Shown here piece by piece: positions 1-32,936 of a DNA stretch of 32,936 bases (its first letter is position 1; every line of letters begins with the position of its first letter). The translations under genes and the position numbers were made by a program. Location of the stretch: the NCBI GenBank assembly GCA_025935815.1, contig JAICUO010000008.1, forward strand, positions 1-32,936. Direction: 5' to 3'. Under the pieces are notes generated by a model. It was not told the DNA's origin. It saw nothing but the letters and a program-made list of their open reading frames with translations, and did no database searches. The DNA is from Streptosporangiaceae bacterium (GTDB lineage Bacteria; Actinomycetota; Actinomycetes; Streptosporangiales; Streptosporangiaceae).

Positions 1-293
1 GCCCGCAGCGCCCGGAAGATGTACTCATCCAGCCCGAAGTTCGTCAAGATCACCACGCGGACCCCGGCCAGCCGCTCGTCGGTGACGATCTGCCGGGTGG
101 CCTCGATGCCGTCGACGACCGGCATCTGGATGTCGACCAGCGCGATGTCCGGGCAGTGCTGGGCGGCGAGCGCGACGGCCTGCTTTCCGTCGGCCGCCTC
201 GCCGACGACCTCGATGTCGTCCTCGGCCTCCAGCAGCGCCCGGATGCCGCTGCGGATCAGCGCCTGGTCGTCAGCCAGCAAGACCCTGATCAT
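1..293 (-). CDS. NarL/LuxR-family response regulator, N-terminal part (cut by window edge)
   Basis: The first 97 codons of a response regulator are read leftwards off the window edge. The translation begins MIRVLLADDQALIRSGIR and contains the receiver-domain acidic pair D8-D9 and the expected phosphoacceptor Asp54 in ALVDIQMP, followed by the conserved ILTNFGLDEY segment. The C-terminal LuxR DNA-binding helix-turn-helix lies outside the window. The ATG overlaps the stop of the upstream kinase gene (ATGA, 290-293), so the two are translationally coupled and form a cognate pair. By family it is phosphorylated by that kinase and acts as a transcription factor. Its targets cannot be read here, but the divergent oxidase/exporter genes starting at 1344 are the obvious candidates. 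Confidence 0.95.
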   Translation of the reverse strand, partial: MIRVLLADDQALIRSGIRALLEAEDDIEVVGEAADGKQAVALAAQHCPDIALVDIQMPVVDGIEATRQIVTDERLAGVRVVILTNFGLDEYIFRALR

Positions 294-1144
294 GACGGCA
301 TCGGCACCGGGATCTCGACCCGTACCCGGAATCCGCCATCCGCCAGCGGCCCGGCGTGCAGCCGGCCGCCGAGCGCCGACACCCGCTCGCGCATGCCGAT
401 GAGGCCAAGCCCGAGGCCTGGCGCTTGGTTCGCGTGGTCGCCGTTGAGTGACTCACCGCGCGCGACCGGGCGGGAGCCGTCGCCGTCGTCGTCGACCTCC
501 ACGGTCAGCGTGTCCGTCTCGTAGGCGAGCCGCACGCTGGCGCGGGCAGTGTTTCCGCAAGGGGTGTTTCCGGGAGCGGTGTTTCCGCCGGCGCTGCCGG
601 CGTGCCGGCTGACGTTGGTGAGGGCCTCCTGCACGATCCGGTAGGCCGCCTGGTCCACGTCCGGCGGCAGCGGCCGGGCGGTGCCGGTCACGGTCACGAT
701 GACGGGCTGGCCCGCCGCGCGAGTCCGGGAGATCAGGCTGTCCAGGTGGGCCAGGCCGCTGCCGTCGCCGTCCTCGGCGGCGCGCAGCACGCCGAGGGTC
801 GCGCGCAGTTCCCGGGCGGCGTCGGCGCCGGCCTCCTCGATCGCCAGCAGGGCGGGCGGCACCTCCTCGCCGCGCTTGCGGGCCAGGTGCACCGCGACGC
901 CCGCCTGGACCTGGATCACCGAGATGCTGTGGGTCAGCGAGTCATGCAGTTCGCGGGCGATCCGCAGCCGCTCCTCCACGGCCCGGCGGCGGGCCACCTC
1001 GTCGCGGGTCCGCTCCGCCTCCCGCGCCCGCTGCTCCACCTCGCGGATGTGCACCTGCCACATCCGGAAGGTCACCGCCATGACGCCGGCCGAGATGAGC
1101 CATCCGGCCGCGTAGAACCGTCGCCAGCCCCGATCCGTGCGCAT
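290..1144 (-). CDS. Short sensor histidine kinase (HisKA_3/HATPase_c, NarL family)
   Basis: This 284-residue kinase would phosphorylate the regulator encoded directly downstream. It has one hydrophobic segment (about residues 10-28), a charged coiled-coil linker (about 30-58), the HisKA_3 box IARELHDSLTHS with phospho-accepting His67, and an HATPase region with the N-box (ALTNVSRHA), a DDDGDG element and the GLGLIGMRERV G-box. Relatives usually carry four or more membrane helices before the kinase core and are near 380-420 residues, so this is a shortened sensor. A TAG stop in frame at 1154-1156 rules out an upstream extension. An odd insert, GNT repeated three times at five-residue spacing, follows the N-box and is encoded by three 15-bp tandem units (549-593). 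The downstream regulator overlaps by 4 bases. Confidence 0.93.
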   Translation of the reverse strand: MRTDRGWRRFYAAGWLISAGVMAVTFRMWQVHIREVEQRAREAERTRDEVARRRAVEERLRIARELHDSLTHSISVIQVQAGVAVHLARKRGEEVPPALLAIEEAGADAARELRATLGVLRAAEDGDGSGLAHLDSLISRTRAAGQPVIVTVTGTARPLPPDVDQAAYRIVQEALTNVSRHAGSAGGNTAPGNTPCGNTARASVRLAYETDTLTVEVDDDGDGSRPVARGESLNGDHANQAPGLGLGLIGMRERVSALGGRLHAGPLADGGFRVRVEIPVPMPS

Positions 1145-1157
1145 GGTTCGAGACTAC

Positions 1158-1221
1158 GCGCCCGGCGGCCGGGCGCATCCTCCCCCGGGACCAATTGCCG
1201 GCTACTCCCGGCGTAGTAGCC
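1158..1221. promoter_or_regulatory. Inverted repeats in the kinase/oxidase divergent intergenic region
   Basis: Two inverted repeats sit in the 199-bp gap between the divergent kinase (1144) and oxidase (1344). The first is GCGCCCGGC-G-GCCGGGCGC (1158-1176, perfect 9-bp arms). The second is GGCTACT-8 bp-AGTAGCC (1200-1221, perfect 7-bp arms). The second has the size and form of a dimeric NarL-type regulator site. Binding is inferred, not shown, and the first repeat may simply be GC-rich hairpin sequence. Confidence 0.4.
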
Positions 1222-1343
1222 CGGCGGCCGCCCCATCCACGCTGACCAGGAATAACTCGCTTCCGTGGCACGACGACGGGGTCCCGGTGGCCCCGGCACG
1301 ATCGGTGAGGTCAGTTCAGGAGCCGGCCGGAAGGAAGTTCAAG

Positions 1344-2714
1344 ATGTTCTCGCGTACTGATGTGCTGATGGCCGGGGAGGTCCTCACGCCCGGCCAGGAC
1401 GGCTACGACGAGGCCGCGGCCACCGTGTTCGCGACGGGCGCGCCCGACCTCGTGGTCCGGCCGCGCGACGCCCGCGGGGTGGCCGCCGCCCTGGACTATG
1501 CGCGCGCGGCCCGCATGCCGGTGTCGGTGCGGTCCGGCGGCCATAGCCCGGCCGGGCACAGCACCAGTGACGGCGGCATGGTCATCGACCTGCGATACCT
1601 GCGCGGGGTGCGGATCGTTGACCGCGACGCTCGCCGCGTCCGCGTCGGGGCGGGCGCGACCTGGGGAGCGGTCGCCGCGACCTTGCAGCCGGCCGGGCTG
1701 GCGCTGACCGCCGGCGACACCGCCAGCGTCGGGGTTGGCGGGCTCACGCTGGCCGGCGGCATCGGCTGGATGGTCCGCCGCCACGGGCTGGCCATCGACG
1801 CGGTCACCGGGGCCGAGGTGGTCACCGCGGACGGGCAGGCAGTCCGCGCGAACGTCACCGAGCACCCGGACCTGCTGTGGGCGCTGCGCGGCGGGGGCGG
1901 CAACTTCGGCGTCGTGGTCAGCCTCGACTTCACCGCCCAGCCGGTCGCCGCCGTGCACTACGGCGCGATCACCTACCGGCTCGATGAACTGCACGTGCCG
2001 ACGCTGATCAGCGGCTGGCAGGACCGGATGCGCGCCAGCGATGAGAGCCTCACCACCGCCCTCACCCTGGTGCCCGTGATGGGGCAGCCGACCCTGGCCA
2101 TGCTGCGGTGCTGCTACGCCAGCGCCGACCCGGCCGCCGCGGCGACGGCCCTCGAACCGTTCCGGCGGCTGGCGCCGGTTGCCGCCGATGAGATCCGGGT
2201 CGTCCCCTACGCCGGGGTGCTGGAGGAGGCCCGCATGCCACCCGGCGTGCAGATGCAGGTGCGCAACGCCTTGTTCCGGTCACTGGACGACGAGCGGGCC
2301 ACGGCCATCGCCAGGCTGTTCGGCGAGGGAGTCGCGGTGGAACTTCGCAGCCTGGGCGGGGCGTTCGGGCGGGTCCCGGCCGACGCGACCGCCTTCGCGC
2401 ACCGCGACGCCACGGTCTTGCTGGTGGCCGGGACGATGCTGCCGGCCGGCGTCGCGCCGGAGGTGGCCGATGAGGCGCTGGCCGGCTGGCCCGCGCTCGC
2501 GGCCCGCGCCAGCGGCGCCTACACGGGGTTCCTGGGCCCGGCGACCGACGCCGACATCGCGGCGGCCTACCCCGCGGCGACCTACCAGCGGCTCGCCGCG
2601 GTCAAGCGGCGGTACGACCCCGGCAACGTTTTCGCCCGCAATCACAACATCCGCCCGGCCGGCGCCGGCCTCGCGCCCGCCGGATCATCCGCGGTCCCGT
2701 CCGCGGGCGCCTGA
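1344..2714 (+). CDS. FAD-linked oxidase of the berberine-bridge (BBE) family
   Basis: The 456-residue protein is a PCMH-type FAD-binding oxidase with a C-terminal BBE element. It shows the flavin-linking VRSGGHS motif (His67), the GVGGLTLAGGIGW pyrophosphate-binding loop, LLWALRGGGGNFGVV, and the terminal YDPGNVFARNHNI motif. Members oxidise alcohols, sugars or secondary metabolites with O2. The substrate cannot be told here. Bicovalent members carry a Cys about 60 residues after the His; here that position is Ala127 (T-A-S-V-G-V-G), so only the histidyl link is expected. The start is the ATG at 1344, with GGAAGGAAG seven bases upstream. A longer frame back to 1137 would overlap the divergent kinase and encodes no domain. 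No signal peptide is evident. The exporter gene follows at once, with its ribosome site overlapping this stop. Confidence 0.9.
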   Translation: MFSRTDVLMAGEVLTPGQDGYDEAAATVFATGAPDLVVRPRDARGVAAALDYARAARMPVSVRSGGHSPAGHSTSDGGMVIDLRYLRGVRIVDRDARRVRVGAGATWGAVAATLQPAGLALTAGDTASVGVGGLTLAGGIGWMVRRHGLAIDAVTGAEVVTADGQAVRANVTEHPDLLWALRGGGGNFGVVVSLDFTAQPVAAVHYGAITYRLDELHVPTLISGWQDRMRASDESLTTALTLVPVMGQPTLAMLRCCYASADPAAAATALEPFRRLAPVAADEIRVVPYAGVLEEARMPPGVQMQVRNALFRSLDDERATAIARLFGEGVAVELRSLGGAFGRVPADATAFAHRDATVLLVAGTMLPAGVAPEVADEALAGWPALAARASGAYTGFLGPATDADIAAAYPAATYQRLAAVKRRYDPGNVFARNHNIRPAGAGLAPAGSSAVPSAGA

Positions 2715-2725
2715 AAGGGATGGTC

Positions 2726-4249
2726 ATGTCACCGCTGGAATCACCGGACCTCGTCACCCGGGAGGCCGCGGCCGGCACCGCGGGCGGCCGCCGTCAGACC
2801 GTGGCGCTGCTGGTCATCGCGACCGCGCAGCTCATCGTGGTGCTCGACTCGACCATTGTCAACGTTGCCCTGCCGCACATCCAGCGGGCGCTCGGGTTCT
2901 CCGGCAGCGGCCTGGAGTGGGTGGTGAACGCGTACGCGCTGGCGTTCGGCGGGCTGCTGCTGCTCGGGGGGCGGATGGGTGACCTGCTCGGCCGCCGCCG
3001 GATGTTCATCGGCGGCCTGCTGCTGTTCACCGCCGCCTCCCTGGCCGGCGGGTTCGCCACCTCCCAGGCCTGGCTGCTGGCGGCCCGGGTAGTCCAGGGC
3101 GCGGGCGGCGCCGTCATCGCGCCGGCCGCCCTGTCGCTGATCGCGACCACGTTCCCCGAGGGACCACCGCGCAGCCGGGCGATGGGCGTGTACGCCGCGA
3201 TGAGCGTGGCCGGGGGCGCGGGCGGGCTGCTGGCCGGGGGGCTGCTCGTCACGTATGCCTCCTGGCGGTGGGTGCTGTTCGTCAACGTGCCCATCGGCAT
3301 CTTCGCCGCGCTCGCCGCCCGGATGGTGCTCCCGTCGGTCGCGCGCCGGGCGGGCCGGTTCGATCTGCCGGGCGCGGTCACCTCCGGCGGCGGCATCGCC
3401 GCCTTGGTCTACGGCCTGTCCAACGCCCCGACCAGCCCGGATGGCACGTCCCACTGGGGGGACGCGAAGGTGGTGGCGGCGCTGGCGGCCGCCGCCGCGC
3501 TGCTCGCCGCGTTCGCGTTCATCGAGGCACGGAGCCGGCACGCGCTGCTGCCGGTGCGGCTGCTGCGAAACCGGGACCGCCTCGGCGCCTACCTGATCAT
3601 GCTGGGCGTGGGCACGGCCATCTTCGGCGTGTTCTTCTTCCTCACGCTGTTCGTCCAGGACGTATGGGGCTACTCGGCCCTGCGGGCGGGGGTCGCCTTC
3701 TTGCCGCTCACCGCGGCGGTGCTGGCGTCGGCGGGCGCTGCCAGCGCGCTGGTCCCCCGCATCGGGGCGCGCCCGCTGCTGGTGACCGGCGCGGCGGCCT
3801 GCGCCGGCGGCCTGTTCTGGCTGTCACGGGTGACCGAGCAGGCCACGTACGCGGGCGGGCTGCTGGGCCCGATCCTGGTCATCGGGGCCGGGCTGGGGCT
3901 GCTGTTCGTCCCGCTGCCGCTCGTCAGCCTGGCCCGGGTGAGCGACGCCGACACCGGGGTGGCCTCCAGCCTGCTCAATACGGGGCAGCAGGTCGGCGGC
4001 TCCATCGGCCTGGCCGTGCTGGGCACCGTGGCCTGGACGGTGGTCGCCGACACGGCCCGTGCCCACGCGGCCGCGCCTGCGGGGGCCGCGGCCGCCCGAG
4101 CCGCGACAACAGCAGCCGGGCGGGCGGCGGCCTACCAGCACGCGCTGGCAGCCGGCTTCGACCGCGCCTTCGCGGTCGCGGCCGCCATCTCGGTCCTGCT
4201 GCTGGTGACCGCCATCACGGCGATCCGCATCCGCCGCGCCGACCTTTAG
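2726..4249 (+). CDS. DHA2-family MFS drug/metabolite exporter (EmrB/QacA type)
   Basis: This is a proton-driven inner-membrane exporter of about 507 residues with roughly 14 hydrophobic helices. It shows the DHA2 signature near helix 1 (LDSTIVNVALPHIQRAL), the motif-A loop GGRMGDLLGRRRMF, and helix-5 motif-C-like sequence GAGGLLAGGLL. Two start codons lie close together (2720 and 2726). AAAGGG at 2715-2719 abuts the first and is correctly spaced for the second, so 2726 is preferred. Only a few bases separate it from the FAD oxidase stop, so the pair is one operon, plausibly oxidising and exporting or detoxifying the same compound (inference). The C-terminal region has an Ala-rich loop (about 440-465) before the last helix. 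The stop overlaps the convergent SDR stop by 4 bases. Confidence 0.93.
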   Translation: MSPLESPDLVTREAAAGTAGGRRQTVALLVIATAQLIVVLDSTIVNVALPHIQRALGFSGSGLEWVVNAYALAFGGLLLLGGRMGDLLGRRRMFIGGLLLFTAASLAGGFATSQAWLLAARVVQGAGGAVIAPAALSLIATTFPEGPPRSRAMGVYAAMSVAGGAGGLLAGGLLVTYASWRWVLFVNVPIGIFAALAARMVLPSVARRAGRFDLPGAVTSGGGIAALVYGLSNAPTSPDGTSHWGDAKVVAALAAAAALLAAFAFIEARSRHALLPVRLLRNRDRLGAYLIMLGVGTAIFGVFFFLTLFVQDVWGYSALRAGVAFLPLTAAVLASAGAASALVPRIGARPLLVTGAAACAGGLFWLSRVTEQATYAGGLLGPILVIGAGLGLLFVPLPLVSLARVSDADTGVASSLLNTGQQVGGSIGLAVLGTVAWTVVADTARAHAAAPAGAAAARAATTAAGRAAAYQHALAAGFDRAFAVAAAISVLLLVTAITAIRIRRADL

Positions 4250-5013
4250 AGCGGGGTAACGTAAGCCCCGGCGATCCCGCCATCGACCAGGAAGGTGCTG
4301 GCGGTCATGAAGGAGGAGTCGTCGCTCGCGAGGAACGCCACCGCGGCGGCGATCTCGTCGGCCTCGGCGAACCGGCCCATCGGGATGTGCACGAGCCGGC
4401 GAGCGGCGCGCTCGGGGTCCTTGGCGAACAGCTCCTGCAGCAGCGGGGTGTTCACCGGCCCGGGGCACAGCGCGTTGACCCGGATCCCCTCGCGCGCGAA
4501 CTGCACGCCGAGCTCCCGCGACATCGCCAGCACCCCGCCCTTGGACGCGGTGTAGGAGATCTGCGAGGTCGCGGCGCCCATCGTCGCGACGAAGGACGCG
4601 GTGTTGATGATGGAGCCCTTGCCGCGCGCCCGCATGTGCCCGATCGCGTACTTGCAGCACAGGTAGACGCTGGTCAGGTTGACCTCCTGCACGCGCTTCC
4701 AGGCGTCCAGCCCGGTCACCAGGATCGAGTCGTCTTCCGGCGGGGAGATCCCGGCGTTGTTGAAGGCGATGTCCAGGCGGCCGTACGTGGCCACCGTGGT
4801 GGCGAACATCGCCTCCACCGCGCGCTCGTCGGTCACGTCGGCCTGCACGAACAGCCCGCCGACCTCGGCGGCGGCCTTCTCACCGGACGCGGGGTCCACG
4901 TCGGCGCAGACCACGCGGGCGCCCTCGGCGGCCAGCCGGCGGGCACTGGCCAGCCCGATCCCACTGCCGGCTCCGGTGATGTCGGCGACCCGGCCGTCCA
5001 GGCGATTGCTCAT
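4246..5013 (-). CDS. Short-chain dehydrogenase/reductase, probable NAD-dependent
   Basis: This is a classical 255-residue SDR. The Rossmann motif TGAGSGIG is at about residues 14-21. An acidic residue after beta-2 (VVCADVDP) favours NAD(H) over NADP(H). NNAG and the catalytic Ser140, Tyr154 and Lys158 (SYTASK) are all present. It ends the minus-strand amine-catabolism operon, and its ATG overlaps the aldehyde dehydrogenase stop (ATGA, 5010-5013). Family members act as alcohol dehydrogenases or oxoacyl reductases. Because the operon has a gamma-glutamyl ligase, aldehyde dehydrogenase and hydrolase but no amine oxidase, this enzyme is a good candidate for oxidising a gamma-glutamylated amino alcohol to the aldehyde (inference). 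Confidence 0.92.
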   Translation of the reverse strand: MSNRLDGRVADITGAGSGIGLASARRLAAEGARVVCADVDPASGEKAAAEVGGLFVQADVTDERAVEAMFATTVATYGRLDIAFNNAGISPPEDDSILVTGLDAWKRVQEVNLTSVYLCCKYAIGHMRARGKGSIINTASFVATMGAATSQISYTASKGGVLAMSRELGVQFAREGIRVNALCPGPVNTPLLQELFAKDPERAARRLVHIPMGRFAEADEIAAAVAFLASDDSSFMTASTFLVDGGIAGAYVTPL

Positions 5014-6398
5014 GAGTTGTTCCCCGAAGTAGAGATGAACACGTTCTTGGTCTCGGTGAAGGCGTCGAGCGCGTCCGGGCCGAGCTCGCGGCCGAGGCCG
5101 GATTGCTTGAACCCGCCGAACGGCGTTGAGTACCGCACCGAGGAGTGGGAGTTGACCGAGAGGTTGCCGGCCTGGACGCCGCGCGCGACCCGCAGGCCCC
5201 GGCCGAGGTCGCGGGTCCAGATCGACCCCGACAGGCCGTACTCGGTGTCGTTGGCGATCCGCACCGCCTCGTCCTCGTCGCGGAAGGGCACGACGGTCAG
5301 CACCGGGCCGAAGATCTCCTCCCGGAAGGCGGCCGAGTCGCGGCCGACGGGGGCCAGGACCGTGGGCGGGAACCAGAACCCGGAGCCGGACGGCGCCGTG
5401 CCGCGGAACGCGACCGGCGCGTCGTCGGGCACGTACCGGGCGACGCTGGCCCGCTGCTCGGCTGAGATCAGCGGTCCCATCTCCGCGGACTCATCGAGCA
5501 GGTCACCGACCCGGACCCCGCGCACCGCGGGTTCCAGGAGCGCCATGAACTCATCGAACGCGGACTGCTCGACCAGGATCCGGGACCGGGCGCAGCAGTC
5601 CTGCCCGGCGTTGTCGAACGCCGCGTAGGGGGCGCTGGCGGCGGCGGCGGCCAGGTCGCAGTCGGCGAACACGATGTTGGCGCTCTTGCCGCCGAGCTCC
5701 AGCGTCACCCGCTTCACCTGGGCGGCGCAGCCGGCCATGATCTGCTGGCCGACGACGGTGGCCCCGGTGAAGGCGATCTTGCGGACCGCCGGGTGCTCGA
5801 TGAAACGCCGGCCGACGACGGCGCCCCGCCCGGGGATGACCTGGAAGACGCCGTCCGGGATCCCCGCCTGGGCGGCGAGCTCGCCCAGGCGGATGGCGGT
5901 GAGCGGCGTGAGCTCGGCGGGCTTGAGCACCACCGTGTTCCCGGCGGCGAGTGCGGGGGCCAGCGACCAGCCGGCGATCGGCATCGGGAAGTTCCACGGC
6001 ACGATCACCCCGACCACGCCGAGCGGCTCCTTGAAGGTGACGTCGATCCCGCCCGCGACCGGAATCTGGCGGCCGAAGTTCCGCTCGGGCGCGGCACTGT
6101 AGTACTCGAGCACGTCACGGACGTTGCCCGCCTCCCAGCGGGCGTTGCTGATCGTGTGCCCGGCGTTGGCGACCTCGGTCGCCGCCAGGTTCTCGCGGTC
6201 GGCGTCAACGGCGGCGGCGAACGCCCGCAGCAGCCGCGCGCGGTCGGCTGGCGCCACCGCGCGCCAGCCATCATAGGCCCGCGCGGCCCGCTCGATCGCG
6301 GCGTCGGCCTCGGCGGTTCCGGCGTATTCGACCTTGGCGACTACCTCCTCGGTGGCCGGGTTGACCACCGAGTGCGGGTACGGTTGGGCGCTGGTCAT
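5010..6398 (-). CDS. Aldehyde dehydrogenase (PuuC-like)
   Basis: This 462-residue NAD(P)-dependent aldehyde dehydrogenase carries the catalytic Glu234 in LELGGK and the nucleophile Cys268 in NAGQDC, 34 residues apart as in the family, plus PWNFPMPI and the C-terminal PFGGFKQSGLGRE cofactor and tail motifs. In the operon it would oxidise the gamma-glutamyl aldehyde to the acid. The start is the ATG at 6398, with AAAGGAG eight bases upstream and a 4-base overlap (ATGA) with the hydrolase stop. A frame extending to 6560 runs inside the hydrolase gene and is rejected. Cys269 follows the catalytic Cys, a common variation. Exact substrate is unknown: gamma-glutamyl-aminobutyraldehyde if the amine is putrescine, a shorter aldehyde if it is an amino alcohol. 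Confidence 0.94.
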   Translation of the reverse strand: MTSAQPYPHSVVNPATEEVVAKVEYAGTAEADAAIERAARAYDGWRAVAPADRARLLRAFAAAVDADRENLAATEVANAGHTISNARWEAGNVRDVLEYYSAAPERNFGRQIPVAGGIDVTFKEPLGVVGVIVPWNFPMPIAGWSLAPALAAGNTVVLKPAELTPLTAIRLGELAAQAGIPDGVFQVIPGRGAVVGRRFIEHPAVRKIAFTGATVVGQQIMAGCAAQVKRVTLELGGKSANIVFADCDLAAAAASAPYAAFDNAGQDCCARSRILVEQSAFDEFMALLEPAVRGVRVGDLLDESAEMGPLISAEQRASVARYVPDDAPVAFRGTAPSGSGFWFPPTVLAPVGRDSAAFREEIFGPVLTVVPFRDEDEAVRIANDTEYGLSGSIWTRDLGRGLRVARGVQAGNLSVNSHSSVRYSTPFGGFKQSGLGRELGPDALDAFTETKNVFISTSGNNS

Positions 6399-7159
6399 GC
6401 GGCGCTCCTTTCGCGCGGGGTCGCGCGGGCGGCCGCCACGAGCGCCTCGAACAGGCGCCCGCTGGCGGGACTGGACGGATCGGCCTCCGGGTGCCACTGG
6501 ACCCCGAAGGCGAAACGGTGACCCGTCAGCTCGATCGCCTCGAGCGTCTCGTCGCCGCACCAGGCCACCGGCAGCAGGTCGCGGCCGAGCTCGGCGACCG
6601 CCTGATGGTGGTAGCAGCGGACCGCCACGGTGGCAGCGCTCGCGTTAATGCCGAGGATCGCGGCCAGGCGGCTGTCGCCGCGGACCCGGACCTCGCGGCG
6701 GCCGAAGATCGCCGGGGCCGGCTGGTGCCCGGTTTCGCCGAGCGTGTCCGGCAGGTGCTGCGTCAGCGCGCCGCCCTGGGCGATGTTGAGCAGCTGCATC
6801 CCCCGGCAGATGCCGAGAACGGGGGTGTCGTGGGCCAGTGCCGCGGCCAGGAGTGCGAGCTCCCAGGAATCGCGCGAGTCGTTCGGAGTACCGGTGAGCG
6901 GATGGGGGTCGGCGCCGTAGCAGCCGGGATTGAGGTCGGGCCCGCCGGAGAGCACCAGGCCATCGAGGGCCTCGACGGCCTCGACGGCGCCGTCCTCCTG
7001 GGGCGGCAGCAGCACGGCGAGGCCGCCGGCCCGGGTCACCGCGGTGACGTACGCCTGCGGGATGAGCGCGGCGGGCTGATGCCACACGCCCCACGCCGCC
7101 TCGTCGAGGTAGCTGCTGATCCCGATCAGCGGACGACTGGTCGGCGGACGGCTGGTCAT
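6395..7159 (-). CDS. Gamma-glutamyl amide hydrolase (PuuD-like, peptidase C26)
   Basis: This 254-residue class-I glutamine-amidotransferase-like hydrolase has the nucleophile Cys118 in the elbow GICRGMQLLN, and His223 and Glu225 in VQWHPE, giving a complete triad. GLVLSGGPDLNP is the conserved oxyanion/glycine segment. PuuD-family enzymes split a gamma-glutamyl amide to glutamate plus the free amino acid, the last step of the gamma-glutamylated polyamine route. It overlaps the glutamine-synthetase-like gene upstream (ATGA, 7156-7159) and the aldehyde dehydrogenase downstream (ATGA, 6395-6398). Continuous coupling implies fixed stoichiometry in the cytoplasm. Function within the family is well supported; the precise amide is not. 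Confidence 0.93.
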   Translation of the reverse strand: MTSRPPTSRPLIGISSYLDEAAWGVWHQPAALIPQAYVTAVTRAGGLAVLLPPQEDGAVEAVEALDGLVLSGGPDLNPGCYGADPHPLTGTPNDSRDSWELALLAAALAHDTPVLGICRGMQLLNIAQGGALTQHLPDTLGETGHQPAPAIFGRREVRVRGDSRLAAILGINASAATVAVRCYHHQAVAELGRDLLPVAWCGDETLEAIELTGHRFAFGVQWHPEADPSSPASGRLFEALVAAARATPRERSAA

Positions 7160-8520
7160 AGCCTTTCGAACCCCCGGCGCAGCTCCCAGTTGGTCACCGT
7201 CGAGTCGTAGGCCGCCAGCTCGACCCGCCCCGCGTGGGCGTAGTGCTCGACGACGTCCCGGCCGAACGCGTGCTCGGCGGCCGCGCTGGCCGTGAACGCC
7301 TCGATCGCGTCGCGCAGCGTGGACGGCACCCGGGCGGCGGCGGAGGCGTAGGCGTTGCCGGTGAATTCCGGTTCGAGCGGCAGGTGGTTCTCCAGCCCGT
7401 GCAGCCCGGCCGCGATCAGGGCGGCCACGGCCAGGTAGGGGTTCACGTCGCCGCCGGGGACGCGGTTCTCAAATCGCAGGGACGGGCCGTGCCCGACCAC
7501 CCGCAGCGCGCACGTGCGGTTGTCGCGTCCCCAGGCGATGGCGGTGGGCGCGAAGCTCCCGGGGACGTAGCGCTTGTAGGAGTTGACGTTGGGGGCCAGC
7601 AGGAGCGCGAAGTCGGACAGGCAGGCGAGCTGCCCGGCCAGGAAGTGCTCCATGAGCGGCGAGAACCCGTGCGGCTGGTCGCCGGCCAGCACGGGCGTCC
7701 CGGCCGCGTCGCGCAGGCTCAGGTGGATGTGGCAGGAGTTGCCCTCGCGCTCGTTGTACTTGGCCATGAACGTCAGGCTCACGTTCTCCTGGGCGGCGAT
7801 CTCCTTCGCGCCGGTCTTGTAGACCGAGTGGTCGTCGCAGGTGTTCAGCGCCTTGCCGTACCGGAAGGCGATCTCGTGCTGGCCCGGGTTGCACTCGCCC
7901 TTCGCCGACTCGACGACCATTCCGGCGCCTGCCATCTCGTTGCGGATGCGGCGCAGCAGGGGCTCGATCCGTCCGGTGCCGAGGACCGAGTAGTCGACGT
8001 TGTACTGGTTGGCCGGGGTGAGGCCGCGGTAATCACAGTTCCAGGCCTGCTCGTAGGTGTCCTTGAAGACGATGAACTCCAGCTCGGTGCCGACGTAGGC
8101 GTCCCATCCGTAGGCCGCCAGCCGGTCCAGTTGCCGCCGCAGCACCTGCCGGGGGGAGACGGGAACGGGGGTGCCGTCGAGGAACGCGATGTCGGACTGG
8201 ACCATGACGGTGCCCGGGTGCCAGGGGATGTAGCGCAGCGTGTCCAGGTCGGGGGCGAAGACCAGGTCCCCGTAGCCGCGGTCCCAGGATGACAGGGCGT
8301 ACCCGTCGACGGTGTTCATGTCGACGTCGACCGCCAGCAGGTAGTCACACCCCTCGCCGCCGTGCGCGGCCACCTCGGCTAGGAAGAAGTCCCCGGCCAT
8401 CCGCTTGCCCTGCAGGCGGCCTTGCATGTCGGTCAGCGCCAGCACGACCGTGTCGATGGTCCCGTTGGCGACTAGCGGCCGCAGTTCCTCGAGCGTCAGA
8501 CGGCTACGGTATGGACCCAT
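7156..8520 (-). CDS. Glutamine-synthetase-family gamma-glutamyl-amine ligase (PuuA/GlnA3/GlnA4-like)
   Basis: This 454-residue member of the glutamine synthetase superfamily has the metal-binding TELEFIVF strand, the GECNPGQHEIAFRY segment, NEREGNSCHIHLSL with the ATP/metal His, and the C-terminal LRFENRVPGGDVNPYLAVAA. Its linkage to a gamma-glutamyl hydrolase, aldehyde dehydrogenase and FCD regulator says it ligates glutamate to an amine rather than to ammonia. Known relatives use putrescine or polyamines (PuuA, GlnA3) or ethanolamine (GlnA4 of Streptomyces). The start chosen is the ATG at 8520, with AGGAGG five to six bases upstream; a GTG at 8526 lies inside that ribosome site. A candidate promoter and a 15-bp palindrome precede the gene at 8571-8612. 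Confidence 0.92.
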   Translation of the reverse strand: MGPYRSRLTLEELRPLVANGTIDTVVLALTDMQGRLQGKRMAGDFFLAEVAAHGGEGCDYLLAVDVDMNTVDGYALSSWDRGYGDLVFAPDLDTLRYIPWHPGTVMVQSDIAFLDGTPVPVSPRQVLRRQLDRLAAYGWDAYVGTELEFIVFKDTYEQAWNCDYRGLTPANQYNVDYSVLGTGRIEPLLRRIRNEMAGAGMVVESAKGECNPGQHEIAFRYGKALNTCDDHSVYKTGAKEIAAQENVSLTFMAKYNEREGNSCHIHLSLRDAAGTPVLAGDQPHGFSPLMEHFLAGQLACLSDFALLLAPNVNSYKRYVPGSFAPTAIAWGRDNRTCALRVVGHGPSLRFENRVPGGDVNPYLAVAALIAAGLHGLENHLPLEPEFTGNAYASAAARVPSTLRDAIEAFTASAAAEHAFGRDVVEHYAHAGRVELAAYDSTVTNWELRRGFERL

Positions 8521-8570
8521 CAGCACCTCCTGAAGACGGCACCTTCTAATGGCCTGAAATCAATCCATTG

Positions 8571-8585
8571 ACTTGCGTGGCAAGT
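8571..8585. promoter_or_regulatory. 15-bp palindromic operator candidate upstream of the amine operon
   Basis: The site reads ACTTGCGTGGCAAGT, perfect 6-bp arms around a 3-bp centre. It lies between the GntR gene and the ligase gene, at or just after the candidate -10 region of the ligase promoter. GntR/FCD regulators bind short palindromes of this size, usually repressing until their ligand appears. Assignment to this particular regulator is inference. Confidence 0.5.
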
Positions 8586-8612
8586 GTCTGCCGTGGCGGG
8601 GACCGGTGTCAA
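8583..8612 (-). promoter_or_regulatory. Candidate sigma-70-type promoter for the amine operon
   Basis: A perfect -35 hexamer TTGACA lies at 8607-8612 (minus strand). The -10 match is weak: AGACAC or GACACT at 17-18 bp spacing. It would start transcription across the palindrome at 8571-8585, so repressor binding there would block it. It lies just past the GntR stop and would let the four enzyme genes be controlled separately from the regulator. Confidence 0.4.
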
Positions 8613-8621
8613 GGCCTCGCC

Positions 8622-9374
8622 TCAGCCGAGAAAACCCCGGATCAGGGCGGCGGTCGCGTCGACGTGCTCGGCGGTCACCTGCCGGGCGGCCGCCGCGTCC
8701 CCGGCCAGGATCGCCTGCGCGATCGCCTGGTGCTGGGTCGAGGCGTGCTCGATGTTGCGGGCCAGCATCGGGATCGCGTTGAGCAGGTCGTTCAGGCGCA
8801 TGCGGCACTCGGCGATGCTCGCGGTGAGGGACGGGGACTCGGTCAGCTCGGCGATCGCCAGGTGGAACCGGGAGTCGGCCAGCCGGTACTCGGCCGGCGG
8901 CGCGCCCGCCACTTCCCTCAGCCGCCGGGTGAGGTAGTCGCGCCGCCGATCGCTGAGACCGGTAAGGGCCGCGCGCTCCGCCGCGCCCGCCTCCAGGACA
9001 TGGCGGTAGGTGATGGCGTCGTCGAGGCGATCACTGATGCCCGCGGCCGCTCGCCGCAGGTCATCCGGGTCTGGCTCGGGTATCTGGTAGGCCACGAAGG
9101 TGCCGCCGTACCGCCCGTGCCGGGACGTAACGTAACCGGCTTCCTGCAGCGACCGGATGGCATCGCGCACCGTGGCCCGGCTGACGTTCAGCCGGACCGC
9201 CAGGTCGCGCTCGACCGGCAGCCGCGAGCCGTGCGGGAACACCCCGAGCTTGACCGCCTGCAAGATCCGCTCGACCGCCTCCTCGAAGGCGTTGCCGGTG
9301 CGGACCGGGCGGAAGATCGCGATTCCGGCCCAGTCCGGCGCGGCGTCGGGTCGTGCGTCGGTCACGAGGCTCAC
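8622..9374 (-). CDS. GntR-family regulator with FCD (FadR-type) ligand domain
   Basis: The N-terminal winged helix-turn-helix is clear: ERILQAVKLGVFPHGSRLPVERDLA, then LNVSRATVRDAIRSLQEAGYV and a wing RHGRYGGTFV. An all-helical FCD domain follows, with candidate metal ligands in DSRFHLAIAE and the late HxxxxxH and EHVDA positions. FCD proteins sense small carboxylic or amino compounds. Placed at the head of the amine operon, it is the likely specific regulator, responding to a gamma-glutamyl intermediate or the amine. The start is uncertain: no strong ribosome site is seen, the GTG at 9374 gives 250 residues, another GTG lies at 9365, and a TTG at 9410 would add 12 residues. Confidence 0.88.
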   Translation of the reverse strand: MSLVTDARPDAAPDWAGIAIFRPVRTGNAFEEAVERILQAVKLGVFPHGSRLPVERDLAVRLNVSRATVRDAIRSLQEAGYVTSRHGRYGGTFVAYQIPEPDPDDLRRAAAGISDRLDDAITYRHVLEAGAAERAALTGLSDRRRDYLTRRLREVAGAPPAEYRLADSRFHLAIAELTESPSLTASIAECRMRLNDLLNAIPMLARNIEHASTQHQAIAQAILAGDAAAARQVTAEHVDATAALIRGFLG

Positions 9375-9470
9375 GGTACCCGCTGGGCCGATCAGGGTGA
9401 CACCCGGCAAAATGCAGCGGGCGCTGTCCCCGGGATAGGGGTCATGACAATGCCTTGAAGCGCGGATAGG

Positions 9471-10184
9471 TTATTGACGCAAGAAGGGCCGGGGACGGGC
9501 ATGTCCTTGCTCCTTATCCGCTGGGGGGGCGCGGACTAAGGATGTCGGCGGGACATGCCCATCCTCGACCGCTCGATAATACAGCTCCAGCTTCGTTGGC
9601 GCCGCGCGTCCGGCCCGCGCGTATTTCTCGCGGACGCGCCCCATGTATTGCTTGGCCGTCTCCTCGCTGATGCCCATCTTCCTGGCCACGGATTTCATCG
9701 GCATCCCGGTGGCGTAGAGCTGAAGCGCGCGCCTTTCCTGCGTGCTGAGGGCAGGCCGGTCCGCGGCGTCATCGGTCGCGAAGATGTAGGCGAGGCGGGG
9801 AGATATCCAGTCCCGGCCCGCCGCGACTTCCCTTATCGCCGCCCGGATCTGATCGGCCTGCTCGCTCTTCAGCGCGTACCCGAGGGCTCCGGCCCGGATT
9901 GCCGACCGGACGGCGACCGGCCGGTCGGAGGCCGACAAGACCAAGACGGCGGGGCCCGCCGCCAAGACGGCGGCCACGTTGGCATCCACCGTGGTCTCGT
10001 CGCCGAGGTCCAGGTCGAGCAGGACGACGTCCGCGTGGCGTCCGGGCCCGGCGAGCAGGACATCGACGGTCGGCGCGGTGGCGACTACCCGGATGTCGCC
10101 CTCCCCGGCCATGACCCAGTTCGCGACGCTGTCGAGGACAATCGGGTGGTCATCCACGGCGGCGACGTCAATGACGGGAGTCAC
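9471..10184 (-). CDS. LuxR/NarL-family response regulator
   Basis: This 237-residue regulator begins VTPVIDVAAVDDHP, with receiver acids Asp11-Asp12 and phosphoacceptor Asp57 in VVLLDLDLGD. It keeps the Ser switch (VLVLSAS) and Lys of GYALKSE. The C-terminal LuxR helix-turn-helix reads LSTQERRALQLYATGMPMKSVARKMGISEETAKQYMGRV in two blocks. The GTG start overlaps the stop of the degenerate kinase (GTGA, 10181-10184). A longer open frame to 10946 is the antisense-frame shadow of that kinase gene. It is the output protein of a three-gene signalling operon. No target site is evident. The tail after the HTH is 35-40 residues long, basic and probably disordered. Confidence 0.92.
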   Translation of the reverse strand: MTPVIDVAAVDDHPIVLDSVANWVMAGEGDIRVVATAPTVDVLLAGPGRHADVVLLDLDLGDETTVDANVAAVLAAGPAVLVLSASDRPVAVRSAIRAGALGYALKSEQADQIRAAIREVAAGRDWISPRLAYIFATDDAADRPALSTQERRALQLYATGMPMKSVARKMGISEETAKQYMGRVREKYARAGRAAPTKLELYYRAVEDGHVPPTSLVRAPPADKEQGHARPRPFLRQ

Positions 10185-11320
10185 CGGCCACCGCCGGAGT
10201 GCCAGGCGACCTCCAGGCACCCCCCGCCGTTCTCGGCCGCGATCACCGCGGCGTGCCAGCCGGCCGCGGCGGGCAGGCCCGCCCCGAACCTCGCCAGGCC
10301 GGGCATGCTCGGCGGCAACGCGTCGAAGGTCAGGTAGGCCTCGGCGCCATCGCCGGAGCCGATGAGCGTGAGCACGACGGGATGCGGCGCCAAGGCGCCG
10401 AGCATGGCGTCGAGGGTCGCCAGGATGGCGCGGGCGACCGCGGGCGGCGGAGTTCGCACCTCGCCGATCGCCTGGATGGTCACCAGCAGCCCTCGCGCGC
10501 GCGCGGCACTCAGCGACGGCGCCAGCGCGGCCACCAGAACGTCGTCGGCCGGCCCGCCGTCCGTCAGCGAGTGCCGCAGGGCCGCCGCATGCCGGGCGCA
10601 CTGCTGGGTGACGCTTTCCGCGGCGGGGTCCAGCGTCCCGTCGGCGATAGCGCGCAGCAGCGGGAGCGCCTCCCGCTCGAGCGCGCGCAGCCGCACCTGG
10701 CGCTCTTGCTGGATCGCGGCGACCGCGGCGCGCTCGGCCGCCGCGCTGCTCGCCCGCGACGCCCGGCGCGCGGACACGGTGACGTGCGCGGCCAGGGTGG
10801 ACCGGATCGCGGCGAACGTGACCAAGATGGTCGCCAGGATGTAGCCGGCCGCCTCCAGCTGGGACAGGCTGAGGGAATTCACGCCATCGTCGGCGACGAG
10901 CAGCCCGCCGTGCACGGCGTAGACGAGCAGCGCGCCCGGGATCCACACCCGGGCAGGCCGGCTCGAGGCGACCAAGGCGAGCAGCCAGGCCGTCCCCAAG
11001 ATAGCCAAGTCAAAGCTCGCGGGGTCGTCATCCGGCCGGTGGGCGGCCCCGATCACCGCCACGGCCGCCACCGCGACGGTGATCGCGGCTATTGTCTCGC
11101 CGGTGCCGAGGGGGCCCGCGCGCAGCCGCGGCACGAGCCACGCGGCGGCCCCGAGGACCGCGAGCCAGACAGCGATCGCCACGCCCGGCTGCCGATAGTC
11201 ACGCGAGTTGACCAGCACCTGGATCACCGCCAGGGACGGGACGAGCACCGCCAGCGCCCCGACGACGCGCATCAGCCCGGTTTCCGCGGCATTGCGCGCG
11301 ACCGCGTGCGGGCTCACCAC
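10181..11320 (-). CDS. Membrane protein resembling a degenerate sensor histidine kinase
   Basis: This 379-residue protein has about six hydrophobic helices in residues 1-180, a basic coiled-coil region, then a soluble domain laid out like a HisKA_3/HATPase kinase. Where active relatives have an E-L-H-D box it reads LRALEREALPLLRAIADG, with no His, and no recognisable N-box, D-box or G-box follows. It is therefore probably catalytically dead. Its position between an intact kinase (7-base overlap) and the regulator (4-base overlap) suggests it works as a sensor subunit, heterodimer partner or phosphatase-like modulator (inference). The GTG at 11320 has GGAG eight bases upstream; a GTG at 11317 is possible. 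Confidence 0.8.
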   Translation of the reverse strand: MVSPHAVARNAAETGLMRVVGALAVLVPSLAVIQVLVNSRDYRQPGVAIAVWLAVLGAAAWLVPRLRAGPLGTGETIAAITVAVAAVAVIGAAHRPDDDPASFDLAILGTAWLLALVASSRPARVWIPGALLVYAVHGGLLVADDGVNSLSLSQLEAAGYILATILVTFAAIRSTLAAHVTVSARRASRASSAAAERAAVAAIQQERQVRLRALEREALPLLRAIADGTLDPAAESVTQQCARHAAALRHSLTDGGPADDVLVAALAPSLSAARARGLLVTIQAIGEVRTPPPAVARAILATLDAMLGALAPHPVVLTLIGSGDGAEAYLTFDALPPSMPGLARFGAGLPAAAGWHAAVIAAENGGGCLEVAWHSGGGR

Positions 11321-12585
11321 GGCAAGGACTCCGCGGCCAGCGCATGATCGTCTTGGGGGCCGGCGTCCGCGGCGCCCGGGTCCGGCCCGCTCCCGGCGGG
11401 CCAGGACAGGCGGACCACGGTGCCGTTCCCGGGCCGCGACCAGACCGACGCGCGCCCGCCGCAGTCAGCGACGCGCTCGGCGATGGACCGTCGCAGGCCC
11501 AGCCGGGCGTGATCGACACGGGCACGGTCAAAGCCGGCGCCCTCGTCGCGCACGGTCACCTCCACGCCCGGCGGGGCCTCGCCGTCCCCGTCCGGTGCCG
11601 TCAGGCGGACTCGCACCCAGGCCTCCCCGGTGCCGGCATGGGCCGCCACGTTGGACAGCGCCTCGCGGGCGGCGCTGGAGATCGCCAGGGCGACCCGGGC
11701 CGGGATCGCCGGCGCTTGCCCGTCATCGATGCCGGCGTGGACGCGCAGCCCCCGGGCGCGCATGTCGGCGACAGCGGCCCGCATGTCGGCGAGCAAGTCA
11801 CCAGAACGCCGTTTGACCCCGGTAGCCAGGTCATTGGGGCCGGCGAGCGCGTCCTCAATCAGGTCCACGTCCTGGCGGCACCTGTTCACCGCATTAGCCA
11901 GGTCAGCGCGGCTGGAACGAGCCACGGCGGTGAGCGTGTTGAGGACGGTGTCATGGAGCAGGCGCTCATGCTCGCGCCGCTCGATCGTCGCGCGCAAGAT
12001 CGCGTACTGCTCACTGGCGGCCCGGTCGGATTCGCGCAACTCGGCGTCCGCCGCGGCGGCGCGCCGGTAAAGCTGCCGGCGGCCGTAGGCGTGCGCGCCC
12101 CCGACGACCATGAGCACGATCGTCGCCGCGGTCAGCGTCCGCAGGCTGGTGACGGGATGCAGCATCGCGCCCGCCCAGTAGGCCGTCGCCGACATGAGCG
12201 CGAGCAGCCAGAACAAGATGCCAGGCGCGTACCACGCGGGGATCATCAGCTGGCCCGACATGCTGATGACCAGCCAGCTGAACGCCTCGTCACGCACGGC
12301 GGGCGGCACGCACCCCGACCCGCCGAGGGCCAGGGCCACGTAGACGGCGGAATCCAGGCACGCCAGCGCGGGGGAAGGCCATCCCCTGCGCAGGCGGAGC
12401 ATCGCCGCCGCCGCCCACGTCACGGCGAGCACGGGACCCGCCAGCCGCCATGAGCTGGCCGTGTAGAACGAGTGCCAGATGACGACCTGCACGATGGTGT
12501 ACGCGATTCCCGCCCCCCGCACCACCAAGGCGAGGTGCGCCACCACCGACCTCAGGGTTGTCACGGCAGGCCCGCTCGGCATCAT
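11314..12585 (-). CDS. Sensor histidine kinase (HisKA_3/HATPase_c)
   Basis: This 423-residue kinase has five or six N-terminal membrane helices (to about residue 175), a helical linker rich in Ala, Arg and Glu, and the H-box HERLLHDTVLNTL with His211. The HATPase part shows the N-box AAREALSNVAAHA, the D-box VRDEGAGF and the G-region LGLRRSIAERV. It is the catalytic kinase of the operon and should phosphorylate the LuxR regulator at 9471-10184, possibly together with the degenerate kinase between them. Two ATGs are adjacent (12585 and 12582), with GAGGG about nine bases upstream. Upstream in-frame codons to 12636 have no clear ribosome site. Confidence 0.9.
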   Translation of the reverse strand: MMPSGPAVTTLRSVVAHLALVVRGAGIAYTIVQVVIWHSFYTASSWRLAGPVLAVTWAAAAMLRLRRGWPSPALACLDSAVYVALALGGSGCVPPAVRDEAFSWLVISMSGQLMIPAWYAPGILFWLLALMSATAYWAGAMLHPVTSLRTLTAATIVLMVVGGAHAYGRRQLYRRAAAADAELRESDRAASEQYAILRATIERREHERLLHDTVLNTLTAVARSSRADLANAVNRCRQDVDLIEDALAGPNDLATGVKRRSGDLLADMRAAVADMRARGLRVHAGIDDGQAPAIPARVALAISSAAREALSNVAAHAGTGEAWVRVRLTAPDGDGEAPPGVEVTVRDEGAGFDRARVDHARLGLRRSIAERVADCGGRASVWSRPGNGTVVRLSWPAGSGPDPGAADAGPQDDHALAAESLPW

Positions 12586-12726
12586 GCCGCGGCCCTCGGT
12601 TGCCTGCCTCCAGCGAACGCAACCCCTCGGCCACATAAGCCTGATGATAAGCGGACAGGCCGGCGCAAGCGTCGACTATCAGCAACGTTCCGATTACGGG
12701 ACCCGCAGGGCGGCCGCCCGCCGCCG

Positions 12727-14076
12727 CTACAGCGCGACGGCCGGCGGGACGGCGTTGGCCATCGCTTCATAGCCGAGGTCATTGGGGTGCAGGTGGTCGC
12801 CGGAGTTGTAGGCGCCCCTGAGGTAGGTGGGGTCACGGGGGTCTTGGAGGGCGCGCGCGAAGTCGATCACCCCGTCGAAGGCGCCGCTGGCGCGGATCCA
12901 GTTGTTGACCGCCTCGCGCAGGGCCTCGCGGTGACGGACCGCGGCGGTGATGCGCCTGCCGAGGAAGGGCGTCAGCGTCCCGAGGTAGATCTTGACGCCG
13001 CGGGCGTGGGCCATCGTGACCAGCGCCTGGTACCCGGCCTCAAGCTGCGCCGCGGTGACGGGCGGGCTGGGCGCCAGGCAGCCGCTGCCGTCCGGCGACC
13101 CGACGAAGCCGATGTCGTTGATGCCCTCCAGCACGATCACCGTCTTGACCCCCGGCAAGGACAGGGCATCCTGCTGGAAGCGCGCCTTCGCGCTGGCCCC
13201 GAAGCACCGGGAGGCTTGCAGCACGCGGTTGCCGCCGATCCCCTCGTCCACGACGCCCGGTGCCCGGTCGCCGAGCAGCCGTGCCAGCCGGCGCGCGAGG
13301 AAGTTGGGCCAGCGGTCGTTGGCCCCCGCGGTGGAATGGATGCCATCGGTGATCGAGTCGCCGAAGGCGACGATCGTGCCGTCCGCGGTCACGGAGTGCA
13401 CGTCCAGTTCGCCGACGAACAGCCACCGGGCAGTGGTGGTCGTGTAGGCGGTCGCGGCCGGGTCGCCGGCGTGATCGCCCGCGGCGATGTAGTTGGCCTG
13501 CATCGCGGCCGCGTGGTTGGTCGGCGGGCCGGTGCGATCCGGCAGGTACAAGCTGATGGCCAGTTCCGCCAGCGGCCGCACCGGCATGGCGAGCGGATCG
13601 CTCAGCGCCTGGCCGCCGGCCGGGATCGTCACCGACGCCTTCCCGCCGAAGGTCAGCGCGTGAGTGCTCCCGGGCACCAGTCGCGCCCCGCTGAGCACCA
13701 CGCCAACGCTCACGTCGCCGGCCGTGAGGGGCGCCGCCCCGAAGGCGTTGGTTAGCCGCACGCGCAGCGAGGTACCGCCCACGCTCGGGTAGATGATATT
13801 TCGCACCGTCTGGCGGGAAAGGCCCGGGATCGTGCCGACGGAAGTGGTTCCGCTCATGGGACTGGCCGCCCAGGAGGCCACCCAGGTGCCGCGGCCCGCG
13901 GCTCCCGGGGCGCCACCGCGGACGCTCCCGGTGGCTCCGGCGCCGCCCGTCGTTTTCCCGGCTCCGCCCGGGTCCGGGCGCCCCGGCGCCGGCGATGCCG
14001 ACACCAGCGCGAAGCCCCCGCCCCCGAGGACCAGTACGGCCGCGGTCACGATGGCGGCGAGACGCCGGTTATTCAT
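12727..14076 (-). CDS. Secreted SGNH/GDSL-family hydrolase (lipase/esterase-like)
   Basis: This 449-residue exported hydrolase opens with a signal peptide (MNNRRLAAIVTAAVLVLGGG), then a Gly/Ala/Pro linker, then a jelly-roll-like N-domain. The SGNH core follows: Ser241 in FGDSITDG, the Gly block GIGGNRVL, the Asn block EGINDIG, and Asp427/His430 in DHLHPND. All four catalytic blocks are intact. Such enzymes deacylate lipids or polysaccharides outside the cell. The ATG at 14076 is chosen because it sits directly before the signal peptide. A GTG at 14121 is in frame, with AAAGGAG internal to the added codons, so the exact start is unresolved. It is a single-gene unit. Confidence 0.9.
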   Translation of the reverse strand: MNNRRLAAIVTAAVLVLGGGGFALVSASPAPGRPDPGGAGKTTGGAGATGSVRGGAPGAAGRGTWVASWAASPMSGTTSVGTIPGLSRQTVRNIIYPSVGGTSLRVRLTNAFGAAPLTAGDVSVGVVLSGARLVPGSTHALTFGGKASVTIPAGGQALSDPLAMPVRPLAELAISLYLPDRTGPPTNHAAAMQANYIAAGDHAGDPAATAYTTTTARWLFVGELDVHSVTADGTIVAFGDSITDGIHSTAGANDRWPNFLARRLARLLGDRAPGVVDEGIGGNRVLQASRCFGASAKARFQQDALSLPGVKTVIVLEGINDIGFVGSPDGSGCLAPSPPVTAAQLEAGYQALVTMAHARGVKIYLGTLTPFLGRRITAAVRHREALREAVNNWIRASGAFDGVIDFARALQDPRDPTYLRGAYNSGDHLHPNDLGYEAMANAVPPAVAL

Positions 14077-14164
14077 GCTTGCTGGCGGCAGCGTTTTGAC
14101 CGTTAACTCCTTTGCCGTCACTCACGCGAAGCATATGGCAATCACGCATTACCGCCCGCTGCGC

Positions 14165-14202
14165 GGCCGCTGCCTACGGGGGCCGCTGCCTACGGGGGCC
14201 GC
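14165..14202. repeat. 16-bp tandem direct repeat, about 2.4 copies
   Basis: The unit GGCCGCTGCCTACGGG occurs at 14165-14180 and 14181-14196, followed by a partial GGCCGC. It ends just before the TetR stop codon, in the short gap between the SGNH hydrolase and the TetR gene. It is likely a slippage product. No function is evident. Confidence 0.8.
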
Positions 14203-14204
14203 CG

Positions 14205-14831
14205 TCAGCTCGCGGCGGACGGGTACTGCGAGCGGGCGAGGCGGGTGATTCCCTCGCGGAGCCGTTCCTCGCCAAGCTCGGGCAAGACGGCGGTCACGTG
14301 CTCGGCGGCGAGCGCGGCGAGCAGGGCGTGGGCGGCGTAGCGGGGGTCGGGCGCGCCGGCCAGCAAGATCGTGGCGTGCTGGTGCCAGAAGTGGTACGCC
14401 CCGATCCGGTAGCGGGCGCCCGGCGCGGCGGTCTCCGACATGCGCACCAGGTCCAGGTGCTCTAGCAGGTAGTCCAGGTAGGCCCCGGCGAAGGCGGCCA
14501 GCCGGGCGGGCGGGTCCGCGCCCGGGCCAAGCGGCGGCGGCCCGTGCAAGATCGCCTCCTGGAGCGCGTGCTCGCGGGCATCGAGCAGGGCGTTGGCGAG
14601 CCCGGACTTATCCCCGAACCGGCGGAAGATCGTTCCCTTGCCGACCCCGGCCGCCGCCGCCACCTGGTCCATCGAGACCGCGGCGACGCCGTGCTCGGCG
14701 AACAGCCGGGCGGCGGCCTCCAGCACGGCCGCGCGGTTGCGGGCCGCGTCCGCCCGCTCCCTGGGCGGCGGGGCGCGGTGGAGTTCCAGCGGGGTTGCAT
14801 AACCGGACTGCGGTCCAGTACTGTCTTTCAT
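14205..14831 (-). CDS. TetR-family transcriptional regulator
   Basis: This 208-residue repressor has an N-terminal helix-turn-helix (SMDQVAAAAGVGKGTIFRRFGDKSGL, about residues 53-78) and an all-helical ligand domain containing the conserved HFWHQHATILLAGA stretch. The ATG at 14831 is preferred; a GTG lies six bases upstream. It diverges from a rhodanese gene across a 43-bp gap holding a perfect 14-bp palindrome that also contains a -10-like TATAGT. Autorepression and control of the rhodanese are therefore likely. A second, imperfect copy of the operator lies inside its own first codons (14804-14817). Confidence 0.92.
   Translation of the reverse strand: MKDSTGPQSGYATPLELHRAPPPRERADAARNRAAVLEAAARLFAEHGVAAVSMDQVAAAAGVGKGTIFRRFGDKSGLANALLDAREHALQEAILHGPPPLGPGADPPARLAAFAGAYLDYLLEHLDLVRMSETAAPGARYRIGAYHFWHQHATILLAGAPDPRYAAHALLAALAAEHVTAVLPELGEERLREGITRLARSQYPSAAS
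14804..14817. promoter_or_regulatory. Second TetR operator-like site inside the repressor gene
   Basis: CGGACTGCGGTCCA matches 10 of 14 positions of the perfect palindrome at 14841-14854, keeping both GGACT and GTCC half-sites. The centres lie 37 bp apart. A downstream auxiliary operator within the TetR coding region is inferred. Confidence 0.45.
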
Positions 14832-14840
14832 GACCACAAG

Positions 14841-14854
14841 TGGACTATAGTCCA
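14841..14854. promoter_or_regulatory. TetR operator candidate and overlapping -10 element
   Basis: TGGACTATAGTCCA is a perfect 14-bp palindrome midway between the divergent TetR and rhodanese starts. Its core TATAGT (14846-14851) is a good -10 hexamer readable for the rhodanese, and the symmetric sequence gives ACTATA on the other strand. Repressor binding would occlude both promoters. Binding is inferred from position and symmetry. Confidence 0.65.
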
Positions 14855-14874
14855 GATCTTTCGGAGGCTACGCC

Positions 14875-15201
14875 ATGACCGCTCTCATCTCCCGCGAGGA
14901 ACTACAGGCCGCCATCGACGCGGGCAGCGCCACCGTCGTGGACGCGCTCGGCGGGGACTACTACGCCAAGCAGCACCTGCCCGGCGCCGTCGCGCTGGCC
15001 CCCGGCGAGGTCGACGCCCGGGCCGCCACCGTCTTGCCCGACAAGGACGCCCTGATCGTCACCTACTGCACCGGCCCCTCCTGCCCCAACAGCGGGCAGG
15101 TCGCCGACCGGCTCACCGCCCTCGGGTACGCCAACGTCCGCAAGTACCGGGAGGGCATCGAAGACTGGACGGGCGCCGGCCTGCCCACCGAGTCCGCCTG
15201 A
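14875..15201 (+). CDS. Single-domain rhodanese-like sulfurtransferase
   Basis: This 108-residue cytoplasmic protein contains one complete rhodanese fold: ISREELQAAIDAGSATVVDAL at the start, HLPGAVAL, and the active-site loop TYCTGPSCPNS with the persulfide-forming Cys and a second Cys five residues on. It ends REGIEDWTGAGLP, the usual CH2B-type finish. The ribosome site CGGAGG lies seven bases before the ATG. It is divergent from a TetR gene and shares its palindromic operator, so expression is probably induced by whatever ligand that repressor senses, perhaps a sulfur or thiol stress signal (inference). Confidence 0.93.
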   Translation: MTALISREELQAAIDAGSATVVDALGGDYYAKQHLPGAVALAPGEVDARAATVLPDKDALIVTYCTGPSCPNSGQVADRLTALGYANVRKYREGIEDWTGAGLPTESA

Positions 15202-15263
15202 CCGGGCACCGTCTCGACGGCATCCACGGCCGAACTGCCCCTGACCAGCGGGGAGCCCGGTGC

Positions 15264-16172
15264 TCACTCACCCGGTTGTTGTCGTTCAGCCTCGGGAAAC
15301 CTCGCGTACGCGGGCGCGAGGATGTCCCGCAATGACTGGCCGCGAACCTCGATCGGGGGCGGGTCGCCGAGGCGGAGCAGCAGGTCAGGCGGGGTCAGGG
15401 GACTCGGTGGCAGCGCGCGCAGCCGGGCCTGGCTTACGCCTGGTGACCAGAAGTCGGCGAGGGACTCCGCCAGCGGTGGCGCGGTCACGTCCGCCAAGGC
15501 CGCCAGGGCCGGGCTGCCGGCCGTAGCGCCGGGCCGCGCGACGGACGGTCCACGACCGGCGGATGTGCCCGCGACCTGGCCACGCAGGGCGGTGAGCAGG
15601 GTCTCGCGGGACTTGCCGCGCCAGGCGAGCATCGCGAACGGGTCGGCGTCAAATGCCTCGGCGAGCACATAGCAGACCGCGGCCAGGTGCTTGCAGGGGA
15701 CTTCCCAGTCCGGGCAGTTGCAGCGCATGTCCAGGTCCCTGGCCGACCGGGGGAACAACGGCGTGCCAGCGTCGGCGAAGACCTGCTCGATCTCGGCGGG
15801 CATCTCGCCGGCCAGCAGCCGGGCGCGGAACAGCGCCTGGGCGGCAAGGCGGGACTCCACTTGCCGCCATTGCGCGACGGTCAGCGGAAGGACGGTGATC
15901 GCGACCTTGTAGGGCTGGGGGCGCGAGCCCTGCACGCGCGCGGTGACCTTGCCCGTGGTTAGCTCAAACTCCAGGACCTGACCACGCCGCGCGTAGCTGC
16001 GGCCTCGTTGCAGCCGACCGCTCATGCCCCAGGACTCAAGCACGCCGATGAACCGGCGCGACCACCATTGCGCGCCGATCGCGCCGCGCTTGCTCTTGGC
16101 CTTGATCCCGCCCTCGACGGCGATCGGCCCGCCAGGCGAGTAGTCAGGCCAGGGCACGTAGCGCGGGCTCAT
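15264..16172 (-). CDS. SWIM zinc-finger protein, partner of SNF2 helicase
   Basis: This 302-residue protein has the SWIM motif CNCPDWEVPCKH (CxCx6CxH, about residues 149-160) in the middle. The N-terminal part carries WWSRRFIGVLESWGMSGRLQRGRSYARRGQV, in two blocks, typical of actinobacterial SWIM proteins next to SNF2 helicases. The C-terminal ~110 residues are Pro/Ala/Leu-rich and less conserved in look. The ATG overlaps the helicase stop (ATGA, 16169-16172), so the two are co-translated. SWIM zinc fingers bind DNA or protein; a role as the helicase's substrate-recognition subunit in DNA repair or transcription recycling is inferred. Confidence 0.9.
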   Translation of the reverse strand: MSPRYVPWPDYSPGGPIAVEGGIKAKSKRGAIGAQWWSRRFIGVLESWGMSGRLQRGRSYARRGQVLEFELTTGKVTARVQGSRPQPYKVAITVLPLTVAQWRQVESRLAAQALFRARLLAGEMPAEIEQVFADAGTPLFPRSARDLDMRCNCPDWEVPCKHLAAVCYVLAEAFDADPFAMLAWRGKSRETLLTALRGQVAGTSAGRGPSVARPGATAGSPALAALADVTAPPLAESLADFWSPGVSQARLRALPPSPLTPPDLLLRLGDPPPIEVRGQSLRDILAPAYARFPEAERQQPGE

Positions 16173-19100
16173 GCGGAGACCGCATCGGGGGAAAGCGCGA
16201 GGACCTCTCGCAAGGCGGCAGTGGACAACTCGGTCAGCCAGTTCTCGCCGGTGCCGACGATCTGCTCGGCGAGCGCCTTCTTCTGCTCGATCATGGCGTC
16301 AATCCGCTCCTCCAGGGTGCCGACGCAGACGAACTTGCGGACCTGGACGTCTCGGCGCTGGCCGATGCGGAATGCCCGGTCAGTGGCCTGGTCCTCCACG
16401 GCCGGGTTCCACCAGCGGTCGATGTGGATGACGTGGTTCGCCGCGGTCAGGTTCAGCCCGGTGCCCCCCGCCTTCAGCGACAGCAAGAACAGCACCGGCT
16501 CGTCCGATTCCTGGAATCGGGCGACCATGGCGTCTCGTTGCTTGCGGGACGTGCCGCCGTGCAGGAAGAGCACCGGGCACCCGGTCCGCGTGGCCAGGTA
16601 CGGCTGCAGCATCCGGCCGAACTCGGCGTACTGCGTGAAGCACAGCGCCTTGTCGCCGTCGGCGACGATCTCCTCGCTCAGCTCCTCGAGCCGGGCCAGC
16701 TTGCCGGACCGCCCGGTGAGCCGGGAACCGTCGCCGAGCAGGTGAGCCGGGTGGTTGCAGACTTGCTTGAGCTTCGCCATCGTGGCGAGCACCAGGCCGC
16801 GCCGGGTGATGTCGTCCGACGCGTCATCGATCCGCGACAGCATGTCGCTGACGGTGGCGGCGTAGAGGCTGGCCTGCTCCTGGGTAAGGTTGCACCAGAC
16901 CTTCATCTCCTGCTTCTCCGGCAGGTCGGAGATGATCGACTTGTCGGTCTTCAGGCGGCGCAGCACGAAAGGCTGAGTGACCCGGCGCAGCTCCCGCGCT
17001 GCCTCATCGCAGGAGTGTCGCTCGATCGGCACGGCGTACCGCTCGCGGAAGGCCTTCCCGGACCCGAGCAGGCCGGGGTTGGCGAACTCCATGATCGACC
17101 ACAGCTCGGACAGCTGGTTCTCCACCGGGGTCCCGGTCAGCGCGATCCGCGACCTGGCCGGGAGCGCCCGGACGGCCTTCGCTTGCTGGCTCAGGTGATT
17201 CTTGATCGCCTGCGCCTCGTCGCAGACCACCCGCGCCCAGCGCACCTGGGACAACGCCGCCAGGTCCCTCGCGGCCGTCTGGTAAGTCGTGATCACCAGG
17301 TCAGCGGCGGCCAGCGCGGCCGACAGCGGCGCGCCCGCCAGCCGGTCGGCCCCATGGTGGACAAGCACCGTCAGGCCGGGCGTGAACCGCTCCGCCTCCC
17401 GTTGCCAGTTCCCCGTCAGCGACATCGGGCACACCAGCAGGGTCGGGTCGGCCCCGGCATCCGGAGCGGGTGCGGCTGAGTCCCGCTCCTGATGCTCGGC
17501 CCACAGGAGCGACAGCAACTGGACGGTCTTGCCGAGCCCCATGTCGTCAGCGAGGACCGCGCCCAGGCCGAGCCGACCGAGGAAGGACAGCCACGACAGG
17601 CCGCGACGCTGGTACGGGCGCAGCGTGCCGTGGAAACCCTCAGGGGTGTCCATCGCCAGCAGGCGCCGGTCGGCCTGGCCGGACAGGAGGTCGCCAAGCC
17701 ACCCGTCGGCATCGACGGCGGCCAGCGGCAGCTCGGCAAGGTGGCCGCCGGCGCCGATCACCGCGTCGAGGACCTCGGCCGCGGCCATCGTGCCGGACTG
17801 CTGGCGCTCAAGGAACTCCAGAGCCGCCTTCAGGCGCCGGTCGTCGAGCTCGACCCATTGACCTCTGATGCGGACGAGCGGAACCTTCAGCTCCGCGAGC
17901 TCAGCGAACTCTTCCGCTGAGAGCACGTCGTCGCCGATGGCCAGCTCATACCGGAAGTCCACGAGGTCCTGCAGTCCGAACTGGCCCGGCCTGGCCGAGG
18001 CCGACGACCCGCCAGACGACGACCTGGTGGTCAGCTTGAGGCCAAGGCGTGCCTTGCGCGCCCAGTCGGGCAGGAGCACGCCGAATCCGGCGCCGGATAG
18101 CAGCGGGCCGGTGTCGCGCAAGAACTCAAGCGCGCCTGCCGTGTCCAGCGTGACCTGGGCCGGTACCGCGTCGCGGAGCGCGCCGTCGAGGGCGGGGAAC
18201 AGGCGGGCAGCCGTGCCGAGGCCGGCCAGCAGCGCCTCTTCTGGATGAGATTCGCCCGTGATCCAGCCGTATCCGGCTCCGTCCCACACGTCGGCGGCGG
18301 ATAGCACCAGGCTCGGGTCCTCGGCCGACTGCAGCGCGAACTCGACGCGCCACGCGGGTGAACCGGGTGCGCTTGGTTCCACCAGGCGGAAGCAGGTACG
18401 CACGGGGCCGCCCGGAAGCGAGGCACTCGCCCGCCAGCCGGCGAACGCGGCGGTCAGTTCGCGGGCCTCGAGCTCGTCCTGCGGGGTCGCCACCTCCACC
18501 GCGGGATCCGGGGCGGTCAGCGAAGCCACGGTCCGTTCCGCGAGCGGAATGCGGGCTGGACGACGACCTCGGCGCGCGGGCAGGAGGCCAGCTGGCAGGC
18601 GGGCGCGCGCTGACGCGTCCACTAGGGCGTCGAGCACGCCGGCCAGCAGCGGACCGGGCGCGGTTCCCTCGGCGGCCCCCTCGGCCGCCCGGCAGGCGGG
18701 CGGCATCGCGGCGGCGAGCTCGCGGGCGCGCTGGGCATCGGCGGCCGACAGCACCGGGCGCCACCGGGCGGCGTAGCCGCCGGCCTCTTCGGCCAGCGCC
18801 GGCAGGACGCTCCCCCGCGTGACCAGGTCGGCGGCGAACCGCGCGACGGCCGCCCAGTTGCCGATCGACCCGCTCACGGTCAGCCCGCCGGGCGGCCGGT
18901 CACCCAGCGTGGCCAGTACTGACGCTGCGGTCGCGGGTTCGAACGTCAGCACGGGTACGCGCCAGGGTGCCAGGGCCGGCCGGCCCGGGGGCCTGGCGTC
19001 CGGACCGCTCGTCCCCAGCGGGTGGCGGATCAGCTCCGCAGACGCGAGGGGAGCGTTGGGCAGCGACGGCAGGTGCATGGTGAGCTCGTCGTCTACTGCC

Positions 19101-19291
19101 TTGCGGGCCAGGTCCCCCGTGCCTGCCTCGGCCAGCGCGTCCGCCAGGCGGCCGGGCGGGACGGCGAACGGGTGCGAGCGGGGCGCCCTGGAGGGCCGGC
19201 CGGCGCGCGCGGGTGCCTGCGCAGGCAACGCTGGGTCCTCCGCCCACACGTGCGGCGCGCCGTACGCCCAGATTCCGTGAATGACCAGCAT
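16169..19291 (-). CDS. SNF2-family DEAD/DEAH-box ATPase (HepA/RapA-like)
   Basis: This 1040-residue motor protein has an N-terminal SNF2-associated region (to about 540) and then the two RecA-like lobes. Motif I is LADDMGLGKTVQ (about residue 580), motif II DEAQ (about 690), and motif III LTGTPVENQLSELW. Motif V is GGTGLNLTAA, and motif VI QATDRAFRIGQRRDV (about 970). Such enzymes use ATP to translocate on double-stranded DNA and remodel protein-DNA complexes. The ATG at 19291 has GAGG about 11 bases upstream. The SWIM gene follows in a 4-base overlap. The N-terminal 500 residues are Ala/Gly/Pro-rich but continuous, with no frameshift seen. Confidence 0.95.
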   Translation of the reverse strand: MLVIHGIWAYGAPHVWAEDPALPAQAPARAGRPSRAPRSHPFAVPPGRLADALAEAGTGDLARKAVDDELTMHLPSLPNAPLASAELIRHPLGTSGPDARPPGRPALAPWRVPVLTFEPATAASVLATLGDRPPGGLTVSGSIGNWAAVARFAADLVTRGSVLPALAEEAGGYAARWRPVLSAADAQRARELAAAMPPACRAAEGAAEGTAPGPLLAGVLDALVDASARARLPAGLLPARRGRRPARIPLAERTVASLTAPDPAVEVATPQDELEARELTAAFAGWRASASLPGGPVRTCFRLVEPSAPGSPAWRVEFALQSAEDPSLVLSAADVWDGAGYGWITGESHPEEALLAGLGTAARLFPALDGALRDAVPAQVTLDTAGALEFLRDTGPLLSGAGFGVLLPDWARKARLGLKLTTRSSSGGSSASARPGQFGLQDLVDFRYELAIGDDVLSAEEFAELAELKVPLVRIRGQWVELDDRRLKAALEFLERQQSGTMAAAEVLDAVIGAGGHLAELPLAAVDADGWLGDLLSGQADRRLLAMDTPEGFHGTLRPYQRRGLSWLSFLGRLGLGAVLADDMGLGKTVQLLSLLWAEHQERDSAAPAPDAGADPTLLVCPMSLTGNWQREAERFTPGLTVLVHHGADRLAGAPLSAALAAADLVITTYQTAARDLAALSQVRWARVVCDEAQAIKNHLSQQAKAVRALPARSRIALTGTPVENQLSELWSIMEFANPGLLGSGKAFRERYAVPIERHSCDEAARELRRVTQPFVLRRLKTDKSIISDLPEKQEMKVWCNLTQEQASLYAATVSDMLSRIDDASDDITRRGLVLATMAKLKQVCNHPAHLLGDGSRLTGRSGKLARLEELSEEIVADGDKALCFTQYAEFGRMLQPYLATRTGCPVLFLHGGTSRKQRDAMVARFQESDEPVLFLLSLKAGGTGLNLTAANHVIHIDRWWNPAVEDQATDRAFRIGQRRDVQVRKFVCVGTLEERIDAMIEQKKALAEQIVGTGENWLTELSTAALREVLALSPDAVSA

Positions 19292-19455
19292 GTAATGACG
19301 ACCTCACGACTGCACGCTAGCAGCAGTCCCGCGCGGCCTACTGCGACTTCAAGGCGTCACCGGGACACGCGGGCGTCGACGTGGCCGGCCCGGCCTGCTG
19401 GGGAACACCGGCCGGGGTTCGTCAGGCAACGCATGCGGGCGGCCGGCTCGTACAT

Positions 19456-19479
19456 GGGGCAGCAAGCGAGCTTTGCCCC
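19456..19479 (+). other. Hairpin in the L,D-transpeptidase leader
   Basis: GGGGCA (19456-19461) pairs with TGCCCC (19474-19479), and the intervening AAGC/GCTT extends the stem across a 2-base bulge. The structure ends 27 bases before the transpeptidase ATG, just ahead of its ribosome site. It may tune translation or be an incidental GC-rich stem. Confidence 0.35.
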
Positions 19480-19506
19480 AGACGACTACGACCTTAGGGG
19501 ACCCGC

Positions 19507-20148
19507 ATGATCGGCAACCGCCCCGGCAGGCGCGCGCGAACGCCTGACCGGCACGACCGTCGGCGCGCCGCGCTCTGGCTCACCCTCATGGCCGCCCCCG
19601 CAACCGCGGTGATCGTGGCCGCCACCTGGCTGGTAGCGCCCCTGGTGTCCAAGGCCAGCGACCCCGCCCGCACGGCGGCACAAGCTAACCGGCCGGGCGG
19701 CGGGGACCCGGCGGCCCTCGCCTGGACGGCGCGCCCGTCCGCGGCACCCCGGTCACCGGCCCGCTCCGGCGACGGCATCGCGCTGGACCCCGGCATTCGC
19801 CGGGCGTGCCCGCCCTCGGCGTCCGCGTGCGCCGACCTGGCTGACCACATCACCTGGCTGCAGTCCCAGGGCCGGATTACCTACGGGCCCGTGCGCATGG
19901 AGCCGGGCGCGCCCGCCGACCCGACGCCGCGCGGGACCTTCCACGTCGCGTGGAAGGCGGGGGCGCACTACATCAGCACCAGCTTCGGGGTGCCGATTCC
20001 GTATGCCGTGTTCTTCGCGCAGGGCGGGATCGCCTTCCACGCCGGCAGCCTCACCTCGTCGTCTCACGGCTGCATCCACCTCACCCTGGCTAACGCGCAC
20101 TACTACCATGACCACCTGCCGATCGGAGCCGAGGTGGCCGTCTTCTAG
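19507..20148 (+). CDS. L,D-transpeptidase (YkuD) with N-terminal membrane anchor
   Basis: This 213-residue exported enzyme has a basic N-terminus, one hydrophobic helix (about residues 22-48) acting as a signal anchor, a Pro/Ala-rich linker, then a YkuD domain. The catalytic signature is HAGSLTSSSHGCIHL, with Cys189 and its upstream His. These enzymes form 3-3 peptidoglycan crosslinks outside the membrane, or attach proteins to the wall. GGGGA lies about six bases before the ATG. A perfect 28-bp palindrome follows the stop by 12 bases and may terminate the transcript. Confidence 0.92.
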   Translation: MIGNRPGRRARTPDRHDRRRAALWLTLMAAPATAVIVAATWLVAPLVSKASDPARTAAQANRPGGGDPAALAWTARPSAAPRSPARSGDGIALDPGIRRACPPSASACADLADHITWLQSQGRITYGPVRMEPGAPADPTPRGTFHVAWKAGAHYISTSFGVPIPYAVFFAQGGIAFHAGSLTSSSHGCIHLTLANAHYYHDHLPIGAEVAVF

Positions 20149-20160
20149 CGCCCCGATGAC

Positions 20161-20188
20161 CCCGCCTCCTACCTAGGTAGGAGGCGGG
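20161..20188. terminator. Perfect 28-bp palindrome: terminator or regulator operator
   Basis: The sequence from 20161 to 20188 is fully self-complementary, centred on CCTAGG, with flanking GCCTCCTA and TAGGAGGC arms. As RNA it gives a 12-bp stem with a 4-base loop but no U-tract, fitting a terminator for the transpeptidase (stop 20148). As DNA, the centre TACCTAGGTA lies 29 bp before the kinase-remnant start and could be an operator for the adjacent LuxR regulator. The sequence alone does not decide between the two. Confidence 0.6.
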
Positions 20189-20216
20189 TGCGGGGCCGGG
20201 GATCTAGATTCGTGTC

Positions 20217-20383
20217 GTGGAACGCCTACGATCGCTGGCGCGCGGGTACGCGCTCGGGGCCTTGATCGCGGCCGTGGCGGTCGAGGGGTCCGGCTGTATG
20301 CGGGCGAGATGACCACGGGCACGCCTGAGGGCGGGGGCTTTGTGCTCCGGGTGCGGCTGTCGCTGAGCGGGCAGCCGCGGTGA
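20217..20383 (+). pseudogene. Sensor histidine kinase remnant with large internal deletion
   Basis: A GTG at 20217 opens a short reading frame, MERLRSLARGYALGALIAAV, typical of the first membrane helix of a kinase. It runs to a TGA at 20312. Another frame, open through 20291-20383, reads VRLYAGEMTTGTPEGGGF then VLRVRLSLSGQPR, which matches the far C-terminal tail of HATPase kinases (compare the GGRLHAGPLADGGFRV tail of the kinase at 290-1144). Its TGA overlaps the GTG of the response regulator (20380-20383), the usual kinase-regulator coupling. About 350 codons between the two ends are missing and the ends are out of frame with each other, so kinase function is lost. Confidence 0.75.
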
Positions 20384-21042
20384 CCATTCGCGTCCTGGTC
20401 GCCGACGACCAGTCAATGGTCCGCGCGGGCTTCCGGATGCTGCTCGCGGGCGAGCAGGACATCGAGGTCGTGGCGGAGGCGAGCAACGGGATCGAGGCCG
20501 TCGCGAAGGCCGCGCGGACGGACCCGGCGGTGATCTTGATGGACATCAGGATGCCCGAGCTTGACGGCCTCGAGGCGACCCGGCGCATCCTCGCGGCCAA
20601 CGACGCCGCGCGGGTCCTGATCCTCACCACCTTCGGCCTCGACGAGTACGTCTACGAGGCGCTGTGCGCGGGCGCCAGCGGGTTCGTGCTGAAAGACGAT
20701 CCGCCCGAGCAGCTCATCAGCGCGGTCCGCACCGTCGCCGCTGGCAACGCGCTGCTGTCCCCCGCCATCACCAAGCGCGTGATCAGGCAGTTCACCCGCA
20801 TCCCGCGCCCCGTCCCGCCGAAGGAACTCAGTGACCTCACCGAGCGGGAGCTGGAGATCCTCCGGCTGATCGCCACCGGCCTGTCCAACGCGGAGATCAG
20901 CCGCACGCTGTTCATCGGCGAGACGACCGTGAAGACGCACGTCACGCACATCCTGCAGAAACTCGGCCTGCGAGACCGGGTCCAGGCGGTCGTGCTCGCC
21001 TACCAGGCCGGGCTGTTCGGGCAAGCACCCGGCGGATGCTAG
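20380..21042 (+). CDS. LuxR/NarL-family response regulator, orphaned by loss of its kinase
   Basis: This 220-residue regulator is intact. The acidic pair Asp9-Asp10, phosphoacceptor Asp55 (ILMDIRMPELDG), the TTFGLDEYVYEAL switch region and the Lys of FVLKDD are present. The LuxR domain begins LTERELEILRLIATGLSN and ends with recognition helix TVKTHVTHILQKLGL. The GTG start overlaps the stop of the kinase remnant. With no intact partner next to it, it must be phosphorylated by another kinase, by acetyl phosphate, or act unphosphorylated. Its reading frame shows no decay, which suggests it still has a role. Confidence 0.94.
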   Translation: MTIRVLVADDQSMVRAGFRMLLAGEQDIEVVAEASNGIEAVAKAARTDPAVILMDIRMPELDGLEATRRILAANDAARVLILTTFGLDEYVYEALCAGASGFVLKDDPPEQLISAVRTVAAGNALLSPAITKRVIRQFTRIPRPVPPKELSDLTERELEILRLIATGLSNAEISRTLFIGETTVKTHVTHILQKLGLRDRVQAVVLAYQAGLFGQAPGGC

Positions 21043-21075
21043 CGACAGCCCCCCGCGAACCAGTATGCCGGTGGA

Positions 21076-22440
21076 TCAGCGGCCGCGCCGGCCGCGGAAG
21101 CCCGCGGACAGCGCTGCCGCGCCGCGGCCGGTCGCCGGAGCGGCCATGATGGCTGCCGGGCGGTCGGGGGGCAGCGTGACGGGGGCAGCGGGCTCGCCGG
21201 CGATCGAGCGCAGCAGCGGCGACCCGGGAGTGACGGCGGCGGTCAGCGGAACGACGCCCGCCTTCCGCATCAGCGCGCGAACGTCGGCCGCCTGGGCCGG
21301 AGCCTGGAGGGTGATCACCGTCCCGGCCGCGCCGGCCCGGGCGGTCCGCCCTGAGCGGTGCAGGTACGCCTTGTGCTCGGCCGGCGGGTCAGCGTGAATG
21401 ACGAGGTCGATGCCGTCCACGTGGATGCCGCGGGCCGCGATGTCAGTCGCGACGATGACCCGGGCGCCGCCGCCCGTGAAGGCGGCCAGATTCCGCTCGC
21501 GTGCGCCCTGTGACAGGTCCCCGTGCAGTTCGGCCGCCGGGACGCCGCCCGAGGTCAGCTGGCGGGCGAGGCGGTGGGCGGCGTGCCTGGTCCGGGCGAA
21601 GACGAGCGTGCGGCCGCTGCCGCCCGCGAGGGCGGTGACCACGCCGACCCGGTCGGCCGGGGTGATGGTCAGCAGGTGGTGGATCATGGCGGGCGGTGCC
21701 TCCGCCAGGCCGACGTCGTGGTGTGCCGGGCGGGTCATGAAGCGCCTCGCCAGCACGTCGGCGGCGGCGTCGAGGGTCGCCGAGAACAGCATCCGCTGGC
21801 CGTCGGGCGGGGTCATGTCAAGGAGGCGCCGCACGACGGGCAGGAAGCCGAGGTCGGCCATGTGGTCCGCCTCGTCGAGCACGCTTATCTCCACGTCGCC
21901 CAGGTGGCAGTGGCCCTGCTCGATGAGGTCGGCCAGCCTGCCGGGGCACGCGACGACGATATCGGCGCGGTCACGCAGCCTGGCCACCTGTGGCCTTTGG
22001 GGCACCCCGCCGTAGATCGTCGCCACGCTCAGCCCGGCCGATTCGGCGAGCGGGGCGAGGACGGCGTGGACCTGGCTGGCGAGCTCCCTGGTCGGCACGA
22101 GCACCAGGCCGCGCGGGCGGCAGGCGCTTGTGTAACCGCCGGCTAGCCGCGCGGCCAGCGGGATGGCGAAGCCGAGGGTCTTACCCGATCCGGTCTGCCC
22201 CCGGCCGAGGATGTCCCGGCCGGCCAGGGCATCTGGCAGCGTGGCGGCCTGGATGGGAAACGGCGTGGTGATGCCCGCCGCCGCGAGCGCGGCCACGAGC
22301 GGCTCCGGAACGCCCGCCCCGGCAAAGGAGGCGGCGTGCGGGGCGGGGGAAGAGCTAACGTGCGGAGCGGCGGCGGCGAGCCTGGTGCGGGGACGCCTTC
22401 CGCGCGGAGCCGACAGGCGTTCGGCGGGCAGAGCAGACAA
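21076..22440 (-). CDS. DEAD-box ATP-dependent RNA helicase
   Basis: This 454-residue helicase has all core motifs: Q-motif (F61 to Q64), Walker A GQTGSGKT (81-88), PTREL, DEAD (189-192), SAT (220-222), ATDIAARGIHV and HRSGRTARAG. The C-terminal extension is short (about 60 residues, Ala/Gly/Arg-rich), with no extra RNA-binding domain. It probably remodels structured RNA, for example in ribosome assembly or cold adaptation. The TTG at 22440 is supported by GGAGG about nine bases upstream. A perfect -35 hexamer TTGACA lies at 22575-22580 (minus) without a convincing -10. The 165-base leader contains a GTG-started open frame (from 22564) that overlaps the gene and is not called. Confidence 0.93.
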   Translation of the reverse strand: MSALPAERLSAPRGRRPRTRLAAAAPHVSSSPAPHAASFAGAGVPEPLVAALAAAGITTPFPIQAATLPDALAGRDILGRGQTGSGKTLGFAIPLAARLAGGYTSACRPRGLVLVPTRELASQVHAVLAPLAESAGLSVATIYGGVPQRPQVARLRDRADIVVACPGRLADLIEQGHCHLGDVEISVLDEADHMADLGFLPVVRRLLDMTPPDGQRMLFSATLDAAADVLARRFMTRPAHHDVGLAEAPPAMIHHLLTITPADRVGVVTALAGGSGRTLVFARTRHAAHRLARQLTSGGVPAAELHGDLSQGARERNLAAFTGGGARVIVATDIAARGIHVDGIDLVIHADPPAEHKAYLHRSGRTARAGAAGTVITLQAPAQAADVRALMRKAGVVPLTAAVTPGSPLLRSIAGEPAAPVTLPPDRPAAIMAAPATGRGAAALSAGFRGRRGR

Positions 22441-22606
22441 AGAGAGAACCTCCGGAGTAGGGTGCCGCGATTTCGAAGGCCGCCACGTCCGTGGAAACCA
22501 GCTCGCTCATCAGCGGCGCACGACTGGCGCGCCGGGACGGCCGCGCCTGAGTGTGATTGGCCACGCCGGGCCACTGTCAACGTGACCTGGCGCTTCAGGG
22601 GTTTGG

Positions 22607-23338
22607 CTAGCCAATGGCCAGCCGCGGCCCGGTGGGGAACAGCCGCCGAAGACGGCCAGCGGTCGCGGCGACGCCGGGCGAGTAGGTGAGCGGCTCCCGG
22701 CCGAGAACGAACAGCAGGGACCGTGCCGCCTGGACCAGTGCCGCGTGGCTGTTACTCGCGTAGGCCTGCGCCAGGGCGCGCAGGGCCGGGGAGAACCGGC
22801 GGCGCGGGTCCGCGTCACGCCAGGCGTCGGCATTGTCGAGGATATCGGCGACTGCCGCGCGCAGCTGGCCGCTCCCAGCGCCGAACTCGGCCTGCGCCAG
22901 GGCGGGGAGAGCGCGCGCGGGGGTAACCTCCTGGCCGGTCCCGGGCCGGGCCGGGCCAGCGCCCGGTCTGCGGCCGGCTACGGCGGCCTGGACCGTGGGG
23001 TAGGTCGCGAGGTGCCCGCTGAGCCCGGTGACGGTCAGCGCCCTGGCCACCTCGGGCTGCACCGCCGCCAGGTGCAACGTGCCGCCCAGCAAGACGGCGC
23101 GGCGCCGCGTGCTCACCAGGGCCACGAGGCCGCTGGCGTCCGCGTACCGGACCGCGGACATGTCGATGACGAGCCGACTGGCACCCGGGCGGAGCAGGCT
23201 CAACAGCCGTTCGCGCACAGCAGGCACGGACGCAATGTCCAGGTCGCCCCGGAGGGCAACGACGGTGGCGCCCCCGTCGGGGGTAGTCACCACGGTAAGG
23301 GTCGCGCGGCTGATGTCCTCGGCCACAGGGTGGGTCAC
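22607..23338 (-). CDS. STAS-domain protein (anti-anti-sigma-like) with an unassigned C-terminal domain
   Basis: Residues 1-110 form a STAS domain: VVALRGDLDIASVPAVRERL, then LVIDMSAVRYADASGLVALV with the potential phosphorylation site Ser69. STAS proteins bind anti-sigma kinases and release alternative sigma factors. Residues about 140-243 are a separate helical domain (LPALAQAEFGAGSGQLRA to the end) that I do not recognise. No anti-sigma kinase or sigma factor gene is adjacent. The GTG at 23338 has GGAAGG four to five bases upstream. The gene is followed by the DEAD-box helicase on the same strand after a 166-base gap. Confidence 0.85.
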   Translation of the reverse strand: MTHPVAEDISRATLTVVTTPDGGATVVALRGDLDIASVPAVRERLLSLLRPGASRLVIDMSAVRYADASGLVALVSTRRRAVLLGGTLHLAAVQPEVARALTVTGLSGHLATYPTVQAAVAGRRPGAGPARPGTGQEVTPARALPALAQAEFGAGSGQLRAAVADILDNADAWRDADPRRRFSPALRALAQAYASNSHAALVQAARSLLFVLGREPLTYSPGVAATAGRLRRLFPTGPRLAIG

Positions 23339-23770
23339 AGTGCCTTCCGATCAGATGATGGCGCTCTCCGGTCCCCTGGAGAGTCGCATGGGAAGTCCGG
23401 CGGGCGAGTCAGCCGCGATGCGCCGTCGGGCACGTCATGAGCGGCGGCGTCCCGCTGACGTCGCCGGGCGCTGAACCCGCCAGAAGCCCGGAAAGCGACC
23501 GCCGCCAGTGACTGACATTCAGTACGCCAGTGTATGCCAGCAGGAGAAAACTAGCAATTGTTTTCCAGAATCCGGTGACTTACTACTGAAGCGCGCGGGT
23601 TACACTGGCCTGGAAACGCGCACCGGCGCCACGGAATGCGGCACGCCTGGCAGCTTCTGCGATCCTGCCGGCCTCCCGATTACGGTGACTTCGGTGCCGC
23701 GCCGCACTCGCCGTCGCTGTCCCTGGCGGCTCCCGATCAGCACGGCCATGCCCGACACCGAGGAGCCGCA
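23339..23770. other. Intergenic region upstream of desaturase, no gene called
   Basis: The 432-base gap separates the divergent STAS and desaturase genes. It holds motif copy A (23551-23571) and, further right, TACACT near 23602 as a weak -10. An open frame at 23508-23774 crosses the motif, lacks family features and ends on the desaturase start, so it is not called. Confidence 0.5.
23551..23571 (+). promoter_or_regulatory. Repeated 21-bp motif, copy A (upstream of desaturase)
   Basis: CTAGCAATTGTTTTCCAGAA, then T, lies 200 bp upstream of the desaturase ATG and reads toward it. It matches copies C and D at 18 or more of 21 positions and is followed by CCGGTGAC. The low-GC run stands out sharply in this very GC-rich DNA. 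Confidence 0.7.
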
Positions 23771-24826
23771 ATGACACCTGAGCCCGCCGCCCCTCGTGGC
23801 AGTGACTACGCCGCCTTGACCAGGCAGGTTCGGCAGTCGGGCCTGCTCGACCGCCGGCCGGGGTATTACGCCTGGAAGATCACGCTCACCGCGGCGGCAC
23901 TCGCACTCGGCTGGGCGGCGTTCGCCGCCATCGGAAACTCGTGGTGGCAGCTGGGCGACGCGGTGTTCCTCGCGATGGTCTTCGCCCAGATCGGCTTCCT
24001 CGGCCACGACGCCGGGCACCGGCAGGTCTTCCGTACCCGGCTGCCCAACACCGTCCTCGGCCTCGCGTGCGGCAACCTCGCCACCGGGATCAGCTACGAC
24101 TGGTGGGCCGGCAAGCACCGGCGGCATCATGCCCACCCGAACACCGAGGGCGCCGACCCCGACATCATGATCAGCGTGCTGGCCTTCTCCGGCGCCAGGG
24201 CGCGGGCCGGGCGAGGTGCTCAGCGGCTGATATTCCGCTACCAGGCCTACCTGCTCGTCCCGATGCTGTTCCTCGAGGCGGTCAGCCTGCACGCGTCAAG
24301 CATCCGCACGGTGACAGGACCCCACTGCCGACACCGGGCCTGGGAGGCGACGCTGCTCGGCGCGCACTTCGCCGCCTATCTCGGCGTGGTGTTCCTGGTG
24401 CTGTCGCCGGTCAAGGCGGTGACGTTCATCCTCGTGCAGCAGGGCTTGCTCGGCTTCTACCTGGGCTGTTCCTTCGCGCCCAACCACAAGGGCATGCCGG
24501 TCCTCACGGCATCCGACAAGACCGACTTCCTGCGGCGACAGGTCCTGACGGCACGCAACGTCCGCGGTGACTGGCTGACCGACTTCGCCCTCGGCGGCCT
24601 GAACTACCAGATCGAGCACCATCTCTTCCCGTCCATGCCACGGCCGAACCTGCGCCGGGCACAGCCGCTGGTAGCCGCGTTCTGCGCCGCCCGGGACGTG
24701 TCGTACACGGAGACCAGCCTCCTCGCGTCTTATGCCCAGGCGCTTGGCCACCTCGCCGCCGTCGGCAGTGAGCTGGCCAAACCGGTGGCGGCGAGCAACG
24801 CCGGGCCGGTGCCCGCACGACGTTGA
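23771..24826 (+). CDS. Membrane fatty acid desaturase (front-end, delta-6-like type)
   Basis: This 351-residue di-iron desaturase has three His boxes: GHDAGH (His79, His83), HRRHH (His116, His119, His120) and QIEHH (Gln280, His283, His284). The Q in the third box is typical of front-end desaturases. Four or so membrane helices separate the boxes, including about residues 35-60 and 205-235. It inserts a double bond into membrane acyl chains using O2 and a ferredoxin or cytochrome partner, helping keep the membrane fluid, for example in the cold. The ATG has AGGAG six bases upstream. An in-frame extension to 23636 has no ribosome site. Motif copy A lies upstream. A winged-helix gene converges on its 3' end. 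Confidence 0.94.
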   Translation: MTPEPAAPRGSDYAALTRQVRQSGLLDRRPGYYAWKITLTAAALALGWAAFAAIGNSWWQLGDAVFLAMVFAQIGFLGHDAGHRQVFRTRLPNTVLGLACGNLATGISYDWWAGKHRRHHAHPNTEGADPDIMISVLAFSGARARAGRGAQRLIFRYQAYLLVPMLFLEAVSLHASSIRTVTGPHCRHRAWEATLLGAHFAAYLGVVFLVLSPVKAVTFILVQQGLLGFYLGCSFAPNHKGMPVLTASDKTDFLRRQVLTARNVRGDWLTDFALGGLNYQIEHHLFPSMPRPNLRRAQPLVAAFCAARDVSYTETSLLASYAQALGHLAAVGSELAKPVAASNAGPVPARR

Positions 24827-24840
24827 CCGCCGAGGGCGCT

Positions 24841-25152
24841 TCACCCCGGCTCCGGCCCGGTACCAGCGGTTCCGGCATCCTGGCCCCCCAGGAGCGCGAG
24901 CAGGTCGCCGATGGCGAGACGCCCGTCGGCCGACTCCGGGAGCGGGTGCTGGGTCTCAACGCGGTAGCGGTTCCGGCGGCCGCCCTTCTCCTTGACGATG
25001 TACCCGGCCCCGGCGAGGTCGCTGACGATCCCGAATGCGCTGCGCTCGGTGATGCCGACGGACGCGGCGATATCACGCAGCCGCACGCCCGGATCGCGGG
25101 CGATGCACAGCAGTACCAGAGCATGGTTGGTCAGGAAGCCCCAGGTCGGCAT
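24841..25152 (-). CDS. Small winged helix-turn-helix DNA-binding protein (MarR/ArsR-like fold)
   Basis: This 103-residue protein is nearly all DNA-binding domain: WGFLTNHALVLLCIARDPG, then VRLRDIAASVGITERSAFGIVSDLAGAGYI as the helix-turn-helix, a basic wing KEKGGRRNRYRVE, and a short Leu-rich tail that may dimerise. It belongs to a common but little-described actinobacterial type. No ribosome site is seen before the ATG, so the message may be leaderless or nearly so. Motif copy B ends 22 bases upstream of the ATG, where an RNA polymerase or autoregulator would bind, making this protein a candidate for recognising the motif (inference). It converges with the desaturase gene. Confidence 0.88.
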   Translation of the reverse strand: MPTWGFLTNHALVLLCIARDPGVRLRDIAASVGITERSAFGIVSDLAGAGYIVKEKGGRRNRYRVETQHPLPESADGRLAIGDLLALLGGQDAGTAGTGPEPG

Positions 25153-25174
25153 GCGCGGAAACTACCACATTGCT

Positions 25175-25195
25175 TTTCCGGAAAAACATTGCTAG
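25175..25195 (-). promoter_or_regulatory. Repeated 21-bp motif, copy B (upstream of winged-helix gene)
   Basis: On the minus strand it reads CTAGCAATGTTTTTCCGGAA, then A. It is the most diverged copy, and its centre TTCCGGAA is a perfect palindrome. It also contains two direct repeats of AGCAATGT 19 bp apart (the second just beyond the motif). It lies 23-43 bases before the winged-helix ATG. Confidence 0.65.
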
Positions 25196-25312
25196 TTCCC
25201 GGCTGCAGGGATGGCCGGTCCCGCTGCGACCGCCCCGGCCAGCAAGCGGCGCCCCCGGCCTTTAGTGCCGCCCCTCCTTGGCGGGCAACCAACAGGGGTT
25301 TAGGGTGCGTGC

Positions 25313-25540
25313 ATGGCCATGGCAGAGATCGTGCTGCGCGTGCGCCTCATTGGCGGCGAGCACCTAGACGTCACCTACGAAGCGGAAGGAGGCGCGCCGG
25401 AGGAGATCGTGGACCATGTCATCTCCACCCTCGGGGAACAGAACGGCATTCTGCGCTGCCGGCACGGCGGCAGGCTTATAGTGCTCTACGGCCGGGGCAT
25501 CGCCACCCTTGAGGTAGCTCCACGCGGCGCCGTCCTCTGA
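25313..25540 (+). CDS. Small hypothetical protein (75 aa)
   Basis: The protein starts MAMAEIVLRVRLIGGEHLDV and alternates beta-strand-like stretches with one amphipathic helix (PEEIVDHVISTLGEQNG). It ends in two strands, LIVLYGRGIATLEVAP. It is compact, soluble, acidic in the middle and without Cys apart from one in LRCRHGG. The family is not recognised. The ATG at 25313 has AGGG seven bases upstream. A strong hairpin terminator follows four bases after the stop, so this is a self-contained transcription unit, which supports it being a real gene. It diverges from the winged-helix gene and may share regulation from the motif-B region. Confidence 0.7.
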   Translation: MAMAEIVLRVRLIGGEHLDVTYEAEGGAPEEIVDHVISTLGEQNGILRCRHGGRLIVLYGRGIATLEVAPRGAVL

Positions 25541-25544
25541 CGGG

Positions 25545-25579
25545 CCGCCAGACGCGCGCAAACCGTGCGCGTCTGGCGG
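25545..25579 (+). terminator. Strong hairpin terminator after the 75-aa gene
   Basis: A 15-bp stem (25545-25559 with 25565-25579, one G-T pair, CCGCCAGACGC paired with GCGTCTGGCGG) has an AAACC loop and starts four bases after the stop codon. No U-tract follows, as is usual in actinobacteria. Confidence 0.75.
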
Positions 25580-25669
25580 TCGCCGGCCCTCGGCATGATC
25601 TTCGCAGCGCCCGTTGGGCTCCCCGGACCAGCGTGCGGCCAGGCCGCGCCGCGGGCGCTGCCTGCGACC

Positions 25670-25873
25670 TCAGAGCGGACGGACGTGCTCGGCCTGCGGC
25701 CCCTTGTCACCACGGACCGTGGAGTACTCGACGCGCTGGTTCTCCTGCAGGCTGCGGTATCCGTCGGCCTCGATCGCCGAGTGATGGACGAATACATCCG
25801 GCGTAGCGTCGTCGGGCGCGATAAAGCCATAGCCCTTGTCCGCGTTGAACCATTTCACTGTTCCCTGAGCCAT
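25670..25873 (-). CDS. CspA-family cold shock protein
   Basis: This 67-residue single OB-fold protein has both RNA-binding motifs, RNP1 KGYGFI (13-18) and RNP2 VFVHH (27-31), and the family start [17 protein letters not shown]. It binds single-stranded RNA and DNA and keeps messages unfolded, acting as an RNA chaperone and antiterminator. GGAGG lies seven bases before the ATG at 25873. A longer frame to 26032 adds non-homologous residues and is rejected. The nearest -10-like hexamer (TTAGAT, minus, 26031-26036) lies about 160 bases upstream, which would give the long leader typical of cold shock genes. Confidence 0.96.
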
Positions 25874-26198
25874 TGGGTTTCCTCCCGGAACGATCATCAG
25901 GATCCACGAGCGTGCATCCGGGGCTGCGCGGCCGCCTGTCCCTCCCCCTGAGGGATCTGGAATGCAGGCACCGCCGTCAGAATCCGCAGGCGCTGTGACA
26001 CGAGAACGAGATTTGACTACAACCGCTCCCATCTAACACCACCGCGTGCACTGCCGCTACCACGACACACCAACGGCGGCAACCCCGCTTGGGCTAGCAC
26101 CCGCGATGGAGCACGTCGATCAGGCGGGCGCCGGGCTGGGGCCGCAACGAAGTCGAGGGCGTCGCACAGGCTGACGAAGGTTGCGTCGCTAGCTCTGG
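25874..26198. other. Intergenic region / probable long leader of the cold shock gene
   Basis: The 325-base stretch has no convincing gene. Near the cold shock gene is a short stem, TCCCTC with GAGGGA, around 25940-25957. A -10-like TTAGAT (minus strand) is at 26031-26036 without a good -35. The rest, toward 26198, shows nothing I can name. Confidence 0.4.
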
Positions 26199-26429
26199 TC
26201 AGAGCTTGATCATCCGGGCGAACGGCGCCACGATCCGCACCTTCCGCGGAGCGAAGTCGACGACCACGGAGGTCTCGCCTTCGACAAGGATGACCCGGCC
26301 GAGGCCGTACTTGTCGTGGGTCACCAGATCGTGCAGTGCGTACCGCTCGACCGGAGGGGCCTCAGGCGGGGGCTTGAAGGGACTTGAAGGCAGGTAGCGC
26401 CGACTTCCGGCGCTGGCGCTGTTCACCAT
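26199..26429 (-). CDS. Small SH3/tudor-like (CarD or UvrD-tail-like) protein
   Basis: This 76-residue protein begins with a disordered, Pro-rich segment (YLPSSPFKPPPEAPPVE). It ends in a five-strand barrel-like domain: ALHDLVTHDKYGLGRVILVE, then TSVVVDFAPRKVRIV. The pattern resembles the RNA-polymerase-interacting domain of CarD/TRCF and the tudor tail of UvrD helicases (V-x-H-x-x-x-G-x-G-x-V). It may therefore contact RNA polymerase or a helicase (inference). The ATG at 26429 has AAAGG about ten bases upstream; the longer frame to 26642 lacks homology. It diverges from a TetR gene across a 270-base gap containing that repressor's likely operators. Confidence 0.75.
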   Translation of the reverse strand: MVNSASAGSRRYLPSSPFKPPPEAPPVERYALHDLVTHDKYGLGRVILVEGETSVVVDFAPRKVRIVAPFARMIKL

Positions 26430-26615
26430 GTGCTTGTGCCTTTCGCGGTCCCATGCCGGAGCGCTTTTCGCGCGGCTGCCTGCCTTCGGGACCAGCCCGT
26501 TGTCAGGCCGGCTCCTGCCGTCAGTGCCCTTCGGGCTCCACGGCGGCAGGGGGGTCATTCCCCCGAGCGCGAAGCCGCTCTTTCGGCTGGCCGGAACCCG
26601 AAAAAATCCATTCAG

Positions 26616-26628
26616 TGAACGTCGTTCA
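26616..26628. promoter_or_regulatory. TetR operator-like inverted repeat 1
   Basis: TGAACGTCGTTCA is a perfect palindrome with 6-bp arms around one central base. It shares the half-site GTTCA/TGAAC with the repeat at 26644-26661, 16 bp downstream. Both lie upstream of the TetR gene at 26700. Confidence 0.55.
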
Positions 26629-26643
26629 TTTCCCAGAGACAAT

Positions 26644-26661
26644 GTTCACTATATTGTGAAC
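26644..26661. promoter_or_regulatory. TetR operator-like inverted repeat 2, overlapping a -10 element
   Basis: GTTCACTATATTGTGAAC has perfect 6-bp arms around TATATT, itself a close match to a -10 hexamer (26650-26655). A repressor bound here would cover the promoter of the TetR gene starting 39 bases on. Likely autoregulation. Confidence 0.6.
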
Positions 26662-26699
26662 GGGGTTTCACGGTCAACTCCGTCGGCAAGGAGACGAGC

Positions 26700-27452
26700 A
26701 TGGCAGGACGGCAGGCGGGAGACGCGGCCTCGCGCTCGCTGTGGTTCAACCCCCCGGACGACGGGGAAAGCAGTCGCCGGCTGCTCACCCGCGAGCGCGT
26801 CGTAGCCGAAGCCCTCGCGGTCATCAGCGCCGAGGGCGCGCAGGCCCTCAGCATGCGGGCCATTGCCGCCCGCCTCGGCGTGGTACCCGGCGCGTTGTAT
26901 CGCCATGTCCGCGGCAAGGAACAGCTTTACGACCTCGTCCTCGACGCCGTGCTCGCCGAGGTCAACTGCCGGACAGACCCCAGCGCGCCCTGGGCCGTAC
27001 AGGTCGGTACCCTCGCGGGCCGGCTGCGGGCGGTCTTGGAGAACCGTCCCGGCATCGCCGCCCTGCTCAAGGCCCGCGATCCCGTCAGCCCCGCATCACT
27101 GGCGGTTGCCGAGGCATTCCTCGCGCCGCTGAGCGTGGCCGGACTGCCCGGCCGCCGGGCGGCCCTGGCGTTCCGCCTCGTGTATGACTACACCGTCGGC
27201 TTTGCCCTCGGCGATCCCACGTCGCCGAGCGAGCAGCGCCTCCGCGATGCCGCGACCAGGCAAGAACTGCACGCGTTCCTCCGCTCGCTGCCCGCCAGCC
27301 GCTTCCCCGCCCTGGCCGCCTACGGCACACACGCCTGGGCCAACGACCGCGACCAGCGCTTCAACTCGGGCCTTGCCACCCTATTCCGCGGCCTTCAGGC
27401 AGATCTCAGGCCCGCTGTAGTGCCGTCCACAGCCAGCCCTCCAGGTAAATGA
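26700..27452 (+). CDS. TetR-family transcriptional regulator
   Basis: This is a 250-residue repressor. The helix-turn-helix is plain: LLTRERVVAEALAVISAEG, then LSMRAIAARLGVVPGALYRHVRGKEQLYDL. The C-terminal helical domain (about 85-235) resembles the TetR_C type of tetracycline-repressor-like proteins and is the ligand pocket. AAGGAG lies seven bases upstream of the ATG. Two GTTCA-type inverted repeats and a TATATT -10 precede it, so it very likely represses itself. The divergent small tudor-like gene (26429) is a second possible target. No transporter or enzyme gene is adjacent, so the inducer cannot be guessed. Confidence 0.93.
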   Translation: MAGRQAGDAASRSLWFNPPDDGESSRRLLTRERVVAEALAVISAEGAQALSMRAIAARLGVVPGALYRHVRGKEQLYDLVLDAVLAEVNCRTDPSAPWAVQVGTLAGRLRAVLENRPGIAALLKARDPVSPASLAVAEAFLAPLSVAGLPGRRAALAFRLVYDYTVGFALGDPTSPSEQRLRDAATRQELHAFLRSLPASRFPALAAYGTHAWANDRDQRFNSGLATLFRGLQADLRPAVVPSTASPPGK

Positions 27453-27468
27453 ACCACCGGGCAGTAGC

Positions 27469-27520
27469 CGTCCGCCTGGCGCGAAAGGGCGCGGACGCCG
27501 TCCGCTAGGCGCCCGCGGAC
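27469..27520. terminator. Two tandem hairpins sharing GTCCGC/GCGGAC arms
   Basis: CGTCCGC (27469-27475) pairs with GCGGACG (27491-27497), and GTCCGC (27500-27505) pairs with GCGGAC (27515-27520). The arms are interchangeable between the two stems. They follow the TetR stop by 17 bases and could end transcription from either side. Confidence 0.5.
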
Positions 27521-27587
27521 CGGGTTCTCCTAGTGGCGGTGGAGCCCTAGCGGGTCCCGTGTGAACACGTGAGTCTCTGGTTATCGC

Positions 27588-27608
27588 ATTCTGGAAATAA
27601 ATTGCTGG
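27588..27608 (-). promoter_or_regulatory. Repeated 21-bp motif, copy C (facing no annotated gene)
   Basis: On the minus strand it reads CCAGCAATTTATTTCCAGAA, then T, followed by GCGATAAC. It matches copies A and D closely. In this orientation it points leftward to the tandem hairpins at 27469-27520 rather than to a gene. The glycosyltransferase start lies 228 bases away on the other side. Confidence 0.65.
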
Positions 27609-27835
27609 TTTTCCATTACTAGCGTAGTCTCAGGGCAGCCGCCGGGACGGGCAGCCGAAGGCCGCAGAGTTCCCGGGTCACTCATGAGAGAGCGCGCATG
27701 GGCGCGACCACCGTCGAGGTCCAGCCCGGAATCTGATCTCCGGAGCCTCGCGCAGATCAGCCTGATGCGGGCTTCGCCGCCTGTATCCGCTACACCTCCC
27801 GGTCCCCCGGCCACGAAGAAACGCGGGTAGCACAA

Positions 27836-28939
27836 TTGATTTCGTTCATCTGGTCTCCGGGGAACCCGCTGCCCGCTGGCACCGGCGGATCTGAGAACTA
27901 CACCGTCGGCCAGGTCAGGGAGCTGACCCGGCGCGGCATAGCGGCGCAGGTGGTGACCGTCGGCCTGGGCGCCAGCGATGGCAGGGACGGCTTCGCCGGC
28001 ATCCCGTTCGTGTCGCTGCCGACGCTGGCCGAGGTCAGCGAGCTCGCCAGCACCGTCATCTTCGTTAACGAGCCGCATGCCGTGCCGACCAGGCACCCGG
28101 GATTCCTCATCCTGCACAATCCGCCGCCCATCCGCGAAGCCCAGCGGGCGTTCGCCGTCGCGGGGTCCCGGGAACTCGCCCTCATCGCGACCAGCCGGTA
28201 CGCCGCCGCGTTGTGGTCGGGGTACCTGGACGTGGACGTCGCGACGATCAGCGTCGTGTACCCGTTCGCCGAGCCGGGCTTCGCCGCCCAGCCCCGGCCG
28301 GGCCGCGAGGCCGGCCAGACCCGCGTCCTGTTCGCGGGCAGGCTGAGCCCCGAGAAAGGCATTTACACCCTGCTGGAGACGCTGCACATCGACATCATCG
28401 AGCAGGACCCGGGACTCACGTTCACCGTGACGACCGCGGGCGCGGACAAGCCGCAGGGAAAGATCATCGAGCGGCTGCTCGGCGCGCACCCCGGGATCTC
28501 CGTGGTGGCCAGCTGCAAGACGCCGGCCAGGATGGCGGCCCTGATGGCCCGCCACGACATCGTGGTGATGCCATCTAACAGCCAATACTGGCACGAGACC
28601 TTCGGCATCGTCTCGGTCGAGGCCCAGCACTCGGGCTGCCGGGTGGTCGCCTCCGACGACGGCGGCCTGCCCGAGACTGACTGCGGCGGGATAGTGCTCG
28701 TCACCCCCGACAACGCCGAAGCGCTCGCCTGGGGCATCCGCGAGGCCGCGGACAGCGGGCCGCTCACCCTGGGCGCCCGGCACGACGCCGCCGCGCGGTT
28801 CACCGTCGAGCAGTCCGTCGACTCGCTGCTGAGCGTGCTCGCCCGGCCACTGCCGATCCCGCCTGCGGCTGTTATCCGGCAACTCGAAGAACTGATCGCG
28901 GCGCCGTCGGCGGAGGTATCGCGCATTCCCAGCGCATGA
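27836..28939 (+). CDS. GT4-type glycosyltransferase
   Basis: This 367-residue retaining glycosyltransferase has a GT-B fold. The N-domain starts at a beta strand, MISFIWSPGNPLPAGTGGSE, with the Gly-rich acceptor loop. The C-domain shows VLFAGRLSPEKGIYTLLET and the EX7E signature, Glu254 to Glu262, in HETFGIVSVEA. DDGGLPE follows. It transfers a nucleotide-activated sugar; donor and acceptor cannot be told. No signal peptide or membrane helix is seen. The start codon is TTG with only a weak GGGTAG upstream; the fit of the first strand supports it. No other cell-surface sugar gene is next to it, so it is a solitary transferase. It converges with the slipin gene, 39 bases apart. Confidence 0.9.
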   Translation: MISFIWSPGNPLPAGTGGSENYTVGQVRELTRRGIAAQVVTVGLGASDGRDGFAGIPFVSLPTLAEVSELASTVIFVNEPHAVPTRHPGFLILHNPPPIREAQRAFAVAGSRELALIATSRYAAALWSGYLDVDVATISVVYPFAEPGFAAQPRPGREAGQTRVLFAGRLSPEKGIYTLLETLHIDIIEQDPGLTFTVTTAGADKPQGKIIERLLGAHPGISVVASCKTPARMAALMARHDIVVMPSNSQYWHETFGIVSVEAQHSGCRVVASDDGGLPETDCGGIVLVTPDNAEALAWGIREAADSGPLTLGARHDAAARFTVEQSVDSLLSVLARPLPIPPAAVIRQLEELIAAPSAEVSRIPSA

Positions 28940-28978
28940 TCCCCGCCGCCGGGCTACAGCGAGAACAAGCGATTGCGT

Positions 28979-29857
28979 TCAGGCGATGACTGGTGCCTTC
29001 GGTGCGGCGTTCAGGGGCGCGGCCTCCCTCGTGCCAGCCGGAGTGCCCGCCAGCATCGCCAGTGCGGGCCCGTCAGCCGGGGGCAGTTCAACCGCGGGCG
29101 GCGGGCCGTCCGCGTCCTTGATGCCGGCGCCCACGGGCCGCCGCTCGCCGGCGTGCTGGTCGGTGCGGTCGAAGAAGCGCAGTAGCTCCACGGGAACGGG
29201 CATGACCAGGGTGCTGTTCTTCTCCGCGGCGACCTCGACGACGGTCTGCAGCAGCCGCAATTGCAAGGCGGCGGGGTCAGCTGCCAGCACGGCGGCGGCC
29301 TGGGCCAGTTTCTTGGATGCCTGGTACTCCCCATCGGCGGTGATGATGCGCGCCCGGCGCTCCCGCTCGGCCTCGGCCTGCCGTGACATCGACCGCTTCA
29401 TCGACTCCGGCAGCGAGACGTCCTTGACCTCGACCCGTTCCACCCTGATCCCCCACGGCTGCTCGGTGGGCGCGTCGATGACATCCTTGAGGTGCGCGTT
29501 GACCTTATCCCGCTCAGACAGCAACTGGTCCATGTCGCTCTGGCCGATCACCGACCGCAAGGACGTCTGGGCCACCTGGGCCACCGCGTAGGCGTAATCC
29601 CGCACGTTGATGATCGCCTTGACTGGGTCGACGACCCGGTAGTAGACGACCGCGTCCACCTTGAGCGTGACGTTGTCCCGGGTGATCGCCTCCTGGGCAG
29701 GGACGGCCGCCACGACCATCTGCATGTTCACCTTCCGAAGCCGGTCAGTGAACGGGTTGACCCAGGTCAGCCCAGGCGCACGGACCCCGGGCAGTACCCT
29801 GCCCCAGCGGAAGACGATGCCCAGCTCGAACTGAGTGATGATCTTGAAGCCGAACAT
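28979..29857 (-). CDS. SPFH/Band 7 (slipin/stomatin-like) protein without the usual membrane helix
   Basis: This 292-residue SPFH protein has the stomatin core: FELGIVFRWGRVLPGVRAPGL, VNMQMVVAAVPAQEAITRDN, VDAVVYYRVVDPVKAI and QTSLRSVIGQSDMDQLLSER. A long helical region, RQAEAERERRARIITADGEY, and a Pro/Ala-rich tail follow. Slipins assemble into membrane ring scaffolds and regulate proteases or channels. The usual 20-25-residue N-terminal membrane helix is absent: the protein starts almost directly at the SPFH domain, and no hydrophobic in-frame extension exists upstream. No NfeD protease partner is adjacent. The ATG is preceded by a GGGGGG run. Confidence 0.9.
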   Translation of the reverse strand: MFGFKIITQFELGIVFRWGRVLPGVRAPGLTWVNPFTDRLRKVNMQMVVAAVPAQEAITRDNVTLKVDAVVYYRVVDPVKAIINVRDYAYAVAQVAQTSLRSVIGQSDMDQLLSERDKVNAHLKDVIDAPTEQPWGIRVERVEVKDVSLPESMKRSMSRQAEAERERRARIITADGEYQASKKLAQAAAVLAADPAALQLRLLQTVVEVAAEKNSTLVMPVPVELLRFFDRTDQHAGERRPVGAGIKDADGPPPAVELPPADGPALAMLAGTPAGTREAAPLNAAPKAPVIA

Positions 29858-29985
29858 GCCGGCCCCCCAAACCCTCGGCGCGCGGCGCGCCGGGCTACCC
29901 GGACCGCAGACGGCGCTGGCTTGACCGCCAGCGTTCGGAATGCCCCAGTCCTGCTCCCATTATCACACACCGCAGAGATCAAGCC

Positions 29986-30005
29986 AAAAAAAGCCGGCAC
30001 CGGCT
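29986..30005 (-). terminator. Intrinsic terminator with U-tract for the 30076-30369 gene
   Basis: On the minus strand, AGCCGG-TG-CCGGCT is followed by seven Ts (29986-29992 as As on plus). The tight stem and U-run make a classical Rho-independent terminator, unusual in GC-rich DNA. It lies about 70 bases past the stop of the small gene at 30076. Confidence 0.7.
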
Positions 30006-30075
30006 CCGCTTAAGCGAGTTGCCGATGGACGAGAAACCGAAATGCGTCCGCATACCTCGGGAGAGGGAACCGCCG

Positions 30076-30369
30076 CTACAACGACTCGCTAGTCCACAGC
30101 CAGCCGTTCGCCTCCTGGTATACCGCGCGCACCAGGAAGGCTCCGGCTGCGTCGGACAGCTCGGCGACCATGCGGATCAGCTGACGGTGAAAGTCGTCAG
30201 GCCGGTGCTCGTCATGATTCGCCCGGCGCCCGGCGACCATCACGGCCGCGCCGGCACCGCCAGCCATCCGCACCGTCACGTTCCCGTCGTAGTCCAGGCT
30301 CGCGCTCACGATGTCCCGGGCGCGGACAATTTCAGTACCTTCATCATTCGAGATCCATACGTCTTTCAC
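30076..30369 (-). CDS. Small hypothetical protein (about 97 aa)
   Basis: The protein begins VKDVWISNDEGTEIVRARDI and runs through several strands (IVSASLDYDGNVTVRMAGG, AVMVAGRRA). It then has a helix with an acidic/basic pattern (FHRQLIRMVAELSDAAG) and ends in FLVRAVYQEANGWLWTSESL. The fold looks alpha/beta; the family is not recognised. The GTG at 30369 is ten bases after AGGAGG; a GTG at 30378 is only one base from that site, so it is less likely. A GCCGCG-ATA-CGCGGC hairpin sits in its leader (30401-30415). An extended -10 (TGG-TATCAT, 30463-30468 minus) lies immediately next to motif copy D, and an intrinsic terminator follows, making a complete transcription unit. Confidence 0.75.
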   Translation of the reverse strand: MKDVWISNDEGTEIVRARDIVSASLDYDGNVTVRMAGGAGAAVMVAGRRANHDEHRPDDFHRQLIRMVAELSDAAGAFLVRAVYQEANGWLWTSESL

Positions 30370-30440
30370 ATCTGACACGCCTCCTGCTATGTTCCATGCC
30401 GCCGCGATACGCGGCAGGACCCGCGCGTGGTTACTAACAA

Positions 30441-30457
30441 GATTCCAGCTTGGAATC
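30441..30457. promoter_or_regulatory. Inverted repeat GATTCCA-3-TGGAATC
   Basis: GATTCCAGCTTGGAATC has perfect 7-bp arms. It lies just downstream of the candidate -10 of the 30369 gene, at the expected start site or early leader, and shares TTCCA with motif D next to it. It could be an operator or a leader stem. Confidence 0.5.
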
Positions 30458-30462
30458 GTAAC

Positions 30463-30493
30463 ATGATACCAAATTCTGGAAAGAAATTGCTAG
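30463..30493 (-). promoter_or_regulatory. Extended -10 promoter with repeated 21-bp motif, copy D
   Basis: Copy D occupies 30473-30493 (minus): CTAGCAATTTCTTTCCAGAA, then T. It is followed after four bases by TATCAT (30463-30468), with TGG directly before it. The motif thus occupies the -15 to -40 zone of a promoter for the 30369 gene, where an activator would bind. No TTGACA-like -35 is present, consistent with activator dependence. Confidence 0.65.
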
Positions 30494-30577
30494 CTACCGT
30501 CTCGGATCGCCGGCATCCCGTCCGGGCTGGCGGTCACGCCGGTGGTCGTAACGGGTGACGCCCGGCCCGCTCGCCGG

Positions 30578-30994
30578 TCAGGAGAGGCTGCCGGGGAAGC
30601 CGATGAACTCCTGGTTGCCCCCGCCGTTGCAGGTCCACTGCTCGTCCTTGGTCCCGTTGTCATCGTCGCCGTTGAAGATGTCGAGGCACATGCTGGCGCC
30701 GGCCCGCAGCGCGCTCCACGGCTGCATCACCTGGTAGGTTCCGTTGGCGTTGGCATTCCTCAGCCGCCACAGCTGGGTGTCGGCGGCGGTGATGTCACCG
30801 CTGTTCTGACAGGTGAACTGATCGACCTGAGTGCCGTTGAGCGCGTTATCGTTGCGCACTTCACCTTCGAGAACTTCACTGCGGTCTCCCCTGGCATTCG
30901 TGGGTAAATTCGTGGGCCTGACGAACGGTTCTCGGGTGCCGCCCGCGAAATCGCGGGTGAAATTCGAGGCGCCCGGCCGACGGCGCGCGTTCAA
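30578..30994 (-). pseudogene. Ricin-type beta-trefoil lectin remnant
   Basis: The last ~90 residues match ricin-B-like repeats: ALNGTQVDQFTCQNSG, TQLWRLRNANANGTYQV (a QxW repeat), and MCLDIFNGDDDNGTKDEQW followed by TCNGGGNQEF. Such lectins are secreted and bind sugars. Here only about two of three subdomains remain, there is no signal peptide, and the N-terminal ~45 residues (RRRPGASNFTRDFAGGTREP) look like random translated sequence. The only start is a TTG without a ribosome site. I read it as a 5'-truncated gene; a short non-secreted lectin is less likely. Confidence 0.6.
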
Positions 30995-31262
30995 GCCGAG
31001 GCCCGTTAGAAGGGCGACTGCCTCCGGGGCAGAGATCCAGCGAGCGCGCGCCGACCAGGCGTTCGGGGGCTAACCCCCAGGAGAGCCTGGGGGATAGCCT
31101 CCCGGCTGAGTCGTGTGTTTACCGCATTCCCTCGCTGGCACCGGGTTTCGTAGCGTGATCTGCGTGAGGGGACGAACCCCTGATGGCCCTCGCCACCCGA
31201 GAGCACCGCCATTCCGGCATAGGTGACCCCCCTCCGGGGCCGCTGGAAAGGAACGAATCCCC
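30995..31262. other. Structured intergenic leader upstream of the secreted peptidase
   Basis: No gene is called. The region contains GGGGG (31065-31069) able to pair with CCCCC (31074-31078), and a competing stem CCCCCAGG-AGAG-CCTGGGGG (31074-31093). A further stem AGGGG-5-CCCCT lies at 31167-31181. A ribosome site GGAAAGGA ends about ten bases before the peptidase start. Confidence 0.5.
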
Positions 31263-32867
31263 TTGGGATCGATGAAGAACCACGGCCGCGCCCTGCGGGC
31301 GGTTGCCGTGGCCGTTGCGGCGGGGCTGGTCGCAGCCTTCGCCGCCGGGGCCACGGACGCCAGCGCCGCGCAGGGCGCCGTGCGGCAGGCGGGCACCGCG
31401 CCGACGGCCGCTGCCCAGGTCCCGGTGCTGACCTGGAAAGCCTGCGATGGCGGCTTCCAGTGCGCGACGGCCCGGCTGCCACTGGATTACCGGCACCCCG
31501 GCGGCGCGAAGGTCAGCATCGCGGTGGCCAGGCACCTGGCTACCGAGCCCGCCCGGCGCCTGGGGTCGCTGTTCATCAACGGCGGCGGCCCCGCCGAGCA
31601 GATCGAGGGCATCGCGGGCTTTTACCCGAGCCTTCCCGCCGTGATGCGGGAGCGCTTCGACATCGTCTTCTTCGACCCGCGGGGCTTCGGCTTCAGCACC
31701 GCGGTGCGCTGCTTCCCCGATGCCGCGGCGGAGCAGGCGTTCTTGTCCGGGCTGCCGCTGTTCCCCGTCGGCGCGAGGCAGGACGCGGCGTGGGTGCGGA
31801 CATGGGCCAGGTTCGACGCCCGGTGCGGCAAGGCCAACGGCAGCCTGCTTGACCATGACACCAGCGCCGACGTGGCCCGGGACATGGACCTGCTGCGGGC
31901 GGCGGTCGGCGACCCGGTGCTGAACTACGTGGGCGTCTCCTACGGCACCGGGCTCGGCGCCGTCTACGCCAACCTGTTCCCGGCCAGGGTCGGCCGGATG
32001 ATCCTGGACGCCAGCCTCGACCCGGTCGCCTGGACCACCCCGGACGGAGACCTGCCTTTCACGCTGCGCCTGGGTCAAGATAGGGCGAACGCGGCCGGCC
32101 TGACCGCCTTCTTGAACCTGTGCGGCCAGGCGACCACGGCCGCGTGCGCGTTCTCCGCGGGCACCCCGGCGGCGACCCGCGCCAAGTGGAGCACGCTGCT
32201 GCGCCGCCTGACCGCGCATCCCGTCACGGCCGGCAGCCCGCCGCAAACGTTCAGCTACGCCGGCGCGTTCGCGGTGGCAGACCTGGGCGATGTCTCTGCC
32301 TGGCAGCAGGGCGCCGTCCAGCTGCAGCAGCTGTGGGCAGCTTCGGCCGCGGCCCCGGCCGCCCCGGCCGCCCCGGCCGCCTCCCGCATCCCGGCCACGC
32401 CGGACACCGCACCCCTTTACACCGGCGCCGAGCAGGCATGGGCCGTGGTGTGCTCCGACAGCCCGAACCCGCGGAACCTGAGCGCCTACGCATCCAGTGC
32501 CAGGCTGGCCTATGCCCGCTCGGGCGGGTTCGGGCTGGCTCAGACGTGGGGCAGCGAGACCTGCGCCCAGTGGCCCGGCAACGGCGCCAGGGACCGGTAC
32601 ACCGGTCCGTGGAACCGCCGGACCGCCAACCCGATCCTCGTGGTCGGCATCACCGGCGACACTCAGGTGCCTTACCAGGACGACGTGGCGATGGCACACG
32701 ACCTCGCCCGCGCGCGCCTGCTCACCGTCCGCGGATACGGGCACACCGAGATCGCCAACCCCAGCACCTGCGCCGCCAACTACGAGCTCAGCTACCTGCA
32801 GACCGGCGCCCTGCCCCCAGCCGGCACCATCTGCCAGCAAGACATGACGCCATTCCCCGCGCCATAG
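31263..32867 (+). CDS. Secreted alpha/beta-hydrolase, tripeptidyl aminopeptidase (TAP/SlpD-like) type
   Basis: This 534-residue exported serine peptidase has a signal peptide (about residues 1-36, AVAVAVAAGLVAAFAAGATDASA), an N-terminal hydrolase segment and the nucleophile elbow GVSYGTG (Ser226). The C-terminal TAP domain carries Asp466 (GITGDTQVP) and His494 (GYGHTEIAN), completing the triad. VFFDPRGFGFS is the conserved oxyanion strand. It would trim N-terminal peptides from secreted proteins or scavenge them. Cys residues in the lid and C-terminus suggest disulfides. The TTG at 31263 fits the ribosome site (AAAGGA, ten bases); an ATG at 31272 is possible. An Ala-Pro run encoded by three 9-bp repeats lies at 32353-32379. 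Confidence 0.92.
   Translation: MGSMKNHGRALRAVAVAVAAGLVAAFAAGATDASAAQGAVRQAGTAPTAAAQVPVLTWKACDGGFQCATARLPLDYRHPGGAKVSIAVARHLATEPARRLGSLFINGGGPAEQIEGIAGFYPSLPAVMRERFDIVFFDPRGFGFSTAVRCFPDAAAEQAFLSGLPLFPVGARQDAAWVRTWARFDARCGKANGSLLDHDTSADVARDMDLLRAAVGDPVLNYVGVSYGTGLGAVYANLFPARVGRMILDASLDPVAWTTPDGDLPFTLRLGQDRANAAGLTAFLNLCGQATTAACAFSAGTPAATRAKWSTLLRRLTAHPVTAGSPPQTFSYAGAFAVADLGDVSAWQQGAVQLQQLWAASAAAPAAPAAPAASRIPATPDTAPLYTGAEQAWAVVCSDSPNPRNLSAYASSARLAYARSGGFGLAQTWGSETCAQWPGNGARDRYTGPWNRRTANPILVVGITGDTQVPYQDDVAMAHDLARARLLTVRGYGHTEIANPSTCAANYELSYLQTGALPPAGTICQQDMTPFPAP
32353..32379 (+). repeat. 9-bp in-frame tandem repeat (CCCCGGCCG x3)
   Basis: Three exact copies inside the peptidase gene encode an Ala-Pro-Ala-rich linker in the lid region. 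Slippage would add or remove three residues without breaking the frame. Confidence 0.75.
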
Positions 32868-32909
32868 GCACCACCACGCAGGGGAACTCAGGACAGTTAA
32901 CGCGCCCCA

Positions 32910-32936
32910 GGGAGTGTCACCGCAGGTGACACTCCC
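32910..32936 (+). terminator. Perfect 12-bp hairpin at window end
   Basis: GGGAGTGTCACC pairs exactly with GGTGACACTCCC around a GCA loop, 43 bases after the peptidase stop. Any U-tract would lie beyond the window. It is very probably the transcription terminator of the peptidase gene. Confidence 0.75.

Follow-up and report, generated by a model that had tools for sequence, protein, structure and literature searches.

The window analysed here, a 32,936-nucleotide stretch of DNA from a Streptosporangiaceae bacterium, encodes a membrane histidine kinase (HK1), a middle protein (MID) and a NarL-type response regulator on its minus strand (Table 1). The three genes are tightly packed: the stop codon of HK1 overlaps the GTG start of MID by 7 bases, and the stop codon of MID overlaps the GTG start of the regulator by 4 bases. 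The original prediction had described this locus as an active kinase, a dead kinase and a regulator, and our analysis confirmed this observation, with an intact HK1, a MID that carries E215 and A309, and overlapping genes.

Table 1. Features of the three-gene locus, with positions numbered along the window
Feature	Position	Strand	Basis
HK1, membrane histidine kinase, 423 aa	11314..12585	-	HATPase_c match and PDB relatives
HK1 His211, putative phosphorylated His in H-box ERLLHDTVLN	11953..11955	-	Sequence; His in 130/130
HK1 N-box REALSN, Asn312	11650..11652	-	Sequence; Asn in 130/130
HK1 G1 box DEGAG, D347-G351	11533..11547	-	Sequence; D, G, G in 130/130
MID, putative pseudo-histidine-kinase, 379 aa, GTG start	10181..11320	-	Profile comparison and AlphaFold model
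MID membrane part, predicted helices within residues 4-145	10886..11311	-	AlphaFold model; membrane insertion inferred from sequence
MID DHp-like region, residues 205-256; conserved P232, C241, R249	10553..10708	-	Alignment and model
MID E215 at His position	10676..10678	-	HK1/MID profile alignment
MID predicted degenerate ATPase-like (CA) domain, residues 257-379, without N-box or G1 box	10184..10552	-	Model and alignments
NarL-type response regulator, 237 aa, GTG start	9471..10184	-	Response_reg and GerE above cut-offs
Regulator D57	10014..10016	-	Sequence
Regulator K106	9867..9869	-	Sequence
Regulator GerE helix-turn-helix (DNA-binding), residues 145-187	9624..9752	-	Pfam

Judged by its motifs, HK1 is a DesK/VraS-type histidine kinase with intact H-box, N-box and G1 box, and its His211 lies within RREHERLLHDTVLN. 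The HATPase_c match scores 36.4 bits and passes the Pfam cut-off of 26.4, the MacS family kinase model NF047322 is matched at 66.6 bits, below its curated cut-off of 300, and HisKA_3 is absent among the Pfam matches at E values up to 1, although a search with the HK1 profile finds DHp-CA chains of DesK. A profile search identified VraS, DosT, DosS and DesK as relatives in the PDB. An in-frame ATG upstream, at 12636, is a possible alternative start for HK1. In the regulator, D57 and K106 are kept in all 123 relatives compared.

Fold, ancestry and conservation of the middle protein

Searches of the window MID against Pfam and NCBIfam returned zero family matches; when 37 MIDs were searched, none matched Pfam and a single weak NCBIfam match was to an unrelated model. 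When profiles of 20 MIDs and 19 HK1s were compared, they proved homologous over 235 columns (E 1.9e-17, probability 98.9), where E215 of MID faces the H-box His of HK1 and A309 faces the N-box Asn. On this profile evidence, MID shares ancestry with HK1 and is a full-length kinase relative. An AlphaFold2 model of MID, based on an alignment of 37 sequences (pLDDT 84.8, pTM 0.56), features several long helices at the N-terminus, followed by a long helix spanning residues 149-226, a second DHp helix at residues 235-253 and an alpha/beta domain, where the low pTM makes the arrangement of the domains uncertain. Foldseek and VIA-align comparison with histidine kinases matched the model to DesK 3gie (Z 12.4) with an rmsd of 12.9 over 152 residues, which indicates that the two domains of MID are placed differently from those of 3gie. 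VIA-align also matched it to DesK 7ssj (Z 12.0, 2.6 Å over 113) and DosS 3zxo (Z 11.9, 2.7 Å over 114), and the CA domain aligned with those of DesK, DosS and AgrC at 2.4-2.8 Å over 111-120 residues. Given the HK1 profile match and this DesK-like modelled body, MID is a predicted pseudo-histidine-kinase that retains a DesK-like DHp-CA fold and has lost the His and the ATP-binding motifs. The earlier claim that MID lacks the ATP-binding boxes therefore holds for the motifs and is refined by an ATPase-domain fold that is still present. The DesK-DesR, VraS and DosS/DosT systems contain relatives of HK1 by both sequence and fold, and of MID by fold; their sensors are single kinases that act as homodimers and are not known to have a pseudo-kinase partner.

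To compare the two proteins across their relatives, 158 HK1/MID pairs in which both proteins have 280 residues or more were reduced to 130 distinct pairs by dropping 28 copies or near-copies. The His, the N-box Asn, and the Asp and both Gly residues of the G1 box are present in 130 of 130 HK1s, whereas the N-box Asn is present in 0 of 130 MIDs and the His position of MID is occupied by Ser (48), Arg (35), Glu (14), Gln (7), Gly (7), His (6), Leu (4), Ala (3), Asp (3), Thr (2) or Asn (1). This difference argues for selection that maintains a live kinase beside a dead partner. The six MIDs with a His are all from Actinokineospora (L088, L089, L090, L092, L104 and L121), have ELHR in place of LLHD and lack the N-box. 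They form one clade nested among the His-less MIDs in a tree of the 130 pairs, so the simplest reading of the sequences is that this His was regained. MID relatives with an intact H-box, which would have counted against the original prediction, thus appear only in a weak form: a His in 6 of 130, and an intact box in none. In an earlier alignment of 117 MIDs, one (L020) had an N-box Asn. DxGxG strings occur in 7 of 117 MIDs, and in the one whose position was examined (L002) the string is near the C-terminus, in the wrong place.

Conservation is distributed differently in the two proteins. It is highest in the DHp region of MID (mean 2.46 bits, 14 of 50 columns above 3 bits; CA 2.05) and in the CA part of HK1 (2.33 bits, 42 of 134 columns; DHp 2.17). 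In four comparisons each, dN/dS was 0.42-0.58 for MID and 0.38-0.53 for HK1; the regulator has values of 0.09-0.23. HK1 and MID distances correlate at 0.97, a value that shared descent of linked genes would also give. The loss of every catalytic motif from MID is what would be expected of a functionless, degenerating duplicate, but its reading frame is open and conserved over the class, it is under purifying selection like that on HK1 and it has repeatedly become fused to HK1, which makes decay scarcely credible. The wide recurrence of the trio, together with the similar dN/dS values of MID and HK1, argues that MID is neither a chance frame nor a decaying copy.

Distribution of the trio and natural HK1-MID fusions

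The genome that contains the window has one copy of MID. A scan with the MID alignment (E 1e-5) found matches in at least 109 of 341 genomes of the family, a lower bound because about five candidates were scored per genome. Across the class, where about four candidates were scored per genome, matches were found in at least 50 of 394 genomes (E 1e-10), several of them short or weak. Of the 257 relatives that a scan with the regulator alignment yielded, the best 80 served as named loci for the assessment of gene order; they belong to Streptosporangiaceae, Micromonospora, Asanoa, Actinokineospora, Pseudonocardia, Frankia, Agromyces, Streptomyces and other groups. HK1, MID and the regulator occur together at 64 of these best 80 loci (61 plain and three with an extra or split match), and four further loci feature MID and the regulator at contig ends. 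Another four, from Agromyces and Mycetocola, have an open reading frame between HK1 and the regulator that begins over the HK1 stop codon; an alignment of these frames matches the MID profile (E 4.5e-6, probability 86.6) and does not match the HK1 profile, which identifies them, at the level of sequence, as divergent MIDs in the same slot. The regulator stands alone at the remaining eight loci: L073, where the contig ends, and seven loci of Frankia or Parafrankia.

The expectation that the trio is conserved as a unit was therefore borne out, with HK1 and MID kept at 64 of the best 80 of 257 regulator loci and the regulator unlinked in most of the Frankia genomes checked, and this distribution of sequences marks HK1-MID-regulator as an old, conserved unit. 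No gene family recurred widely beyond the trio among open reading frames of at least 150 aa at 24 chosen loci. A plasmid search with a Micromonospora MID returned 18 records, and the same search with the window MID returned zero matches. Two Streptomyces linear plasmids carry the trio annotated as an ATP-binding protein, a hypothetical protein and a LuxR-type or response regulator. At one Rugosimonospora locus (L087), the regulator is encoded divergently from HK1 and MID. An apparent MID-regulator fusion (L157) was left uncounted as a probable frameshift, because the C-terminal part of its MID sequence seems to be out of frame.

A single open reading frame encodes both HK1 and MID in 21 of the 130 distinct pairs, which come from Streptosporangiaceae, Nanopelagicales, Frankiaceae and one further family (f20); the family with most of the fused loci (f19) is taken to be Frankiaceae because the coordinates of G476 agree with those of the Parafrankia record G700. 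Fused loci include L072, L009 and L044 on one contig, as well as L011, L113 and L158, and 26 of the 40 loci L166-L205 are fused, although L184 is L011 again and some of these loci duplicate places. On the tree of 130 pairs, the fusion state changed at least four times, as estimated by a quick method on a tree with several long branches, and the clade of the window lies beside fused Frankia clades with a support of 93 at the joining branch. A structure model of a fused chain (the HK1-MID protein of L072, alignment A9 with nine rows; pLDDT 59.1, pTM 0.37) was too poor to predict an interface. The alignment was kept small because larger MAFFT alignments placed HK1 rows on the MID half, while small ones were correct as judged by row identities.

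Fusion places the two proteins in proximity, which is not the same as pairing, and fused chains could also form HK1:HK1 plus MID:MID dimers. This bears on the proposal that MID is a second receptor or scaffold, which would act through its membrane part in a 2:2 complex of homodimers and share no DHp bundle with HK1. Two side-by-side homodimers are allowed by the fused chains, and the complete helical N-terminal part that MID keeps in the model fits such a role, but conservation in MID peaks in the DHp region, and we regard this arrangement as unlikely. Direct HK1-MID pairing is favoured by the fusions, together with the fact that conservation in MID has moved to the region that would dimerise.

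Five Frankia or Parafrankia genomes were examined for the placement of fused sensors and regulators. All nine of their loci with both halves (L196-L204) are fused, and each genome has two to four matches to the MID profile, including one match to an HK1 half (G700) and one contig-end fragment (G702). At E 1e-30, four of these genomes have a single regulator of this family; in G698 it is millions of bases from the fused sensor, and in the others it is on a different contig. The fifth (G701) has three such regulators, one of them just upstream of a fused gene. The trio is thus not a gene unit everywhere, since the regulator is not beside the fused sensor in four of the five genomes. It has to be considered whether the DHp-CA body of MID binds the phosphorylated regulator, reads its state as DivL reads DivK and feeds back on HK1. 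The conservation of the MID DHp region despite lost catalysis would be consistent with this, and DivL provides a precedent (PMC4211667, in its accessible part), but the several fused sensors against few regulators in Frankia neither demand nor exclude such reading, and this possibility appears quite improbable.

Proposed mechanism and relation to known systems

The locus probably encodes a three-component NarL-type system whose enzyme is HK1, with MID as the non-catalytic sensory or allosteric half of one obligate heteromeric sensor. HK1 would be the sole source of both a phosphorylatable His and an ATP site, and MID would, in the simplest form, join it in a 1:1 heterodimer through the DHp helices. 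MID would add its own membrane part and may, through the conformation of MID, set the balance between kinase and phosphatase action of HK1 on the regulator. As MID lacks both the His and the ATP site, HK1 in a 1:1 pair would have to autophosphorylate in cis. Sequences and models show an undamaged HK1, a MID of kinase fold but without catalytic motifs, the order of the genes, their conservation and the fusions. The HK1-MID contact, its stoichiometry, sensing and phosphotransfer are inferred, and so are control by MID in either direction (as a brake or a required activator), a signal and target genes. The original suggestion of a dead partner in a heteromeric complex is well supported, if indirectly, by the conserved trio, the consistent catalytic loss in MID and the repeated fusions. 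As HK1-MID pairs are found in many soil actinobacteria, in some of them as one fused protein, the catalytically dead protein very probably works as one half of the sensor.

MID could instead be a brake, either by forming mixed dimers that are unable to trans-phosphorylate or by holding HK1 in a phosphatase state until MID receives its signal, following the logic of RetS-GacS or LiaF. The window MID and nearly all of its relatives lack the His and the ATP site, and a trans-only HK1 would be silent in a 1:1 pair. However, 21 of 130 pairs are permanently fused 1:1, and a kinase able to work only in trans would then never be active, unless such chains paired HK1 to HK1. The ChrS pseudokinase is relevant to both sides of this question, as the accessible part of PMC9491836 describes it as able to heterodimerise with a related kinase and as raising, not lowering, output. 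On balance, a braking role is somewhat unlikely.

By analogy, the closest system in logic appears to be FasBCA of Streptococcus, which also combines two kinase-like membrane proteins with one regulator. In the accessible part of PMC12675982, FasC is proposed as a pseudokinase and a FasB-FasC heterodimer is proposed by the authors. FasBCA is likened to the trio by description and differs in that FasC keeps a presumed phosphorylated His (H246) and the FasBCA regulator is ComE-like (PMC12675982, accessible part), whereas MID has E215 in place of the His and is encoded with a NarL-type regulator. DivL, RetS and the ChrS pseudokinase resemble MID as kinase-like, inactive proteins that control a related kinase (accessible parts of PMC4211667 and PMC9491836; RetS via PMC12675982). 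They differ in belonging to other kinase families, and we found no natural live-dead kinase fusion for them in the accessible parts of these sources. The window MID is encoded in a set of overlapping genes, and we know of no translationally coupled trio that encodes DivL or RetS.

The original prediction had considered such an arrangement little described in NarL-type systems. Three-component NarL-type systems are in fact known, namely LiaFSR and AbrC, but their additional component is an accessory protein or else another active kinase, not a pseudo-kinase. The LiaFSR regulator is of the NarL type, as is presumably that of AbrC, and LiaF is an accessory protein that, unlike MID, is not kinase-like. 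LiaFSR shares with the trio a kinase, a regulator and a third protein, which is described as inhibitory in the accessible parts of PMC3543457 and PMC7191749. AbrC1/AbrC2/AbrC3 of Streptomyces coelicolor is likewise actinobacterial and encodes two membrane kinases and one regulator at one locus, but AbrC1 and AbrC2 both autophosphorylate on a canonical His (H214 and H270; PMC4428217, accessible part), whereas MID lacks catalytic motifs. A review of S. coelicolor counts, in its accessible part, 66 pairs and two triads, one of which comprises two kinases and one regulator, and AbrC is so described. Our literature search, judged by titles and the starts of abstracts in a scope outside which bioRxiv preprints and most subscription journals lie, found no description of the HK1-MID-regulator trio.

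A broader reading, which is plausible but which we hold tentatively, is that the trio represents an unnamed, widespread actinobacterial class with an obligately asymmetric kinase:pseudokinase dimer, in which a single His and ATP site would operate in cis. Frankiaceae would have turned this sensor into a single chain, with several copies feeding one unlinked regulator, and in Actinokineospora the dead half would have regained a His. The annotation of the two Streptomyces plasmids does not recognise MID as kinase-like, and with the middle gene labelled as hypothetical the trio is easily misread as an ordinary kinase-regulator pair separated by an unrelated gene. Symmetric homodimers are the arrangement usually assumed for histidine kinases. 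As judged from the sequences, the trio would provide dozens of natural, selection-maintained asymmetric pairs, some of them single-chain, in which one half is catalytically dead, so that asymmetry, cross-bundle allostery and the choice between cis and trans autophosphorylation may be tested without engineering.

Gene surroundings and regulator ends

The gene group beside the trio resembles a cluster for breaking down amines or polyamines, with no link to the genes for HK1 (the intact kinase), MID (its pseudo-kinase partner) and the NarL-type regulator. The regulator of the window's nearest relative shares the C-terminal extension listed below. At the Rugosimonospora africana locus (L087), the regulator is transcribed divergently from HK1 and MID, so the order of the trio is not fixed everywhere.

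Positions in the window of neighbouring and trio features
Positions	Feature	Observation
5010-9410	Aldehyde dehydrogenase, glutamine-synthetase-like protein and GntR/FCD regulator genes	Close together
9471-9551	Regulator end	About 20 or more residues beyond the stop point of several close relatives
10598-10600	MID C241, second DHp helix	Cys in 99 of 130 MIDs

Variant MID proteins

Six Actinokineospora MIDs (L088, L089, L090, L092, L104 and L121) each carry a His exactly at the dead H-box position, reading ELHR; this His was probably regained and is possibly a new phospho-acceptor. At L157 (genome G269), one frame spans MID and regulator and the MID end appears frame-shifted; this joined frame is likely a frameshift or sequencing error.

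Single-chain sensors in Frankia and Parafrankia

In five Frankia or Parafrankia genomes (G698-G702, loci L196-L205), HK1 and MID form single-chain sensors, with several copies in each genome. Since four of the five encode one matching regulator, unlinked to these sensors, several single-chain sensors may converge on one regulator.
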